A stretch of 64,000 bases of DNA from Bacillus cereus (GTDB lineage Bacteria > Bacillota > Bacilli > Bacillales > Bacillaceae_G): positions 35,748 through 99,747 of the forward strand of contig NZ_NUOT01000027.1 of NCBI RefSeq assembly GCF_002584535.1. The letters run 5' to 3'. The position numbers and the translations under genes are program-made. Under the pieces are notes generated by a model. The model did no database searches. It was not told the origin of the DNA and worked only from the letters and a program-made list of their open reading frames with translations. Positions 1-64,000 of this stretch are shown here, piece after piece. Numbering within the stretch: position 1 is the stretch's first letter; each line of letters begins with the position of its first letter.

Positions 1-248
1 GATTGCTGAGGCGAGAGTTTCGCGTTACCACTCAGCTTCCTTATATTTCTCACAAAATATAAGCTTTGTAAGTCCTATCAGACTTTCATCCTTTTACCGG
101 AGATGAAACCGCCGCCCTCTACTCAGTTTTCCTTTCGTAAGCGATGCTCCAAGGTGATTTTCAATGATTCGATCGTTACCACCCTCACAGCCACGGGGCA
201 GCTCTCTGAAACTTTCGTAATCATCTACTTTTCCTCTTCCCTGCATAT
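1..248 (-). promoter_or_regulatory. T-box leader, Ile-type specifier, gene off left edge
   Basis: Read on the minus strand this has the parts of a tRNA-sensing T-box leader. The GAGAGCTG stem I motif lies around 196-204. A specifier region GAAAATCACCTTGGAGC follows at about 146-162. The T-box core GAGTGGTAACGCG is at about 21-33, followed by a GC-rich arm CTGAGGCGAG at the window edge that should belong to the terminator/antiterminator. Counting from GGAGC, the specifier codon is ATC at 156-158, which predicts sensing of uncharged tRNA-Ile. The regulated gene lies to the left of the window and is not visible; ileS, an ilv gene or a branched-chain transporter are the usual targets. The specifier position was judged by analogy with the other two T-boxes here. 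Confidence 0.85.
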
Positions 249-253
249 ACAAT

Positions 254-282
254 ATATAAAAGTTAGAAAATTCTCAATTCAA
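254..282 (-). promoter_or_regulatory. Promoter of the left-edge T-box leader
   Basis: A minus-strand TTGAAT (277-282) and TTATAT (254-259) are separated by exactly 17 nt and placed just upstream of stem I. This fits a SigA promoter with a start near 247. It was called by eye only. Confidence 0.45.
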
Positions 283-479
283 CTTTAGTTGTTACACGTA
301 TTATAGGACTTTGATCTTTTCATTGTCAATATATTTTTCGAAAAATTTATATTTTAAATTATAATCAAAATATTTAAATGTGGATCTTTTTTGTTAAAAC
401 ATAGATTTTGGTATGTTAAGAAGAAGCTTTTTTGCTAACCTAGCATCCCCACAGATTCTCTTGTACAAGAACCGAGCTA

Positions 480-1535
480 CTAATAATTATCCTTCCTTAA
501 CTCTTGAATAAATTTAAGCGTTTCATTATACAAACCCAATTGATATCTATAGTGCTCTAATTCTGGTGAGATATTGATTTGTACAGAAATCGAAGATAAG
601 TCTAATAAATCCAGATGAAATTTAGAAACCCTAAAATTTTGACGATCCTCTGAACTCTTATTGAGTTGATTTTCTATGTACCTTCCTAGCATTTGTAGTT
701 GAATCGTCCATTGTTGTTGATCCGTTTTTGAAATGCAGTCTGTGTTAGACCAGTCACTAAATGTATTGATTATATTAGAAAGGTAGATATACCCTACCTT
801 TAACTGCACAAGGAATTGTTCGTTTTGTTTTAATATTTGTTTTTTATTCTTAGCAAATGGATTCAATTTCAAACTTTTTTCCGCCAGCTTAAAATCTTTT
901 TGCACTTGATGCAGTTCCTGAAGTAGGTTCGTCACATCTTTTCTTAACTGCTGCCCGTTAACAGAGCCACAATTCGTATTTACCCAATCAGCTGCTCTTT
1001 CAAACAACTGTACAAGATGAAATCCAAACTGACTTAAAGTCTGACGAGCTTCCTTCACATAATTGGGTGGGAAAATTATCATATGGATAATAACGGCAAT
1101 AAGTGCTCCTATAATAGTATCTCTGATTCGATCTATGACATAATAATTTGTTTTATGAACAAAGACAAAAACTAATAAAATCGTTAAAGCCACTTGATGT
1201 ATTATTGTTTTATGTACCCTTAGTACAACTGGAAGCAACATTCCTCCAAGCAATAATAATCCTATCGTCCACCCATTAACTTCTAAATGATTGATAATAA
1301 AAACGGTAACGGAAATCCCGAAAATAGTGCCGATAATTCTGTAAAAAGCATACATGGCAGAATGTTGGACTGTTTCTTGTATAGAAAGAATAACAGTCAG
1401 TGGTGCCAAATAAGGATGTTTTGATCCTAGCATTTTTGCTAATTCCCATGATAAACCAGAAGCTAAAGCTATTTTTGTTATCAGCATTACTCCTTTTAGT
1501 AGTCCAGTCTTTTTCTTACCTATGTTTCTTTTCAT
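480..1535 (-). CDS. FUSC/aromatic acid exporter family membrane protein
   Basis: A 351-residue protein. The N-terminal ~150 residues hold about four to six closely packed hydrophobic segments, with the family-like stretch KHPYLAPLTVILSIQ followed by GTIFGISVTVFII. A long hydrophilic, partly coiled C-terminal half rich in Q, K and L follows. This layout is that of the small Firmicute ArAE/FUSC (YqjA-like) proteins, which sit in the cytoplasmic membrane and are presumed exporters of organic acids; the substrate is unknown. I start at the ATG at 1535, because AAGGAG lies 5 nt upstream of it and overlaps the alternative upstream TTG start (1553). It is monocistronic. No clear intrinsic terminator was seen downstream. 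Confidence 0.75.
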   Translation of the reverse strand: MKRNIGKKKTGLLKGVMLITKIALASGLSWELAKMLGSKHPYLAPLTVILSIQETVQHSAMYAFYRIIGTIFGISVTVFIINHLEVNGWTIGLLLLGGMLLPVVLRVHKTIIHQVALTILLVFVFVHKTNYYVIDRIRDTIIGALIAVIIHMIIFPPNYVKEARQTLSQFGFHLVQLFERAADWVNTNCGSVNGQQLRKDVTNLLQELHQVQKDFKLAEKSLKLNPFAKNKKQILKQNEQFLVQLKVGYIYLSNIINTFSDWSNTDCISKTDQQQWTIQLQMLGRYIENQLNKSSEDRQNFRVSKFHLDLLDLSSISVQINISPELEHYRYQLGLYNETLKFIQELRKDNY

Positions 1536-1866
1536 ACAAACTCCTTTTTTCAAAAAATCACATTAGATAAAATTCCCTACACTTACTCTAAATCACAGAC
1601 AATCCAGTTACCGAACATGAAACTTGATTATTTCACCAATACAAAAATAAATCGTACCTTCATGAAAAGGTGTATTTAACCTAAATACATGACTCTATAT
1701 AAAAATAGCTACAAAAGTAAATTTAATTTATACCTACTATTCATGCCCTGTTCTATATTTTTTTATCCTTCCATTATCCATAGGACTATACTTTACAAGC
1801 AATCGAACTTCCCATAACAGGAATTATTGGAACAATGATGGTATAACATATAGAACTAATACCTAT

Positions 1867-1965
1867 TCAAGCTGAAACTTTTTTGAATTGACGAAAATAT
1901 GTTTCATGTTCATTTCCCACTTTTTCTGAAATTAATAGGTCATAAATTTTTAAGAATTCACACAT
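1867..1965 (-). pseudogene. Possible short coding remnant
   Basis: A 32-codon minus-strand frame begins MCEFLKIYDLLISEK and ends KKVSA. It has protein-like composition, and the same frame stays open about 14 codons upstream of the ATG, but no ribosome binding site precedes it. I do not recognise it. It lies in a 680-bp stretch between 1535 and 2216 that holds no convincing gene. Just upstream there is a 9-bp hairpin (arms 1995-2003 and 2018-2026) without a T-run. Confidence 0.25.
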
Positions 1966-2215
1966 TGTGACCTGTTTTTCTTTGCTGTAGAAGAGGAATT
2001 GTATTTAATTATTAAAGTACAATTCCTTGATTCGTCCTATTTTTAATGTGTTAGAGCAAGGAGGCATAAGTAATCATATGAGTTAATTTGTACATACAGA
2101 TCAACACCGCCTCTTTGAAGCTCAAAGAAGTTTAAAAAAATCTGCATGAGCCTAGCGCATGAACTATACGAGAATATAAGACAAATCATTTTGTACGATA
2201 AAGGGGAGTAGATCC

Positions 2216-2632
2216 ATGAATGATTTAAATAGTCTTTGCGGACAATTTGCTACAATTCTTAAAGGAAAAAGTAAAATAAATCAAAATGGTTGTTCGGTAT
2301 CTTTACGTCGCAATTTTAATGTGCTTGTTCAAGGAAAGCTCAGTGGCAATGTAATACCTGTAGGAGTAAGTTTTGAATCTTTGGATCAAAGTGGAAATGC
2401 TTTAAATTTAGGAGAAATTGCTGTTTTACAAGAAGAAATCCCTTCATTTATGCGCGCAATTGTGCAACAGGGAATTATTGTTAGTGCTTTACACAACCAT
2501 TGGTTATATACGAGTCCATTAGTCATGTACATTCATCTCCAATCAGTGGAACCCCCATTACATTTTGCGAAAAAATTAGCAAATTCTTTTTCAGCCTTAA
2601 GTAGTTATCCGGTTGCTGACACCGAGAGTTAA
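2216..2632 (+). CDS. DUF1259 (LppY/LpqO-type) domain protein
   Basis: A 138-residue protein covering one DUF1259 domain, with the family hallmark ALHNHWL around residues 91-97 and a following hydrophobic strand ending in PPLHFAKKLA. DUF1259 proteins are small and of unknown function. The conserved His and Asn suggest metal or ligand binding, but this is not established. There is no signal peptide or membrane segment, whereas actinobacterial relatives are lipoproteins. The start ATG is preceded by AAAGGGGAG at good spacing. It is followed directly by the decayed SDR fragment. Confidence 0.75.
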   Translation: MNDLNSLCGQFATILKGKSKINQNGCSVSLRRNFNVLVQGKLSGNVIPVGVSFESLDQSGNALNLGEIAVLQEEIPSFMRAIVQQGIIVSALHNHWLYTSPLVMYIHLQSVEPPLHFAKKLANSFSALSSYPVADTES

Positions 2633-2720
2633 TATTAGACGAATCATATGTATTTACCTTTACCAAACATGTTCTCACTGTCTACGATCCCTTTAACTTT
2701 CTTTACGTAATCTAAGAAGT

Positions 2721-2830
2721 GAGCAAGGTGCAATAGAGTACATTGCAGATACGGCTACATTTCTCGCTTCCCTGACAACCGTTGGGTTACCGGTCAATTG
2801 ATCGATGTGAGTGGCGGCTCTTGCTTATAA
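2721..2830 (+). pseudogene. 3' remnant of a short-chain dehydrogenase (frameshifted)
   Basis: From 2721 one frame reads EQGAIEYIADTATFLAS. After a shift near 2770 another frame reads [18 protein letters not shown] and stops at 2828-2830. Together these match the conserved C-terminal end of classical SDR enzymes ([15 protein letters not shown]-type followed by DVSGG). No start or Rossmann-fold part is present upstream. It is the tail of a gene that has otherwise been lost, and it cannot make an enzyme. Confidence 0.75.
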
Positions 2831-2919
2831 AAACACATATTTGCAAATCTTTTTTATTGCGGAATAAAACAATTTATATAATACTAGATAAAACATATCT
2901 ATTTAGGAGGATTACAGCA

Positions 2920-3456
2920 ATGACAGAAAAAACATACGAACTCGCAACCTTTGCAGGTGGCTGTTTTTGGTGCATGGTAAAACCATTTGATGAGCTTCCA
3001 GGTATTCAAAAAGTTGTTTCAGGCTATGCTGGTGGTCATATCGAAAATCCAACATACAAACAAGTAAAAGCTGGAACATCTGGACATTTAGAAGTTGTTC
3101 AAATTACATTCGATCCTTCTATTTTTCCTTATCAAAAATTGCTAGATTTATATTGGCCACAAATTGATCCAACCGATAACGGCGGACAATTTTTTGACCG
3201 TGGTCCATCCTATCGCACAGCAATTTTTTATCATAATGAAAATCAAAAAGAGCTAGCTGAAAAATCAAAGCACGCGCTAGCTAAAAGTGGTATGTTTAAA
3301 GACCCAATTGTAACAGAAATTCGTCCACCCGCTCCTTTTTACGAAGCGGAAGAATACCATCAACATTTTTATAAAAAAAATCCTGAGAAATATGCTCAGG
3401 AGCGTAAAGAATCTGGTCGTGAAGATTTTATTAAGGAAAATTGGCAACAGAAATAA
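2920..3456 (+). CDS. msrA: Peptide-methionine (S)-S-oxide reductase
   Basis: A 178-residue cytoplasmic enzyme that reduces methionine-S-sulfoxide in proteins. The catalytic motif GCFWC is at residues 14-18, in the usual context FAGGCFWC. The family blocks GYAGG (about 40-44), the HLEVVQ(I/V)-type strand, [15 protein letters not shown] (about 81-95) and YRTAIF follow in order. No MsrB domain is fused. I use the ATG at 2920, because AGGAGG (2905-2910) sits 9 nt before it; a longer in-frame extension from 2782 overlaps the SDR remnant and is not part of the protein. A terminator follows directly. Confidence 0.95.
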
Positions 3457-3471
3457 TAAATGGACATCTTT

Positions 3472-3506
3472 AAGGCCGATGAAAAATAGTTTCATTGGCC
3501 TTTTTG
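3472..3506 (+). terminator. Intrinsic terminator after msrA
   Basis: Arms AAGGCC..TGAAA and TTTCA..GGCCTT are followed by TTTT. It sits between convergent msrA and the agmatinase gene and may serve both. Confidence 0.8.
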
Positions 3507-3530
3507 TATTTCAGTATAATAATTAACTCC

Positions 3531-4475
3531 TTACTTATTCCCTTCATTTTTCAACTGCAACGCAATTAAACTAGCAAAATCATGCACAAGTGTTGCAGCT
3601 AAAAGCGACGTAATTTGCGATTGATCATATGGCGGTAATACTTCTACTAAATCGAAACCAATATAATTAAACCCACTTAATGAGCGCACCATATTTAATG
3701 TCTCACGGCTGTTAAATCCCCCCACCTCTAACGTACCTGTACCAGGCGCACAAGATGGATCTACAAAATCAATATCAAATGTTAAGAAACACGGTGTATC
3801 GCCAATCGTTTCCCTCATTTGCTTAAGAACGCTCTCAAAACCACGATTACATAATTCCGCTGTTGTAATGACGTTATATCCCAAGTCGCTACTAGCTTCT
3901 ATATCACCAGGATGATTCAATGTTCCTCGAATTCCAATTTGAAATACTTTATCTGGTTGTAATAGCCCTTCCTCATGTGCACGTATAAACGGCGAACCGT
4001 GCCAATATTTTTCCTCATAATATGTATCCCATGTATCAGTATGAGAGTCGAAATGAATCATTGCTACCGGTCCATGAACTTTAGCTGCTGCACGAAGACT
4101 TGCTAATGTAACTGAATGATCTCCACCAAGTCCGATTGGAATAATTCCTTGATTCATTAAACCAAAAACAGCTTCTTCAATTATATCATAGCTGCGATGA
4201 ATATTATGCGGAATAACAGACACATCACCAATATCAATCGCATTTGTGTCATCGAACGGATATACATGGTGAATTGGATGATATGGAAATAGCGTCATAG
4301 ATGCTTGACGAATGGCTTGCGGAGCAAAACGCGCACCGACGCGAAAGGAAGCAGCCGTATCAAACGGCATTCCTAAAATTGCAACTTTTGCTTTTTCATT
4401 ACTTGATGGCAATCTCATAAATGTACCTGTCGTACAAAACTCTGGTTTTACATCTGGAGTTAGTGGATATTTCAT
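3531..4475 (-). CDS. Agmatinase/arginase-family ureohydrolase
   Basis: A 314-residue binuclear manganese ureohydrolase. The metal-binding motifs are all present and in order: GGDHS (about residues 117-121), HFDSHTDT (about 141-148), the substrate-loop HGSPF (about 159-163) and DIDFVDP (about 234-240). The HGSPF loop, as opposed to the arginase type, favours agmatinase or a related guanidino hydrolase (agmatine to putrescine plus urea). No speE or other polyamine gene is next to it, so the exact substrate is open. The start has GGGG at proper spacing. It stands alone between msrA (convergent) and the fusB-like gene. Confidence 0.85.
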   Translation of the reverse strand: MKYPLTPDVKPEFCTTGTFMRLPSSNEKAKVAILGMPFDTAASFRVGARFAPQAIRQASMTLFPYHPIHHVYPFDDTNAIDIGDVSVIPHNIHRSYDIIEEAVFGLMNQGIIPIGLGGDHSVTLASLRAAAKVHGPVAMIHFDSHTDTWDTYYEEKYWHGSPFIRAHEEGLLQPDKVFQIGIRGTLNHPGDIEASSDLGYNVITTAELCNRGFESVLKQMRETIGDTPCFLTFDIDFVDPSCAPGTGTLEVGGFNSRETLNMVRSLSGFNYIGFDLVEVLPPYDQSQITSLLAATLVHDFASLIALQLKNEGNK

Positions 4476-4643
4476 TTCTCATTTCCCCTTTTAAACATGA
4501 TTTTTACATTTAAAAGAAACTTACTTTAAATACCTTTTTCTTTTATTACAATGCAAAAATTGTGCCATTTAAAAAGTGATTCATTACTTTCTCTCCGTAC
4601 TTTTTTATCTATGCAAAATTGAATAAATCATGACATAACGCAT

Positions 4644-4673
4644 AAAAAGGACGAAAGATATTCGTCCTTTTTA
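4644..4673 (-). terminator. Terminator of the FusB-like gene
   Basis: A perfect 12-bp hairpin, AAAAAGGACGAA with TTCGTCCTTTTT. On the minus strand it lies 30 nt after the stop codon at 4703 and ends in a T-run. Confidence 0.85.
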
Positions 4674-4702
4674 TTTTCTATATTTATCACTCCAGCTATA
4701 AT

Positions 4703-5341
4703 TTATTTTCTCAATCTCTCAATAAAATCATTCAACCTATCAAGCGATTTCATATTCTGATTACAAGCAATACTATCTTGACAGATATAATTTCCTTTTT
4801 TAACAAAAGTACCTGGTATATCCCCTTTTATTTCAACTAAAAACATTCCTACTTCTTCATGACCGTGGCACAATGCACAAATGCCTTTTTTATTTAAACT
4901 TTGGAACGTTCCTTGCAAACCAACAAACTTGTTTCTGTTTTTCGCTATAATAAACTTTTTACCAGTTCCTTTATCAATCCAACCTAGATATGACATTTCT
5001 TTCATATTTATTTCTTCCATTTCAGGGAGCTTCAGTTTTTTAGCTTTAGGAAATAACTTTTTTAACGCTTGCGGTGTAACTTCCTGAAAAGGAATGACAT
5101 ATGGGGTTAACTTGAGTAAAAATGCTTCTGCATCCTCTCTATTTTCAACTGTTAAAATCGTATCAATTAATTCTTTTTGTTCAGCAGTAAGATTTTCAAA
5201 AACATGTAATACTTTTTCTATTGCAAGTGACTTCAGGGCAGTAATAACACCTCTATCATTTGCTGTTGCATGCCCGTGCACTAGAATATGAGTTTGTGAT
5301 TTTATAAAATTATATTGATCACTTCTAATAAATGCTTCCAT
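4703..5341 (-). CDS. FusB/FusC-family EF-G-binding protein
   Basis: A 212-residue protein of the FusB family, which binds elongation factor G on the ribosome and frees it from fusidic-acid-stalled complexes. An all-helical N-terminal half (to about residue 110) is followed by the treble-clef zinc-binding part, with CALC (about 155-158) and a later CQDSIAC (about 187-193). These supply four cysteines as in FusB. Chromosomal Bacillus members are common, and their contribution to resistance varies. I start at the ATG at 5341, because GGAGTG lies 7 nt before it; an ATG six codons upstream has no ribosome binding site. A strong terminator follows. Confidence 0.85.
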   Translation of the reverse strand: MEAFIRSDQYNFIKSQTHILVHGHATANDRGVITALKSLAIEKVLHVFENLTAEQKELIDTILTVENREDAEAFLLKLTPYVIPFQEVTPQALKKLFPKAKKLKLPEMEEINMKEMSYLGWIDKGTGKKFIIAKNRNKFVGLQGTFQSLNKKGICALCHGHEEVGMFLVEIKGDIPGTFVKKGNYICQDSIACNQNMKSLDRLNDFIERLRK

Positions 5342-5440
5342 TGTTATCACTCCATACAAATTGTTGATCTCTTATTATTTTATACAATAAACTCATTTTA
5401 TAAAATGCAGAAAATAATTTAGAAACAAAGTTTACATAAA

Positions 5441-5476
5441 AAGCACTGATTATTTCATATAAAATAATCAGTGCTT
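5441..5476 (-). terminator. Hairpin after the CD3324-family gene
   Basis: A 15-bp perfect hairpin (AAGCACTGATTATTT and its complement) lies directly after the stop codon at 5486. The downstream T-run is short on the minus strand. Confidence 0.65.
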
Positions 5477-5485
5477 ACGTCATTT

Positions 5486-5749
5486 TTATTTAGAATACAC
5501 TATTTTCTTAATTGTTTCATTCGAAAGAAAATATTCTTCAGCTAATTGATGAATAGATACTCCGCTTTTAAATGCATATTTAATCGCTCGATTCCGCTCA
5601 TCAAGTTGCTTTCTTCCTCCAGATCGTGTACCCCATTTATAATGTGTATTTTCCTGTTTTGGAATATAAATTGTTTCACCTTGCACATACTTTTGAATTT
5701 CTATAATTAAATTTTCTGGTAAAACAGCCGCTGCTTTTACGTATTTCAT
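5486..5749 (-). CDS. CD3324-family small HTH protein
   Basis: An 87-residue protein. The first half contains LPENLIIEIQKYVQGETIYIP, followed by a basic RSGGRKQLDERN stretch. The C-terminal third reads as a helix-turn-helix (SIHQLAEEYFLSNETIKKIV). This is the layout of the CD3324 family, thought to be small DNA-binding proteins related to Mor-type activators; targets are unknown. The start ATG follows AAGGGG at about 10 nt. It is monocistronic with its own terminator. Confidence 0.7.
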   Translation of the reverse strand: MKYVKAAAVLPENLIIEIQKYVQGETIYIPKQENTHYKWGTRSGGRKQLDERNRAIKYAFKSGVSIHQLAEEYFLSNETIKKIVYSK

Positions 5750-5850
5750 TTCTGCTCGCCCCTTATTTTTTATGATTCATTTCAATAAGGTGCAAAGCCA
5801 AATATAAAAGAAATGATACGAGCTCATTTTGGCGATTGTATATTACTTGT

Positions 5851-5934
5851 CTACCTCACGCAAAGTATCGCCATTTCCATACTTGGCTTTGCATGAGACG
5901 CTGCAGTATTTGGCAATTGTATTGTAATCACCAT
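5851..5934 (-). CDS. Very small ORF with strong ribosome binding site
   Basis: A 27-codon ATG frame (MVITIQLPNTAASHAK...) is preceded by AGGAGG with a 7-nt spacer, better than many real genes here. A second overlapping frame encodes a Cys-containing peptide (KYCSVSCKAKYG) up to a stop at 5843, but it has no start. A one-base shift would join the good start to this Cys-rich frame. It could be a small protein, a leader or a frameshifted remnant. I do not recognise it. Confidence 0.35.
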   Translation of the reverse strand: MVITIQLPNTAASHAKPSMEMAILCVR

Positions 5935-6033
5935 ATCAACACCTCCTAATATACCTTTTGATTCTTATTATATGACAACTTTTTCTTTCTTGCATCCTCA
6001 TGATTTTTAGAAAAGCAGTAATTTATTTGTTTT

Positions 6034-6041
6034 GATATAAT
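6034..6041 (+). promoter_or_regulatory. Extended -10 promoter of the deacetylase gene
   Basis: TGATATAAT (extended -10, TGnTATAAT) lies 14 nt before the ATG with no recognisable -35. Transcription from it would start about 8 nt before the start codon and leave no room for a normal ribosome binding site. Confidence 0.5.
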
Positions 6042-6055
6042 ACATACAAATTGAA

Positions 6056-6754
6056 ATGAAAAAAAGAATCATTACCTCATTCATTATACTAATCACTCTT
6101 CTCATCTTACTATTTGGAGCCTATAAACTCATGAATTCACGAACGTATCAATTATTTGGTGAATTAACAAATCGAGTAGAAACAAATCAAAAGATTGTTG
6201 CACTAACCTTTGATGATGGTCCTACAAAAAATGTAGAAAAAACATTACCACTCTTAAATAACTATAATGCGAACGCTACTTTTTTTGTTATTGGAACTGA
6301 ACTAGAGAAAAACTTAAAATTAGGGCGAGCAATCGTAAAATCTGGACATCAACTTGGAAATCATACATATTCTCATAATCGAATGATTTTTAAGACACCT
6401 TCTTTTATGAAAGAAGAAATTGAAAAAACAAATACATTCATTCGCGCAACAGGATATACAGATCAAATTGATTTCCGGCCACCGAATGGAAAAAAATTAA
6501 TCGGCTTGCCCTACTATTTAAACAAGCATCACATTGAAACCATTACTTGGGACCTTGAGCCTGACACGTATTACAATTCACCCTCTGATAAAGTGAACTA
6601 TGTAAATAAAAATGGAAAACCTGGTTCTATCATCTTATTACATTCCATGTATGATGATTCTGAAAAGTATTTACAGGCACTTGAAGGTATTTTAGATTCT
6701 TTATCTAAAAAAGGTTATCAATTTGTAACTGTAAACGAATTGCAAAAAAGATAA
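6056..6754 (+). CDS. Polysaccharide deacetylase (NodB homology), membrane-anchored
   Basis: A 232-residue protein. Residues 5-23 form an uncleaved signal anchor, and the NodB domain spans about 45-230. Motif 1 is TFDDGP (residues 51-56), motif 2 is NHTYSH (about 101-106), motif 3 is RPPNG (about 140-144), and the late motif is LLHS (about 194-197). The DD and HxxxH set indicates a metal-dependent deacetylase of peptidoglycan or chitin-like polymers acting outside the cell. Asn-Gly follows the RPP of motif 3, where Y/F-G is usual. No Shine-Dalgarno sequence is visible before the ATG, which follows an extended -10 very closely. Confidence 0.85.
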   Translation: MKKRIITSFIILITLLILLFGAYKLMNSRTYQLFGELTNRVETNQKIVALTFDDGPTKNVEKTLPLLNNYNANATFFVIGTELEKNLKLGRAIVKSGHQLGNHTYSHNRMIFKTPSFMKEEIEKTNTFIRATGYTDQIDFRPPNGKKLIGLPYYLNKHHIETITWDLEPDTYYNSPSDKVNYVNKNGKPGSIILLHSMYDDSEKYLQALEGILDSLSKKGYQFVTVNELQKR

Positions 6755-6764
6755 TTCTACAGTG

Positions 6765-6800
6765 AAAAGGCCCTAGCATCATGTTATGCTAGAGCCTTTT
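6765..6800. terminator. Bidirectional terminator
   Basis: Arms AAAAGGCCCTAGCAT and ATGCTAGAGCCTTTT lie between the convergent deacetylase and NSS transporter genes, with T-runs on both strands. Confidence 0.85.
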
Positions 6801-6805
6801 GTATT

Positions 6806-8143
6806 TTAAATTACTCCAATCACATCTAAAAATACGATAATAATAGCAATTGGTGCTACATAGCGAAGTAAACATAGCCATAAAACAAATAGTTTATATC
6901 CTTTATTTTTACTTACACCAAGTTCTTTCATTAATACGTCTTTCTTCATTTTTAATGGAACAAAGATTGCAACTAATAAAACACCAAGCGGCATAAGTAC
7001 ATTACTTACTGCAAAGTCTGCTAAATCAAATATTGTTTTTCCAAAGAGCTTCACATCGCTTAGCACACCATATGATAGTGCCGATGGAATCCCAACAACG
7101 AAAATTAATAACCCAACAATCAATGCAACCTTTTCACGTTTCCCTTTACCTTTTGTTGTTAACGAGGCAACGCTAATTTCTAACATAGAAATTGCTGATG
7201 TTATAGTGGCAAAGAAAAATAGTAATAAGAAAACAATGAAAAATAGTTTTCCGAATGCCATTTTACTGAAAATAGCTGGTAGTACAATAAATAATAATCC
7301 TGGGCCTTGAGATGGTTCCATTCCAAATGCGAATACAACTGGGAAAATCGCAAGTCCAGCAAGCAATGTAATAACAAGTGTTAAACCAACAATAGAAAAT
7401 GCTGAACGCGGCAGACTTTCTTCTTTTGGTAAATAGGAACTATAAGTTACCATTACTGCTACCCCGACAGATAAAGAGAAGAATGATTGTCCCATCGCAT
7501 ATAAAACAATTTCAGATGTTACATGCGAGAAGTCCGGTTGTAAGAAGAAGCGAACACCTTCTCCTGCTCCATCTAATGTAAGTGCACGAACAATTAACAC
7601 GAAAAATAAAATAAATAGTGCTGGCATAAAATATTTATTTACTTTTTCAACACCGTTTTGGACGCCTTTACTTACGATAAAAATAGTAATAAGAATAAAT
7701 AATAGCTGTGAGCCAACTGCTAAATACGGATTGGAAATGATTTCACCAAATGTTGCTTCGTATGCACCATTCCCTTCCCACAATCTACCTGTAACTGCAT
7801 TCCATAAATATAATAAAATCCAACCTCCAACAACACTGTAGAAAGAAAGTAATATGAAACATGTTACAATCCCTAATTTACCAAGCCATTGCCATAACGT
7901 TTTAGGAGCGATTTCTCTATATGCATCCACAGCCTCTTTTTGTGTACTTCTTCCAATTACAAATTCTGCTAATAATAAAGGTAAACCAATCAGTAAAGTA
8001 AAACCGATGAAAATAAGGAAGAACGCACCGCCTCCTCCAATACCGGCCATATATGGGAACTTCCAAATTGCTCCAAGTCCAATCGCTGATCCTGCTGCAG
8101 CTAAAACGAAACCTAATTTCGATGTCCATTGCTGTGAATTCAT
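6806..8143 (-). CDS. NSS-family sodium-dependent amino-acid transporter
   Basis: A 445-residue integral membrane protein with about 11-12 hydrophobic segments. The N-terminal signature [20 protein letters not shown] and [14 protein letters not shown] correspond to the unwound TM1 sodium/substrate site of LeuT-type transporters. Length and the 11-12 TM layout fit bacterial NSS members of the YocR/MhsT kind. The phenylalanine-specific T-box in its leader suggests that it imports phenylalanine or aromatic amino acids; this is inference. The start ATG at 8143 is preceded by GAGGAGATAAAA; an upstream in-frame ATG lacks a ribosome binding site. Confidence 0.85.
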
Positions 8144-8682
8144 ATTTTTATCTCCTCTCTCTTCTATTCTTTCATACATTTCGTCCTTACTCGTATTGTT
8201 CTAGCCTGTTTCCTTTCTAATACAACCACTTCCTTTCAAAAATAAAAAAACGCCCCTACAAAAACGTAGGGACGATGAAAATATCGCGGTACCACCCTAG
8301 TTGTGAAGAACACTAAGAAACACCCGAAATAAAAAACGCCCCTACGAAAACGTAGGGACGATAAAATATCGCGGTACCACCCTAGTTATGAAGATACAAC
8401 AAGAATAATCCCTAAATAAAAAACGCCCCTACGTAAAAACGTAGGGACGATATATATCGCGGTACCACCCTAGTTGTGAAAAATTCTTCACCACTTTATT
8501 TGATAACGGTATACACTACCGTCTTTCATTTCTTCACAACGTGAGATTTATGAAAGATGCTCCAGGACGAACTTCATGAATAATCTATATACTGATTCAC
8601 ACCAACCATCAGCTCTCTGATATAGGGAGATTTCCATTACTTTACCCTTTCATTGCTCAAATATTATTTTCCGAATTGATTA
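8144..8682 (-). promoter_or_regulatory. Phe-type T-box leader with triplicated antiterminator/terminator
   Basis: On the minus strand a single stem I (GAGAGCTGATGG, GGTGTGAATC at about 8600-8618) is followed by the specifier stretch GAAGTTCGTCCTGGAGC. Counting from GGAGC, the codon is TTC (Phe), around 8565-8567. Three complete T-box core/terminator modules follow, with cores AGGGTGGTACCGCGAT at about 8456-8475, 8367-8387 and 8282-8302. Each is followed by its own GC-rich terminator ending in TTTTTT. RNA polymerase must pass three tRNA-gated terminators before the transporter gene. The spacing and specifier are visible; sensing of tRNA-Phe is family knowledge. Confidence 0.9.
8244..8475 (-). 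repeat. Three tandem copies of a T-box regulatory module
   Basis: Each unit holds the T-box core, the CGTCCCTACG/CGTAGGGGCG-type terminator and a T-run. Units occupy about 8418-8475, 8331-8387 and 8244-8302, with a period of 85-88 nt. Core and terminator arms are nearly identical, while the linkers between them differ, which indicates local duplication followed by drift outside the functional parts. Confidence 0.9.
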
Positions 8683-8688
8683 CTACCA

Positions 8689-8717
8689 TTTTTATCATAC
8701 ATTAAAAATAGTGTCAA
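8689..8717 (-). promoter_or_regulatory. Promoter of the Phe T-box leader
   Basis: A consensus TTGACA (8712-8717), a 17-nt spacer and TAAAAA (8689-8694) on the minus strand, directly upstream of stem I. Confidence 0.6.
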
Positions 8718-8891
8718 CTAATTTTTTGAATATTTATGTATCAGATTCCTATTTTTTCATAATAAAAATTCAAAATATGACTTTTCGATGAATACTATTG
8801 TAACACTTATGGTTTATCCTTTATTAAATATACCGACAGGTTTATAGTAGTATAAGATGATTGTAACGCAGCATGAGTAGGAGGAAAAACT

Positions 8892-10526
8892 TTGTCTACT
8901 TCAAAAGTTTTAAAAGGAACTGCTTTACTAAGTGGTGCCACAATGATTTCGCGTATTTTAGGCTTTATATACTTCTTCCCCTTTCAACTATTAGTTGGTG
9001 AACAAGGGGTTGCCCTATACGCATATGCATATTCTTGGTATGGTATCTTACTTAGTTTTTCAACGGCTGGCATTCCGATTGCCGTATCGAAATTTGTGGC
9101 TAAATATAATGCATTAGGTGACTATAACACAAGTAAAAAACTGTATAACTCCAGTATAAAACTGATGATACTCATGGGGTTCGCCGGATTTTTAATCTTA
9201 TTTATCGGAGCTCCTTACGTATCTCAGTTTATTATTCGTTCCAAAACACCAGATCCGGAGTTTATCGCTGATGTAACACTTACAATGCGAGCATTAAGCT
9301 TTGCGCTCATTCTTGTTCCAGCAATGAGTGTCACACGTGGATATTTCCAAGGATTTCAACATATGAAACCAAGTGCTGTTTCTCAAGTTGTAGAACAAAT
9401 TGCACGTGTCGTTTTCATTTTAGTAGGTAGTTTTATCGTTTCAAAATTACTAGGCGGTTCTGTAGCTTCTTCTGTTGCAGTCGCTACATTTGGAGCGGTT
9501 ATCGGAGCAATTGCTAGTATTTCGATTTTAATTATGTATTGGAAAAAATATAATCACTTAAAACCACCTGCGGGCGAATTAAAAACACGAGCTTCAAACA
9601 TTTCGTTAAGAAGCATTTATATGGAGCTACTTCGTTATGCAATCCCAATTGTTTTTGTAGGGATTGCTATACCGCTTTATACATTAGTGGATCAATATAC
9701 TGTAGCCGATGCATTAAGGGCAATCGGAACACCGCTTGAAACAGCAAATGCGATATTTGCTTATATAACGAACTATGCTCAAAAATTAATTATGATTCCC
9801 GCTTCACTTGCAACTGGATTTTCCCTTACGATTATTCCAGCAATTACAAAATCATTTACAAGTGGAAAACTTGATGAACTACAAGAACAGATCACAAAAA
9901 TTTTCCAATTGTTATTATTCTTTACAATCCCTGCTGCCTTTGGACTCGCCAGCATTGCATACGATTCATTCCGTATGATATATATGAGCCCTGATACAGC
10001 TTTAGGCGGATCACAATATTTAATCTCTTATGCACCATCAGCCGTATTAAGTGCCATTTTCACAGTTTCAGCAGCTATTTTACAAGGAATTGATTATCAG
10101 AGAAAAACAATGATTGCTTTCTCCATTGGTATTCTTGTAAAAATCATCGCGAACATACCACTTATATACTTATTAGGTGGACATGGAGCAGTACTTGGAA
10201 CGATTCTTGGATATCTCGTTTCTGATATCATGATGCTATATTACATTGTCAAATTTGCAAAGTTTGATATTGCAGAAACGGCTAAAACAGTATTCCTTAT
10301 TACAATTTATTCAGCAGCAATGTCTGCTGTTGTAATGGGATTAAAGGCGATTGTCGGATGGCTAATCCCTGGACAACCTTATATCGAATCATTACTCATC
10401 GTTATCATCTGCGGCGCAGTTGGAGGATTGGTTTATCTTACTTTCGTATTAAAAAGTGGTCTGGCTTCACACATTCTCGGTGATCGTATTCAGCGTTTAC
10501 CTGTGCTAGGAAAATTAATAAAATAA
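8892..10526 (+). CDS. MurJ/SpoVB-type lipid flippase (oligosaccharide flippase family)
   Basis: A 544-residue membrane protein with about 14 hydrophobic segments. The N-terminal signature LKGTALLSGATMISRILGF is typical of the MVF/PST branch of the MOP superfamily. This is the length and start of B. subtilis YtgP/MurJ and SpoVB, which flip lipid-linked cell-wall precursors across the membrane. Several paralogues occur in this group, so the exact substrate cannot be fixed from sequence alone. It starts at TTG with AGGAGG 8 nt upstream. No neighbouring cell-wall gene is in the same operon. A strong bidirectional terminator follows. Confidence 0.8.
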   Translation: MSTSKVLKGTALLSGATMISRILGFIYFFPFQLLVGEQGVALYAYAYSWYGILLSFSTAGIPIAVSKFVAKYNALGDYNTSKKLYNSSIKLMILMGFAGFLILFIGAPYVSQFIIRSKTPDPEFIADVTLTMRALSFALILVPAMSVTRGYFQGFQHMKPSAVSQVVEQIARVVFILVGSFIVSKLLGGSVASSVAVATFGAVIGAIASISILIMYWKKYNHLKPPAGELKTRASNISLRSIYMELLRYAIPIVFVGIAIPLYTLVDQYTVADALRAIGTPLETANAIFAYITNYAQKLIMIPASLATGFSLTIIPAITKSFTSGKLDELQEQITKIFQLLLFFTIPAAFGLASIAYDSFRMIYMSPDTALGGSQYLISYAPSAVLSAIFTVSAAILQGIDYQRKTMIAFSIGILVKIIANIPLIYLLGGHGAVLGTILGYLVSDIMMLYYIVKFAKFDIAETAKTVFLITIYSAAMSAVVMGLKAIVGWLIPGQPYIESLLIVIICGAVGGLVYLTFVLKSGLASHILGDRIQRLPVLGKLIK

Positions 10527-10570
10527 AAAAGAAGAGATGTAACTTCACTTATCGTTACATCTCTTCTTTT
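10527..10570. terminator. Bidirectional terminator
   Basis: A 17-bp perfect stem, AAAAGAAGAGATGTAAC and its complement with a 10-nt loop, between convergent genes and flanked by A/T runs on both sides. Confidence 0.9.
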
Positions 10571-10572
10571 TT

Positions 10573-11397
10573 CTACTTTACATACTGAATAAGTTTTTGT
10601 TGTTCATCAATATTTAGTTCTGGAGTATATGTATGAACCAAGTGTAACACTTCCTGAATTAGCAATTCTAATTCTTTCACACTATATTCGGGATTTCCTA
10701 ATAACGTATCCGTTAAACGCTCATACAAATTTTCAGGTCTCACTTTCATGCGTTCAATATTATAAGACATCCACTTAAAAGCTGGATGATGCACATACAG
10801 TTTATTTAAGCCAAATAAAACACCAAATAAATCTCTTTGCACTTCACAAATGATATCATAAAGCATAAGCCAATCTTTTCGTGCCAAAAGTGCCTCGCGA
10901 TTATGCCAGCGATTGCTTAACCAAAGATTTTCCATAATCATTCGTTTCGCTAGTTCCTCTGGATATTCTGCAACTCTATCCTTTAGCTGATTTACTTTCA
11001 TTTCTCCGTATAAACTCACACCATCATGAATCGATGATACGATGCATTGTTTCTCATAATCTGTCTCATATTTATCTACTACATCAGAAATAAACTTTTC
11101 AACTGTCGTTGTTAAAAAGTTGCTAATTTCTAGCTTAATCCCTTCTGTCGTCAAATATGTTTCTGACCATTCTTCCTCTTCATAAGGATGATATGACAAA
11201 ATAGTTCCACCAATACTTTTAATAGGTTTTTGACGATCTTCATCCGCTGGCGATGCTGACCATAAAATATGTAATTCAATATCTGAATGTTCATCCTGTA
11301 ACTTCCTTGCTACAGATCCTGCCAAAATAATTGCCTCTATTTTCGGATTTTGCTTATAAATTGCTGTCATTTCTATTGCTTTATCTATTAACTGCAT
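10573..11397 (-). CDS. Nucleotidyltransferase-domain protein
   Basis: A 274-residue protein. The N-terminal part has the polymerase-beta-like nucleotidyltransferase motif GSVARKLQDEHSDIEL (residues 27-42). Here the second acidic position of the usual GS...DxD is Asp-Ile-Glu. A helical C-terminal half (about 140-270) resembles the substrate-binding half of ANT-type aminoglycoside adenylyltransferases and DUF4037 proteins. It may transfer a nucleotide to a small molecule, but no resistance phenotype can be assigned. The start is supported by AGGAGG 7 nt upstream. It lies downstream of the MFS-cysK pair but behind its own spacer and terminator. Confidence 0.65.
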   Translation of the reverse strand: MQLIDKAIEMTAIYKQNPKIEAIILAGSVARKLQDEHSDIELHILWSASPADEDRQKPIKSIGGTILSYHPYEEEEWSETYLTTEGIKLEISNFLTTTVEKFISDVVDKYETDYEKQCIVSSIHDGVSLYGEMKVNQLKDRVAEYPEELAKRMIMENLWLSNRWHNREALLARKDWLMLYDIICEVQRDLFGVLFGLNKLYVHHPAFKWMSYNIERMKVRPENLYERLTDTLLGNPEYSVKELELLIQEVLHLVHTYTPELNIDEQQKLIQYVK

Positions 11398-11481
11398 TCT
11401 ATTTCCTCCTTAAAACTACTTCCTTCTCCTTTGCTTATATTCATTCATTTCTATATTAAACCTTAATTTACCTTTTATAAT

Positions 11482-11511
11482 AAAAAAAGAGTATACACCA
11501 TGCATACTCTC
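11482..11511 (-). terminator. Terminator after cysK
   Basis: The hairpin AGAGTAT/ATACTCT is followed on the minus strand by a seven-T run, just after the cysK stop codon. The stem is short, but the T-run is good. Confidence 0.65.
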
Positions 11512-11521
11512 TCAATATATC

Positions 11522-12439
11522 TTATTCAAATAATCCCATACTTAAATACCGCTCACCCGTATCAGGTGCAATACATAATACTTTCTTACCCGCACCTAAT
11601 CGTTTCGCTATCATGATTGCAGCATACACGGAAGCTCCTGAAGATGGACCTACTAATAGGCCTTCTTGTCTTGCTAAATTTCGCATTGTACTTAACGCTT
11701 CTTCATCTACAATTTGAATAATTTCATCATACACTTCTGTATTTAAATTTTTAGGAATAAACCCTGGGCTTGTTCCTACTAACTTATGAGGCCCGGGCAC
11801 ACCTCCGGATAAAACGGGAGATCCTTTTGGTTCAACTACTGCAATATATATATTTGGTAGTTTCTCTTTCAAAGTTTCCCCTGTTCCTGTAATCGTTCCA
11901 CCTGTTCCCGCAGTTGCTACAAAAGCATCTAACTCTCCATCCATTTGCTCATAAATTTCAAGAGCTGTTGTATAACGATGGATATTGGGATTTGCTGGGT
12001 TTTCAAATTGCTGTGGAATAAAACTATTTGGTATTTCTTTTTGTAATTCTATCGCTTTTGCAATTGCTCCTGGCATTCTTTGCTCTGCTGGCGTCAAAAC
12101 AACTTCAGCTCCATATGCTTTAAGTAAATTAATCCGTTCTTTTGACATATTATCTGGCATAATTAAAATGGCTTTATATCCTTTCGCAGCTGCGGTCATT
12201 GCTAAACCAATTCCTGTATTCCCACTAGTTGGTTCAATGATCGTATCACCTGGCTTAATGTGACCTTGTTCTTCCGCCATATGAATTAAATTGTACGCAG
12301 CGCGGTCTTTCACACTACGAGACGGATTAAACATTTCTAATTTCACATATACATCAGCTGCATCTTCTGGAACAAATCGTGATAATCGTACGACTGGTGT
12401 ATCTCCAATTAATTCTGTAACATTATGACATAGTTTCAT
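11522..12439 (-). CDS. cysK: Cysteine synthase (O-acetylserine thiol-lyase)
   Basis: A 305-residue PLP enzyme that makes cysteine from O-acetylserine and sulfide. The PLP-binding lysine is in SVKDR (about residues 42-46). The substrate loop TSGNTGIGLA is at about 70-79, and the phosphate-binding GTGGTITG is at about 178-185. PSSGAS near the C-terminus is also typical. B. cereus-group genomes carry more than one cysK-like gene; this one is the second gene of an operon, 15 nt downstream of an MFS transporter, and so may serve a special role. The ribosome binding site AGGGGATG precedes the ATG. Confidence 0.9.
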   Translation of the reverse strand: MKLCHNVTELIGDTPVVRLSRFVPEDAADVYVKLEMFNPSRSVKDRAAYNLIHMAEEQGHIKPGDTIIEPTSGNTGIGLAMTAAAKGYKAILIMPDNMSKERINLLKAYGAEVVLTPAEQRMPGAIAKAIELQKEIPNSFIPQQFENPANPNIHRYTTALEIYEQMDGELDAFVATAGTGGTITGTGETLKEKLPNIYIAVVEPKGSPVLSGGVPGPHKLVGTSPGFIPKNLNTEVYDEIIQIVDEEALSTMRNLARQEGLLVGPSSGASVYAAIMIAKRLGAGKKVLCIAPDTGERYLSMGLFE

Positions 12440-12454
12440 AGCGCATCCCCTATT

Positions 12455-13663
12455 CTATCGTGATTTTCGATCACTTGGCAATAACCATGACGTAAGACCA
12501 ATTAACGGTAAACAACTACATAATACCATAATAAATTGCAGACTATACACGTCTGCTAACTTCCCAAGAACAACAGCCCCTAACGCTCCAAGGCCAAACG
12601 CAAGACCTACAATTAAGCCTGACACCATTCCAACTTTTCCCGGGACAAGTTCTTGTGCATATACAACGATAACACTAAAGCTACTAGAACTAATAAAACC
12701 AATACATAAAAATAACGGTACAACCCATGCGAGAGAAACATATGGTAATAAAAGTGCGAGCGGTGCAGAACCTAGCATTGAAAATACGATAATATTTTTC
12801 TTACCAAATCGATCGGCCAAAGGCCCACCAAAGAATGTACCAAGCACCCCAGCAATCATAAATGCAAATACAAAGTACTGCGCATTTTTAATAGACAAAC
12901 CGTAATGCTCTATTAAATAGAATTGATAGAAATTCCCGATGCCAGCTCCATACCAAGAACGAACAAAGGTTAAGAAAACAAGAAGAATGATTACAAATTT
13001 AATATGCGTACTTACAATTGCATTCTCAGCATCAAGTGCAGCTCGTTTCTTTCTTCGCACCGCACCATTTACTAACTCATTTTTGTACCATTTTGAAACA
13101 AAAATTAATAGCACAATACCTACTGCTGCAAAAGCTGTGAATCCCAGTGATCCAATTTGCCCAAACGGAACAAAAATTAACGCTGTAAAAATGGGTGCAA
13201 GAGAATTCCCTGTATTTCCTCCTACTTGATAAATAGATTGCGCCAAACCACGCTTTGTACCTGCTGCCATATAAGCAACCCGTGCTCCCTCTGGATGAAA
13301 GACCGCTGATCCTAACCCAATAAATAAAACAGAAATAATAACGATAATAAAGTTTGGCGCGAACGCAAGTCCAATCATCCCAAGCATACTTGAAAACATA
13401 CCAAGTGGCAGGAGAAATGGCGACGGCTTCTTATCTGAATACATCCCAAATACAGGTTGCATAATCGATGACGTCATATTTAATGCAAATGCAATCCACC
13501 CTACTTGCATATAAGATAGATTCATCGACTTTTCCAGAATAGGAAATAGCGCTGGTACAACAGCCTGCATCGAGTCATTTAAAAAATGGCCGAAACTAAT
13601 CGCAAATAAAATACGATAAATCGTCGGTGAATCCACTGTATTTTCCTTTGACACTGCCTGCAT
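12455..13663 (-). CDS. MFS transporter, fosmidomycin-resistance (Fsr) type
   Basis: A 402-residue, 12-TM major facilitator. The stretches SFGHFLNDSMQAVVPALFP (start of TM1), GLGSAVFHPEGARVAYMA and AQSIYQVGGNTGNS are hallmarks of the Fsr subfamily. E. coli Fsr exports fosmidomycin; Bacillus substrates are unknown. It is co-transcribed with cysK. This links the pump to sulfur or cysteine metabolism, possibly export of a thiol or precursor, but that is inference. The start is preceded by GGAGAGAG. The ~400-bp region upstream (13664-14004) is AT-rich with no other clear gene. Confidence 0.8.
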   Translation of the reverse strand: MQAVSKENTVDSPTIYRILFAISFGHFLNDSMQAVVPALFPILEKSMNLSYMQVGWIAFALNMTSSIMQPVFGMYSDKKPSPFLLPLGMFSSMLGMIGLAFAPNFIIVIISVLFIGLGSAVFHPEGARVAYMAAGTKRGLAQSIYQVGGNTGNSLAPIFTALIFVPFGQIGSLGFTAFAAVGIVLLIFVSKWYKNELVNGAVRRKKRAALDAENAIVSTHIKFVIILLVFLTFVRSWYGAGIGNFYQFYLIEHYGLSIKNAQYFVFAFMIAGVLGTFFGGPLADRFGKKNIIVFSMLGSAPLALLLPYVSLAWVVPLFLCIGFISSSSFSVIVVYAQELVPGKVGMVSGLIVGLAFGLGALGAVVLGKLADVYSLQFIMVLCSCLPLIGLTSWLLPSDRKSR

Positions 13664-14004
13664 AGTTCACTCTCTCCTTCCCTAAAAACAGAAAATACAA
13701 CCTATAAACCGTACACTTACTGTACTAATTTCTGATTTTTGAAACATTTCCTATTCTATAATGGTTTTATCTCTTTTTCCAGTAACACAACTTCGATTTT
13801 ATATAAATTATTTACTCTATTATATTTATATAAGAATTACCAGTTTTAATTATAGCGATTTTTTCTTCTTTTATACTTAGACAGAAATGAAGGCAAAGCA
13901 TGAAAACTATGAAGAAAAGACAAAAGAAATTGTTGCACCCTCACTCACATTATTAGTATTTTTATCTGCATAGTGGCAAAAACAAGAAACAACATCTAGC
14001 TCAG

Positions 14005-14046
14005 AAAAAAAAGTACATCACTCCATTAGTCGTAATGTACTTTTTA
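14005..14046 (-). terminator. Terminator of the ABC-F gene
   Basis: Arms AAAAAAGTACAT (14007-14018) and ATGTACTTTTT (14035-14045) lie 20 nt after the stop codon at 14066 and end in T-rich sequence on the minus strand. Confidence 0.75.
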
Positions 14047-14065
14047 TTTTCTAAATAAAATTTAA

Positions 14066-15628
14066 TTATAATTCTCTTTTTTCTTTTAAAAGTTTTTGAA
14101 ATTCTATTTCTAAATCTTCAGATGGTTCAATACTTAAGCGACTTAGTACTTCCGATATTTTTGTTTCAAGTAAAAGAAGCTGATCTTCTTTCGTATCTCG
14201 CGTCTTTTCCACTTGATTGAGTTTATATTGCTGATACGTTCCATCAAATAACTTAATCTCTTGATCATGAATTGCTAAAATTCTTGTAGCAATATTTTCA
14301 ATAAACCGGCGATCATGTGAGACAAAGATTACACTTCCTTCGTACTCTTTTAGAAGAGACTCTAACGCTTCAACAGCTTCCATATCGAGAAAGTTCGTCG
14401 GTTCATCTAACACTAAAGTATTAATATCACTTAAAAATAACTTCGTCAGCGCTACTTTCACTCGTTCACCGCCACTTAAAACCCTTACAGGCTTATAAAC
14501 ATCATCTCTGAAAAAATGCATTCTCGCAAGAACCGTTCGGATCAGTGTTTCATCCTGCTTGGAAGAAGACTGGACATTTTCGATAATTGATTTTTCCGTA
14601 TCTAATATGTTTAAATTTTGACTAAAATAACCAATTTTCATAGCTGGTGAAAGTCTAATGCCATACTCTTGATTCATAATTATTTTTACAAGTGTCGTTT
14701 TCCCACTTCCATTTGAGCCGATAATCGCTAATTTATCCCCACCTCGAATATGAAAACTCGTTTTGCTCCAAAGTACACGCTCACCAACTTTCCCTGTTAC
14801 ATCTTTTACTCGAAGAATAATCCGATTTTTAAACGTTTCCGCATTCGGCAGGTTCATCTTAAGCGGTGGAATTTCTTTTATTTTTTCTACCTTTTCAAGC
14901 TTTTCTAACCTCGTTTCAATGGCCGATGCTGTTTTTTGTAGCTTCTTTTGCTTTTTGGCAAAGTATGGCTTTGCTCCTGTAATTCTCGCTTCGGATTTAC
15001 TTACTTTTTTTGGCGTTTTTGTTGCTCTTTCAGCTTTTTTCTCTTTTAGTTTCATTGCTTCTTCTAGCTGCTTTTTCTTTTTTTCATATGTTTCATAAGC
15101 TAATTGTTCTTGATGAAGCTCTATTTCTTTTTGTTTTACATAATCACTATAGTTGCCTGTATACTCTTTTATCTTTCCTTCATTCAATTCCCATATAGTT
15201 GTACAAAGAGCATCTAAAAACGCACGGTCATGTGAAATAACAACAAATGCACCTTGCCACTTTTTCAATTTCTTCTCCAACCATTCGATATGTTCTGTAT
15301 CTAAATTTGTTGTCGGCTCATCTGCTAGTAAAAGTTCTGGGTCTTTCACAAAAACCTTTTGAATATATTCTTGCGTCACTTCACCACCACTTTTCGTTGT
15401 ATCCGTCCGTTTAAGTTGCGGTAAAAGTTCACATTTAGTACGTTGAATAACATTTCCTTCTTCTGGAGAAATTTCCCCAGCTAACATTTGAAATAACGTT
15501 GTTTTCCCGCTTCCATTTCTACCTACTAACCCAATTCGAGCATTTTGCTGAATTTGTAGTTGATCTATATCTAATAATAAACGATCCTTTACATAATACT
15601 TTATACAATTAGCTTCTAATAAAAACAT
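14066..15628 (-). CDS. ABC-F ribosomal protection protein, Vga-like
   Basis: A 520-residue soluble protein with two ATP-binding domains and no membrane segments. Walker A motifs are GRNGSGKTT (about residue 35) and GSNGSGKTT (about 305). Walker B/DEPT motifs are LLADEPTTNLD (first half) and TLVLDEPTNFLD (second half). A long charged interdomain linker and the short C-terminal tail LSRLSIEPSEDLE are present. From memory, the unusual first-half signature KSGGEVT, the linker and the tail follow staphylococcal Vga(A) closely. Vga factors displace lincosamides, streptogramin A and pleuromutilins from the ribosome. The start is the ATG at 15628, after AAGGAGATG. The preceding attenuator and the upstream hflX support a drug-response role. 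Confidence 0.85.
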   Translation of the reverse strand: MFLLEANCIKYYVKDRLLLDIDQLQIQQNARIGLVGRNGSGKTTLFQMLAGEISPEEGNVIQRTKCELLPQLKRTDTTKSGGEVTQEYIQKVFVKDPELLLADEPTTNLDTEHIEWLEKKLKKWQGAFVVISHDRAFLDALCTTIWELNEGKIKEYTGNYSDYVKQKEIELHQEQLAYETYEKKKKQLEEAMKLKEKKAERATKTPKKVSKSEARITGAKPYFAKKQKKLQKTASAIETRLEKLEKVEKIKEIPPLKMNLPNAETFKNRIILRVKDVTGKVGERVLWSKTSFHIRGGDKLAIIGSNGSGKTTLVKIIMNQEYGIRLSPAMKIGYFSQNLNILDTEKSIIENVQSSSKQDETLIRTVLARMHFFRDDVYKPVRVLSGGERVKVALTKLFLSDINTLVLDEPTNFLDMEAVEALESLLKEYEGSVIFVSHDRRFIENIATRILAIHDQEIKLFDGTYQQYKLNQVEKTRDTKEDQLLLLETKISEVLSRLSIEPSEDLEIEFQKLLKEKREL

Positions 15629-15907
15629 AGTAACATCTCCTTTTATCAAATGTAGGAGACAAAAAATGCCCCCTATATCCATTCAGAATAGGAGGCATCA
15701 ATCATTTATAGGTGCATACCAAAAGAGACTATCCCTTTTAGATCCAACTATAGAAGTCCCATCCTATTCTGAAAAACGCAAATTGAAGGCATCACAAATA
15801 ACAGCGTTATCGTATGCTAAAAAACCTTCAATTGTTTGCTTTCGTAAATAGGATTAGTACTTCATGTAATTGGGTCACCCTTCCGTTCTTTTCATTTCAT
15901 TCATGCT
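15629..15907 (-). promoter_or_regulatory. Attenuator leader of the ABC-F gene
   Basis: A ~280-nt leader with two mutually exclusive folds on the minus strand. The terminator pairs TGCCTCCTAT with ATAGGGGGCA (plus-strand 15688-15697 and 15667-15676) and is followed by a six-T run at 15661-15666. The antiterminator pairs CAGAATAGGA (15762-15771) with TCCTATTCTG (15684-15693), which overlaps the terminator arm. A further hairpin ATTGAAGG/CCTTCAAT lies upstream (15825-15834 with 15781-15790). This is the design of drug-responsive ABC-F leaders, in which ribosome stalling on a short upstream ORF selects the antiterminator. Confidence 0.85.
15875..15904 (-). CDS. Candidate leader peptide of the ABC-F attenuator
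   Basis: A nine-codon ORF (MNEMKRTEG) begins within about 3 nt of the predicted transcription start, so it would be nearly leaderless. An alternative is the three-codon ORF ATG AAG TAC TAA just downstream (about 15853-15864), which has GGAAGGGTGA about 9 nt upstream. One of the two is likely the sensor ORF. I cannot decide between them from sequence. Confidence 0.4.
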   Translation of the reverse strand: MNEMKRTEG

Positions 15908-15913
15908 ATTTTT

Positions 15914-15943
15914 AGTATAACTAAAAATTCCAAATAAAATCAA
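15914..15943 (-). promoter_or_regulatory. Promoter of the ABC-F leader
   Basis: A minus-strand TTGATT (15938-15943) and TATACT (15914-15919) are separated by 18 nt and lie immediately after the hflX stop codon. The ABC-F gene therefore has its own promoter in addition to any readthrough from hflX. Confidence 0.55.
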
Positions 15944-15956
15944 TGTCTTTTTCATT

Positions 15957-17216
15957 TTAAATGACAAAATGTTTATATTTTTCAAAATCACTCGTCTTAC
16001 ATTCAAGTGAAATTTTCGTACCTTCATTTTCATAACTCGTAGATATAACATGTGCATAATCATTGAAATAAGAGACCATTTTCCCTTGATCATACGGAAT
16101 TAACATCTCACACTTTATATACTCTTTGTATATGTGCGAACGAATCATTTCTACAAGTTCCTCAATCCCAATTTGTTGTTTTGCAGATAGATACACTCGA
16201 TCCTCCTGAGTTTTCGGGATTTCAACATCCATCATATCTGATTTGTTATACGCATAGATCGTTGGAATATTTTCAACACCAATTTGTTTTAAAGTTTGGT
16301 TTGTAATCTCAATCAATTGTTCATAATTTGGATTTGCATAATCCACTACATGAATCAATAAATCTGCCTCCGCTACTTCTTCTAATGTAGAACGGAATGC
16401 TTTCACAAGGTGGTGCGGTAATTTACTTACAAACCCAACTGTATCTGTTAATAAAAATGATTTATTATCTGGAAGTTCAATATTTCGCACTGACGTTTCC
16501 AGCGTCGCAAATAACATATCCTTTTCAAATACTTGTTTCTCGGTAGAACCGTTAAAGATCTCCAGCATCGTATTCATTATCGTTGACTTACCCGCATTTG
16601 TATATCCTACTAAGGAAACAACAGGAATTTCATTTTTCTTACGTTGTTTGCGCTGCGTTTGGCGCTGTGCGACAAGCGCTTCTAACTCTTTATTTAACGC
16701 TGCAATCTGTTCCTCAATTTTACGACGGTCTAATTCTAATTTCTTCTCACCGACACCTTTGTTTTTCGTACCAACGCCGCCGCTCTGTCTTCCTAAAGAT
16801 TCACGAAGACCGATTAAACGTGGCATCATATATTGCAGGTGTGCTACTTCAACTTGCAACTGTGCTTCTTTTGTCTTCGCACGCTGCGCAAAAATATCTA
16901 AAATTAAAATTGTACGATCAATGACTTTACAATCTAAATCAGCTTCTAAATTTCGAATTTGCGAAGGTGATAGTTCATCATTAAAGATCACCATGTTCGC
17001 ATCTGCTTCCTTCACAAAAGTAGAAACTTCTTCAATTTTCCCTTTTCCAATATAATGTGATGGATTCACGCGGTGCAAATTTTGTGTAACTCGCCCTACA
17101 ACTTCCACATCACACGCTTCCGTAAGATTTGTTAACTCCTCCATCGAATATTCAAAATCACTTTCATTATTTAAATTTACTCCAACTAATATCGCTTTTT
17201 GCACTAGTTCTTCCAT
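15957..17216 (-). CDS. hflX: HflX-type ribosome-splitting GTPase
   Basis: A 419-residue GTPase. The N-terminal HflX domain contains NPSHYIGKGKIEE and FNDELSPSQIRNLE, then RTILILDIFAQRA and the Gly-rich LGRQSGGVGTKNKGVGEKKLE before a coiled coil (about 160-195). The G domain has G1 GYTNAGKST (about residue 207), G3 DTVGF and G4 NKSD, and the protein ends in a short CTD. HflX splits stalled or stressed 70S ribosomes. A second HflX copy (HflXr) in Listeria gives macrolide/lincosamide resistance under attenuation control. The drug-type leader here and the adjacent Vga-like gene suggest that this is the resistance-type copy. The ribosome binding site GGAGG lies 9 nt before the ATG. Confidence 0.9.
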   Translation of the reverse strand: MEELVQKAILVGVNLNNESDFEYSMEELTNLTEACDVEVVGRVTQNLHRVNPSHYIGKGKIEEVSTFVKEADANMVIFNDELSPSQIRNLEADLDCKVIDRTILILDIFAQRAKTKEAQLQVEVAHLQYMMPRLIGLRESLGRQSGGVGTKNKGVGEKKLELDRRKIEEQIAALNKELEALVAQRQTQRKQRKKNEIPVVSLVGYTNAGKSTIMNTMLEIFNGSTEKQVFEKDMLFATLETSVRNIELPDNKSFLLTDTVGFVSKLPHHLVKAFRSTLEEVAEADLLIHVVDYANPNYEQLIEITNQTLKQIGVENIPTIYAYNKSDMMDVEIPKTQEDRVYLSAKQQIGIEELVEMIRSHIYKEYIKCEMLIPYDQGKMVSYFNDYAHVISTSYENEGTKISLECKTSDFEKYKHFVI

Positions 17217-17249
17217 ACATTAATTCCTCCATTTCGATTACGTAAAATA

Positions 17250-17277
17250 AAAAGCACAGGTCACTGCCTGTGCTTTT
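17250..17277 (-). terminator. Leader terminator 2, upstream of hflX
   Basis: An 11-bp perfect stem with a 6-nt loop and a T-run on the minus strand. It is located between the leader ORF and the hflX start, so it acts as an attenuator and not as a gene-end terminator. Confidence 0.85.
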
Positions 17278-17418
17278 TGCAAACGGATGAGAGTACACCA
17301 AATAAACAAAAGAAAGCATTGCTTTCAAATTGCTACATGGTCAATAAGTCCCAAATGATATACGTATTCAAGGAAGCATACACATATATCACATCATTCT
17401 ATTTATAAAGGCAAAACA

Positions 17419-17449
17419 AAAAGAGGGCGTATTCGTCCCTCCCTCTTTT
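17419..17449 (-). terminator. Leader terminator 1, upstream of hflX
   Basis: A 9-bp stem AAAAGAGGG/CCCTCTTTT followed on the minus strand by TTTTTGTTTTG. It lies about 90 nt downstream of the leader ORF stop. Confidence 0.75.
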
Positions 17450-17539
17450 CACATATCTGTTCAATAAAGGGTTCCTTTAAAATAGGCAGACCAATCCCGT
17501 TCACTCTGTACACAGACAGAGCCTTTGAGCGCTATTCAA

Positions 17540-17581
17540 TTATTGGCACAAAGTATTGAGACGTAATCTGATTAAAATCAA
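17540..17581 (-). CDS. Macrolide-sensor-like leader peptide (RLR motif) of hflX
   Basis: A TTG-initiated 13-codon ORF encoding MILIRLRLNTLCQ. The ribosome binding site GGAGG is 8 nt upstream of the TTG. The RLR core and the following xxTLxQ match the ErmD leader peptide as I remember it (MRLRFPTLNQ). Arg-x-Arg peptides are a known class on which macrolides stall ribosomes. The ORF sits about 27 nt after a well-formed promoter and upstream of two terminators, the expected place for an attenuation sensor. An overlapping ATG frame (from 17600, 22 codons) has no ribosome binding site. Confidence 0.8.
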   Translation of the reverse strand: MILIRLRLNTLCQ

Positions 17582-17614
17582 AGGAGACCCCTCCGTTCAT
17601 TAAAAGTTACATAA

Positions 17615-17643
17615 ATCTTAGCATAATTATGTAGTTTTCACAA
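17615..17643 (-). promoter_or_regulatory. Promoter of the hflX leader
   Basis: A minus-strand TTGTGA (17638-17643), a 17-nt spacer, and an extended -10 TGCTAAGAT with TAAGAT at 17615-17620. The predicted start is near 17608. Confidence 0.65.
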
Positions 17644-17738
17644 GAATAAACTTCACTTATGGGCATAAACAAAATCATCAATTTCCGATTATATTCTTCA
17701 TTTTTTGCGTACACTTCTTATGGTGAAGAGGACATAAT

Positions 17739-18539
17739 TTAATTTTGTACTTGTTCGCTTTCCTCTTGCATTTCCTTTTTCATTTCATGATAGTATGATG
17801 GTAATTCGATTCCATGCTCTATAAAATAATTTTCAATTAATGAAATGATCACTTTCAATGTTTTCACACGTGCATATAATTTATCGTTACTAGCGATAAT
17901 ATTCCAGCTTGCATTCGGTTTATCTGTTTTCTCAAACATTTCTTCCATTGCCCGGACATATTCATCCCACTTTTCACGATTGCGCCAATCTTCATCTGTA
18001 ATTTTCCATCTCTTCAGAGGATTTTTCTCCCGATCCTTAAATCGTGCCAGTTGTTCATCTTTACTAATATGATAGAAGAATTTTGCTACTATGTAATGAT
18101 CATCCGTTAATAATTTTTCAAAATCATTGATTTCATCGTATGCTCTCGTCCATTCTTCTTTTGTAGCAAAACCCTCTACACGCTCAACCAATACACGACC
18201 GTACCAAGAGCGATCAAAAATAGTAATTTGACCATACTGGGGAATTTTCCGCCAAAAGCGTTGCAAATAGTGGTAACGTTGTTCATGAGGAGCAGGCGCA
18301 CCAATTGGATTTACTTGGAATCCACGCGGATCAAGATGCTCAGTAATTCGTTTAATCGCTCCCCCTTTTCCGGCTGCATCCCAACCTTCCATGGCCATGA
18401 TAACAGCTATTTTTTCTTTTTGTAAAATTTGCTGTAGCGCTAATAAGCGCCTTTGATACTTCTCAAGTTTCTTATTATACTTTGATTTTGATTCCATTTT
18501 TTTCGTTAAATCTACTTGGGCAAGACGATCTTTTGTCAT
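17739..18539 (-). CDS. Polyphosphate kinase 2 (PPK2) family protein
   Basis: A 266-residue P-loop kinase. The Walker A-like motif GWDAAGKGGAI is at about residues 52-62, the lid/Walker B block FDRSWYGRVLVERV at about 109-122, and the conserved DPRGFQV and WRKIPQYG are also present. PPK2 enzymes transfer phosphate between inorganic polyphosphate and nucleotides. A single PPK2 domain of this length fits class I or III, but the direction and nucleotide cannot be read from sequence. The start follows AAGGAGG. It is divergent from the DUF1963 gene and upstream of the hflX promoter, with no clear terminator between. Confidence 0.85.
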   Translation of the reverse strand: MTKDRLAQVDLTKKMESKSKYNKKLEKYQRRLLALQQILQKEKIAVIMAMEGWDAAGKGGAIKRITEHLDPRGFQVNPIGAPAPHEQRYHYLQRFWRKIPQYGQITIFDRSWYGRVLVERVEGFATKEEWTRAYDEINDFEKLLTDDHYIVAKFFYHISKDEQLARFKDREKNPLKRWKITDEDWRNREKWDEYVRAMEEMFEKTDKPNASWNIIASNDKLYARVKTLKVIISLIENYFIEHGIELPSYYHEMKKEMQEESEQVQN

Positions 18540-18653
18540 AAAATATTCCTCCTTTTTCCATGCTAATGATATTTTAACATAATTTTCACTATTTTCTTAC
18601 TTATTCAGAAAACATTACCAAATTGTTGTACAATAAGAATGAGGTGATACATA

Positions 18654-19475
18654 ATGAAACAAACTCTACAAAATGCGCTCAAAAAGTATAATGCCATTCA
18701 TCTAGAAAAGCATATTTTAAATTCTCTTGACCGAGCAATTCAAATTCATCTACGTAAAGGATCTGATGAGCAAATAGCAATCGGAACGTCAAAATTAGGA
18801 GGTTTTCCAGATTTACCTGATGAATTAAAGATTCCAACATATAACGACATACCGCTACACTTTATTGGGCAACTGAATTTAGAAGAAGTACAATCCTATC
18901 ACAGAGGAAACCCACTACCTACAAAAGGCATGTTGTATTTCTTTTATGACGCAGAAGAACAACCGTGGGGATTTGATCCAAGGGATACCGGAAGACACCG
19001 CGTTATGTACACGGAAAATATAGAAAAGCTAAAACGACGAGAACTTCAAACAGAAGTGTTCCCTCCTTCAATCATTTCATTTCAAGAAACGTGGACATTA
19101 GCAAAAGAAAAAGTCGGTGAAACAGGTTTATCACATGATGATGAATGGGATCTTTATAAAGAAATAGAAGAATTGTATATCGATGGATTGCATCATTTAC
19201 TCGGCTCCGCACAAGCTATACAATCAGAAGAAATGGCTGAAGAGTGTCATCTTGTTACAAACGGAATCTCTTTAGGAAATGGATACCCTTCAGAGAAAGA
19301 AATAAAGCGTTTATCCGGTAGTCCTCAAGATTGGATGTTACTGTTACAACTTGATACGAACGATGAGTCTGAAATGGATTGGGGAGACACTGGTCTATTG
19401 TATTTCTGGATCAAAAAAGAGGATTTATTGCAAAGAAACTTTGAAAATACATGGTTGATTTTGCAATGTTGTTAA
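18654..19475 (+). CDS. DUF1963 (YwqG-like) protein
   Basis: A 273-residue soluble protein of the YwqG/DUF1963 family. The family stretch KLGGFPDLPDEL lies near residues 45-56, FIGQLNLEEV near 71-80, GMLYFFYDAEEQPWGF in the middle, and the C-terminal LLLQLD...GDTGLLYFWIKKEDL completes the domain. DUF1963 proteins have no known activity. In other bacteria they often sit in toxin-immunity or accessory loci. The ribosome binding site GAGGTGAT lies before the ATG. It stands alone and divergent from ppk2; a truncated repeat element follows it. Confidence 0.75.
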   Translation: MKQTLQNALKKYNAIHLEKHILNSLDRAIQIHLRKGSDEQIAIGTSKLGGFPDLPDELKIPTYNDIPLHFIGQLNLEEVQSYHRGNPLPTKGMLYFFYDAEEQPWGFDPRDTGRHRVMYTENIEKLKRRELQTEVFPPSIISFQETWTLAKEKVGETGLSHDDEWDLYKEIEELYIDGLHHLLGSAQAIQSEEMAEECHLVTNGISLGNGYPSEKEIKRLSGSPQDWMLLLQLDTNDESEMDWGDTGLLYFWIKKEDLLQRNFENTWLILQCC

Positions 19476-19572
19476 ATCCGAAAGTATCCGGCTCGGTGTA
19501 GTGCTTATAGTAAATTAACTATGCATTCGCAGCATAATCCCCCCTCCGTCTCTAAACATTACTGTCATTGGT

Positions 19573-19681
19573 ATAAAGTAAAACTTTAATCAGTGGGGTT
19601 TTTCTTCATCTCCCACCTAACTTCTTAGCCTTCGCTAAATTTTGAGATGGGAGTTTTACTGTCCTAAAATATCGGGATAAA
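19573..19681 (+). repeat. bcr1-like dispersed repeat, internally deleted copy
   Basis: The element begins GTAAAACTTTAATCAGTGGGG and ends with the DGGGAGTTTTACTGTCC-type hairpin and ATCGGG. It is flanked on both sides by ATAAA (19573-19577 and 19677-19681). It lacks the middle part present in the copy at 55035. The family name is from memory. Confidence 0.7.
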
Positions 19682-19802
19682 ACGAAAGACAGTAGAAAAA
19701 ACAGCCAACTTTTTCTACAAAGTTGGCCTAATCATTATAATTGAAATTACGCTATACGAAGAAACATGATAACTGTTTGTGAAATCCTTTGACTCTTAGT
19801 TT

Positions 19803-19838
19803 TTGCATTACATTATTAACATGATTACGGACTACTCT
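19803..19838. repeat. Short dispersed repeat (CATGATTACGGAC)
   Basis: ACATTATTAACATGATTACGGAC recurs with small changes near 31070-31105 (CATTGTCCACATGATTGCGGAC) and 33095-33128 (ACTAATATGATTGCAGAC). The copies are about 35 bp and all intergenic. Origin unknown. Confidence 0.55.
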
Positions 19839-19942
19839 CTTTTCACATAATCAGTGTTATCGGAAGTGAAAAATGATATTGAGATTAAAGGGTATGATAA
19901 ACAATACAGTATATTGCAAGTATTTTTAAGGAGAACCCATTA

Positions 19943-20485
19943 GTGAGTAAAAGACATATAATATTGATATCAATACTTTTTGCTTTAATTATCAGTGTTA
20001 TTAATACTCCTGCTAAAGCTCAAGAACAGCATTCTGTTGAAAAGTTTTGGTATAAGATTGGTTATAAATCTGTCGGAGAAGCAATAGCTGAATGCGAAAA
20101 ATTATTTCAACGAGGCATTACATTACCGACAAGGCTACCATCAGTAGAATTTACTCATCAATTTGGACATTGTAATAACAATGAATATAGTGTAAATGAC
20201 AGTTTTGAAATTGAGTATATAAATGAGCATACGGGTACGAAACATTATATGATAAGAATCCGCCCTTTAGAGTATACAATTCCAATTAAACAAGAACTGA
20301 CTAAGGGTGTATATACACTGAAGGATAAATCGAAAGCAATATTATTTCATATAAGGGAAAGTTCAAGTCTTGATACTCTTACATTTGAAAGGAATGGTTG
20401 GCAATATATGCTAATCATTGATAGTAGAGGATTAGATAAAGCTTCATCAAAAGTCTTAGTCCAAATTGCAAATACTATTGAGTGA
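19943..20485 (+). CDS. Secreted DUF4367-like protein
   Basis: A 180-residue protein with a cleavable signal peptide (hydrophobic residues about 5-20, then TPAKA-Q) and therefore probably exported. The C-terminal half contains ILFHIRESSSLDTLTFERNG and WQYMLIIDSRGLDK ending in VLVQIANTI. This resembles the DUF4367 domain of many Bacillus surface proteins (WxxxGxxYxL..., LskeeL.kiA.SI pattern). Function unknown. It starts at GTG with AAGGAG upstream. A strong terminator follows. It is isolated among repeats. Confidence 0.6.
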   Translation: MSKRHIILISILFALIISVINTPAKAQEQHSVEKFWYKIGYKSVGEAIAECEKLFQRGITLPTRLPSVEFTHQFGHCNNNEYSVNDSFEIEYINEHTGTKHYMIRIRPLEYTIPIKQELTKGVYTLKDKSKAILFHIRESSSLDTLTFERNGWQYMLIIDSRGLDKASSKVLVQIANTIE

Positions 20486-20491
20486 TGAATA

Positions 20492-20523
20492 AAACAAAGA
20501 GGTCTATTAAGACCTCTTTGTTT
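20492..20523 (+). terminator. Terminator
   Basis: A 14-bp stem AAACAAAGAGGTCT with its complement, just after the stop codon of the secreted protein and ending in TTTGTTT. Confidence 0.85.
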
Positions 20524-20611
20524 GTTTAATTAACGTAAGTCCCGATATCAGAAGTAAAAGCAAACCCTTCCCTATATGTGACTCTGAATTTTTCTTTTTT
20601 ATATTGATTTC

Positions 20612-21067
20612 TTAGTCATTTATATATCTTATAACTGCCATTTCTTTACCAAACCTGTCACCATTATCAACAAAACCTAAACTCGAATACAAATAATGAG
20701 CTCCTTTATTTTCAGGATGATAACCTACTACTATTTTTTTTGCATTTGGTAATTTAGTCATTTCTTCAATCATTAAATTAGTTGCTGCTTTCCCTATACC
20801 ATTACCTTGGAATTTCTTATCAATCATTATTCTATATACCCAATACCCATCAAGTTCTTCCATTTCAGAATTAAACATTAAAAATCCTACCACTTTTTCT
20901 TCGCAATAAATTGCATAAGGTTTTAAAGTTGGTTCGAATTTTGATTGAGCTATTGAAATAGCATTTGGTTCAATATATTCTGCTTGTCCATCGGATAACT
21001 CTAATTCACAACATTCATACCAGTTTTCTGCATTTAATTCTACAAGTTTCACAGCGGTTTTAATCAT
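20612..21067 (-). CDS. GNAT acetyltransferase, diamine/spermidine N-acetyltransferase-like
   Basis: A 151-residue GNAT-fold protein. The acetyl-CoA loop is KFQGNGIGKAA (about residues 90-100), strand beta4 YWVYRIMIDKKF precedes it, and the C-terminal HPENKGAHYLYSSLGF follows. Length and the late NKGAHYLYSSLGFVD block resemble BltD/PaiA-type polyamine acetyltransferases. Acceptor specificity is not provable. I start at the ATG at 21067 after AAAGGGGAAA; a longer upstream extension has no ribosome binding site. It stands alone. Confidence 0.75.
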   Translation of the reverse strand: MIKTAVKLVELNAENWYECCELELSDGQAEYIEPNAISIAQSKFEPTLKPYAIYCEEKVVGFLMFNSEMEELDGYWVYRIMIDKKFQGNGIGKAATNLMIEEMTKLPNAKKIVVGYHPENKGAHYLYSSLGFVDNGDRFGKEMAVIRYIND

Positions 21068-21330
21068 AAATTTTCCCCTTTCGAATTTAGAGAATACCTC
21101 TACCACTTATAGTTAATTAGGTGTTATTCCCTTAAAATCATTACCGATAAAAGACCTTCTGTTTGTCATAAAGAAAGCCTCTCTCACCGTTAACTATCTT
21201 TAAATTTATAATTTTTGGACTATTTTTATCATATCATGTTTTTCTATCAAGTTATTCTTATGATTAAATTTTCTTTATTTTGGGCTAGGTAATGTTTTTT
21301 TTAAGTGAATACACTATACATACCCAGTTT

Positions 21331-21439
21331 ACATAAGCTCTAATTATCGGGATTCAATGTATTTAGAAGACTATTAAAAGTCCTCCAGATTCTTTAACTG
21401 GGGGACTTTTGTGTTCAAATAATTCTTGTTATCGGAAGT
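21331..21439. repeat. Dispersed ~110-bp repeat, copy 1 (contains terminator-like hairpin)
   Basis: It is nearly identical to 29849-29957: both contain TTATCGGGATTCAATGTATT, AGAAGACTATTAAAA, a hairpin GTCCTCCAG/CTGGGGGAC followed by TTTTGTGTTC, and end in TTGTTATCGGAAGT. The two ends share an ACATAA...TTATCGG pattern, so the unit is bounded by imperfect direct repeats. Confidence 0.8.
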
Positions 21440-21547
21440 CATTTCACTGTTTACATCATAGATCTTACTGTTATCTCTATTAGGGATCCCATGAATATAG
21501 GCTTAGGTTAATATTATGGTAAAATTTACTATGTAGGAGGGAGAGAT

Positions 21548-22177
21548 TTGAGGGGTTTTATTTATATTGCTTTAATAGCATGTACTTGTATGTTAATAAG
21601 TTCGTTGATTTTACAAAAGAAATTTCTATATAAAAAATATGATGTTTTTTTGTCTACTATAATGATAGGAGTATGTATAACCCTTATGCTCTATGGCTTT
21701 TATGGTGTCGACATTTCTATCGGTAGACCATTATGGTACGTAGCAGTATTTATATTGATTGGAGTTGTAACGGGTACTCTTATAAGTTTAGCTGTGAAAC
21801 TGGGAAGGCAACAAGATAGATATAAATTTCATGTTTTTGGTCATATGCTAGGATTTTTAGGATGTGAAATACAAATTATAGCTTACTTTTATGAAGAATA
21901 TCAGTGGCGTTTTTTTAATATGGAACTATTTATTTCTTTTTTCTTAATTTTATTAACTACATTATCTGTTTGTATAGCAGTGTTCTTTCATCGGATTTTT
22001 TTCATGTGTGTTGCAATTTTTCCTAGTTTATTGACAACGCAACATTTATCTATGCTTTGGATCATTGTGAGTAATAGTTTGTTTGTAATGGGTGCATTGC
22101 TTATGACTACGGAATATAAAAAGAAACGACGAGTAGATAAGCGTGTAGAGTATTTTAGAGGAAAAGGTTATTCATAA
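21548..22177 (+). CDS. Hypothetical membrane protein, about six TM segments
   Basis: A 209-residue protein with hydrophobic segments near residues 3-22, 33-50, 62-83, 95-113, 125-149 and 155-185, and a basic C-terminal tail (KKKRRVDKRVEYFRGKG) that should be cytoplasmic. I do not recognise a family. It starts at TTG with AGGAGGGA upstream, which is a solid ribosome binding site. It has no operon partner and is flanked by repeat elements. Confidence 0.6.
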   Translation: MRGFIYIALIACTCMLISSLILQKKFLYKKYDVFLSTIMIGVCITLMLYGFYGVDISIGRPLWYVAVFILIGVVTGTLISLAVKLGRQQDRYKFHVFGHMLGFLGCEIQIIAYFYEEYQWRFFNMELFISFFLILLTTLSVCIAVFFHRIFFMCVAIFPSLLTTQHLSMLWIIVSNSLFVMGALLMTTEYKKKRRVDKRVEYFRGKGYS

Positions 22178-22350
22178 TAACATCCTGATATAATTTAAAT
22201 TTCTAGAATAAAAGATTAAATTGTTAATAAGGGATATCGCCACATGCCCATCAACTTAAGAATTCCGACTACCCCTAAGTGTAAAAAAACGTTATTCTTT
22301 CTAAATGTAATGTAGTGCTTTGAGAAAAAACGGTAAATCTTTTACAAAAA

Positions 22351-22386
22351 ATATCCCCTACTTTCTAAACCAATAGTAGGGGATAT
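22351..22386 (-). terminator. Terminator, probably of the WYL regulator
   Basis: An 11-bp perfect stem ATATCCCCTAC/GTAGGGGATAT followed on the minus strand by TTTTTTGT. It is about 190 nt after the stop codon at 22577. Confidence 0.65.
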
Positions 22387-22423
22387 TGGCGTTTTAATAG
22401 ACTTAGGAGGATAAATACAATTC

Positions 22424-22513
22424 GTGGCTAATAGGAACATCATGCGTTGTGGATTTGAAATAAGTTTGATTATTTTTTATCTATTTTATGGCACAATCGC
22501 ACTCTTTAGTTGA
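22424..22513 (+). CDS. Possible 29-residue single-TM peptide
   Basis: A GTG-initiated frame ends in a hydrophobic stretch (FEISLIIFYLFYGTIALF). AGGAGG lies 13 nt before the GTG, which is farther than usual. It may be a small membrane peptide or chance. It occupies the otherwise empty 22178-22576 interval. Confidence 0.25.
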   Translation: MANRNIMRCGFEISLIIFYLFYGTIALFS

Positions 22514-22576
22514 ATAAAGGAACAATTATCTATGCAGCAATCCAGCCTAGTAGTATAAAATTAAATACAAATTAAG

Positions 22577-23521
22577 CTACAAGTCATGATATTTTGTTAT
22601 CACTGATTTAGCCCTTTCAATAAGCTTATTTTTTATGAAATCAGGTTCTATTATTTCTGCTTCAGGTCCAATACTCCAAAGTAGTTCAACATAAAACCAC
22701 TCTTCTGAAGGGTTAATATTCTTTGTTATTTTCGCGGTTCCATCCGAATTATATTCCATATTATCTCTTAACCATGATATGCTCTCAGCTTTTCTTTTTC
22801 CCTCTTTGCTTAAACTCACTTCGAGCTTTATGGGATTAGATTCATACTCAGAATACAACCATTCTTTAACATTCAAATGGATATTAGTGGAATGAGAGTT
22901 AGAATTAATGATTGTTTTTTTAATTCGATCTACTCTGAAAAGCCTTATGCCTCTTCTCATTCTACAGTAAGCAGGACAATACCAATACCCGTTATATACA
23001 TATAAGCCCGTAGGTTCTATCTCTCTATAGATTTCATCTTCTGTTGTTTCATATAAGATATTTACAGTTTTCTCTTCTATAGATGCATCATAAAGGTCTC
23101 TTAGCGTCTTTTTATCTACTTTAATATTTGGTTGCCACATCAAGATTTTGTCTCTAGTATTCTCAATTGCATCGGAAGTTACCTGAGGAATCATATTGAA
23201 CAGTTTATTTAAAATTACTTCATATGAAGAAGAAAAAGGAGTGGAGCCAACATATTGCATGGCATCTATTGCAAAAAATAAAGCTATTATTTCATCCTCA
23301 CTAAACCAAATAGGAGGGATCATTTTATTTTTCATTGTACTAAACCCTCCATTTCTACCTCTTTCTGAATAGACTGGAAAGTAAATTTCACTTAGCTCCT
23401 GTATGTCTCGGAGGATTGTTCTCTCTGAGACTCCTTCGGATTTAGCAAGTTCCTTTGCAGTAATGGAATTATTATTGTTTAATGCCAGCATGATTCTAAT
23501 GATACGTTTAGTCTTAGACAT
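22577..23521 (-). CDS. WYL-domain transcriptional regulator (YafY/DeoR type)
   Basis: A 314-residue protein. The N-terminal helix-turn-helix (AKELAKSEGVSERTILRDIQ, about residues 22-41) is followed by a beta wing with GRNGGF. A central WYL-type domain contains YVYNGYWYCPAYCRMRRGIRLFRVDRI (about 174-200), and the C-terminal WCX part ends in LLWSIGPEAEIIEP. WYL regulators bind small nucleic-acid or metabolite ligands and often control accessory or defence genes. It is divergent from the gene at 23611, its likely target. The start follows AAGGTGAT. Confidence 0.85.
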   Translation of the reverse strand: MSKTKRIIRIMLALNNNNSITAKELAKSEGVSERTILRDIQELSEIYFPVYSERGRNGGFSTMKNKMIPPIWFSEDEIIALFFAIDAMQYVGSTPFSSSYEVILNKLFNMIPQVTSDAIENTRDKILMWQPNIKVDKKTLRDLYDASIEEKTVNILYETTEDEIYREIEPTGLYVYNGYWYCPAYCRMRRGIRLFRVDRIKKTIINSNSHSTNIHLNVKEWLYSEYESNPIKLEVSLSKEGKRKAESISWLRDNMEYNSDGTAKITKNINPSEEWFYVELLWSIGPEAEIIEPDFIKNKLIERAKSVITKYHDL

Positions 23522-23610
23522 TTAATCACCTTTTTCAATAAATATGACAAAATCTGTCTTATTTATAGTATAAGCTAATTTTAAACTAAGTGAAGGAGGC
23601 TGATGCAAAA

Positions 23611-24057
23611 ATGAATACCATCGAATATATTACTGAAACGAAAGAAGTTTTATTTTCACGTAAAAACTTAAAAAATGAAGAGCTATCTGCGAGATTAATA
23701 ACTGATTACATTGTAAGTAATGGTGTAGTTTACGAGAATATAGGTTCTTGGGTTGATGATGTAGTGAGAATTAAACTTAAAAAGTTGGAGGAAGAAACAA
23801 CTTACCTAACTCAATCAAAGAAATATAACTTTAGATGTGTTGAATACCGAAAATATGAAGATGACCCATCGCAAAGAGAGGTGCTTCATGTTCTTGAGAA
23901 AGAAAGTACTTCTGACTTACTACCTCATCTTTTAATTTTTAATCCTTCTCTACAGGGCAGGCCATTAAAAAGATGTGCATCAGAAATAGATGAAGATCGG
24001 GAAATATTTGTTGTATATTATTTAGATGATTGTGAATGTGCATGTCGAATAAAATAA
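23611..24057 (+). CDS. Hypothetical protein divergent from the WYL regulator
   Basis: A 148-residue soluble, charged protein that I do not recognise. It starts MNTIEYITETKEVLFSRK, has a central KKLEEETTYLT region, and ends with the acidic and Cys-rich tail DDCECACRIK. I start at the ATG at 23611, with AGGAGG 11 nt upstream; a GTG seven codons earlier overlaps the ribosome binding site. The intergenic space to the WYL gene is only about 90 bp, so both promoters and the operator must overlap there. A ligand- or stress-linked role is inference only. Confidence 0.6.
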   Translation: MNTIEYITETKEVLFSRKNLKNEELSARLITDYIVSNGVVYENIGSWVDDVVRIKLKKLEEETTYLTQSKKYNFRCVEYRKYEDDPSQREVLHVLEKESTSDLLPHLLIFNPSLQGRPLKRCASEIDEDREIFVVYYLDDCECACRIK

Positions 24058-24323
24058 ATATTTGTTTCCAAATTTGACACCTCTCATTAAAAAGTTGTTA
24101 TTTTTATGATAAACAGAATTTAGAGAAAAATAAATCTATTATGTATAGAGATAATAAAGTCGTTTAATTATATTCTTAAAAATAAAGTAACCATTTATCT
24201 GTACGCTGATAGATGGTTACTAAAAATGTTTAAAAGGTTAGCTTTTCTTTCGCTTTACGATTTTTTAAGAATATTAAAGTTGTTTAATTTCGGAAGGCGA
24301 ATAGTTACACATAGCCTCCTTTT

Positions 24324-24833
24324 TTAATTATTTATTTTAGCCAATATAGATTTAACAAAGTTTGTTTTATCATCTGCATATTTATGTTTATCATTGGGAT
24401 TAGCCTGTGAAAGTTGAATCTTTAACTGTTCATACTCAATCCGAGAAGTTTTATTATTTTTTAAGTAATCTCTAAAACACAATTGTTTAATTAAATATTT
24501 ATTACCCTTTTCATACATATGAATTTGATGTGTTCTCGGCTCTCCCTTATTAAAATAATATCTTTCAGGTAATACATCTTTTCTATACCTATAATTTAAC
24601 TGTTCTAACTTAGCAATACATTTCACACCATTTTCAAAATTCTTTAATTCAATCGCAATATCAATAATAGGTTTTGCACTCAAGTGTGGAATAGAAGTAC
24701 TTCCAATATGGTGTATTGCCAAAATGTATTCTCCAATTTGTTTTTCAATCAATTGTTTCTCTTTTGAAAATTCGATTTCCCATTCCTCAGTCCAAGGAAC
24801 TAAAAAAACTTCGCTATGGGGTAACCCTAACAT
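24324..24833 (-). CDS. GrpB-family (UPF0157) protein
   Basis: A 169-residue protein of the GrpB/UPF0157 family, a nucleotidyltransferase-like fold. The signature HHIGSTSIPHLSAKPIIDIAI is at about residues 40-60, and PRTHQIHMYEKGN at about 108-120; RDYLKNN and the later tail complete the family. No catalytic activity is established, although the GSTS...D.D pattern suggests nucleotide handling. AGGAGGAG precedes the ATG. It stands alone. Confidence 0.85.
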   Translation of the reverse strand: MLGLPHSEVFLVPWTEEWEIEFSKEKQLIEKQIGEYILAIHHIGSTSIPHLSAKPIIDIAIELKNFENGVKCIAKLEQLNYRYRKDVLPERYYFNKGEPRTHQIHMYEKGNKYLIKQLCFRDYLKNNKTSRIEYEQLKIQLSQANPNDKHKYADDKTNFVKSILAKINN

Positions 24834-24916
24834 TTGATTAACTCCTCCTGCATACAGCCCTTTTTTACGAACATAATATCGAAATATTCTTTCTTTTCAT
24901 TATATAGCATACAAAT

Positions 24917-24955
24917 AAAAAGATGGTGTGAAATTCCAATTCATACCATCTTTTT
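24917..24955 (-). terminator. Terminator of the XRE/membrane protein pair
   Basis: Arms AAAAAGATGGT and ACCATCTTTTT with an inner TGAA/TTCA stem. It lies about 110 nt after the stop at 25069. Confidence 0.75.
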
Positions 24956-25068
24956 AAATAACTATTTTAATTTTTAAAGGACTTTATTATTTTTTTAACA
25001 ACTTTAATATTTGTGTACAGTTTGCTCGATAGCGATGGGACGTAATTCCTATATCTAGTAAACCGTTT

Positions 25069-25371
25069 TTATACTTTCCGAACCATAGCCAAATAAATGG
25101 ATGATGCTATACTTTGAATAAAAAACACAAGCATTACATAATAAATAAAATATTCCTTATCTATTAACTTAAATATTGCTATTAATGCTACTCCAATTAA
25201 TATACCAACCGTTAGAACAGTATAAGATAGTGACTTAATTTTAAAGATGAACATTTGTCCTCTCTCATCTTGTGACTCCATCCGACGTTCAAACGTAATT
25301 TTGTAAATTTCTGCAATGAACACTAATACTACCAACACACAAATTACAATCGTAGCAATATTAACCATCAT
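25069..25371 (-). CDS. Small membrane protein paired with an XRE regulator
   Basis: A 100-residue protein with three hydrophobic segments (about residues 3-20, 48-67 and 74-93) and a charged loop FERRMESQDERGQ between the first two. It begins at an ATG that overlaps the stop of the XRE gene by four bases (ATGA), so the two are translationally coupled. Such YozG-type XRE plus two- or three-TM protein pairs are common in Bacillus; function unknown. Confidence 0.7.
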   Translation of the reverse strand: MMVNIATIVICVLVVLVFIAEIYKITFERRMESQDERGQMFIFKIKSLSYTVLTVGILIGVALIAIFKLIDKEYFIYYVMLVFFIQSIASSIYLAMVRKV

Positions 25372-25571
25372 TCATCCTCCTCATATTTAAATACATCAGT
25401 TATTTCTTTCTCAAGCGAATTAGCAATTTTGAAAGCTAAAATCAAAGAAGGGTTATATTTATTTTTTTCTAAAGCTACTATAGTTTGTCGACTGACACCA
25501 ACTGCATCTGCTAATTGTTGTTGCGTCCATCTTTTTTCAGCTCTTCCTACCGCTATATTATTTTCGAGCAT
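25368..25571 (-). CDS. XRE-family transcriptional regulator (YozG-like)
   Basis: A 67-residue protein consisting of a single Cro/C1 helix-turn-helix: WTQQQLADAVGVSRQTIVALE at about residues 15-35, then YNPSLILAFKIANSLEKEI. It starts with ATG behind AGAGGAATGAC. It is the first gene of a two-gene operon and probably autoregulates it. No phage genes are nearby. Confidence 0.85.
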   Translation of the reverse strand: MLENNIAVGRAEKRWTQQQLADAVGVSRQTIVALEKNKYNPSLILAFKIANSLEKEITDVFKYEEDE

Positions 25572-25811
25572 GTCATTCCTCTCTTCTATTACACAGTTAT
25601 CTCAACTCGATAGTAATATATTTTTTACAAAAAGTAAAGAATATATTACTATAAACTGAATAACACATTATATGTTTAACTGAAAAAACGTGAAAATTAT
25701 AAGATGTTACATTTATTTGGGATAAAAACTATGAATTCTTTGCACTAAAGATTATTTTGGCTAGAAACCTTGTTGCAGTTTTAGTAATTTGTTTTTGTTG
25801 TATCTTGAAGT

Positions 25812-25915
25812 GTCCCAAAAACAAAAAGTTTGTACATTTTCATCTGGAGATGTCAATTTTTTCGTTTTGGGGGTATTTGTAATTCTTAGCTTGATAGCAA
25901 TGTGGTGCTACCCCT
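25812..25915. repeat. Structured dispersed repeat, copy A
   Basis: It shares TTCGTTTTGGGGGTATTTG...TTCTTAGCTTGATAGCAATGTGG with 28428-28530, and a shorter form with 27515-27570. Each copy folds as a hairpin with a conserved loop (TTGATAGCGATG) but changed stem arms: GGGGGTA/TACCCC here, AGGGAG/CTCCCCT at 27515. Confidence 0.6.
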
Positions 25916-26158
25916 AGTAATTCTAATTCTTTAATTGTTTCACACCAAACACTTATAAGGCTAACCGCTAAAATATCTTTTTTACATGACTTTTGAGAAG
26001 TATATTCTTGCACAAAAAAAGCATAAACCTGCATTTTATGCAAAGTTATGCTTCCTGTTATATTAAAAGGGAAGCTTGCTTTTTTCTTATTCCCCCTTTT
26101 CGAGGGGATGGGCAAAAACACCCATTTTGATTAAAATATTGTATTTATAAGAAAATGA

Positions 26159-26290
26159 AAAGTTAAAAAAACGTACTGGAATAAAGAGGAATTAACCGAA
26201 GAACAAGTACGAATAATGAACCTTTATAGAATAAGGATTGAAAATAATCATTCCTTTCTTAACATACAATCACAGTTGTTATTGAAATAA
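26159..26290 (+). pseudogene. Possible coding remnant without start
   Basis: A 43-codon open stretch containing TYWNKEELTEEQVRIMNLYR has strongly protein-like composition. No start codon or ribosome binding site lies upstream of its stop-to-stop frame. I do not recognise it. It is the only coding-like signal in the 25572-26513 gap apart from the repeat at 25812. Confidence 0.25.
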
Positions 26291-26459
26291 GATATTTTGG
26301 TTCATCTTTTTCAAATTGATATGACTTTTTATATACTGTGCAGCTTAATTTCAAATCAACACATGCAAGGATGAAAATAAAGAAAGCGAGTGTAGGGCAT
26401 GTTTTACTTTGCATAACAGCTACTTATATGTTGAAAAATCAAAATAGATATACATATAA

Positions 26460-26512
26460 AAAACACGCCTTTCCTCCCTGTATTTCTACAAAAAAGAATA
26501 GCGTGTTTTTTT
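26460..26512 (-). terminator. Terminator of the SDR gene
   Basis: Arms AAAAACACGC and GCGTGTTTTT lie just after the stop codon at 26514. The loop is long, and a T-run follows on the minus strand. Confidence 0.6.
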
Positions 26513-26513
26513 A

Positions 26514-27332
26514 TTAATTCATGCGAGCTTTTCTACTTACTTGACAAACAAATCTCATCAATTTTCTATGAACTGATGGAAACAAAGTAAAAATAATATC
26601 CATTGTTCTTCGCATTGACATTGGACAAATAATCGGCTTATTTTTATGAATACCATTGATGGTAATTTTCGCAAGTTGCTGTGGAGACATCATTTTTTGT
26701 TTTTTCAATTGTTCTGTCATCACAGATTTATCAATATGAACTGCTTTTGCGGTATCAAAAATAGGAGTATCAACGAATGTCGGACATAATGCACTTACTT
26801 TAATCCCATATTCTTCTGCTTCATAATGTAAAGATGTCGTTAAACCTACAACCGCATGTTTCGTTGTAGAATAAGCTGAGGATATAGGAGAGGGACCAAG
26901 TCCTGCTGCTGATGCTGTATTCACAATATGGCCAAATCCTTCATCTTTCATAAGATTATACCCAACTTGAGTTCCGTAAATGACTCCCCACAAATTAATA
27001 TTCATGATTTCTTTCCAGTCTTCAATCGACATATCATAAAATTCGCCATACATAGCAATACCAGCATTATTAAAGAGATAATCTAATCTACCAAACTCTT
27101 TATATATATCCGTAATTGTTCGCTCCACACTTTCAAAATGTGTAACATCTAAGTACACATACCTAGAATTGATTCCAGTTTCGTTTAGCTCAGTCTCTAC
27201 AATTTTTCCTTCTACTTTATTAATATCTGCGATAATGACAAAGACATTACGGGATACTAATTCGCTACAAAGCGCCTGGCCTATCCCCGATGCACCACCC
27301 GTTACTATAGAAACTTTCCTACCTTCCCCCAT
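26514..27332 (-). CDS. SDR-family oxidoreductase
   Basis: A 272-residue classical short-chain dehydrogenase. The nucleotide-binding motif TGGASGIGQ lies near the N-terminus, followed by NNAG (about residue 86), a catalytic Ser region and YSTTK (about 153-157). A positive or hydrophobic C-terminal helix (PSVHRKLMRFVCQVSRKAR) may associate with the membrane. The substrate is unknown. Two adjacent ATGs follow AAGGAGG; I use the second (27332, 7-nt spacer). The 3' fragment of another SDR at 2721 is not related by position. Confidence 0.85.
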   Translation of the reverse strand: MGEGRKVSIVTGGASGIGQALCSELVSRNVFVIIADINKVEGKIVETELNETGINSRYVYLDVTHFESVERTITDIYKEFGRLDYLFNNAGIAMYGEFYDMSIEDWKEIMNINLWGVIYGTQVGYNLMKDEGFGHIVNTASAAGLGPSPISSAYSTTKHAVVGLTTSLHYEAEEYGIKVSALCPTFVDTPIFDTAKAVHIDKSVMTEQLKKQKMMSPQQLAKITINGIHKNKPIICPMSMRRTMDIIFTLFPSVHRKLMRFVCQVSRKARMN

Positions 27333-27383
27333 CATAATTCCTCCTTCATGCACCCTACCTTATACAAAATTAATTGCTACTAC

Positions 27384-27485
27384 CTAATGCCTGTTATATA
27401 AGAGTCGATCTATAGTCGACGCATATTCGGCTGCAACAATTCTAGCACCTGTGCTATTAAAGTGCACGCCATCCTTTCCTATGAG
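27384..27485 (-). pseudogene. C-terminal remnant of an SGNH/GDSL hydrolase
   Basis: The minus-strand frame reads IGKDGVHFNSTGARIVAAEYASTID and then RLLYNRH and a stop. The DGVHFN...GA pattern is block V of SGNH hydrolases, with the catalytic Asp and His. Nothing of the N-terminal blocks is present, so this is the tail of a lost gene, directly upstream of the SDR gene. Confidence 0.75.
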
Positions 27486-27514
27486 TCTACAGAAAGAATA
27501 GCGTATTTTTTGAT

Positions 27515-27570
27515 TTTAGGGAGTATTTTTTTTTATTAGGTTGATAGCGATGTGGATTCTCCCCTAAACT
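27515..27570. repeat. Structured dispersed repeat, copy C (short)
   Basis: TTTAGGGAG and CTCCCCTAAA close a hairpin around TATTAGGTTGATAGCGATGTGG. The loop is shared with copies at 25812 and 28428 while the stem has changed in a compensating way. Confidence 0.5.
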
Positions 27571-27616
27571 AATGACCTTTTCTCCTTTTCCATAGTTTCG
27601 AATTAGGTCGGGATCT

Positions 27617-28120
27617 CTAAAAATCGCGTACGTTCCAAACAATCTCACCGCGCTCGTCCCACGTACTGTGATGTCGATTAAATCCTATTTTTTCCAGAAC
27701 TCGAAGGGACGCAACATTCCAAGCGCCCACAGTCGACCAAAGTCTGTGACGCCCGGTAGCAATCGCAGCGTCCAGCACAACGGATGCTGCCTCGGTCGCA
27801 TATCCTTTACCATGAACACTGCGGAACAACTCGTATGCGATCTCAGGCTCTTCAAGGGTGGAACGGCCGATAATCAAGCCACAGTACCCGATGAAATCGC
27901 CTTCGTCTCGCCTACGGATAGTGAGAAGAGAAATGCCATTTTCAGCCGCTTTCTTGCGCATCTCAATAAGATAGCTACGAACGGAGTCAAGGGTTGGCAT
28001 GTCCACACCACGTTCGCCAATTAATTTTCTCAACCAGGCTGAATCTGATTCCTCCCACATACTCAGGTCAAGTCGTTCAGTTTTCAGATGGAACGCCATA
28101 GGTTTAAATAAAGCTGTCAT
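27617..28120 (-). CDS. GNAT acetyltransferase (RimJ/RimL type), atypical base composition
   Basis: A 167-residue GNAT protein. FHLKTERLDLSMW at the start is the typical RimJ/L opening. The acetyl-CoA loop is SVHGKGYATEAA (about residues 104-115), followed by VGAWNVASLRVLEKIGF. The gene is visibly richer in G+C than all its neighbours (many GCG, CGC, GTC and GAC codons), and it sits between repeat elements and a gene remnant, which points to recent transfer. AGGAGG precedes the ATG at 8 nt. It could modify a ribosomal protein or a small molecule or drug; not decidable. Confidence 0.8.
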   Translation of the reverse strand: MTALFKPMAFHLKTERLDLSMWEESDSAWLRKLIGERGVDMPTLDSVRSYLIEMRKKAAENGISLLTIRRRDEGDFIGYCGLIIGRSTLEEPEIAYELFRSVHGKGYATEAASVVLDAAIATGRHRLWSTVGAWNVASLRVLEKIGFNRHHSTWDERGEIVWNVRDF

Positions 28121-28427
28121 AGTGGAAACCTCCTAATTATGTCACTGCACTCATAATAGCTTCGCAGCTCATCACCACATCAGGTTGGAAACCTGGTTGA
28201 TTCGCGAATCTATTTTCCAAATCTCGAGAGAGTTTATAGCTACTGTATACAAAAAATTAGCTTTATTTTATGCATAAGCAATTTCCCTACAAAATAGACC
28301 TTTTTATCAAACTCTTTTACTAATTATCAATCTTTATTATAAATTATCAAACTTTATTTTAAATCTACATTGCCGTCAGATTAAGCTCATGCAACATCGA
28401 TTATAGGAAAGGGTATTTCTTTTTTAT

Positions 28428-28530
28428 AACGCCCCCTAACAAAAAAAATTATACAGTTCACCTCGGGAGGTCAATTCTCTCGTTTTGGGGTATTTGCTTT
28501 TCTTAGCTTGATGGTGATGGGGTACCGCCA
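28428..28530. repeat. Structured dispersed repeat, copy B
   Basis: It matches copy A at 25812 over about 100 bp, including GTTTTGGGGTATTTG and TTCTTAGCTTGATGG, ending GGGGTACCGCC. It lies within the 28121-28757 gap, which otherwise holds only AT-rich sequence and an ACATAATTATCGTTATTGG fragment (28595-28620) of the 21331 repeat. Confidence 0.6.
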
Positions 28531-28686
28531 GCATTTTGGAAAAAAACCACGCTAAGCGAAAAATTAAATAAGGCCATCCATTTGGACAGCCCGTTTACAT
28601 AATTATCGTTATTGGAAGGAAATATCAATTACTAGGCATTAATATTCTTTAACTGAGTAACAGTTCCAAAACTGATTTTTATATAG

Positions 28687-28722
28687 AAAAAAGGGGTACA
28701 AATTCAATTGTAACCCTTTTTC
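28687..28722 (-). terminator. Terminator of the alpha/beta hydrolase gene
   Basis: Arms AAAAAGGGGTACAA and TTGTAACCCTTTTT (one mismatch) lie about 35 nt after the stop at 28758. Confidence 0.7.
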
Positions 28723-28757
28723 CAAGTGTTTTTTGTTTTATATGATTCCTATAATGA

Positions 28758-29612
28758 TTACAGGGCTGAAGTATGGTTCGAAATAGCGTTAATTATATCA
28801 TTCCAATCGTCAAAGTGAATCTCGTGACCCGATCCTTCTAGGGTTAGTAAGAAAGCGTTTGGAATTTCATTAACAAGGGCAAGGCCATGCTCGTATGGAA
28901 GCACTGTATCTTCTGTACCATGGATAACCAAAGCAGGTATATTGATTCCTTTTAACTTTCCCTCATAAGAATCATCGCCTTTAAGAAGAGCGTGATTAAA
29001 CATACTGAGTAGATTATTTGCTCGTTTTATTTCTTTTTCTACTTGCTTATAAGCTCTCTTTTCATCGAATTTATGCTTTGAACCACAGAGTAAAGCTGAT
29101 CCTGTAACCAAGTAATTTGCAACAGATTCTTCATCCGACCAATTTAGTGTGGCTCCATTAGCGTGATAAGCGAGTATCGTCTCATCCATCGGAGGCAAAT
29201 TCCGATTGTTGTCATCAGAACCAAAAATACTTGATGCAATCAAAGTTATACTTAGCACTCTCTGAGGATGCTTTAAGGCTACAATTTGAGCGATCATTCC
29301 ACCCAATGACATTCCAACAATATGTGCCTCGTCAATATGATATGCATCAAGTATCCCAACGGCATCATCAGCCATATCTACCACAGTATAATGGGAACTC
29401 CCTGGCTCATAAGTAGTTGACCGTCCGACATCCCTATTATCATAACGAATAACATATCGGCCTGTATCAGCTAATTGTTGACAAAATTCTTCATCCCAAT
29501 AAACCATTGAACACATGGCTCCCATAATCAGTAGGACTGCTGGATTTGCTGGATTGCCAAAGCTCTCTGTACATATATCAATTCCATTAACTTTATTAAT
29601 CTTTTTATTCAT
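28758..29612 (-). CDS. Alpha/beta hydrolase
   Basis: A 284-residue hydrolase. The oxyanion-hole region is around LIMGAMCSM, YDNRDVGRS comes after strand 4, and the nucleophile elbow is GMSLGG (Ser about residue 100). A later Asp lies in HGTEDTVLPYEHG (about 231-243), and the catalytic His lies in GSGHEIHFDDW. The complete triad suggests an active esterase/lipase- or haloperoxidase-like enzyme; the substrate is unknown. GAGGAG precedes the ATG. It stands alone; a second, different alpha/beta hydrolase gene follows upstream after about 350 bp. Confidence 0.85.
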   Translation of the reverse strand: MNKKINKVNGIDICTESFGNPANPAVLLIMGAMCSMVYWDEEFCQQLADTGRYVIRYDNRDVGRSTTYEPGSSHYTVVDMADDAVGILDAYHIDEAHIVGMSLGGMIAQIVALKHPQRVLSITLIASSIFGSDDNNRNLPPMDETILAYHANGATLNWSDEESVANYLVTGSALLCGSKHKFDEKRAYKQVEKEIKRANNLLSMFNHALLKGDDSYEGKLKGINIPALVIHGTEDTVLPYEHGLALVNEIPNAFLLTLEGSGHEIHFDDWNDIINAISNHTSAL

Positions 29613-29848
29613 GATTAACTCCTCATTTCATTCGTATTTAGTTAATAAAAAAAGACACGCTCAAATAAACCTGCACGTTTTGAAAAAAAAGCCAGGCATA
29701 ATGAATTGTGTTTAAAATTAACGTAAACGAATGAACTTGATAATCATGTTAAACACTCTCCTATAAAAAATGGATAAGGGTTTTACCCTCCTTGTGATTA
29801 TAACATACTTGAAGAAAAGACGATGTATATGATATTCAAACCTAGTTA

Positions 29849-29957
29849 ACATAACGTCTCATTATCGGGATTCAATGTATTTAGAAGACTATTAAAAATC
29901 CTCCAGATTGTTTAACTGGAGGACTTTTGTGTTCACATAATTATTGTTAGTGGAAGT
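29849..29957. repeat. Dispersed ~110-bp repeat, copy 2
   Basis: About 90% identical by eye to 21331-21439, including the CCTCCAG/CTGGAGG hairpin and TTTTGTGTTC. Its right end lies directly at the stop codon of the hydrolase at 29961, so its hairpin may now act as that gene's terminator. A partial left end (TAACATAGCGTCTCATTATC) recurs at about 30817-30838. Confidence 0.8.
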
Positions 29958-29960
29958 TAA

Positions 29961-30701
29961 TTATATAATCTGAAGGACCTTTTTGACTGCATTTATTACA
30001 TATTGTGGCTCATCCTTTTGGATATAGTGTCCACTGTTAGGTGCTATAACTAAGGAACTATTTGTTGATAAATTCAATAATTCCTCTTGCATATGCAACC
30101 ATAAGTTTTGTGCATCAGTAGAATAAAAAGCTTTTTTTCCTGCAGAAAGAATAATAACGTTTGTATCTATAAGTGTTTTTCTGTGTAATCGTACTTCTTC
30201 CAGACTCTTCATAAACTGATCGTATGTACCTTCATAAATAAATTGTTTATTATAAGCTTCTTGGAAATCTGAAGGCATGATGGGAAGAAATCGTTCTCTG
30301 TAGTCCTCTGGGGTTGAATCTACAAGTATTAGCCCTGCTACCTCGCTTGGATATAAAGATGCGTATAATCGAACATTTACTCCACCAAAGGAATGTCCCA
30401 CAAAAATATAAGGAGGCGTTAATTGTAATTTTTTTAGTAATGTTCTTAGCTCTTTTACCATTTCAGAACTAATTCTATTGTTGGGACTAGAATCACTCTT
30501 TCCTAAACCAGCTCTATCATAGACCAGAACTTTTGTAAGTTCCGCAATTTGTGATACTATTTCATTCCAAGTTTTAGAGTAATCACCATAACCCGCATCC
30601 ATTACTACGGTTGGAGTTTCTTTATCACTTCCAAATATTTTTGTATATAATTGAAAACCACCTATATCAACAAACTCCTCACGTTCTAAAACCTTTTTCA
30701 T
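29961..30701 (-). CDS. Alpha/beta hydrolase
   Basis: A 246-residue hydrolase. DRAGLGKSDSS follows strand 4, the nucleophile elbow is VGHSFGGVNVRLYA (Ser about residue 103), and the catalytic His lies in APNSGHYIQKDEPQYV near the C-terminus. The acid residue is probably the Asp in LVDSTPEDYR or a later one; this is less clear. A cytoplasmic esterase-like enzyme of unknown substrate. AAGGAG precedes the ATG. A repeat element abuts its stop codon. Confidence 0.8.
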   Translation of the reverse strand: MKKVLEREEFVDIGGFQLYTKIFGSDKETPTVVMDAGYGDYSKTWNEIVSQIAELTKVLVYDRAGLGKSDSSPNNRISSEMVKELRTLLKKLQLTPPYIFVGHSFGGVNVRLYASLYPSEVAGLILVDSTPEDYRERFLPIMPSDFQEAYNKQFIYEGTYDQFMKSLEEVRLHRKTLIDTNVIILSAGKKAFYSTDAQNLWLHMQEELLNLSTNSSLVIAPNSGHYIQKDEPQYVINAVKKVLQII

Positions 30702-30880
30702 TCAGATTTAACTCCTTCCATATTCCAAGGTACAACAAGTGAATTATTTAATAAATTGTATCATGGATGGAAAAGGAAAATCAGAAATCTATTTTGAATA
30801 CCGTATACATGTAAGGTTAACATAGCGTCTCATTATCAGCAGTAACCAAATCCTAGAAAGCCATTCATACCAAGAGTTTG

Positions 30881-30961
30881 TCAGCCTTCCGTTCCTCCCG
30901 CTGTATGCAGAATTTCATACATCCCTTTCACAACAGCATTTAGCAGTTCAAACCGTTTTCG
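30881..30961 (-). pseudogene. Possible coding remnant
   Basis: The minus-strand frame RKRFELLNAVVKGMYEILH...GGTEG, ending at a stop, has protein-like composition but no start. It lies in the 571-bp gap 30702-31272, which also contains a hairpin with T-run (31025-31053, AAGAAGCGC type). I do not recognise it. Confidence 0.25.
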
Positions 30962-31024
30962 TAGCCTGCATGAAATCCTGCATATCCTTAGCGTATAAAA
31001 TCCACGTTTTGTTGGCGAGACCTC

Positions 31025-31053
31025 AAAAAGAAGCGCGAAACGCACTTCTTTTC
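31025..31053 (-). terminator. Terminator-like hairpin
   Basis: AAAAGAAGCGCG pairs with CGCACTTCTTTT through an inner GCG/CGC stem. On the minus strand it would end transcripts coming from the ankyrin gene about 220 nt upstream. Confidence 0.5.
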
Positions 31054-31272
31054 TTTGTAATCACTACACATCACATTGTCCACATGATTGCGGACAAGAT
31101 TTCTTATTAAATAATTTATTTCCAATCCTTTTATCTAGTCCATTCATTCTCCACTATCTTAAAATACAATCTTTGACATTCACTAAAATCCTTAATGTAA
31201 GCACCTAGAATTTCAATATATACATTAACAACTTCACTTAACTCAAAATGTTATTGTCTCTTTCATTCTTTC

Positions 31273-32475
31273 TTACACATTCAAACTCAACAAGTTGGTT
31301 ATTTCTTCATGTCCAAGCCGTTTAGCCGTTTCAATAGGTGTTTCTTTTAATTCCTCATTATGTAGCATACTATATAATGTTGCTTTCGCATGCAAGTTAG
31401 GCTTATATTTTAGTAATACTCGAACAACTTCAATAAACCCTTGTTTACATGCAATATGTAATGGTGTAATTTGGCTTTGTCCTAAACTATTAATATTCGC
31501 TCCATTTTCTAATAACAACGCAACCATCTCTGGCTTATTACGATTACAAGCAAGGCTTAGTGCACTCCTTTTGTATTTATCAACTATCTCCAGGTCAAGT
31601 CCTTTATCAATTAAAACCTTTGCTCCTGCCACATTGTCCCCTTCAATTGCGTAGTGCAATGCTGAATATTTCCAACTTGTAACGGCATTTATATTGTTAA
31701 CACGTTCTAGTATATATTCCATAATCTCTTTATTACCAGAACCGCTAATCAAATGAAGTGGCATTTCCTTTCTGACCATTACTTCATTTACATCTTCACC
31801 TTTATGAATAAAATATTTTACTGTTTCCATGTCACCTTTCATACATGCAAGTGCAAAAGGTGTTTGACCATGATATTTAACTTTTACATCTGCACCAGCT
31901 TCAACTAATAATTTCACAATTTCCACGTTACCATTTAAACAAGCAATGTGAAGTGGTGTCTTTTTATCAGGTCCTTTCTTATTTAAGATTGTTTGTTTAC
32001 AATCCTTTAGTTTTTCTTTTACCGCGTTTATGTCATTCCTCATGCAAGCATAGTTTAATGTTTTCTTAAACTTCTCAGCCTTTATAGCCTGTTCTAGTTG
32101 GGATTTGCAAAAATCAGAGCTTGGCTCGATATTATAATGGATATATTCAAGCCACAGTAGGGCAGAACTACATTCTAAAATTGGATTTAAATCCTCAAAG
32201 TAATCAACTAAATAGGTACTATCTGTGTGAGCAGCTAAAACAAACGCCGTCCATGTTACTTCATCATTATCACGAACTTGTTGAATATAATCCATCACTT
32301 CATCAGATGGGAGATCATCTGGATCATGGCGTATTACACCATCAGCTTCATAATGATAATAGTGATACGTTGTGACAATACCATCATAAAATGCAAATAA
32401 CATCGATTTCTCGGCTACATTTGGCATTTGCTTTAACATAATTTCAACAAGTTTTTCTATATATTTGTTTTTCAA
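31273..32475 (-). CDS. Ankyrin-repeat protein
   Basis: A 400-residue protein without signal peptide or membrane segment. The N-terminal ~135 residues form an unrecognised acidic domain. Residues about 135-395 hold seven to eight ankyrin repeats, recognisable by KTPLHIACLNGNVEIVKLLVEAGAD, QTPFALACMKGD, YSALHYAIEGDN, RSALSLACNRNKPEMVALLLENGA and TPLHIACKQGFIEVVRVLL. A protein-binding or immunity-like role is possible given the SMI1/KNR4 gene 5 kb away, but this is not shown. It starts at TTG with GGAGGAG upstream. Confidence 0.8.
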   Translation of the reverse strand: MKNKYIEKLVEIMLKQMPNVAEKSMLFAFYDGIVTTYHYYHYEADGVIRHDPDDLPSDEVMDYIQQVRDNDEVTWTAFVLAAHTDSTYLVDYFEDLNPILECSSALLWLEYIHYNIEPSSDFCKSQLEQAIKAEKFKKTLNYACMRNDINAVKEKLKDCKQTILNKKGPDKKTPLHIACLNGNVEIVKLLVEAGADVKVKYHGQTPFALACMKGDMETVKYFIHKGEDVNEVMVRKEMPLHLISGSGNKEIMEYILERVNNINAVTSWKYSALHYAIEGDNVAGAKVLIDKGLDLEIVDKYKRSALSLACNRNKPEMVALLLENGANINSLGQSQITPLHIACKQGFIEVVRVLLKYKPNLHAKATLYSMLHNEELKETPIETAKRLGHEEITNLLSLNV

Positions 32476-32931
32476 TTATTTCTCCTCCAAGAATATCAGC
32501 TGATTTATAACTTTTTCCTTGCTTGTATTTCCGAATATGAAATCAAACCGAGCAACTTCTAATTCCTTTGTTGTTTATGGTAAAGTTTATTCTCTAAATC
32601 ACTTAGATTCCCAATCAAACTGCCATACATCTTGATGCGTATTCATTTTTCTCTATCGTTATTCTATGTCTCTAAAATTCAATCAACTAAATCACACTCT
32701 AATGTTATTCCATCATAAAATTTTTTTGTAAGTTGTTTTAGTTCTCTACTCCAAACATTTGGATACTACTTTAATTTAAACTATAACTTTACTTCTGTTG
32801 CTCCGCATACTTACAGGAAGATTATAACACAACCCTAAATATTAATTTCTAAATTTACTTACTTTTCAAAGTAAATCACCCCTTATAAAAATACAACGTA
32901 TGCACAAAACGAACAAACTGATACAAATAAA

Positions 32932-32978
32932 AAACAGAAATTGTAATTCTACAAAAAATAGAATTACAATTTCTGTTT
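32932..32978. terminator. Strong 19-bp hairpin in a gene-free region
   Basis: Perfect arms AAACAGAAATTGTAATTCT and their complement, with a 9-nt loop. No T-run follows directly on either strand and no gene is within 450 bp. The surrounding 32476-33133 is AT-rich with no convincing gene. Confidence 0.5.
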
Positions 32979-33133
32979 ATATCAAAATCTTTATTACAAA
33001 AGAAACTTTTAAAACAACTCCATACTCCCTATACAGCAATCAACTATATTCATTCCTGAATTCTCATTATGTGCTTAAATCTTTGCAAACACTAAACATT
33101 ACATTACTAATATGATTGCAGACAAGCCCTCCA

Positions 33134-33185
33134 ATAAAATACAACTTTAATCAGAAGAGGGCTTCATCCCCTACTAAGCTATAAA
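33134..33185 (+). repeat. bcr1-like repeat, very short copy
   Basis: ACAACTTTAATCAGAAGAGGG and CTTCATCCCCTACTAAG are the left part of the family, flanked by ATAAA at 33134-33138 and 33181-33185. The rest of the element is missing, although the flanking pair is kept. Confidence 0.6.
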
Positions 33186-33210
33186 AAGTAGACTTACTTC
33201 TTACAATTTT

Positions 33211-33304
33211 TTAAGATTCATGTTGTGTAATAACCTCTTTATGTTCTTTTAGTAAATATCTATCCACCTCTTTTTTACCGTCATCACAAACAAATAAACA
33301 ACAC
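33211..33304 (-). pseudogene. Coding remnant downstream of the MFS gene
   Basis: The minus-strand frame reads CCLFVCDDGKKEVDRYLLKEHKE and then VITQHES and stop. The composition is clearly protein-like. The frame is closed by a stop just upstream with no start codon. It may be the tail of a former operon partner of the MFS gene. Confidence 0.35.
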
Positions 33305-33315
33305 TTTCAAGACTT

Positions 33316-34599
33316 CTATTTCATTTCATGTTCTCTATTTTTTCGAGACCAAATCACAACAGGAATAAGCAACAAGGCTAAAGCTCCTCCAGCTAATGAT
33401 AGTGCTGCATAACTTGAATTTGCTACCACCATGCCTGACATCGCTCCCCCAGAGGCACCTGCCAGCGCAATAAAAACATCTACTTTCCCTTGTGTCTTTG
33501 CACGCGTTAAAGGTTCTGTTGCATCAACAATTTGAGCAGTCCCACTTATTAATCCAAGGTTCCATCCTAATCCAAGTAAAGACAAAGCAATAATCAGGAG
33601 TATTAAAGAATCGCTCGGTGCAATGGCAGCTACCACACCCGCACTAAGTAGTATAACTCCGGCAGCAATACTCATTGCCATTCGACCAATCTTATCAACA
33701 AGGATTCCTGTAACAAGTGACGGAAGGTACATCGCTCCTACGTGAAATCCAATAACAAGGCCCACTTCACTTAATCCATGCCCATGGTGCTCCATATGTA
33801 CAGGAGTCATCGTCATAATGGCAACCATAACAATTTGAGTAAGTATCATAACGAGGGCCCCAACTGTAACACCTCTTTTATTTGCTATCGGTTTGTTAAC
33901 TCTCGTATGCCCTTTATTTGTATGTTCCTGTTTATATGTTTCTATCATGTTCGCTATTATTAATGGATCTGGACGAAGCATAACGAAAAGTACGAGACCT
34001 GCTAATAAAAATGCAGCTGCTGATAATATGAACGGACCAGCAAGTTCAGGAATACCAAGAGAAAGAGCGAAACTCCCCATTGTGCCTACTAAATTTGGTC
34101 CCGCAACTGCACCAAATGTCGTCATAACCATTGTAATACTAATAGCCGTTGCCCTTTGCTTCGTATTGGCTAAATCCGTACCAGCATAACGAGCTTGTAA
34201 ATTTGTTGCTGTACCTGCACCATATATGAGCAGAGAAGCAAGTAAGAGAATAATACTATTTGTTAAAGCGGCAATCACGACACCAATAGCCCCAAGCCCA
34301 CCTATCATAAATCCTGTCGCAAGCCCGATCCGGCGCCCATAACGTTGAGATAGCCTTCCTACTATTAACGCTGCTCCTGCAGATCCCATTGTAAACATGG
34401 CTGCTGGCAATCCTGCGAATGCATCGGTTCCAAGCATTTGCTGCGCAAGAAGTGCACCTACAGTAATGCCAGCAGCTAATCCTGCGCCACCAAACATTTG
34501 TGAAATACTTACGATTACCAATGTTCTTTTATATAGCTTTTGTTGTTCTTCTACTGTATACATTTGATTCCTTATTGAATTCTCAGCTGTATCAAGCAT
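33316..34599 (-). CDS. MFS transporter
   Basis: A 427-residue, 12-TM major facilitator. The loop 2-3 motif A variant is GRLSQRYGRRIGLATG (about residues 81-96), the second-half copy is GILVDKIGRM, and the central loop is long and hydrophilic (about 213-245). A His-rich segment VHMEHHGHGLSEVG follows TM7. This looks like a drug/H+ antiporter or general exporter; the substrate is unknown. AGAGGGTGAG precedes the ATG. It is flanked on both sides by short coding remnants, suggesting that a former operon has decayed around it. Confidence 0.8.
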   Translation of the reverse strand: MLDTAENSIRNQMYTVEEQQKLYKRTLVIVSISQMFGGAGLAAGITVGALLAQQMLGTDAFAGLPAAMFTMGSAGAALIVGRLSQRYGRRIGLATGFMIGGLGAIGVVIAALTNSIILLLASLLIYGAGTATNLQARYAGTDLANTKQRATAISITMVMTTFGAVAGPNLVGTMGSFALSLGIPELAGPFILSAAAFLLAGLVLFVMLRPDPLIIANMIETYKQEHTNKGHTRVNKPIANKRGVTVGALVMILTQIVMVAIMTMTPVHMEHHGHGLSEVGLVIGFHVGAMYLPSLVTGILVDKIGRMAMSIAAGVILLSAGVVAAIAPSDSLILLIIALSLLGLGWNLGLISGTAQIVDATEPLTRAKTQGKVDVFIALAGASGGAMSGMVVANSSYAALSLAGGALALLLIPVVIWSRKNREHEMK

Positions 34600-34648
34600 C
34601 TTCTCACCCTCTTTATGAAAAATTCTCTCTTTTTTAAATGTACTATGA

Positions 34649-34750
34649 TTAATGTTTCATATTCAATAACATTTCTATCTGTTCGCTTAGTTCTAAAAGG
34701 GAAAAAGGTGTCCCAACGCCTTGAGTGAGGGCTATTTTTTTGATGCACAA
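34649..34750 (-). pseudogene. C-terminal coding remnant upstream of the MFS gene
   Basis: The frame LTQGVGTPFSLLELSEQ and then IEMLLNMKH ends in a stop 50 nt before the MFS start codon. No start or ribosome binding site exists; it opens at a TTG without context. Its position fits the tail of a lost regulator gene of the MFS pump. The family is not recognised. Confidence 0.4.
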
Positions 34751-34800
34751 ATATTTTTTATTTATAAAAGTTTAGCTTTTTATAGTTTTCATCCATACCT

Positions 34801-34828
34801 AAAAGCCCCCTATTTAATTAGAGGGCTA
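34801..34828 (-). terminator. Terminator downstream of the PAP2 gene
   Basis: AGCCCTCT/AGGGGGCT with an AATTAAAT loop and TTTTA on the minus strand, about 115 nt after the stop at 34944. Confidence 0.6.
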
Positions 34829-34943
34829 TCAGTCTTTTAATCTTATAAAACACACTTTGTAAAAAAAATCGTGTAACTATGCTTCTGTTTTTATCTATTC
34901 TCTTATGCACATGTTAGCAATCATCCAACCGATTCGACTCTTT

Positions 34944-35510
34944 TCAGCTAGTTTTCCCTTGAAAAATAGGTTTCGCAATTAATGTAGCGATAGGACGTAT
35001 TTTAAATACAACATACTGTGTAAATAATGCTATCAATACCCCATGTACAATTCCTGCAATTACATCAAGTGGATAATGTACTCCTACCCATACTCTCGAA
35101 AAAGCTACACCAAGCGCTAAGAAAAAACAAGTATATTTAAATCGATAAGCAGATAGCAATAGTGTAGCTGCAATTACAACAGCTGATGTTGCATGATCAC
35201 TTGGAAAAGAAGAATTGGCAGCATGCTCTACGAGTTGTGTGATGTTATGTGAAACAAAAGGACGATCTCTATAAATAAATAACTCAATAAATCTATTTAT
35301 GGAATACGCTAAAGTAAACGCAACAATCGATTGAAAAGCCATTATTCGAAAGTTAGGTTTATTCTTTATCCATAACAAGATGAGTAATAACACGAAAGCA
35401 TATTGTACATATTCTGCAAATATAATCATTACATTATCTATTAATGGATATTCCTGTACTTTACTATTTATAAAGTTGAACCATTCGTAATCTAAATCTT
35501 TAAAATTCAT
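34944..35510 (-). CDS. Undecaprenyl-diphosphatase, PAP2 family (BcrC-like)
   Basis: A 188-residue membrane phosphatase with about five TM segments. The three PAP2 signature motifs are RDRPF (about residues 76-80), SSFPSDHA (about 95-102) and RVWVGVHYPLD (about 139-149). Proteins of this length and pattern recycle the cell-wall carrier undecaprenyl pyrophosphate and give bacitracin tolerance (BcrC/YbjG). Several paralogues are usual. AAAGGAG precedes the ATG. The 459-bp stretch upstream (35511-35969) is AT-rich with no other feature seen. Confidence 0.85.
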   Translation of the reverse strand: MNFKDLDYEWFNFINSKVQEYPLIDNVMIIFAEYVQYAFVLLLILLWIKNKPNFRIMAFQSIVAFTLAYSINRFIELFIYRDRPFVSHNITQLVEHAANSSFPSDHATSAVVIAATLLLSAYRFKYTCFFLALGVAFSRVWVGVHYPLDVIAGIVHGVLIALFTQYVVFKIRPIATLIAKPIFQGKTS

Positions 35511-35969
35511 TACATAATCTCCTTTAATACTTTAGTTCAGGCTACATTTTAACAAACTCTACCTTATTAAATGATTTCTCATAGGGTTCTAATAAATTCT
35601 TATTATATTCTTTATTGTTTTCCACCTACAAATCATAATCTATTCAATTTTAATAAGACTACTAACAATGTACTATCTTATTTTGTGACATTAACATTAC
35701 ATTTTTGTAAGGTTCTTTTTTTCATTTTAATAGTCTAACTTATGTAAAGTGTTTATAGGAAAAGATTTAATGTAAACAATTACGCTTAAATTCACATCAG
35801 TTTTAATAAGTTATCATTTAGTTTTTTCTACCAATAGTATCTGTTATAATTTTCTTTATTATCAAAAATCTTTATTTTACATCCTTTATAGTATGTGAAA
35901 TTATCTTTGCTTTTAATAAATTCTTAATTTTATTGGGGATTGATACTTAAATGTATGGAGGTAGACATT

Positions 35970-36350
35970 TTGAGGAAATTTCTTTTCTTGTTAATACTTG
36001 TATTTTTAGTTGTCATAGTTTTAAAAGAGAGGAATGGTGATCCATTGATGAGTGTTAACAAAGATATCAATACTCATCAAGATTCTTATCAAGCGCAAGG
36101 ATATGTTGTCTTTAAAGATAAAAAAGTTTATTTTATTGACGAAGAGGAGATAAAGGACTCAAATATTATAGGATATTTAGAGCAATCATCGAGGGAAGAA
36201 CATCCTTCTGCTTCTATCCTAAGTTTTAATGATTCAGATGCTGTTAAGTTTTTAAAAACAGGAGATAAAATTCAAATATGGGTTAGTGAACTTTTGGAAT
36301 CCTATCCAGGTCGTTATACTGTAACGAAATATGAAAAAATAGGGGGATAA
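35970..36350 (+). CDS. DUF3221 (YobA-like) protein
   Basis: A 126-residue protein. A hydrophobic N-terminal segment (RKFLFLLILVFLVVIVL) is an anchor or signal. The DUF3221 domain follows with GYVVFKDKKVYFIDEEE (about residues 40-56), a central WVSELLESYPGR, and a short tail. Function unknown; probably extracellular. I start at TTG 35970, with GGAGG 8 nt upstream; an ATG further upstream overlaps the ribosome binding site. A truncated repeat element follows. Confidence 0.7.
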   Translation: MRKFLFLLILVFLVVIVLKERNGDPLMSVNKDINTHQDSYQAQGYVVFKDKKVYFIDEEEIKDSNIIGYLEQSSREEHPSASILSFNDSDAVKFLKTGDKIQIWVSELLESYPGRYTVTKYEKIGG

Positions 36351-36405
36351 AAACCAGGGGATTATTACCTTTTACAAAAATACACTATAATAGCTATTGT
36401 TGAAA

Positions 36406-36497
36406 ATAAAGGGAATGAAAAAGTGAGTTTTCTTCATCCCTACTGATTATTAGCCCTCACCTATCAAGCTTTGACTACCCGCGAATAGCGGGATAAC
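36406..36497 (+). repeat. bcr1-like repeat, truncated copy
   Basis: It contains AAGTGAGTTTTCTTCATCCC, TACTGATTATTAGCCCTCAC and CCGCGAATAGCGGGATAAC but lacks the GGTGGGAG hairpin. The left flank is ATAAA (36406-36410) and the right flank ATAAC (36493-36497). It ends at the stop codon of dedA. Confidence 0.7.
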
Positions 36498-37094
36498 TTA
36501 CTTTCTATCTTTTTTGAAGCGAAAATATACAAAAATCAAACCCGCAAGAATAACTAGCACAATTAAAAGAATAAGTCCATAACGGTGGACATAATGCTCT
36601 ACCAGACGCCATTTTTCTCCTAACTCAAATCCTAGCTTGATAAAGGTAAAACTCCATAATAATGCTCCCGAATACGCATAAAGGCAAAATGTCGAAAATC
36701 GATAACGAGAAATCCCAGCTAAATAAGCAGTAACATGGCGAACTCCAGGAATAAAATAACCTATAAATAATAAGGCAGGACCTATTTTTTGAAACAAAAT
36801 CTGTGTCCGATTTATTTTATTTTCTGTAATATGTATTTTCGGACCAAATTTCTTTAAGAATGGAATCCCAAGTTTTATTCCTAACCAATAGCTAATAGTA
36901 ATACCGATTGACGAACCGATACATGCACTTAATAATGCAAGCAGAAATTTCATTTCTCCTTTATGTACATAGTATCCTACAAATGTTAATATCGTTTCAT
37001 CTGGTATTGGTAATCCGATAATTCCACCAACTAAAGCAATAATAATCCCGAAATATCCAAAATGCGAAATGAGATAATGTAATTGTTGTTCTAT
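36498..37094 (-). CDS. DedA-family membrane protein with AUA at the expected start
   Basis: The full-length frame is 198 codons. After the first codon it reads EQQLHYLISHFGYFGIIIA, LVGGIIGLPIPDETILTFVG and YYVHKG, the normal DedA N-terminus with its conserved acidic/Pro motif, and it continues as a typical DedA protein to KKDRK. DedA proteins are membrane proteins linked to lipid-carrier transport and membrane homeostasis. At the expected start position the codon is ATA (37092-37094), preceded by GGTGAT. The first normal ATG (36953) would delete 47 conserved residues. Expression may be weak, from AUA, or lost. Confidence 0.75.
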   Translation of the reverse strand: MEQQLHYLISHFGYFGIIIALVGGIIGLPIPDETILTFVGYYVHKGEMKFLLALLSACIGSSIGITISYWLGIKLGIPFLKKFGPKIHITENKINRTQILFQKIGPALLFIGYFIPGVRHVTAYLAGISRYRFSTFCLYAYSGALLWSFTFIKLGFELGEKWRLVEHYVHRYGLILLIVLVILAGLIFVYFRFKKDRK

Positions 37095-37232
37095 TTGTAA
37101 TCACCATCCATACCAATTGCGAACTGGTGTCTCAATCATCGAGACACTTTTAACCAAAAAACATTATATACCTCCTAATATTATTCCAATAAACCCCATT
37201 AAAATTCTAATCGTATAACTTACTTCCGTAAA

Positions 37233-37313
37233 ATAAAGTGAAGCTTCCATCAATGGAAGTCTTCACTTCTTCACTAATGGTTAGCCAAACGAATCGAGCC
37301 TTTACGGGATAAA
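37233..37313 (+). repeat. bcr1-like repeat, diverged copy
   Basis: GTGAAGCTTCCATCAATGGAAG, CTTCACTAATGGTTAGCC and GAGCCTTTACGGG are flanked by ATAAA at 37233-37237 and 37309-37313. The remainder of the 37095-37575 gap is AT-rich with nothing else seen. Confidence 0.6.
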
Positions 37314-37575
37314 ATGTGGTACTAGACTTTTTCTATATTTTCAAAATGAAATTGTATTGATTTTTCTTTTTTATCCAATATAGTTAATTTACATAGAAAT
37401 TTTGTATTGTGCTAATGATAGCCTCAACTCCATTGTGTTTATCTCTAGAACTAGTAATATAACAGATAAATAAGCGAGTCACATAAGATTTTTGGTTTAT
37501 AAGAAAGATCAAGGTTAACAATACAGATAAATTTATAATATTTAGCTACACAAAATACGTTTGGAGTGTGTACAT

Positions 37576-37977
37576 ATGGTATACAAAGATATTATTAAAA
37601 AGATTCATGATGCACCAACTGAATATGATTTTAGTACATTAACTGATTCCATTATTGAGGAAGAATCCATGCTTAACGGTGTACCCCAAGATTATATTTC
37701 CTTCTTACAGGAAGTGGGCTATGGATCTGTTTCTAATTCCTATTTTATGTTCTACGGAGGACTTATTGAAGCAGATGAAATATATGATGTAGATGACAAT
37801 CCAGAACTGAAAAATGTTTTACTATTTGGTGATAACTTTGCCGGTGATGCTATAGGCTTTCATATAACCAATAACTGGGGAATTATTGAGGTTTGGCATG
37901 AAGACTTATCAATTGTACCAAGAGAGGAAAAGAACTTTACAGAATTGGTTCAAAACATATTTTCGAAAGAACTTTAA
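37576..37977 (+). CDS. SMI1/KNR4 (SUKH) family protein
   Basis: A 133-residue protein of the SUKH superfamily. The N-terminal helix ends in EEESMLNGVPQDYISFLQEVGYG, the classical LP.dY..fL...GxG pattern. YGGLIEADEIYDVD follows, then FGDNFAGDAIGFH and WHED. Many stand-alone SUKH proteins are immunity proteins against contact-dependent or secreted toxins, but no toxin gene is adjacent, so this is an orphan. The start is the ATG at 37576 after GGAGTG; a TTG five codons earlier is unlikely. A strong terminator follows. Confidence 0.8.
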   Translation: MVYKDIIKKIHDAPTEYDFSTLTDSIIEEESMLNGVPQDYISFLQEVGYGSVSNSYFMFYGGLIEADEIYDVDDNPELKNVLLFGDNFAGDAIGFHITNNWGIIEVWHEDLSIVPREEKNFTELVQNIFSKEL

Positions 37978-38002
37978 GCTAGTATTTACTTGATATAAAA
38001 AC

Positions 38003-38042
38003 AGAAAAACATTCCACTAGTGCAGCTGCGGAATGTTTTTCT
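38003..38042 (+). terminator. Terminator after the SUKH gene
   Basis: A 13-bp perfect stem AGAAAAACATTCC/GGAATGTTTTTCT, 25 nt after the stop codon. Confidence 0.85.
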
Positions 38043-38167
38043 CTAATTAAACTTACTTTCTAACCTTTATTCATTAAAACCTTTCTTCTTTTACTAACCC
38101 ATGAATCCCCTTCAAATTTGTAAAATGTAACCAATTCATTTCATATTCTTTAAAATATTTAAATACT

Positions 38168-38202
38168 AAAAGACTGTGCAGAAAAATTCTACACAATCTT
38201 TT
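38168..38202. other. Hairpin in gene-free region 37978-38358
   Basis: AAAGACTGTGCAGA pairs with TCTACACAATCTTT, with two mismatched positions. There is no T-run beyond CTTTTGG. Apart from it and the terminator at 38003, the 380-bp gap shows nothing. Confidence 0.3.
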
Positions 38203-38358
38203 GGGCGCTGATATATCCATTTCCATTCACAAACGAAAAAAGAATGCAATACCACTTTTCTATAATTGTTCAATCAAATATGCGTGCATAACTCCTTTCC
38301 AAGTAGCAAATGCTAACAAAATCAAAACAATCAGCTATAGCAAATTGGAGAATGATAC

Positions 38359-38820
38359 ATGAAAAGAAAAATATTATTCTTACTTACTTTCATATGTTTT
38401 GCAGTTCCACTTCAAACTAGCGCCTTCACTTTTGCAGAACTACCTGTTACATCAAAATCTAAGCAGTGGTATATTAAAGTTGATAAGGCTAAGAATCCTC
38501 AAGCACTTCAGTCAAAAGAAGATACGTTTCATACATACAGCTTACTTGTAAAGAATGTCGGAAAAGACGTATCTAATGTATCAGTTGAAATACGTCACAA
38601 TAACCCAAAATCAAAAGCTGCTTTCAAGCCTTTCAACAAATCTGATATGAGCGTGTCATATAGCCAAACTAGTTTTACAAAAATGAAATTCCCATTATAT
38701 GAAGACGCTAACTCATTTGACGTAGTGATTAGCTGGGAGGAAAATCAATTTAGTTATAACGGTCACCCAGAAAAAGCAGAAAAGCAATTTACACAAACAT
38801 TTGTATTTCATGAAGAATAA
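38359..38820 (+). CDS. Secreted hypothetical protein
   Basis: A 153-residue protein with a clear signal peptide (hydrophobic residues 4-17, then QTSA-F). The mature part alternates strand-like segments (HTYSLLVKNVGKDVSNVSVEIRH, FDVVISWEEN), as in small beta-sandwich exported proteins. No family recognised. GGAG precedes the ATG at 8 nt. A terminator overlaps its end. It stands alone. Confidence 0.65.
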   Translation: MKRKILFLLTFICFAVPLQTSAFTFAELPVTSKSKQWYIKVDKAKNPQALQSKEDTFHTYSLLVKNVGKDVSNVSVEIRHNNPKSKAAFKPFNKSDMSVSYSQTSFTKMKFPLYEDANSFDVVISWEENQFSYNGHPEKAEKQFTQTFVFHEE

Positions 38821-38842
38821 GCTCTGCCGCTTAGCAGAGCTT
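38819..38842 (+). terminator. Terminator of the secreted protein gene
   Basis: A 9-bp stem AAGCTCTGC/GCAGAGCTT immediately after the stop codon, followed by TTATTTTTT. Confidence 0.8.
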
Positions 38843-38864
38843 ACTTATTTTTTGTAAACGTAAA

Positions 38865-40127
38865 TTAATCAAATTGACGAATACTCGGAACAAGTAGTGC
38901 GATTACCACTACGACAATTGCTGCGATAGCTAAAATCGTAATCGTCACCGTACCACCAATTATATTCGCCACCCAACCGACAACTACATACCCTAACGGT
39001 AATAATGCAAAAGACCCTAACATATCCAGACTTGCTACCCTTCCGAATGCTTCTTCTGGTACAAGTTCTTGCAAACTCGTTTCCCATATTAAACCGAAAA
39101 TCATAATCCCAAACCCCTCTAATGCCATTAACCCTACTAATCCTGGCGCCCATGAAACGAAAGACATTAATAAAAGTGACATCCCGCTAATGAGGACACC
39201 CCCATAGGCAAGCAATCCTCGTTTATGCCACCTCTGTCTCCCGCCAAAAATAAGAGCTGCCACAACAGCACCCGCTCCAGAACATGCCATTCCAATCCCA
39301 TAGACAAATGGTTCAAACTGATGATGTACATTAAATAGCCAAGGGATTAATACAACGATAATTCCTGCGTGGCAAATATTAATAAATGAAAATGCTAAAA
39401 TTGTAATCCAAAGCCATGGATGGCTTTTTAATACAACAATCCCTTCTGTAAAATCTTTTTTGAAATTCATTTTTTGATTTGTTTGTTCCTGTACTTTTTT
39501 AGCTGTTACATCTTTTAAAAACAATAAACAAATAAAAGACAACAAATAAGTCAATGCATCTAAACCAAACCCAATTCCCGCTGAGGCAACCGAAACAATA
39601 AGACCACCAAGCGCTGGACCTATTAAACGAACACCTTGATTACTCATTTGTGTTAATGCGTTAGCCGCATTCCGAATTTCCGGTACAAAGACCCTTGCTC
39701 TCACTGCTGCATATGCCGGTTGAAATAACCCATCCATTAGTCCATATGTTGCCACTAGAACATATAAAATCGTGATTGTTAAAGTATCTGTAAACATAAG
39801 CACCGCAAGGGTTATCATCAATATGCATCGAACAATATCGGTAAATAACATTAGCTTAACTCGATTTATACGATCAACGATTAACCCCGAAAACGGTAAG
39901 ACAAGAATATTCGGTAGCATATACATAGCCATCGTCGTTCCCATAACAACTGTTGATCCAGTCAATGTATATACGACTACTGGAAGAATTACCATTGTAA
40001 TAGAACTTCCTAGAACGGAAAGAAGTTGCCCGATCCATAAGAAAGTAAAATGGCGTGATTTTGTAACAGGCAACAATAAATTACTTACATAACTCCCCTT
40101 ATTTTCTGTTTGCACCTCTCCTTGCAT
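38865..40127 (-). CDS. MFS transporter (MFS_3, Mef/Tet(V)-like)
   Basis: A 420-residue, 12-TM protein. SRHFTFLWIGQLLSVLGSSIT opens TM1, DRINRVKLMLFTDIVRC is the loop 2-3 motif, and ANALTQMSNQGVRLIGPALGG is the motif of the MFS_3 (enterobactin exporter/macrolide efflux-like) group. The second-half loop has IWETSLQELVPEEAFGRVASLDM. It is probably an exporter; the substrate is unknown. AAGGGG precedes the ATG. The AT-rich 40128-40544 upstream region shows no other feature. Confidence 0.8.
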   Translation of the reverse strand: MQGEVQTENKGSYVSNLLLPVTKSRHFTFLWIGQLLSVLGSSITMVILPVVVYTLTGSTVVMGTTMAMYMLPNILVLPFSGLIVDRINRVKLMLFTDIVRCILMITLAVLMFTDTLTITILYVLVATYGLMDGLFQPAYAAVRARVFVPEIRNAANALTQMSNQGVRLIGPALGGLIVSVASAGIGFGLDALTYLLSFICLLFLKDVTAKKVQEQTNQKMNFKKDFTEGIVVLKSHPWLWITILAFSFINICHAGIIVVLIPWLFNVHHQFEPFVYGIGMACSGAGAVVAALIFGGRQRWHKRGLLAYGGVLISGMSLLLMSFVSWAPGLVGLMALEGFGIMIFGLIWETSLQELVPEEAFGRVASLDMLGSFALLPLGYVVVGWVANIIGGTVTITILAIAAIVVVVIALLVPSIRQFD

Positions 40128-40544
40128 ATGTATCCCCTTCCCTTAAACATCTTCCTTCTTTTTCCTTTTATTATACATTTAATTTTCCCTTTTTTCTAAT
40201 AATTAAGTCTTTAGATATGTAAACTACTAATATTTCGATTTATACTAAATTCAATTCATAAAATATACTATACAGAACTACACTGTATAATTGATATAGG
40301 GGCAATAAAACAACTATATAGAACCACTATCACCCCTTGCCCCCAATAGTTTCCAACATATTTCTAATCATCTACTTACACCGAACAATTCAATTATGCC
40401 AGTATACATAAACCATATAACCGAAAATAAATATACTTAATTTTCAAAATATTATTAAAGCACTTGATTTCCTAAAATATTTTAATTATTATAAAACAAA
40501 TGTTACCAAATAACTTCATAAACCAAACACTCTCGCCCAAAACG

Positions 40545-40724
40545 TGAGATAGAGGTTGCAGTGCTTATAAGTATTCTAGAGGAGACACAGAGATGTCAAT
40601 GAGTTTAGAAGAAAGGAAGTATTGCCGAAATTGATAAATTTCTCTGCATTTATCAATTGGGGCTGTTTTCGAATAGAAACAGAACTGTCATATATACAGA
40701 CGTGTATATATGAAGAGCTATCTA
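40545..40724 (+). promoter_or_regulatory. Lysine riboswitch (L-box)
   Basis: The conserved blocks of the L-box occur in order: GTGAGATAGAGGTTGCAG at the 5' side, AAGTATTC, GGAGACA, GATGTCAATGAGT, GAAAGGAAG, GCCGAAA, GGGGCTGTTTTCG, ACTGTCA and the closing GAGCTATC that pairs with GATAG. It lies about 230 nt upstream of lysC and is followed by terminators. Lysine binding should promote termination and so shut down aspartokinase synthesis. Confidence 0.9.
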
Positions 40725-40725
40725 C

Positions 40726-40763
40726 AAAAAAGAGATATCATGCTTTATATGATATTCTTTTTT
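40726..40763 (+). terminator. Riboswitch terminator 1
   Basis: AAGAGATATCAT and ATGATATTCTTTTTT around a GCTTTAT loop, directly after the L-box aptamer. Confidence 0.8.
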
Positions 40764-40812
40764 GGCGGTTTTTTTATTAGCTCCTTTTTCTGTTTCCCTT
40801 TTCCTGTAACAG

Positions 40813-40846
40813 CACCATCCTCACTTATTTGAGATGGTGTTTTTTT
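40813..40846 (+). terminator. Riboswitch-region terminator 2
   Basis: CACCATCCTC pairs with GAGATGGTG (one bulge), followed by TTTTTTT. It is a second intrinsic terminator between the aptamer and lysC. Confidence 0.75.
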
Positions 40847-40957
40847 GTTTTTCTTTCCGGTAACTACAGGAATATTTAGGGACTTATACATCTCTTTTAT
40901 ATGTTTTTACACCTTTCCTGATCAATTAATAAAAATGGATGAAAGAAGGAATCTGTA

Positions 40958-42187
40958 ATGGAAACGATTGTTCAAAAATTCGGTGGTACTTCTGTTGGAA
41001 GTATTCAGCGCATTCAACATGTAGCAAATTTAATTATTGAAGAATATGAACGAGGACACGGTGTTGTTACAGTTGTCTCTGCAATGGGAAAAAGTACAGA
41101 TGAACTCGTTGCACTTGCTACCGCTATTACCGAAAATCCGAGTAAACGTGAAATGGATATGCTTTTAACAACTGGTGAACAAGTTACCATTTCTTTATTA
41201 ACAATTGCACTGCAAGCAAAAGGGTACGACGCTATTTCACTAACTGGTTGGCAAGCTGGTATTACTACAGAATCTGTGCATAGTAGCGCACGGATTACTG
41301 ATATTAATACAGAACGTATTCAATCACATCTACAAGAAGGAACAATTGTAATTGTCGCTGGTTTTCAAGGACGAAGCGAAGAAAACGAAATTACAACACT
41401 TGGCCGCGGTGGTTCTGATACAACTGCTGTTGCATTAGCAGCTGCGCTGAAAGCGAAAAAATGCGATATTTACACAGACGTAACAGGTGTATACACGTCT
41501 GATCCACGAGTTGTAAAAGACGCATATAAATTAGATGAAATTTCTTATGATGAAATGTTAGAACTCGCAAATCTCGGAGCTGGTGTACTCCATCCACGTG
41601 CTGTTGAATTCGCAAAAAATCATAATGTAATTTTAGAAGTTCGTTCAAGTATGGAACAAGAAAACGGAACAATTGTAAGGGGAGAATGTAACATGGAACA
41701 ACAATCGATCGTTAAGGGTATTGCATTTGAAGATAATATTACACGCGTAACAATTAAAGGATTAGAACAAGGATCGCTTTCAACTGTTTTCTCTACATTA
41801 GCTAAAGCCCATATTAATGTTGATATTATTATTCAAAGTATTACAAATGAAGGTACTGTTCATTTGTCTTTCTCAATTCACTCAAATGACTTACGAGAAA
41901 CATTAGAAGTATTAGAACAAAATCAAGAAGCACTTCACTATGAGTCTGTAGAATATGAAAATCATCTAGCTAAAGTATCAATTGTTGGATCTGGTATGGT
42001 ATCTAATCCAGGTGTTGCTGCTAGTATGTTCTCTACATTAAAGAATGAAAATATTCATATTAAAATGGTAAGTACATCTGAAATTAAAGTATCTGTTGTC
42101 ATTGATCGCCTTAATTTAGTAGATAGTGTAGAAGCACTTCATCAATCATTTATGGCAAAAATTGAACCTATGGTACAAATGAATTAA
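40958..42187 (+). CDS. lysC: Lysine-sensitive aspartokinase
   Basis: A 409-residue aspartate kinase catalysing the first step of the lysine/threonine/methionine branch and of diaminopimelate synthesis. KFGGTSVGS (residues 7-15), SAMGKSTDELV, REMDMLLTTGEQV, TLGRGGSDTTAVALA and LANLGAGVLHPRAVEFA are all conserved. Two ACT domains occupy the C-terminal part (about 260-405), with IVGSGMVSNPGVAA. From memory the protein is very close to B. subtilis LysC (aspartokinase II). It is controlled by the upstream lysine riboswitch. A GAAAGAAGGAA-type ribosome binding site precedes the ATG. Confidence 0.95.
   Translation: METIVQKFGGTSVGSIQRIQHVANLIIEEYERGHGVVTVVSAMGKSTDELVALATAITENPSKREMDMLLTTGEQVTISLLTIALQAKGYDAISLTGWQAGITTESVHSSARITDINTERIQSHLQEGTIVIVAGFQGRSEENEITTLGRGGSDTTAVALAAALKAKKCDIYTDVTGVYTSDPRVVKDAYKLDEISYDEMLELANLGAGVLHPRAVEFAKNHNVILEVRSSMEQENGTIVRGECNMEQQSIVKGIAFEDNITRVTIKGLEQGSLSTVFSTLAKAHINVDIIIQSITNEGTVHLSFSIHSNDLRETLEVLEQNQEALHYESVEYENHLAKVSIVGSGMVSNPGVAASMFSTLKNENIHIKMVSTSEIKVSVVIDRLNLVDSVEALHQSFMAKIEPMVQMN
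41693..42187 (+). CDS. lysC: Internal in-frame start: aspartokinase beta subunit
   Basis: Within lysC an in-frame ATG at 41693 (MEQQSIVKGIAFED) is preceded by AGGGGAG at 8 nt, a real ribosome binding site inside the coding region. The product would be 164 residues, the two-ACT regulatory part. B. subtilis lysC makes its beta subunit of about the same length from such an internal start, giving an alpha2-beta2 enzyme. Confidence 0.8.
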   Translation: MEQQSIVKGIAFEDNITRVTIKGLEQGSLSTVFSTLAKAHINVDIIIQSITNEGTVHLSFSIHSNDLRETLEVLEQNQEALHYESVEYENHLAKVSIVGSGMVSNPGVAASMFSTLKNENIHIKMVSTSEIKVSVVIDRLNLVDSVEALHQSFMAKIEPMVQMN

Positions 42188-42199
42188 TTTGATTATCAA

Positions 42200-42236
42200 A
42201 ATAACAACAAGGAATATTTCTTTGTTGTTATTTTTT
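42200..42236 (+). terminator. Terminator of lysC
   Basis: An 11-bp stem AATAACAACAA/TTGTTGTTATT followed by TTTT. Confidence 0.85.
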
Positions 42237-42333
42237 CATCTAGCAAAATAATATTATGTTACACTATTACATGTGAAATATTTTCCAAATATCTTTCTAA
42301 CAGATTCGAAAAACATGTAAAGGTGGATCCATA

Positions 42334-43053
42334 ATGAGAACAGAAAAAATCCTTTTAGTTGATGATGAACAAGGCATATTAGATATGTTAGTACTTACAC
42401 TAAAGAAAGAAAACTTCACGCATATAACAACAGCTATAAATGGAGCCGAAACGTTGAACCTCATTAAAGGCCGTCCATTTGATATCATCTTACTCGATGT
42501 GATGCTACCCGATATAGACGGATTTGAACTATGTAGACAAATCCGCAATTACACAAATACTCCTATTTTATTTGTAACAGCCCGCTCTAGCGATTTAGAT
42601 AAATTAACAGGACTAGGAATTGGCGGGGATGATTACATAACGAAACCATTTAATCCTTTAGAAGTTGCTGCCCGAATCAATGTCCAATTACGTAGACAAA
42701 ATATGATACAAGAACATCGCCATGAAGAAAATTTGAAGCTACATTTTGAATCCTTTTCTCTATATCCAAGCGAGGGACTGATAACAGTAAACGGTGAACC
42801 TGTCCATTGCACTGCTAAAGAACTAGAATTACTTACATTCTTATGCACACATCCAAATCGAATTTTTACTGCTGAACAATTGTACGAACAAGTATGGGGA
42901 CTGACTTCCATAGGTGATGATAAAACAGTAGTAATGCATATTTCCAAATTACGTAAAAAAATAGAAGCAGATCCTAAATCCCCTATATACATTGTAAATT
43001 TGAGAGGAATTGGCTATAAATTTATCCCGCATACTAAGGAGCAACAAAAATGA
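42334..43053 (+). CDS. OmpR-family response regulator
   Basis: A 239-residue regulator. The receiver domain has DDE at residues 10-12, the phospho-acceptor Asp in ILLDVMLPDIDG (about residue 54), Thr in VTARS and Lys in YITKPF. A winged-helix DNA-binding domain (about 130-235) contains LLTFLCTHPNRIFTAEQLYEQVWG and the wing RGIGYKF. AGGTGG precedes the ATG. Its end overlaps the start of the kinase gene by four bases. Targets are unknown; the ABC exporter operon 3.5 kb away is a candidate. Confidence 0.9.
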   Translation: MRTEKILLVDDEQGILDMLVLTLKKENFTHITTAINGAETLNLIKGRPFDIILLDVMLPDIDGFELCRQIRNYTNTPILFVTARSSDLDKLTGLGIGGDDYITKPFNPLEVAARINVQLRRQNMIQEHRHEENLKLHFESFSLYPSEGLITVNGEPVHCTAKELELLTFLCTHPNRIFTAEQLYEQVWGLTSIGDDKTVVMHISKLRKKIEADPKSPIYIVNLRGIGYKFIPHTKEQQK

Positions 43054-44141
43054 AAATTGGTTTCAGACTAGGCTTTCATTTTATTCGTAGTTTATGTATC
43101 GGTACTTTTTTTATGGGTATTTTTATGGCTATTTTTATGGAAGGCATACTACCTCTTATCGGAATAAACAAAGATAACAAAGACACAGAAGCTCTTATTG
43201 TTTTTTGCCTCTTTGTATGTACTCTTATTTTGGGCGCTATTTTGTATGGATGGCATATCGGCAAACCTTTATTTCGAATGATTTCTTGGATTAACCAACT
43301 AGCAGAAGGTTCTTACGTGATACCAGAAAGTACAAAACAAATGTACAAGAAAAAAACAGGGAAGTTAAAAGGACCTTATCGCTTATATAAAGACGTCTTT
43401 CTAAATATAGAACATTTAACAAATAGATTACGAGAAATAGAGAATGAACGGGAACAGCTTGAGAAAATGAAACGGGAATGGATGGCAGGAATCTCTCATG
43501 ATCTCAAAACGCCACTTACCTATATTACAGGATACAGCGCACTTATGCTATCGCCAGATCATACTTGGAGCCAAGAAGAAAAAGAGAAGTTCTTGCAAGA
43601 AATTCAGCAAAAAGGAAATCATATGAAAGAATTAATTGAAGACTTAAATCTCTCTTTCCGTCTTCAAGATTCACAGATTCCTTTAAAAAAAGAGGAAGTA
43701 AATATTGTTGAATTTACCAGAAGATTAATAGCTGACATAACAAATGACCCACGCTCTCAGCACTATCATTTTAGTTTTCAAGCAGATGAAACAAACATAA
43801 TAATTCCGATTGATACAAAATTATTCCACCGTTCTTTACAAAACTTGTTTATGAACGCCATTTTACACAATCCTGCGGAAACAAAAATCCATACCTCTAT
43901 TCTATTACAAGAAGATATACATATTACAATAGAAGATACAGGTGCCGGTATGGATGAACTAACCGTTCAAAACTTATTTAAACAATATTATCGTGGAACA
44001 ACCACAAATGTTTCAAGCGAGGGCACAGGTCTCGGAATGACAATTGCTCATAAAATTATAACAGCACATAGTGGAACGATTCATGTAACGAGTGAAATCG
44101 GTAAAGGCTCAAAAATTCATATTATACTCTCAAACCGATAG
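43050..44141 (+). CDS. Sensor histidine kinase
   Basis: A 363-residue membrane kinase with two TM segments (about 12-38 and 52-71) and only a short extracellular loop of about 15 residues. The H-box is MAGISHDLKTPLTYITG (about 146-162), the N-box LFMNAILHN, G1 IEDTGAGM and G2 EGTGLGMTIAHKI. A short extracellular sensor between two TM segments is typical of intramembrane-sensing kinases that respond to cell-envelope stress, often through a partner ABC transporter. It is translationally coupled to the regulator upstream. Confidence 0.9.
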   Translation: MKIGFRLGFHFIRSLCIGTFFMGIFMAIFMEGILPLIGINKDNKDTEALIVFCLFVCTLILGAILYGWHIGKPLFRMISWINQLAEGSYVIPESTKQMYKKKTGKLKGPYRLYKDVFLNIEHLTNRLREIENEREQLEKMKREWMAGISHDLKTPLTYITGYSALMLSPDHTWSQEEKEKFLQEIQQKGNHMKELIEDLNLSFRLQDSQIPLKKEEVNIVEFTRRLIADITNDPRSQHYHFSFQADETNIIIPIDTKLFHRSLQNLFMNAILHNPAETKIHTSILLQEDIHITIEDTGAGMDELTVQNLFKQYYRGTTTNVSSEGTGLGMTIAHKIITAHSGTIHVTSEIGKGSKIHIILSNR

Positions 44142-44198
44142 TCTTATTGTAAGGGCATTATTAAAGTGAAATGTTTTCAATCCTATATAAACATAACA

Positions 44199-44238
44199 AA
44201 AAACAATTTCCCCTTTTATACAGGAGAAATTGTTTTTT
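44199..44238. terminator. Terminator between kinase and ctaB
   Basis: AAAAACAATTTC pairs with GAAATTGTTTTT, with extra CCC/GG pairs at the top. It serves convergent genes. Confidence 0.75.
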
Positions 44239-44262
44239 TACACTTTGCAGATTAACCTATTC

Positions 44263-45180
44263 TCAACTTCCGAAAAAGACGCCTATTAGAGAATAAATAA
44301 TAATGGTTGAAAATAAAATCGTCATATGGAACAACGAAAAAATAAACAATGATTTTGCCCACTTCTCTGAATCCATTTTTTTATAGCCGTAAATACTTAA
44401 TGCAAGCCATACAATACTTAAAAGAAGTGACACTAACATTAGACCAATGCTTAACGAACCTAAAAGAACACTGATAATAATTAAAATCATTAAATACACA
44501 TTCGTTTGTATATATGTTCTTTTAATCCCTTTTACTACTGGAAGCATTGGAACATTTGCAGCTTTATACTCCTCATGTTTACGAATTGCTATCGCATAAA
44601 AATGAGGCATTTGCCAAATAATCATAATGATAAAAAGACCAATAATAGCTGGATGTGTGATATCCGGATACATAGCGGCCCAGCCGATGAGTGGCGGCAT
44701 TGCTCCCGAAACACTTCCGATTTCCGTGTTATAAATTGTTCTTCTTTTGCTCCACATTGTATACGGTACGACGTACAAAAACAACCCTAAAAATCCTAAT
44801 AACGCTGCTAAATATGTAGTTAGCGCAAGAAATACTAAACCAGAAATCGTCATTAATATCCCAAGCCATAACACAGCTTTAGGACTAATTTCTCCCGTTA
44901 CAGTCGGTCTACTTTTAGTTCGCTCCATAATCGAATCGATATCACGATCATACAAATTGTTAAAAGCTCCTGCTGCTCCTATTATTAAAATCGAGCCAAT
45001 CATAGCAAATATAATTTCCGGAATTTTTTCAAGCGGGCTCATTTTATATTTATATAAAGCCAACGTTAACCCAGCAAACATCGGGACCAAATTTGATTTA
45101 ATAATCCCGGTTTTAACCGTTTGGGCTAAAATATCCGATAACTGTCGTTTCGAATTTGTTAATTCTTTTTTCCTTCCCAT
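44263..45180 (-). CDS. ctaB: Protoheme IX farnesyltransferase (heme O synthase)
   Basis: A 305-residue UbiA-family prenyltransferase with about eight to nine TM segments. The Asp-rich motif NNLYDRDIDSIMERTKSRP (about residues 84-102) and the later YTMWSKRRTIYNTEIGSVSGA are diagnostic for CtaB/CyoE. It converts heme B to heme O for cytochrome oxidases. No ctaA or cta operon genes are nearby, so this may be the second, stand-alone copy found in this group. AAGGAG lies 11 nt before the ATG. A long perfect inverted repeat lies in its promoter region. Confidence 0.95.
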   Translation of the reverse strand: MGRKKELTNSKRQLSDILAQTVKTGIIKSNLVPMFAGLTLALYKYKMSPLEKIPEIIFAMIGSILIIGAAGAFNNLYDRDIDSIMERTKSRPTVTGEISPKAVLWLGILMTISGLVFLALTTYLAALLGFLGLFLYVVPYTMWSKRRTIYNTEIGSVSGAMPPLIGWAAMYPDITHPAIIGLFIIMIIWQMPHFYAIAIRKHEEYKAANVPMLPVVKGIKRTYIQTNVYLMILIIISVLLGSLSIGLMLVSLLLSIVWLALSIYGYKKMDSEKWAKSLFIFSLFHMTILFSTIIIYSLIGVFFGS

Positions 45181-45220
45181 GACACCCTGTACTCCTTTTC
45201 ATTAGACGTTTCTACAATGT

Positions 45221-45260
45221 ATATAGTATTAATATACTCCCCGGTATATTAATACTATAT
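45221..45260. promoter_or_regulatory. Perfect 16-bp inverted repeat upstream of ctaB
   Basis: Arms ATATAGTATTAATATA (45221-45236) and TATATTAATACTATAT (45245-45260) flank CTCCCCGG. It lies 40-80 bp upstream of the ctaB start codon, where a promoter/operator is expected, and has no T-run. The centre ATACTCCCCGGTAT is itself a partial palindrome of the ATAC-n-GTAT kind used by metal-type regulators such as CsoR. Regulator identity is not shown. Confidence 0.6.
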
Positions 45261-45453
45261 GATATACATGTCAAGAAAAAGAGAATATACCGCACACTGG
45301 TGACGGTTAATCTATGAGAATGCGAAAACCCTGAAATAAACACAACTAAAAAGAGATTTATACAGTAAAAACATATTCTAAAGCAGAGTGAAAGACCTCA
45401 TTCAGAATATATTTTTTATAATCAAACTTTTTAAAAGCTGTTTCATACTCTCG

Positions 45454-46257
45454 CTACTTATCACGCTTTAACTCAATCGTTCCTGTCATAGACTGCACTA
45501 TTAACTTTGTATCATTCTCTTTTCCAGTTCCTATACGACCTTTTACTTTATGATTGTCTCCTTTTTCAGCAGTTGAGAGTGAAAATTCATTTTTTATTTG
45601 ACCCGCACGCGTCGACAGGTCAATCTCTAGATTTTCCGGCTCTTTCTTAAAGTCAATATTTATATTAGATGATTCGGTTTTTATTTTACTTTCATTTTTT
45701 AAATTTGAAGCACCGGATACATTCACCACTCCCGTATCGTTTTGAATATCAAACTTTCCTTCTACTCCCCTTAACGTAATCCCCCCTGATTTAGAAACGC
45801 CTTTTATATTGCCACCTTTATAATTTTTTATTGTTATATCACTTGAATCACTATACAAATCCAATTGTTTCGATGCTATATTCTCTCCTACTACTTCTCC
45901 TGATTCTGTTTTAACATTTATTTTTTTATATGTTTTTTCAGGAAGATATACATGTACAGTAGCTGTTTTCAAGTTCAAAATAGCCGATGAATTCTCTGTG
46001 ATAATCTCTAATCTCTCTCCTTCTTCTTTTACCTTTGTATCTTTCACCTCTCCTATATTAACTTTAATATTTTTGTCTGTTGTAGAATGAAGTTTAATAT
46101 TTTCTCCTACTGTTTTTATATAAATTTCATTCATATTTTTCGCAGTAAATTTTTTGGATACAGACGCTTCATTCGCTTTTGTATCACAGGCTACTAAACA
46201 TAGAATCATTACACTTATAAAGGAAAACATATAGATTTTCCCTTTGATCATCCTCAT
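45454..46257 (-). CDS. DUF4097 lipoprotein, third gene of the ABC operon
   Basis: A 267-residue protein with a lipoprotein signal peptide (hydrophobic residues about 9-23, lipobox LVAC). The rest is a repetitive beta-strand region: NEIYIKTVGENIKLH, LDLYSDSSDITIKNYKGG, DIQNDTGVVNVSGAS and similar turns. This is the DUF4097 'putative adhesin' beta-helix-like repeat. It is co-transcribed behind the ABC permease (21-bp spacing) and should be anchored to the outer face of the membrane. AGGGGAG precedes the ATG. Confidence 0.8.
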   Translation of the reverse strand: MRMIKGKIYMFSFISVMILCLVACDTKANEASVSKKFTAKNMNEIYIKTVGENIKLHSTTDKNIKVNIGEVKDTKVKEEGERLEIITENSSAILNLKTATVHVYLPEKTYKKINVKTESGEVVGENIASKQLDLYSDSSDITIKNYKGGNIKGVSKSGGITLRGVEGKFDIQNDTGVVNVSGASNLKNESKIKTESSNINIDFKKEPENLEIDLSTRAGQIKNEFSLSTAEKGDNHKVKGRIGTGKENDTKLIVQSMTGTIELKRDK

Positions 46258-46278
46258 TCCCTCACTCCCCTTGCATAC

Positions 46279-47853
46279 TTATTTGAATATTAACCGTAAC
46301 CTTCCCACTTGCTGTAACTGTCCGGTCAGTGCGATACATAGTAATAAAACAGATAACGTACTATACAAAAACACATATGATGTTGATATTCCTAAGAAAT
46401 CTACATAGGGGAGATGATTTACTGGTCCTACATACCATAAAATTACATACAATACTTCAAACAGTTTACGTGTCCTAGCCCATATCCCAAGTGCCAATGC
46501 TACTGTTGGAATGAATACTATACCGATAAGCCAAGAAAGCAAAAATGAAATATCTTCAATTAGTATTAACTGAATGATAATACCACTAGAGATGATAAAC
46601 CCTACTATAACCCCTGAAATCCACGTCGCAAAAAACTTATACAAAGGAGAACAACTTGAATAAATAATTTGATTTGTCCTATAAAACCATTCTCTAGTTG
46701 CCATTTGTGACCAAATTGCAATTGGCCAAATTATAATAATAGGTAGCCATCCTTTTGATATATCTACCGGACATATCAATCCAAACGCTATAAGCCCAAT
46801 CGCAATTACATACCACCAAATCGTAAAGCCTTTTAACATAATCGATAGCTCCGCTTTAATTAAACGAAACATACTAATGTTCTTTGTTTTCATTATAGAA
46901 GTGAATGTAAAAGAATTATGATTTTGTTCATTCATAGCGATCGTTTCCTTATTCTCCTCAAACTCGCTTACCTTTCCCTTCACTTCAGTAAATGTACAGA
47001 ATCTATTAAACACAAAGGACGTTAGCCAAATTAATAACATCGCTATTCCAATCCAAACTAAACTTGTTACAAGTATTTCTACATCCCAAGTCAATCCATC
47101 CCAGTGAAATATTTTAATCTTTCCCTCTACTGGGTTATACCCAAATCCTCCACCATTTGTTCCTCTTAAAAATTCATATTCTCTCATTGCATCATGTATC
47201 ATATCAGAACGAATGATTCCTAAACCAAATACATCTAAATAACGATTCGGCATTTCAAACGACATAATCGCTAATAACACCCACAAGAAAAAGAACACAA
47301 TATTACCTACTACGCCTTTTAAACCAGGAAACACATCAAAAAAGGTTGTGAATGCCGCTAGAAGCAATAACGAAGGAAATACAATATAAAAGAGTGGATA
47401 TAAATAACCACCTAATTGAAACAAAAGATCTTCCCCACGTATAAATTGCATTACCATAAAAGCAATGATAAATACCATCTCAATGGCCACTAAAACAATA
47501 AAATTAGAAATCGTTTTTCTAAAAATATATTGGAATTTGCTTATAGGTGAAGCTGCAATCAATTGCCCTACTCCTAACTGTTGATCGTCTGAAATTTGGC
47601 TTCTTAACATATAAAAACCAAGCAGCCAAATAAATAAAGTAGAAGTCATTGCTCCCATACCGCCAAGCCAATTTGAATTATATATCCCCCTCACTCCACC
47701 AAGATAAAATATTTCATAGCCTGCTGAAGCTGCCGGCACACAAGTATACCCAAAAAAAATCGTTAATCCAATTACAATTAAAAATGGATAACTTCTCATT
47801 TGTCTAATTAAATTGTTTTTAATGAAATAAAATAGATTATATACATTGTTCAA
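46279..47853 (-). CDS. ABC-2 type transporter permease
   Basis: A 524-residue membrane protein with about 12 hydrophobic segments in two sets of six, separated by a soluble stretch (about 305-340). RSQISDDQQLGVGQLIAASPISKFQYIFRK resembles the coupling region after TM2 of ABC-2 permeases. I start at TTG 47853, because AGGAGG is 8 nt upstream; it overlaps the end of the ATPase gene by 17 bp, so translation is coupled. The substrate is unknown; the long permease with a DUF4097 partner suggests peptide or envelope-stress export. Confidence 0.8.
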   Translation of the reverse strand: MNNVYNLFYFIKNNLIRQMRSYPFLIVIGLTIFFGYTCVPAASAGYEIFYLGGVRGIYNSNWLGGMGAMTSTLFIWLLGFYMLRSQISDDQQLGVGQLIAASPISKFQYIFRKTISNFIVLVAIEMVFIIAFMVMQFIRGEDLLFQLGGYLYPLFYIVFPSLLLLAAFTTFFDVFPGLKGVVGNIVFFFLWVLLAIMSFEMPNRYLDVFGLGIIRSDMIHDAMREYEFLRGTNGGGFGYNPVEGKIKIFHWDGLTWDVEILVTSLVWIGIAMLLIWLTSFVFNRFCTFTEVKGKVSEFEENKETIAMNEQNHNSFTFTSIMKTKNISMFRLIKAELSIMLKGFTIWWYVIAIGLIAFGLICPVDISKGWLPIIIIWPIAIWSQMATREWFYRTNQIIYSSCSPLYKFFATWISGVIVGFIISSGIIIQLILIEDISFLLSWLIGIVFIPTVALALGIWARTRKLFEVLYVILWYVGPVNHLPYVDFLGISTSYVFLYSTLSVLLLCIALTGQLQQVGRLRLIFK

Positions 47854-48727
47854 TTTTATGCCCTCCTTTCGAAGAAACATAATATAAGTAAGCATCTTCA
47901 AGAGAGGATGCGATTATATGTGCTTTAGCACTAGGGGCATTGCTGGAAACGATGCGCGCATGAATTCCATCACTCCGGTGAATTGCGCTGCTTACTATAT
48001 ATTTCTTTTGAACATTATGTAACTCGGAAGCTGGTATAACCCATTCCCATACTTTCCCCTCCACATGCTTTAATAGCTGTTCAGGACGCATATGGGCTAA
48101 TATATTCCCTTTTGATAATAAAGCTATATCACTCGCAATCGATTCAATATCCGTTACAATATGCGTCGATAAAATAACGATTCTATCCGTAGAAAGAGTA
48201 GATAATAAATTTCTAAACCGAATTCGTTCTTCAGGATCCAATCCAACTGTCGGCTCATCTACAATCAATAATTTCGGATCATTTAATAACGCCTGTGCAA
48301 TTCCAACCCTTTGCCGCATTCCACCTGAATAGCCGCCTAATAGTCGTTTCCGGTCATTCATTAAGTTCAGCGCTTCAAGCAGTTCATTGATACGCTTTTT
48401 TGAAGAGCTCATTGATAAACCTTTCATCGCTGCTATATACTCTAAAAACTCGATTGCGTTCATATTTGGATATACACCAAATTCTTGTGGTAAATATCCG
48501 AGTTGTGAACGTAACAATTTCGGTTTCTTTTGAATATTTTCCCCATCCCATATCACACTGCCATTCGTCGGTTGTTCAATTGTTGCTAAAATCCGCATAA
48601 GTGTAGACTTCCCCGCACCGTTTGGTCCTAAAAGTCCTAATACCCCAGGCTTTAAATGTAAACTACAATCATTCAACGCTACTTCCCCACCGTATTTCTT
48701 TGTTACGTGATCAATTATTAACTCCAT
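47837..48727 (-). CDS. ABC transporter ATP-binding protein (BcrA/ABC-2 type)
   Basis: A 296-residue ATPase. Walker A is GPNGAGKST (about residue 36), the Q-loop lies in LGYLPQEFGVYPNM, the signature is YSGGMRQRVGIAQAL (about 132-146), and Walker B is LLIVDEPTVGLDPEER. The H-loop is STHIVTDIE. A C-terminal extension of about 80 residues has the VWEWVIPASEL part found in ABC-2 exporter ATPases. GGAGGG precedes the ATG at 7 nt. It is the first gene of the operon ATPase-permease-DUF4097. Confidence 0.9.
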   Translation of the reverse strand: MELIIDHVTKKYGGEVALNDCSLHLKPGVLGLLGPNGAGKSTLMRILATIEQPTNGSVIWDGENIQKKPKLLRSQLGYLPQEFGVYPNMNAIEFLEYIAAMKGLSMSSSKKRINELLEALNLMNDRKRLLGGYSGGMRQRVGIAQALLNDPKLLIVDEPTVGLDPEERIRFRNLLSTLSTDRIVILSTHIVTDIESIASDIALLSKGNILAHMRPEQLLKHVEGKVWEWVIPASELHNVQKKYIVSSAIHRSDGIHARIVSSNAPSAKAHIIASSLEDAYLYYVSSKGGHKIEQCI

Positions 48728-48746
48728 CACATTCCCTCCTCATCTT

Positions 48747-48879
48747 ATAAAGTGAAACTTTAATAAGTGATTTTTTCTTCATCCCTCACTTATTATCAAC
48801 TCCCACCAATCGGGCTTTTACAGGTAGTAGATCTCCTCCTTGCCATAGGAGTATTACTGCCCGCGAATAGCAAAATAAA
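48747..48879 (+). repeat. bcr1-like repeat, ~130-bp copy
   Basis: It runs from AGTGAAACTTTAATAAGTGA through CTCCCACCAATCGGGCTTTTAC and the CTCCTCCTTGCCATAGGAG hairpin to CTGCCCGCGAATAGC. It is flanked by ATAAA on both sides (48747-48751 and 48875-48879). Confidence 0.8.
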
Positions 48880-49021
48880 TCAAGTGCAATTTTTCATCAC
48901 TTGCGTTTTCTTTTTTATTGTAGGTAGTGAATGTAAAATCTAAGTAAAATCCAGAGAAAATTAGTTTAAAATATAAACTAGTAAATATAATTTCTAAAGC
49001 TCAATTTATACATGCTCATAA

Positions 49022-49069
49022 AAAAAGATTCCGAAACAGATTATATGTAAATCCGTTTCAGAATCTTTT
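49022..49069 (-). terminator. Terminator of the methyltransferase gene
   Basis: A 20-bp stem, AAAAGATTCCGAAACAGATT against AATCCGTTTCAGAATCTTTT with two mismatches, about 75 nt after the stop at 49146. Confidence 0.8.
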
Positions 49070-49145
49070 CTGAAAAGAGGCGGTGAAATCGAATTTTGCT
49101 AGCCTCATCTTCTATCCTTTAGTAAAAAACATAATTTCTTCTCTT

Positions 49146-51161
49146 TTATCTTTTCTCAAACACAATCAAACATGTACTATTTGGCAATGCTGTTTGTTCA
49201 CCGTGTTCATCATACAATGTAACTTTTTGCGATAGGTGTTCTATATAACCTTCTAAAAGATACTGCTTGGCCTCAATTACTTTTACATTCTCTGAACCTA
49301 CAACGCTCTCTACAAAATCAATATATTCTTGAAGTGTAAATACACCAAATTGTTCTTGTACCTCATGTGGATATGCTTCTTCTCCCCACGTATACGTATA
49401 TAAAAATTCCATTGCATCATTAACTGGCATCCTTACTCGATCCACACCTAATATATTGGCCTTAATTTCTCGTCCTTTAAAATCACGTTGATAGTTTTTT
49501 AAAAAAGGCATAGCCGTTTCATCATGAAATTGCAATTCACACCATTCTTCACTTTCTGTTTTTACTCCATCACGAATAATCCAACGTCCACCAGGGGTCA
49601 ATATTTGAAATACACTCTTCACTAAACGTTCCATTGTTGCAACATTAAACTTCTTACCTTCTGTTTCTCCATAAGAAAAGATCTCGTGATTCACTGAGCC
49701 ACAATGAACTGTAGAAATGCTTTCTGGATGAAATGTATCAGTAAGGTGTAAAGCATCGCCTAGTGTAACTTCCCAGTCGTAGCCTTTTTCGTATTTATCA
49801 TTTGTTAACTTTTCAATTACATTTCGTGACAAATCTACACCAATAACCGATTTATTCGGATAAACTTCTTTAAATTTATTCATCATTGCGCCCCCACCGG
49901 GACCAATTTCTACTATTATATCTCCTACTACATATGGAAGAACCGTGACTTTATCATCTACACTCCCATTCATATGTGAAAGATATTCGTCCTCATTTTC
50001 CAACCGATCAAACGCATCACGGCGTAAACCAAATATTTCACATAACATCATAACAGCTTGCTCATAATGAACATTATTTTCTTTTTTACAAGCTAAACAA
50101 AATTCGATGAGCGTTTTTCCAACTTCACTTGTTCCAAAACCAATTGTCAATACATTTTCTATTTCCTTTAATTCAGGATACATTTCGGATTGAGGAATTT
50201 GACCCATATCTAGCAATTCTACTACGGATACGCTTCGCAATACTTTTTCGATTGCTCGTTTCGTATAAATATTTAAGTATTTTTCTCCCTCTCTCTCGTA
50301 ATACAATGCATCCATAAGTGGCTGAAAACTGATATGATCTACATTGTTTTGAATGATATTTTGATAGGCTAATACAAATACTTTTACGAATTCTTCAAAG
50401 CTAAAATGAGTTAATGCTGCTTCTACATACCAAAGGTCATAATCAAATAGTACTGTGAACATTTCTTCTAACCTATCATTCATAATTGACTCATACTCTT
50501 GGATAAAATATGTATCATTAGGTGAAGCATTTGTACGTAACCGCCGAATTCGATCTTTTACACTATATTCAATCAGTTCTCCGCAAAGTATTTGTTCAAT
50601 ACGTTCATATACCTCTCCTTGTACTCTTTTCCATAACTTATCAGATACCCCAGTGATAATACACTCATTTAAAACGCGAAGCACTTCACGCAGTTCATCT
50701 TTTGGAATCGCTCCTTGCTGCCATAACCTTACCAATTCTTCGTGAGAAGTCATGGATACTTCACCTCGTAAAACTTGCCCTATTAATCCATGTGTACGAA
50801 TAAGTGCACATGTTACATCATCATATGGAAAATATCGTCTATAAATATCCGCTGAATCTTCGTTATGTACTAAAAATGATACCCCTAACTCCTTCCACTT
50901 CTTGCGCTGCGTTACAGAACCACACTTCGATACTTCACTCCAGCACAATACAGTTTCTACACGCGCACGAATACCATATGAAACATTCATTTTTTCTAAA
51001 TGCCTTAGCGTCCGTTCCACATACTCTAATACACTCCGGTAATTTCTTTCTATACTTACCGCCCCAAATTCTTCTAATAAAAACCCTAACCATATATTTG
51101 CTTCTCTCGTATATATGTTTCCATTTCGTGCTTCTTCTATTGCATATAAACTATGTAACAT
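49146..51161 (-). CDS. Large SAM-dependent methyltransferase with unknown N-terminal half
   Basis: A 671-residue soluble protein. The C-terminal ~260 residues form a class I methyltransferase: motif I DIIVEIGPGGGAMM (about residues 419-432), VIGVDLSRNVIEKL, LGDALHLTD and LTPGGRWIIRDG. The N-terminal ~400 residues are helical and carry no motif that I recognise. They include VLCWSEVSKCGSVTQRKKW and a series of Leu/Glu-rich helices that could be a HEAT-like or binding module. The substrate is unknown. AAAGGAGAG precedes the ATG; it is monocistronic with its own terminator. Confidence 0.7.
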   Translation of the reverse strand: MLHSLYAIEEARNGNIYTREANIWLGFLLEEFGAVSIERNYRSVLEYVERTLRHLEKMNVSYGIRARVETVLCWSEVSKCGSVTQRKKWKELGVSFLVHNEDSADIYRRYFPYDDVTCALIRTHGLIGQVLRGEVSMTSHEELVRLWQQGAIPKDELREVLRVLNECIITGVSDKLWKRVQGEVYERIEQILCGELIEYSVKDRIRRLRTNASPNDTYFIQEYESIMNDRLEEMFTVLFDYDLWYVEAALTHFSFEEFVKVFVLAYQNIIQNNVDHISFQPLMDALYYEREGEKYLNIYTKRAIEKVLRSVSVVELLDMGQIPQSEMYPELKEIENVLTIGFGTSEVGKTLIEFCLACKKENNVHYEQAVMMLCEIFGLRRDAFDRLENEDEYLSHMNGSVDDKVTVLPYVVGDIIVEIGPGGGAMMNKFKEVYPNKSVIGVDLSRNVIEKLTNDKYEKGYDWEVTLGDALHLTDTFHPESISTVHCGSVNHEIFSYGETEGKKFNVATMERLVKSVFQILTPGGRWIIRDGVKTESEEWCELQFHDETAMPFLKNYQRDFKGREIKANILGVDRVRMPVNDAMEFLYTYTWGEEAYPHEVQEQFGVFTLQEYIDFVESVVGSENVKVIEAKQYLLEGYIEHLSQKVTLYDEHGEQTALPNSTCLIVFEKR

Positions 51162-51388
51162 ACTTTTCTCTCCTTTTACATTCTGTCAGAAACACCTACA
51201 AAACAAATACATATGTATCCTAATAGAATAATTAGCACATACATGTTATTTCAAATTCCAGTCTATCATACAATTAGCTGTTATTTTTTGATTATATACA
51301 GTATTCCAATTTACGAAACATAAAAAAACATCCAAAGTAAAACTCTGGGACCTAAGAGAAGATATAAACTACATTGATTCGGTAGATA

Positions 51389-51466
51389 TTAGGATATTAG
51401 ATTTTGTGTGAATGAATCCCAAACCTTTTCAACTAATGGGTCTTTTCTTGAATAAGCAACGAACAT
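51389..51466 (-). CDS. Small ORF of 25 codons with strong ribosome binding site
   Basis: It begins MFVAYSRKDPLVEKVW and ends QNLIS. AGGGGG lies 8 nt before the ATG, and the sequence is protein-like. It is divergent from the aminotransferase gene. It could be a real small protein or the 5' end of a truncated gene. I do not recognise it. Confidence 0.4.
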   Translation of the reverse strand: MFVAYSRKDPLVEKVWDSFTQNLIS

Positions 51467-51686
51467 GATTTATTCCCCCTAAGTCTATTAAAAACGAATA
51501 AGTTCTTACTCTTCATGTAGAAAGAAGGCATTATTTTTCGTAAAAGATTTGTCTTTTTTCTCAATGCACTACACTACATTAAAAAAAGACGGGTCATTCT
51601 ATTCAACAATCGGGCCGTATAGCGAAAGAAGGATTTTAAAATTCACATATAGAATTATTTGTTGTGAAGAAAAGGGGGGAAAGGAA

Positions 51687-52820
51687 TTGAACCATGATTT
51701 TTATCGCACATTATTTCCTATATTAGCTACTCATACACATCTAGCTAGTTGTTCCCAAGGAGCATTGGCAAAGCCTGTTTCAAGAGCTATTGAGGAATAT
51801 CAGAATAGCCTACTACTGTCAGGTAGTAATTGGAATGAAGCGATAAGTAAAGTGGCGGAGACTAGGGTGAAATTTGCTGAACTTATTGGAGCTGAAACAG
51901 ATGAGGTTGCTGTATTATGTTCTGTTTCTGATGCTATTTCTGCAATTGCAACTTCCCTCCCTTATCAGCAAGAGAAAAATAAAATCGTGTTTACGGATAT
52001 AGATTTTCCAACTGTCAGTCATATATGGTTTGCACAAGAACCATTTAAGGATAATATTTCGGTAATTCGTTCATCCAATGGGAAAATACCTCTGGAACAA
52101 TATGAAAAAGAAATAACAACTGATACGCTTATTACATGTATTCCACATGTGAACTATTACAACGGTTATAAGCAAAACGTTAGAGAGATTGCTGATATTG
52201 TGCATAGAAAAGGCTCGCTTTTATTCGTTGATGCTTACCAATCAGCAGGACATATTCCGATTGATGTGAAAGAGATGAAGATTGATATATTAGCAACGGG
52301 AACTCGTAAATACATGTTAGGAATTCCCGGCGTAGCTTTTTTGTATATAAAAAAAGAACTGGCAGAGCAATTAAAACCAAGAGTTACTGGATGGTTTGGA
52401 CAAGAACAAGCATCTTCATTTGACATTTATAACCCTGTTTCTGCAATGGGGGCTCGTCGTTTTGAAACGGGGACGCCTTCTTTTATAAGTATCTATGCAG
52501 CTTATGAGGCATTAAGATTGCTACTTGAGGTTGGGATAGGCAATATTGAAACATATTTAAAAGAGTTAACCCAATTTATCATATTTTATGGACAAGAAAA
52601 AGGATTGCATCTCATTGGACCATTATCTACTGATAATAGAACGAGTCTAATGTCTTTTCATGTTGAAAATGCATCAAAAGTAGAGGGGATGTTAAGAGAC
52701 AAAAAAATTATTGTTTCTGTAAGAAAGGATGTAATAAGAATTGCCCCTCATTTCTATAACATTAAAGATGAAATAAAATACGTAATAGATGAGCTTGCAA
52801 TCTTAACAAACGGGGATTAA
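51687..52820 (+). CDS. Class V aminotransferase-fold PLP enzyme
   Basis: A 377-residue PLP-dependent enzyme of the cysteine desulfurase/SufS-like fold. SCSQGALAKPVSRAIEEY is near the N-terminus, and FVDAYQSAGHIPIDV holds the PLP-contacting Asp and Gln. The Schiff-base lysine is in LATGTRKYMLGIPG (about residue 210), and RRFETGTPSFISIYA closes the active site. The reaction is unknown; it lacks the Cys loop needed to call it a desulfurase. I start at TTG 51687, after AAAGGGGGGAAAGG; upstream in-frame sequence back to 51549 is not protein-like for this family. Confidence 0.75.
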   Translation: MNHDFYRTLFPILATHTHLASCSQGALAKPVSRAIEEYQNSLLLSGSNWNEAISKVAETRVKFAELIGAETDEVAVLCSVSDAISAIATSLPYQQEKNKIVFTDIDFPTVSHIWFAQEPFKDNISVIRSSNGKIPLEQYEKEITTDTLITCIPHVNYYNGYKQNVREIADIVHRKGSLLFVDAYQSAGHIPIDVKEMKIDILATGTRKYMLGIPGVAFLYIKKELAEQLKPRVTGWFGQEQASSFDIYNPVSAMGARRFETGTPSFISIYAAYEALRLLLEVGIGNIETYLKELTQFIIFYGQEKGLHLIGPLSTDNRTSLMSFHVENASKVEGMLRDKKIIVSVRKDVIRIAPHFYNIKDEIKYVIDELAILTNGD

Positions 52821-52834
52821 GCAAATATTTACTC

Positions 52835-52866
52835 AAACAACCCTGAATTAGGGATTGTTTTGTTAT
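52835..52866 (+). terminator. Terminator of the aminotransferase gene
   Basis: AAACAACCCT pairs with AGGGATTGTTT (one bulge) and is followed by TTGTT. A second hairpin AACCCCGTCCT/AGAACGGGGTT lies at 52978-53005. Confidence 0.7.
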
Positions 52867-53096
52867 TCTGCTAAAGGGTGCTATTATTGAAGAAAACTTA
52901 GATTTTCAAACGCCTTTATTGTTATATTTTTTCGTGTAGTGAAGTATCTTACATCAAGATTAAACAACTATATTTTTAACCCCGTCCTAAATTTAGAACG
53001 GGGTTATGCTTGTTTGAGCTTTTAAAATTAACTAACTGTATTGTCATTTTACATTATAAATCGTCATGTTTAAAAAATAATTCAATTCATTCCTGA

Positions 53097-54080
53097 TTAA
53101 AATAAATGAATGTTTTCCTTCTTACACGCTTCACGCATGTCATCAGGCCATACAGAAGTTTGAACTTCACCAATATGCGCTTTACGTAAGAAGTACATGC
53201 ACATTCTTGATTGTCCAATGCCACCACCAATTGTAAGCGGTAGTACGTCTTCTAAAATTCCTTTATGGAAATCGTACTCACGTTTGAAATCTTCACCTGT
53301 CTTCGTTAACTGTTCATCAAGTGATTTACTATCAACGCGGATTCCCATTGATGATAATTCAAATGAAGATTGCAGTACCGGATGCCAGAATAAGATGTCT
53401 CCGTTTAATTTCCAATCATCATAATCAGCTGCGCGTCCATCATGTTTTTCACCAGATCGAAGTGCATAACCAATTCCAATGATGAAGACTGCACCGTGTT
53501 CTTTCGCAATCGCATGCTCACGATCTTTCGGTGTTAACTCTGGATATTTATCTTCTAATTCTTGAGACGTAACAAATACGATATCTTCTGGTAAATACTT
53601 CCCAAGGAACGGGTATTTTTCAAATAAATAATCTTCTAAATCTTTGAATATTCCATAAATTGTTTGTACTGTTTCTTGTAAGTAATCTACTGTACGCCAT
53701 TCTTTTTGAATGATTTTTTCCCAATCCCATTGGTCAACGTAAATCGAATGTGTTGCATCAAGTTCCTCATCACGGCGAATCGCGTTCATATTTGTATATA
53801 AACCTTCACCAGCTTCATAACCATATTCATGCAGTGCAGATCGTTTCCATTTCGCTAGTGAATGAACAATTTCTAATTCTTCTCCTGAGTGAAGCATGTC
53901 AAATTCAATTGGACGTTCTACACCGTTTAGGTGATCGTTTAAACCTGATTTTTTCGTTACAAATAATGGTGCAGATACGCGGAATAGTCCAAGACGTTTT
54001 GCTAATTGATCCTCAAAAAATGTTTTAACTTCCTTGATTGCGATTTGTGTCTCTCTTACTGTCATTAATGATTGATACAT
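53097..54080 (-). CDS. asnA: Aspartate--ammonia ligase (asparagine synthetase A)
   Basis: A 327-residue enzyme that makes asparagine from aspartate, ammonia and ATP. The conserved blocks are [13 protein letters not shown] (about residues 30-42), [51 protein letters not shown] and, late, [19 protein letters not shown]. It resembles class II aminoacyl-tRNA synthetase folds, as expected for AsnA. It is controlled by an asparagine T-box leader. AGGAGG precedes the ATG. Confidence 0.97.
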
Positions 54081-54439
54081 GCCCTTTTCCTCCTAAAATG
54101 TTTGGATGTAGTGAAAAGAAGCCAACAAAAAAAGCCCTTCTTTCCCAAAAAACTGGGACGAAAGGCTTTGGTTCCGCGGTACCACCCAAATTAGCAACAG
54201 AGGTTGCTCACTTATTCAGTACGGAGATTAGAGAAATCTCGATACTGTTCTTCTTGTAACGGCGAAGTTCCCGGCTAAGTCTAATTTCCTCTAAAGGATT
54301 TCGGTTAGCGACTCCAGGAGGTTCTTCATAACAGGCTTCGTATCAGGCTCACACCACCCCTGACTCGCTTTGACTACGTCCTACTACTACTCGTCCTTTC
54401 ACAGTCGTTTTGTTGTCACATCTCTGAAACATTTTATTA
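54081..54439 (-). promoter_or_regulatory. Asn T-box leader of asnA
   Basis: On the minus strand a long stem I contains GGGGTGGTGTGAGCC and the specifier stretch ATGAAGAACCTCCTGGAGTC. Counting from GGAG, the codon is AAC (Asn) at 54321-54323. The T-box core TTGGGTGGTACCGCGGAA is at about 54171-54188. The terminator AAAGCCTTTCGTCCCA/TGGGAAAGAAGGGCTTTTTTT lies at 54128-54169. The codon agrees with the downstream gene, which also supports the specifier counting used for the other two T-boxes. Confidence 0.95.
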
Positions 54440-54445
54440 ATGATT

Positions 54446-54473
54446 ATTCTATACAAAAAAACGAGAAAGTCAA
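54446..54473 (-). promoter_or_regulatory. Promoter of the asnA leader
   Basis: A minus-strand TTGACT (54468-54473), a 16-nt spacer, and TAGAAT (54446-54451). Confidence 0.55.
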
Positions 54474-54903
54474 CAAAAATTTTAAAATATTTTTCAATTC
54501 TTTATTTTATTTCTTTATCGATTCTTTAAAACTTTATGAGAGTTATCGCTTCTTTTGTGGCTTCAATCTAAAAAATGATTTACTTAATGTAACCATCATG
54601 TATATAACTAGAAGTGTGATCGTCCGAAAAACAGAATCCATTGTATTTCTCATCATTTTCTTTTCCTTTGTAATTCTTTTCATATGTATAACGTTCTACA
54701 ATACAAAGAAATCTATGCAAATTTCGATAATGATTTCATAATACATCAAATTACCGCCGATTTTATGATATACTATATCATTCAGTTGTTTGTTCTGATC
54801 TATAACGAATAGGAACAAACATAGTCATAGATCGAGATTATATTTCAAAGACATTGACTGCTATCAAAGTAGATTTTTTATAGAATAGTAACGGAGTGAT
54901 AAT

Positions 54904-55038
54904 ATGAGTAAAACGAAAGCAAAAGCTAAGAAAGGTACCGGTCAAGGAACAGGAAGTAAGGGCTGGAACCGTTGGCAATCTAGCGCTAAGAAAAAGAAAA
55001 ATGCGAAACCTTATAAAAGTAAAGGTACAAAAAAATAA
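54904..55038 (+). CDS. DUF3934 family small basic protein
   Basis: A 44-residue, strongly basic protein: MSKTKAKAKKGTGQGTGSK, then GWNRWQSSAKKKKNAKPYK and SKGTKK. This is the DUF3934 pattern known from Bacillus (KGTGKGTG-KKGWNRWQ type); function unknown, perhaps nucleic-acid binding given the charge. GGAGTG precedes the ATG. A bcr1-like element is inserted exactly at its stop codon (ATAAA at 55035-55039). The 54474-54903 region upstream is AT-rich and otherwise empty. Confidence 0.8.
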   Translation: MSKTKAKAKKGTGQGTGSKGWNRWQSSAKKKKNAKPYKSKGTKK

Positions 55039-55191
55039 AGTGAAACTTTAATCAATGAGGGTTTTCTTCATTCCCCACTGATTATTAGCCCTCACCAATC
55101 GGGCCTTTACGGGCAGTTATCCCCCACCTATCTTCCTCGATGCTCTCTCAATCTTGAGGTGGGAGTCTTACTGCCGCTAATGCGAGATAAC
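55035..55191 (+). repeat. bcr1-like repeat, full-length copy (157 bp)
   Basis: This is the most complete copy. It runs from AGTGAAACTTTAATCAATGAGG through TTCCCCACTGATTATTAGCC, CAATCGGGCCTTTACGGGC, CCCCCACCTATC, a GAGGTGGGAG arm and TTACTGCCGCTAATGCGAG. Flanks are ATAAA (55035) and ATAAC (55187). The size agrees with the ~155 bp I remember for bcr1. The element contains long complementary arms (CCCCCACCT/AGGTGGGAG; AATGAGGG/CCCCACTG). Confidence 0.8.
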
Positions 55192-55290
55192 TAAAAAAAC
55201 CTGAAACAAGAAGTAACCCAAAGCATTATAATTAGCATTCATGTCCACTTATTTTAAACAAAAAAAATGTAATTATTACGTTCATAATGA

Positions 55291-55330
55291 AAAAAGCTAT
55301 TCTTTCGTATCTATGGAAGAATAGCTTTTT
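55291..55330 (-). terminator. Terminator of the SNF2 helicase gene
   Basis: A 14-bp perfect stem AAAAAGCTATTCTT and its complement, 6 nt after the stop at 55337, with a T-run on the minus strand. Confidence 0.9.
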
Positions 55331-55336
55331 ATTCTG

Positions 55337-58300
55337 TCAAATCATAAGAATTTCTCTAATCTCTTCCTCTGTAATGGAGGAAAATTTTTCTTGCCCTGAT
55401 TCAATCACTTCTGCAATTAAATGCTTCTTACTCTCTTGTAACTCATTCATTTTTTCTTCAATCGTGCCATGCGCTACTAATTTGATTACTTGTACAGTAT
55501 TCTTTTGTCCCATTCGATAAGCACGATCTGCCGCTTGCTGTTCGACCGCAGGATTCCACCATAAATCGTATAGTATAACCGTATCAGCCCCAGTTAAATT
55601 AAGCCCCGTACCGCCCGCCTTTAAAGAGATGAGGAATAAATCGCCTTCCCCCTCGTTAAATCGATTGCATAGTTCTACACGCTCAGCTGATGGTGTATTC
55701 CCATCTAAATAGAAATAAGATATAGCTTGACGATTCAATTCACGCCCAATAATGGAGAGCATCTTCGTAAATTGCGAAAAGATAAGAATTCTTTTCCCGG
55801 TACTTCTGCACTCCTCTACAATTTCGAGTAGCTGTTCAAACTTAGCTGAACTTCCCTTGTAATCGTCTACAAACAAACCTGGGTGGCAACAAACTTGCCG
55901 AAGCCTCGTCAAGCCGGCTAAAATTCTAATTTTATTTTTACGCAATGTATCTTTATCTAAATGTTTTAGCGTTTCTTCTCTCAATTTTGCCAAATAAGCT
56001 GCATATATTTTTTTCTGCTCTGGAAGCAGTTCTGAAGACTGTAAATGCTCAATTTTCTCTGGCAATTCTTTTAGCACATCTTCTTTTAAACGACGTAATA
56101 CGAACGGTTTCACCCGCTTTGCAATATTTTCACGCTTCAAGTCCCCAAATTCTTTTTTTCCTGGTAACAATTCCGGGAATACTACATTGAAAATAGACCA
56201 AAGTTCCTCTAAAGAATTTTCTACAGGCGTTCCGGTCAATCCAAAACGATACTCTGCTTGAATCGTTTTCACTGCCTTTGCGGTTTGCGTCGTATGATTT
56301 TTAAACGCTTGCGCCTCATCAAGAAACAACGTATGGAACGGCTGTGCATATAGCCTTATATCTCTTCGTAATAAAGGATATGACGTAATAATGACGTCAT
56401 ACTTTGTGATATCTTTTAAAATCTTTCTACGTTCAGTTTGATTTCCATCCACAATAACAGCTCGTATATCGGGAGTGAATTTTTCCAACTCACTCAGCCA
56501 GTTATAAACTAAAGAAGAAGGCGATACAACTAATACAGGTAGTTTCTTCTCTCGAATTTCAGGTAAAACAGAAGTTATAAAAGTAATACTTTGCAACGTT
56601 TTTCCAAGACCCATATCATCTGCTAAAATACCGCCAAATCGATAATGCGCCAGTGTTTTCATCCACTCGAATCCATCTTTTTGATACTCTCTAAGCACTA
56701 GAATTAAACTGTCTGGCACAGTAAATTTCATATTTTTAGGATTTCGAATGTTTTCCATTAATTCTCGAACGGACTGATCTAAACTTAGAACATTCCCTTC
56801 CCGAAGTGAACTCATCCATTTCACACTGCGCACGAGAGGTACATTCACTTCTTCTCCCTGTAGAATTTCCTTTCGAATACCCGATTCCTTTATAAACTGG
56901 TTAACTTCATTAAATTCCTTGCTCTCGAGCGATAGTAAGGAACCATTTGCCAATCGATAATATTTACGTTTCTCCTCAAGTGCTGCCAATACACCTTTAA
57001 TCTCAGCTTCAGGAATTCCTTTTATATCAAAACGAAATGATAACCAATCAATTCGTTCTTTCCGCCTTACTCTTATAAGGGGTCCACTGTTTCCTCGATG
57101 AATACGCAATTTAATAGCCGTAGTTGCATAAACTTCAAGTAAACTGTTTAACTTTGGAACTACATGGTATAAGAAATTATATTCCGCTTCCTCATTATGC
57201 ATAAAATAGCCGCCTTCCGTTTTAGCAAAGGCACTCGCATTCATGATTTCTAAAATTTCTCGTTCTTTTTTCTCATCCCGATTGAAGACGGACGGTTGTC
57301 CATCCTCTTCTAACGGATTGATAACCACATTTCCATATTGGAATTCTAGTCCTGCTAATAATCGATTTTTAACTCGGTCTAAAAATAGTTTCGCTTTCAA
57401 AGGAGGTGTTTCAACACGCTCCGATATAACCTCGTCAATTCGAACATTTCCTAGCTTCATTAAACCTGGTACTACTTTCGCTACAAAATGCCCCATTTTC
57501 TCAGCTGAAATATGAAATTGATTACTGCCAGAGCGATTCATCATTCTTTTTAATTCAATGAGTCGATTGCACTCTTCCATGTTTAAATGATATAATTTCC
57601 CTTCAAAAAGAGCATAACCATATGTATCCATTACTTGAACTTGTTGTAATCCATCAATCTGAAGTGTATATCCTCCGTTTACACCTTTGTTGAACTCAAA
57701 AGCTAAAGGCAGTAACCCTTTCGAGACCTGTACACCATGAAATGATTCCCCATCATGTTGTAGTCTTACAAATGAAGTATTAGAAAGTAGAGAAAGCAAC
57801 TCCTTGCAAGAAGCTGGTGGAATTAAAATCATACTTTCATTTTGTTCACAGTCCATTTGCAACGATTCTACATACATTTTTTCATTCCGGTACATTTGAA
57901 TCAGCAGCTGAATAACAGCATCTGTTTCTTGTTGAAAGCTGTATAACTCTGGCGTATAAGTAAAATCATTGGAACATATGAAAGGCTCTCTTTGTTCCAC
58001 TCTATTCAGAAACTCTCTAAGGTTATAAACAGTGTATAACTTCTCTAACTTTACTTGAATACCAAACAGCGCCCCCCCATTTTCAGAAGACACTGGAATA
58101 CAAATGAATTCCACATCAAGTACTTTTCGTGTATCAAATCGATGCTGCTTACTTTTCGGACGCAGGGGCTTTTCATCAAATAAATCCAACATACCATTCG
58201 CTAGTTGAGCATCTCTAGCGTTTATGGCATCCTTTTTTGAATTGGCTGTCAATGATTGGCCACTTCGCTGAAAATTATTTATATATAGTAATGCAGCTGC

Positions 58301-58552
58301 AATATGTTGACAGTATGTATGAAAAGAAGCAAGTGAAGGACAACTGCATTCCCCAACAACATCACCATTATGAGCGGTTTCTATCTTGACATAGAAATCA
58401 CCGTTCCCCTTTACTGTTACCTCACAAATATTTCTCTGCGTATCGTAATTAGTAACATCAATCTTGTCTGTCTTATAATAGGCCTCACCCTTTTTATATG
58501 AGGTTTCTCCACATATTCGTTTAATTATTGTTTTATTTAATGTAAAGCTCAT
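55337..58552 (-). CDS. SWIM zinc finger SNF2-family helicase
   Basis: A 1071-residue protein. The N-terminus carries a SWIM zinc finger (GECSCPSL...YCQHIAAALL, about residues 65-89). A middle region of about 450 residues is of the bacterial SNF2-associated type. The SNF2 ATPase has motif I LADDMGLGKTLQ (about 640), motif II FLDEAQAFKN, motif III LTGTPVENSLEELWS, and the helicase C half with LISLKAGGTGLNLTGADTVI and AADRAYRMGQ. It is a DNA translocase whose role in Bacillus is undefined. No restriction or defence gene is adjacent. The ribosome binding site is weak (AAGGGTC). Confidence 0.9.
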   Translation of the reverse strand: MSFTLNKTIIKRICGETSYKKGEAYYKTDKIDVTNYDTQRNICEVTVKGNGDFYVKIETAHNGDVVGECSCPSLASFHTYCQHIAAALLYINNFQRSGQSLTANSKKDAINARDAQLANGMLDLFDEKPLRPKSKQHRFDTRKVLDVEFICIPVSSENGGALFGIQVKLEKLYTVYNLREFLNRVEQREPFICSNDFTYTPELYSFQQETDAVIQLLIQMYRNEKMYVESLQMDCEQNESMILIPPASCKELLSLLSNTSFVRLQHDGESFHGVQVSKGLLPLAFEFNKGVNGGYTLQIDGLQQVQVMDTYGYALFEGKLYHLNMEECNRLIELKRMMNRSGSNQFHISAEKMGHFVAKVVPGLMKLGNVRIDEVISERVETPPLKAKLFLDRVKNRLLAGLEFQYGNVVINPLEEDGQPSVFNRDEKKEREILEIMNASAFAKTEGGYFMHNEEAEYNFLYHVVPKLNSLLEVYATTAIKLRIHRGNSGPLIRVRRKERIDWLSFRFDIKGIPEAEIKGVLAALEEKRKYYRLANGSLLSLESKEFNEVNQFIKESGIRKEILQGEEVNVPLVRSVKWMSSLREGNVLSLDQSVRELMENIRNPKNMKFTVPDSLILVLREYQKDGFEWMKTLAHYRFGGILADDMGLGKTLQSITFITSVLPEIREKKLPVLVVSPSSLVYNWLSELEKFTPDIRAVIVDGNQTERRKILKDITKYDVIITSYPLLRRDIRLYAQPFHTLFLDEAQAFKNHTTQTAKAVKTIQAEYRFGLTGTPVENSLEELWSIFNVVFPELLPGKKEFGDLKRENIAKRVKPFVLRRLKEDVLKELPEKIEHLQSSELLPEQKKIYAAYLAKLREETLKHLDKDTLRKNKIRILAGLTRLRQVCCHPGLFVDDYKGSSAKFEQLLEIVEECRSTGKRILIFSQFTKMLSIIGRELNRQAISYFYLDGNTPSAERVELCNRFNEGEGDLFLISLKAGGTGLNLTGADTVILYDLWWNPAVEQQAADRAYRMGQKNTVQVIKLVAHGTIEEKMNELQESKKHLIAEVIESGQEKFSSITEEEIREILMI

Positions 58553-58604
58553 TATTTTGACCCTTCCCTAAAAATAAAAGTTTATCTTTCTTAACGTTAT
58601 ATAA

Positions 58605-58641
58605 AAAAAACATTAGAATACAAACATTTCTAATGTTTTTT
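58605..58641 (-). terminator. Terminator of the RNase J gene
   Basis: A 12-bp perfect stem AAAAACATTAGA/TCTAATGTTTTT, about 70 nt after the stop at 58712. Confidence 0.8.
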
Positions 58642-58711
58642 ATTTACTCTTATTCAACATTTTACATGTATACACAGTAATATCAAACAACAATTACTTA
58701 AAACATTCAGT

Positions 58712-60385
58712 TTAAACTTCAATTATTATAGGAAGAATCATTGGTTTTCTTTTTGTATGTGAGTATACAAACTGTCCAAGTACTTCTTTTATTTCTTTTT
58801 TAAGAACATTCCATTGACTAACATTTTCTTTTTGTAAATTGTTAATAGTTGCTACAACCAATTGGTTAATCCTCTGCAAAAAGTCTTCCGAATCACGAAC
58901 ATATACAAATCCACGAGAAATCGTATCCGGACCAGAAATAATCTTCTTTTCTGTTTTACTAAGAGTAATAACTATAACAAGCATACCATCTTCTGAAAGC
59001 TGCTTACGATCGCGTAAGATAGCATTTCCAACATCTCCAATACCCAAACCATCTACATATATATTCCCTGCAGGTATTCGTCTGGATTTCCAAGCGACTT
59101 GGTTCTTTATATCAACTACATCACCATTACTAATAACATAAACATTCTCTTTCTTAACACCAACGGACTCTGCTAATAGACTATGATGATGTAACATTCT
59201 AAATTCACCATGAATAGGAATGAAATATTTAGGTTTCATTAAAGTAAGCATTAACTTTAATTCTTCTTGATAAGCATGTCCAGAAACATGCATTCCCGTT
59301 GAACTTCCCGATCCATAAATAACATTGGCTCCCAATAAAAATAAATTATCTATAATACGTGAAACATTACGTTCATTTCCTGGGATAGGAGTTGCAGCTA
59401 AAATGACAGTATCTTCGGGTAGGATATCTACCTGCCGATAGTTTCCACTGGCTAAACGAGATAAAGCAGCCATCGGTTCACCTTGACTTCCAGTACAAAG
59501 AATAGCTACCCTTTCTGGCTCCATTTGATTGATCTCATTCGCTTCTATTAGCATTCCCTCAGGTATATTCAAATAACCTTGTTCTAGAGCAACGGACACT
59601 ACATTAACCATACTCCTCCCAAGCAAAGCAAGCTTTCTATTCGTTTTTGCAGCTGCATCTACCACTTGCTGTACACGATTAACATTCGAAGCAAATGTAG
59701 AAATAATGACTTTTCTATGAGCTTTAATGAACGCTTCTTCAATGCGCTCACCTACAGATCGTTCTGATGGAGTAAATCCAGGGCGTTCTGCATTCGTACT
59801 TTCAGAGAGCAAGGCTAAGACACCGCCGCTTCCGATTTTAGCCATTTTATGAATATCTGGGTATTGATTATTTACAGGAGTCAAATCAAATTTGAAGTCG
59901 CCTGTATGTACGACCGTACCCTCTGGTGTATGAAAAGCAATACCAAGGCAGTCAGGGATACTGTGATTCGTTTTAAAAAATGTTAGGCTTATTGAACCAA
60001 ATTCAATCACCGATTCAGAATCAATAACAAATAATTGCGTTGAATTTTGAAGCCCATGTTCTTTTAATTTAATTCCAATTAAACCAATTGTTAATTTTGT
60101 TGCATAAATTGGTACATTCAATTGTTTTAATAGATACGGGATACCTCCAATATGATCTTCGTGTCCATGTGTAACAACTAAACCGCGAATTTTATCCTTA
60201 TTTTCTTGCAAGTATGTAGTATCTGGGATAATCAGATCAATACCTAATAAACTTTCATCTGGAAACTTAGAACCGCAATCAATTACCACAATATCATTTG
60301 CATATTGTATGGCGTACATATTTTTTCCTATTTCATTTACTCCACCTAAAGCAAAAATGGATAGTGTATTTTCTGCTGTGCTCAA
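58712..60385 (-). CDS. Ribonuclease J family protein
   Basis: A 557-residue metallo-beta-lactamase/beta-CASP nuclease. GGVNEIGKNMYAI and VVIDCGSKFPD are at the N-terminus. The catalytic motif is THGHEDHIGGIPYL (about residues 72-85), HTGDFKFD is the later metal ligand, and the beta-CASP motifs are ISTFASNVNRVQQV, STGMHVSGHAYQEE and IPIHGEFRML. Length fits RNase J1/J2, which carry out 5'-exonuclease and endonuclease mRNA decay and rRNA maturation. Context (not next to ykzG or dapA) suggests an additional paralogue and not rnjA or rnjB. It starts at TTG after AAAGGGGG. Confidence 0.85.
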   Translation of the reverse strand: MSTAENTLSIFALGGVNEIGKNMYAIQYANDIVVIDCGSKFPDESLLGIDLIIPDTTYLQENKDKIRGLVVTHGHEDHIGGIPYLLKQLNVPIYATKLTIGLIGIKLKEHGLQNSTQLFVIDSESVIEFGSISLTFFKTNHSIPDCLGIAFHTPEGTVVHTGDFKFDLTPVNNQYPDIHKMAKIGSGGVLALLSESTNAERPGFTPSERSVGERIEEAFIKAHRKVIISTFASNVNRVQQVVDAAAKTNRKLALLGRSMVNVVSVALEQGYLNIPEGMLIEANEINQMEPERVAILCTGSQGEPMAALSRLASGNYRQVDILPEDTVILAATPIPGNERNVSRIIDNLFLLGANVIYGSGSSTGMHVSGHAYQEELKLMLTLMKPKYFIPIHGEFRMLHHHSLLAESVGVKKENVYVISNGDVVDIKNQVAWKSRRIPAGNIYVDGLGIGDVGNAILRDRKQLSEDGMLVIVITLSKTEKKIISGPDTISRGFVYVRDSEDFLQRINQLVVATINNLQKENVSQWNVLKKEIKEVLGQFVYSHTKRKPMILPIIIEV

Positions 60386-60486
60386 AATTAATCCCCCTTT
60401 GGGAAAACATTCGAATATATTCGAAGTAATATGGAATTCTATTTTTATGATTAACCCATCTAACTAAAGATTATTCTGATTTATAG

Positions 60487-60690
60487 CCGAATAAATATTT
60501 TTTATATTTACATGAAGACGAAGATTTACGTTCTTCATCTAACATACATCATCGTGATAAATATGCTATGGAGTTTTCAAATGAATATGTCGATCACTCT
60601 AAAATACAAAAAGTGCATTCACCTAGAATAGCGGAAGATACAAATGATAAAGTGAACGACGCAACACTTAACGCCCTTTTATTTCCATAA
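60487..60690 (+). pseudogene. Possible remnant, C-terminal coding stretch without start
   Basis: A 67-codon open frame after an in-frame stop reads NKYFLYLHEDEDLRSSSN, then DKYAMEFSNEYVDHSK, and ends TLNALLFP. The composition is that of a real protein. There is no ATG/GTG/TTG before the internal Met and no ribosome binding site. It occupies the only long gap between RNase J and the response regulator. Family not recognised. Confidence 0.35.
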
Positions 60691-60716
60691 AATAAAAAAT
60701 TCAGAATTTCAACCAC

Positions 60717-60746
60717 AAAAAGAAGATGCTCATTTAGAAGCATCCT
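60717..60746 (-). terminator. Terminator of the YcbB-like regulator
   Basis: AGGATGCT/AGCATCTTCT with a TCTAAATG loop and TTTTTG on the minus strand, abutting the stop codon at 60747. Confidence 0.7.
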
Positions 60747-61679
60747 CTATTCTATCTCCATAAATCTTTTCGCCTCAAAATACAATACTTGAATAAACTT
60801 CTTCGTATTAATTCTCGTGTGCCCAGATGTTGTTAGTTCTTCCTTTGTCATTTCTGTCATACGCTTACGAACAATTGTAAAATCAAAAAACTTCGGCGCA
60901 TAACTTTCAAATTTCGGATTCGAAAAATCTGTTAAACCAAGGGAAGCTAGATGATTCAGAGATTGATAAATCGCTCGGCGCACCCTTTGTTCCGAAGCTT
61001 TTCTTTCTTTATCAATTTCCGCTTCTGAGGCCGTCCCCCCTAATTTTTTAACCGTAATATAGTGAAAAATATCTTTCAGTGCTGGAAATCCATGTTCAAA
61101 TGTTTTTTCTTTTTCTTGACCAAATAAATATTCGAGCATACTAAGTAAATCTTTACTTCCATTCTCACCAGCGATTCCGAGCTCCGATAATAAATAACGA
61201 CCTGAGTCCGCCATTTTTTTCTCTTCTTGCACTGATTCATTTCGAACTTGTGGTTGTTCCCATTGAAATACATTATTTAATGATTTTTGAATATCTTGTA
61301 TAGATCGTTCTAATCGAATACGTTCCATCACTTTTCGCACAACAGATACAACCTCAATTTTATTCAATGGTTTTGTAATATAATATTCAACCCCAAGAGA
61401 ATACGCTTCTCCAATTAATTGTTTCGACTCAACCTGAGAAATCATAATTACTTTCCCTGTAAATGATGGTGCAATATGACGAACGGTTTCAATGCCATCT
61501 CGAATTGGCATTAATAAATCAATAAATAAAATATCTACCTTTTTAAAATTCAACTGGTCCACTTCAACAAAAGCACCATCTTCCGCTTCCCCTACTACTT
61601 CCCCAAGATCCTCATCTTCGATAATTTGTGATAGCATAGAGCGAAATACTTCATCATCGTCTATGATGTAATAAAACAT
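60747..61679 (-). CDS. Response regulator with YcbB (GlnL) output domain
   Basis: A 310-residue regulator. The receiver has DDDE near residue 7, the phospho-acceptor in LFIDLLMPIRDG (Asp about 53), and Lys in YYITKPLN. The C-terminal ~150 residues (from HGFPALKDIFHYITVKKL to VLYFEAKRFM) form the YcbB-type output domain, not a winged helix, as in B. subtilis GlnL. It lies four bases behind its kinase gene. In B. subtilis the GlnK-GlnL pair responds to glutamine. Here it follows a malic enzyme gene, so the signal could differ. Confidence 0.85.
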   Translation of the reverse strand: MFYYIIDDDEVFRSMLSQIIEDEDLGEVVGEAEDGAFVEVDQLNFKKVDILFIDLLMPIRDGIETVRHIAPSFTGKVIMISQVESKQLIGEAYSLGVEYYITKPLNKIEVVSVVRKVMERIRLERSIQDIQKSLNNVFQWEQPQVRNESVQEEKKMADSGRYLLSELGIAGENGSKDLLSMLEYLFGQEKEKTFEHGFPALKDIFHYITVKKLGGTASEAEIDKERKASEQRVRRAIYQSLNHLASLGLTDFSNPKFESYAPKFFDFTIVRKRMTEMTKEELTTSGHTRINTKKFIQVLYFEAKRFMEIE

Positions 61680-61683
61680 CCAA

Positions 61684-62994
61684 TCACCCTTCCCTGGTTA
61701 AACTAGACTCAGGTAACCATACGACAAACTTACATCCTCTTTCATCTTCTCCATCCTGAAGAGTCACTTCTCCGCCTAGTTCTGTAACCATCTCTTTTAT
61801 GTATGACAAACCTATTCCCGTTGATGGTGTACCTGTCTGATCATACTTCGAAGTAAATCCCGGTTTAAATACTAACTCTTTATATTTTTGTGCAATACCA
61901 GGACCATTATCTATTACTTCAAACATTACATTTTCTTCTTGTTTATAGCTGTTTATTACAATCGCACCAACACCCTCTATTGCTTCAACAGCATTGGCAA
62001 CTAAATTATTTAAAATCGACAATACAGTATAAACATGATATTCCCCATGCTCACCTTCTATATTTTTAGAAAATGTTATCTCTTTCCCTAATAACTGAGC
62101 GTATTTCTCATTTATCCTAACAATCATTTCTGTCAACTCATGACCTTCTATGTATTCAGAAAGATTTTTATCTAATAAAAGCTTTGATAATCCCGCAAAA
62201 ATTCTTTGGTTATCTTTTTTTATTTCATGTACTTCCCCAGCAATTTTCAATGCTTTTTTACTTTGCACTTCTATACCACTAGAACCATTACTAGCTTGTA
62301 AATTTCGATATAATTGATATGCTTCTTGTGTAATTAATTCTGCATTTTGAAGTGTCTTTTTTAAATGAACAGATTCCACATATAAATTAGAAAGATGCAT
62401 CAACATCTTTTCATTTTCTTTCCGAACTTGCGCTTCTTTTAATTTCGTTTCATATAAACTCATCATATTTAAGAAACCAAGGGCAAAGAAACTTCGAAAA
62501 ACTGCGATAATAATCAATTTATTTATTTCGGAAATCATGATCGTTGTACCAAGTACTAAAACATGATAAAAAGCTAGTTCTGACATACTTGCTACAATCT
62601 CAATTGTAATCCCAAGACATCCAATTACAATTGGTCTTTGATGGAATTTATTTACCCTACATAACGAAAAAAGACTTCCATAAACAAAATAATAAAAAAA
62701 GACTGGATAACGCAAATAAAAAGAATCCATTACCTGAAAAGAACCTTGTAACATCCAATCAATACAAACCCGAAATCCTACTACAGATACTCCAACAAGT
62801 AGACCGACTACAGCAGCCGGTATTTTACGTAAAAACAATAGTAAAAAGAAAAAAATTGGTGTTCCAAAACTCACGCGAAATGTATCATTAAACGGGTGAA
62901 AATTCAGCTCACCAGCAATAGGAACAACGACCATTAAAATAATTAAAAGGGACATATCTTTTTTCCATAATTGATTCCAATTCAAAGATGTCAC
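61684..62994 (-). CDS. Sensor histidine kinase, YcbA/GlnK type
   Basis: A 436-residue protein with about six TM segments in the first ~185 residues and no periplasmic sensor domain. A coiled-coil region precedes a SPOB/DcuS-like kinase core. The core has an N-box LNNLVANAVEAIEG, G1 VIDNGPGIA, F-box VFKPGFTSK and G2 TGIGLSYIKEMV. A phosphoacceptor-type His is likely in the HEIKKDNQRI helix. This is the layout of YcbA/GlnK. The start is GTG 62994 or the nearby TTG at 62985; the upstream GGGAAG fits the TTG better. Confidence 0.85.
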   Translation of the reverse strand: MTSLNWNQLWKKDMSLLIILMVVVPIAGELNFHPFNDTFRVSFGTPIFFFLLLFLRKIPAAVVGLLVGVSVVGFRVCIDWMLQGSFQVMDSFYLRYPVFFYYFVYGSLFSLCRVNKFHQRPIVIGCLGITIEIVASMSELAFYHVLVLGTTIMISEINKLIIIAVFRSFFALGFLNMMSLYETKLKEAQVRKENEKMLMHLSNLYVESVHLKKTLQNAELITQEAYQLYRNLQASNGSSGIEVQSKKALKIAGEVHEIKKDNQRIFAGLSKLLLDKNLSEYIEGHELTEMIVRINEKYAQLLGKEITFSKNIEGEHGEYHVYTVLSILNNLVANAVEAIEGVGAIVINSYKQEENVMFEVIDNGPGIAQKYKELVFKPGFTSKYDQTGTPSTGIGLSYIKEMVTELGGEVTLQDGEDERGCKFVVWLPESSLTREG

Positions 62995-63035
62995 TTCCCA
63001 TTTATGAAATATGTTTATTCAAAAATTAAAACAGG

Positions 63036-63064
63036 AAAGCCCGCTTATGATATAAACGGGCTTT
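63036..63064 (-). terminator. Terminator after the malic enzyme gene
   Basis: AAAGCCCG/CGGGCTTT stem plus outer pairs, just after the stop at 63069 and before the kinase gene. Partial readthrough into the two-component genes is possible. Confidence 0.8.
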
Positions 63065-63068
63065 ATTT

Positions 63069-64000
63069 CTATATTGTTACCTTTTCTACTGCTTTTACTT
63101 GGCGATATTCAGGTTGCCACATTGCTTCTTTCACAGCTTTTCTGATATCGTTATCACTGAGTTCCTCACGAGCAACCCCTTCAGCAACCGCTGCTTTGGC
63201 TACTTCAACCGCTACTATCTCTGAGATGTTACGCAACTCTTCTACTTCTGGAAGAATTGGTGCTCCTGGCTGACTTGTATCTACCATGCTTGCTACTGCT
63301 TCTGCAGCTGCTGCAAACATACCATCTGTCATTACACTTGCGCGAACAACAATTGTTCCAAGACCAAGACCTGGGAAGATAAGCGCATTATTTGATTGTC
63401 CGATTACATACGTTACACCGTCATATGTCACTGGCTCAAATGGACTACCTGTTGCTACAAGTGCTCGTCCTTCTGTCCAACTTATCAAATCGACCGGCTT
63501 TGCTTCTGCAAGTGGTGTTGGATTCGACATTGGTAAAATGATCGGTCTTTCTACATGAGAAGCCATTTCTTTTACAATTTCCTCTGTAAATGCACCCGCA
63601 ACAGTTGATGTACCAATTAAAATTGTTGGTTTTACATGTTTAACAACTTCTGCAAGTCCAACTACTTCACTTTGTTCCCACTCGTTCACTTCAGATTCCT
63701 TACGCGCATATGGACGCTGGAAATCAAGAAGATCTCCCATATTATCTGTAATTAAGCCGTTACGGTCAATACACCAGAAACGCTCATTTGCTTCCTGCTC
63801 TGATAAACCAGCACGAATCATTGCATCTCGTACTTGATCTGCAATTCCAATTCCAGCTGTTCCAGCACCAAATACTACAACGCGATGTTCACATAAAGGG
63901 ACACTAGAAGCTTTCACTGCTGATAATACAGCTGCAAGTGAAACAGCACCAGTTCCTTGAATATCATCATTAAATGTACATACATGATTACGATATTTAT
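63069..64000 (-). CDS. NAD-dependent malic enzyme, C-terminal part (cut by window edge)
   Basis: The frame is open to the right edge, so the N-terminal part lies outside. The visible ~310 residues begin with KYRNHVCTFNDDIQGTGAVS, the metal/substrate block of the large-type malic enzymes (SfcA/MalS, ~560 residues). They continue with the NAD-binding VVFGAGTAGIGIADQV, FWCIDRNGLI, ILIGTSTVAGAFTEE, MSNPTPLAEAKP and ALVATGSPF. The enzyme converts malate to pyruvate plus CO2 with NAD. An internal ATG at 63917 is not the start. The downstream two-component genes may sense a related metabolite. Confidence 0.9.
   Translation of the reverse strand, partial: KYRNHVCTFNDDIQGTGAVSLAAVLSAVKASSVPLCEHRVVVFGAGTAGIGIADQVRDAMIRAGLSEQEANERFWCIDRNGLITDNMGDLLDFQRPYARKESEVNEWEQSEVVGLAEVVKHVKPTILIGTSTVAGAFTEEIVKEMASHVERPIILPMSNPTPLAEAKPVDLISWTEGRALVATGSPFEPVTYDGVTYVIGQSNNALIFPGLGLGTIVVRASVMTDGMFAAAAEAVASMVDTSQPGAPILPEVEELRNISEIVAVEVAKAAVAEGVAREELSDNDIRKAVKEAMWQPEYRQVKAVEKVTI

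What the first reader, a model, noticed from the sequence alone, without database searches (positions are those of the whole stretch)
15629..17643. hflX and a Vga-like ABC-F gene, each behind its own attenuator: a two-step ribosome-rescue resistance locus
Two factors that act on drug-stalled ribosomes by different means (70S splitting by HflX; drug displacement by ABC-F) are adjacent, same strand, each with a promoter, short ORF(s) and leader terminator(s). The mutually exclusive pairing in the ABC-F leader (CAGAATAGGA/TCCTATTCTG versus TGCCTCCTAT/ATAGGGGGCA) is directly visible. Separate leaders suggest that the two genes respond to different drugs or thresholds. HflXr and Vga-type attenuation are known separately; I do not know of a described tandem pair.
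Basis: partly seen in the sequence, partly recalled or inferred. Interest (0 to 1): 0.85.

Follow-up and report, generated by a model that had tools for sequence, protein, structure and literature searches.

The report
Two drug-sensing ribosome-rescue genes, side by side
Two genes that help bacteria cope with ribosome-blocking antibiotics sit next to each other, each with its own built-in drug sensor in its messenger RNA; both sensors are of known types, and what looks unusual is the pairing.

Summary
On the minus strand, hflX (17216-15957) and an ABC-F gene (15628-14066) follow each other, each with its own short leader ORF and leader terminator(s). The ABC-F is Vga-family (842.9 bits, cut-off 725). 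Its leader is a three-way switch (tripeptide uORF MKY, anti-antiterminator, antiterminator, terminator) plus a hairpin over the gene's ribosome-binding site; this layout is kept in the 36 leaders compared. The two uORF types differ, so different inducing drugs is a sound inference. A joint 'two-step' action is not shown; it was already proposed for the unlinked Listeria pair (PMC6310831). Among 18 more distant genomes with both genes, none was seen with them adjacent. Close kin seem not to be held, so conservation near home is untested. A possible second antiterminator in the hflXr leader is suggestive only: 23 of 23 in a targeted test, 16 of 41 (window not among them) in an unbiased one.

The parts
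17615..17643 (-). hflXr promoter, TTGTGA-17-TAAGAT with TGC before the -10
   Evidence: Sequence; an extended -10 at 37-39 nt before the uORF in 21 of 23 leaders
17540..17581 (-). hflXr leader ORF MILIRLRLNTLCQ (TTG start, stop included), ribosome-binding site GGAGGGG just upstream; RLR motif at codons 5-7
17558..17570 (-). Anti-antiterminator strand inside the RLR codons, pairs with 17498-17487
   Evidence: 12 of 12 pairs in the window and in Listeria L085, 6-11 of 12 in the other 21 leaders; duplex -11.2 against -7.5 +/- 2.3 in shuffles, so modest on its own
17487..17498 (-). Partner strand of the RLR codons
17504..17521 (-). Leader hairpin S; 17519-17510 complementary to 17273-17264 in T3
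   Evidence: unbiased test does not single out the window
17419..17449 (-). T1, upstream terminator-like hairpin of the hflXr leader
   Evidence: -16.1 kcal/mol, z -3.8
17249..17278 (-). T3, gene-proximal terminator-like hairpin of the hflXr leader
   Evidence: -16.9 kcal/mol, z -4.7; a gene-proximal terminator-like hairpin in 41 of 62 HflXr loci and 0 of 7 canonical HflX loci
15957..17216 (-). hflXr, HflX-family GTPase, 419 aa
15914..15943 (-). Probable ABC-F promoter, TTGATT-18-TATACT, starting 14 nt after the hflXr stop codon
   Evidence: Consensus match only
15854..15865 (-). ABC-F leader ORF MKY
   Evidence: A tripeptide uORF at the same place in all 36 leaders compared
15846..15854 (-). 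Anti-antiterminator strand, pairs with 15769-15761
   Evidence: 99.1% of cells paired, 36 leaders
15761..15773 (-). Switching strand: pairs upstream (anti-antiterminator) or, as 15773-15762, with 15693-15682 (antiterminator)
15682..15693 (-). 3' strand of the antiterminator, overlaps the terminator's 5' arm
   Evidence: 96.5% of cells paired, 36 leaders
15661..15697 (-). ABC-F leader terminator (15697-15667) and U tract
   Evidence: -18.9 kcal/mol, z -4.5; 92.1% of cells paired
15636..15659 (-). Hairpin that covers the ABC-F ribosome-binding site
   Evidence: -7.8 kcal/mol, z -2.6; 94.9% of cells paired, 3 of 6 pairs with changes on both sides
14066..15628 (-). Vga-family ABC-F gene, 520 aa
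   Evidence: NF000170 842.9 bits, cut-off 725; best solved chain 7nhl, 753 bits
14008..14045 (-). Terminator hairpin after the ABC-F gene
   Evidence: -17.3 kcal/mol, z -5.5, followed by a U run

Best explanation
Two intrinsic, drug-inducible ribosome-rescue genes stand in tandem, each under its own ribosome-mediated transcription attenuator. ABC-F: ribosomes normally finish the MKY uORF, the bases at and after its stop pair with 15769-15761, and the terminator 15697-15667 forms. A drug that freezes ribosomes at or just after initiation covers that strand; the 12-bp antiterminator forms instead and RNA polymerase reads into the gene. A further hairpin limits translation of leaky transcripts. 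hflXr: a macrolide- or lincosamide-type drug is expected to stall the ribosome at the RLR codons, covering the strand that otherwise pairs with 17498-17487, and so to favour read-through of T1 and T3. HflXr would then split blocked 70S ribosomes, and the ABC-F would free ribosomes from pleuromutilin, lincosamide and streptogramin A type drugs. Shown here: gene identities, uORFs, the exclusive pairings of the ABC-F leader and their conservation. Inferred from homologues: induction, drug spectrum and protein action. Least certain: the antitermination pairings of the hflXr leader.
For: ABC-F: NF000170 above cut-off; nearest solved chains VgaA(LC) 7nhl and VgaL 7nhn. Leader: 36 leaders with tripeptide uORF and paired cells of 92-99% in the switch helices against 42-56% when slid; the same layout is described for vmlR with uORF MIN (PMC9226507 section 18). 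HflXr: tree split 100/100, 57% identity to Listeria HflXr against 41% to Listeria HflX, longer loop. RxR uORF with ribosome-binding site in 24 of 34 HflXr loci against about 2.9 expected, and 1 of 7 canonical loci. Gene-proximal terminator-like hairpin in 41 of 62 HflXr loci, 0 of 7 canonical. Listeria hflXr: RLR leader, attenuation and protection against erythromycin and lincomycin shown by experiment (PMC6310831).
Against: No expression or drug data for this locus. 28 of 62 HflXr loci show no RxR uORF by this search (24 of 34 and 10 of 28 have one). The RLR-strand pairing is no better than shuffles in several relatives (L054, L055, L062, L066) and only 6-11 of 12 pairs outside the window and Listeria. 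T1 antitermination is weakly supported and absent in L067 and L081. The S-T3 complementarity does not pass an unbiased test in the window (12 of 40 shuffles as good). The tree tool flags long branches.
Confidence: 0.8

Rival explanations
1. The adjacency is accidental: two independently inherited resistance genes that happen to be neighbours in this lineage, each working alone, with no regulatory link.
For: None of 18 other genomes with both genes was seen to have them adjacent; 15 have them on different contigs and 3 have them 12.9-17.5 kb apart. HflXr neighbours in 18 genomes share little with the window. The ABC-F has its own promoter-like site and full attenuator.
Against: No terminator was seen between the genes, though the scan misses long-loop hairpins; 3 of 18 within 20 kb is more than a rough 1% per genome would give, but two of the three look related.
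Confidence: 0.45
2. A serial unit: hflXr transcripts run on into the ABC-F leader, whose attenuator decides whether they end there, so ABC-F expression depends on both stall sensors.
For: The ABC-F promoter-like site starts 14 nt after the hflXr stop; the only strong terminators seen are the leader ones and the one after the ABC-F gene.
Against: No transcript data; a leader terminator could simply double as the end of hflXr mRNA without any regulatory meaning.
Confidence: 0.3
3. The hflX is the ordinary housekeeping copy and its long leader has nothing to do with antibiotics.
For: NCBIfam names it only GTPase HflX; the window's genome is not held, so a second copy could not be looked for.
Against: Grouping with Lmo0762 against Lmo1296, identity 57% against 41%, longer loop, RLR leader ORF.
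Confidence: 0.03

Closest known systems
Listeria monocytogenes rli80-hflXr (lmo0762), PMC6310831 (parts 1-3 of 5 read)
   Same: HflXr protein clade; short leader ORF with RLR; RLR codons pair with a downstream strand (12 of 12 in both); terminator in the leader
   Different: Here two terminator-like hairpins (T1, T3) in the leader and a Vga-family ABC-F gene next door; in Listeria the nearest ABC-F (42%) lies about 175 kb away in the record searched
Bacillus subtilis vmlR leader, PMC9226507 (section 18 read)
   Same: Tripeptide uORF, anti-antiterminator, antiterminator, terminator and a hairpin over the gene's ribosome-binding site
   Different: Sequence of the uORF (MKY here, MIN there) and ABC-F subfamily (Vga type here)
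Staphylococcal Vga(A)/Vga(C) ABC-F genes
   Same: 67-69% protein identity to plasmid copies; same leader layout with uORF MIN in L006, L007, L008
   Different: Stands next to hflXr; no sign here of a plasmid. The paper on vga(A) attenuation (Vimberg 2020) was not held; seen only in a reference list

Membership tests
HflXr | Groups with Lmo0762, not with Lmo1296/canonical HflX | tested here: met
   Split with 100/100 support, 52 rows against 8; long branches flagged there
HflXr | Longer loop at the peptidyl-transferase centre (as told in PMC12493154, passages) | tested here: met
   Two residues longer than in the 6 canonical rows shown, as long as in Lmo0762 (read by eye)
HflXr | Leader ORF with RLR under transcription attenuation | tested here: met
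   MILIRLRLNTLCQ and leader terminators found; attenuation itself not tested
HflXr | Second, canonical hflX in the same genome | not testable with these tools
   No genome held for the window
HflXr | Protects against macrolides/lincosamides by ribosome splitting | not testable with these tools
   Needs experiment
Vga-family (ARE1) ABC-F | Scores above the curated cut-off of the Vga-family model | tested here: met
   842.9 bits, cut-off 725
Vga-family (ARE1) ABC-F | Protects against pleuromutilins, lincosamides, streptogramin A | not testable with these tools
   Needs experiment
VmlR/Vga-type attenuator | Tripeptide uORF overlapping an anti-antiterminator | tested here: met
   MKY, 36 of 36 leaders compared have a tripeptide uORF; helix 99.1% paired
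VmlR/Vga-type attenuator | Mutually exclusive antiterminator and terminator | tested here: met
   96.5% and 92.1% of cells paired
VmlR/Vga-type attenuator | Hairpin over the gene's ribosome-binding site | tested here: met
   94.9% of cells paired, changes on both sides in 3 of 6 pairs
VmlR/Vga-type attenuator | NusG-dependent pausing | not tested
   Needs transcription assays
hflXr-abcF tandem as a conserved unit | Adjacency kept in genomes that have both genes | tested here: not met
   Seen in 0 of 18 more distant genomes, 15 of them with the genes on different contigs of drafts; not testable in the window's own species group

The most novel reading that the evidence does not exclude
A two-input resistance unit: a peptide-specific RLR stall sensor and a generic initiation-stall tripeptide sensor stand in series on one strand without a terminator between them, so that the ABC-F attenuator is also the conditional end of the hflXr mRNA; in addition, one RLR stall would release antiterminator strands against two successive terminators (T1 and T3) of the hflXr leader.
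Probability: 0.2. Interest if true: 0.55.

Novelty: new variant of a known kind. Interest (0 to 1): 0.4.

Why it matters
HflXr and ABC-F factors act on drug-blocked ribosomes by different means, and in Listeria removing one uncovers the lincomycin effect of the other (PMC6310831). A natural side-by-side pair with two different stall sensors would let one ask directly which drugs call up which factor, and whether the two work on the same ribosomes.

Tried and rejected
Considered and rejected: ordinary hflX; a known Rfam element at either leader (one search lists 3 T-boxes and a lysine riboswitch elsewhere, at gathering scores); an anti-phage function (ABC-F hits are matches to ATPase models such as mad3, 146.7 bits; HflX hits weak).

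Weak or against the reading: the promoter scan is near its shuffle level and the terminator scan too (3 found, 2.3 expected; it also misses the ABC-F terminator and T1, whose loops are too long for it). Antitermination of T1 is about 1 to 3 sd better than shuffles in most T1-bearing leaders and nil in L067 and L081. S-T3: swapping arms between species does not separate native from foreign pairs (214 of 2000 permutations as high). An ungapped test passes in 15 of 16 leaders of the first set and 0 of 7 of the second at 5%; allowing bulges, 23 of 23 pass at 1% of S shuffles. Those 23 were chosen by a terminator pattern that already asks for CACAG-like arms and by having a uORF; L111 has such a terminator but no uORF and was not in that test, and L057, L058 and L062 have other gene-proximal hairpins without the complementarity. 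In a later, unbiased test of all 62 HflXr loci, 41 have a gene-proximal terminator and 16 of these 41 pass at 5%; the window does not (12 of 40).

Limits: the Vga leaders compared are the better-matching part (9 loci and 30 of 75 order-sample genomes; with the window and after dropping 4 duplicates, 36). The uORF search looked for tripeptides as such; the open listing shows the same ORFs. Of the 24 RxR uORFs, one (L065) looks accidental.
Full report
What is there. On the minus strand the order is a PPK2-like polyphosphate kinase gene (18539-17739), hflX (17216-15957) and an ABC-F gene (15628-14066). The 522 bases before hflX and the 328 bases between hflX and the ABC-F gene are leaders. A terminator hairpin follows the ABC-F gene (14045-14008, -17.3 kcal/mol, z -5.5). 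I saw none between the hflX stop and the ABC-F promoter-like site, where an A+T-only hairpin without a U tract folds at z -1.8, nor between the kinase gene and the hflX promoter (z +0.6); the pattern scan agrees but misses long-loop hairpins.

The ABC-F gene and its leader. The protein scores 842.9 bits with the Vga-family model (cut-off 725). The closest solved chain is 7nhl (753 bits), then 7nhn, Lmo0919 (408.7 bits); PMC8196190 gives these as VgaA(LC) and VgaL (passages). The leader holds a tripeptide uORF, MKY (15865-15854), behind GGAAGGGTG. The bases 15854-15846 pair with 15769-15761; 15773-15762 pairs perfectly with 15693-15682; and that strand overlaps the 5' arm of the terminator 15697-15667. 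A fourth hairpin (15659-15636) covers the gene's ribosome-binding site. Energies lie well below shuffles: terminator z -4.5, antiterminator segment z -4.9, anti-antiterminator segment z -4.9, whole leader z -5.5 with the repressed form as minimum.

Conservation of that leader. I compared 36 distinct leaders of related ABC-F genes (67-100% protein identity). All 36 have a tripeptide uORF 227-270 bases before the gene, aligned in one column block. Standard pairs are kept in 99.1% (anti-antiterminator), 96.5% (antiterminator), 92.1% (terminator), 94.9% (ribosome-binding-site hairpin) and 83.9% (a stem between uORF and antiterminator) of cells, against 42-56% over the whole structure when partners are slid. 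Changes on both sides occur mainly in the last two of these; the anti-antiterminator and antiterminator barely vary, so they speak for constraint rather than for covariation. This is the layout described for B. subtilis vmlR, uORF MIN (PMC9226507, section 18 read); published consensus uORFs are MK[L/Q] for VmlR2 and MR[I/M] for CplR (PMC10201436, passages).

The hflX gene is HflXr. In a tree of 60 rows (44 different) the window protein lies with Listeria Lmo0762 and 50 other rows, and Lmo1296 with 7 canonical HflX rows on the other side of a branch with 100/100 support; the program flags several long branches. That the two Listeria loci are Lmo0762 and Lmo1296 is inferred from their uORF and from the two-copy account in PMC6310831; the record carries no annotation there. 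Identity is 57% to the first and 41% to the second. The best solved chain is 8a57 (489 bits); that this is the Listeria HflXr structure is recalled. In the alignment shown (8 HflXr and 6 canonical rows) the loop after the PRL-G motif is two residues longer than in canonical HflX and as long as in Lmo0762, and about seven residues are inserted in the GTPase domain. The longer loop as a mark of HflXr is from passages of PMC12493154.

The hflXr leader. It has an extended -10 promoter (17643-17615) and a TTG-started ORF, MILIRLRLNTLCQ (17581-17540). RLR is the macrolide-stalling signature also present in the 14-aa ORF of the Listeria leader (PMC6310831); our Listeria locus shows MRYIRLRFPKNLCN. 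RxR-type ORFs with a ribosome-binding site within 500 bases occur in 24 of 34 HflXr loci, window and Listeria included (about 2.9 expected from shuffles; one looks accidental), and in 1 of 7 canonical loci (0.6 expected); in a further 28 HflXr loci, 10 have one. The RLR codons pair with 17498-17487, 12 of 12 in the window and Listeria, 6-11 of 12 in the other 21 leaders; by duplex energy this is 1.6 sd better than shuffles in the window and not better in four relatives. A ribosome stalled with codon 6 in the P site would cover that strand; this is inference from footprint size.

Terminators of the hflXr leader. T1 (17449-17419) and T3 (17278-17249) both fold well. Over all 62 HflXr loci, 41 have a terminator-like hairpin within 130 bases of the gene, against 0 of 7 canonical HflX loci, in line with attenuation. 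In the window T3's 5' arm is complementary to leader hairpin S over 10 bases. In 23 leaders chosen for a T3 of similar sequence and a uORF, the duplex of S with T3 beats at least 297 of 300 shuffles of S. But in an unbiased test of the 41 terminator-bearing loci, 16 pass at 5% and the window does not (12 of 40 shuffles as good), and swapping arms between species makes no clear difference. I read S as a possible antiterminator for T3, no more. How a stalled ribosome would free it is not settled.

Adjacency elsewhere. The closest relatives found are 85% (ABC-F) and 78% (HflXr) identical, so genomes of the window's own species group seem not to be held. In the order sample 75 of 397 genomes have the ABC-F (E <= 1e-150), 54 of 397 HflXr (E <= 1e-115) and 13 both. 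In the class sample 49 of 398 (E <= 1e-110) and 63 of 398, and 6 both, two of these already counted. With G003 that is 18 genomes. In none did I see the genes adjacent: 3 have them 12.9-17.5 kb apart on one contig (G046, G156, G317), 15 on different contigs of drafts. Twenty stretches around HflXr or both genes from 18 genomes share only 3 other matches with window genes.

Mechanism and what is known. Best reading: two separately induced rescue genes, hflXr answering to macrolide/lincosamide-type stalls on a specific peptide, the ABC-F to drugs that freeze ribosomes near initiation. Duval and co-workers showed that Listeria hflXr protects against erythromycin and, without lmo0919, lincomycin; named B. 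cereus and B. anthracis among carriers of the subfamily; and proposed that HflXr and the ABC-F act in concert (PMC6310831, parts 1-3 of 5 read). So the parts, the type of regulation and the two-step idea are in print for an unlinked pair. I did not see a tandem hflXr-abcF locus described in the listings of my searches of the open library; most subscription papers are not in it, and the papers on HflXr structure and on vga(A) attenuation were not held.

Verdict. Observation confirmed; interpretation partly supported. Each leader is a member of a known kind; the tandem, the lack of a visible terminator between the genes and the two-terminator hflXr leader make it a variant worth testing. Interest 0.4.

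Noticed in passing
window 4-250, 8440-8662, 54151-54411 (minus); 40542-40728 (plus): Three T-box leaders and a lysine riboswitch at Rfam gathering scores.
   Followed up: no
window 17739-18539, minus: A PPK2-like polyphosphate kinase gene directly upstream of hflXr on the same strand; it matches TIGR03708 and PPK2 models below their cut-offs, and no terminator was seen before the hflXr promoter.
   Followed up: no
L084 4001-5254 (Lysinibacillus fusiformis plasmid pMGMM7): An HflXr gene (66% identical) on a 245-kb plasmid, grouping with HflXr, without an RxR leader ORF within 500 bases.
   Followed up: partly
L006 (Streptomyces mutabilis contig of 4228 bases): A staphylococcal-type vga gene with leader uORF MIN, nearly the same leader as in L007 from Staphylococcus pettenkoferi; possibly a stray contig in that assembly.
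   Followed up: no
L090-L094 (G046, G156, G317): HflXr and the Vga-type ABC-F gene lie 12.9-17.5 kb apart on one contig in three of 18 genomes with both.
   Followed up: partly
L001 11294-12652 and L009 5302-6660: A second ABC-F gene, about 41% identical, a few kilobases from the Vga-type gene.
   Followed up: no
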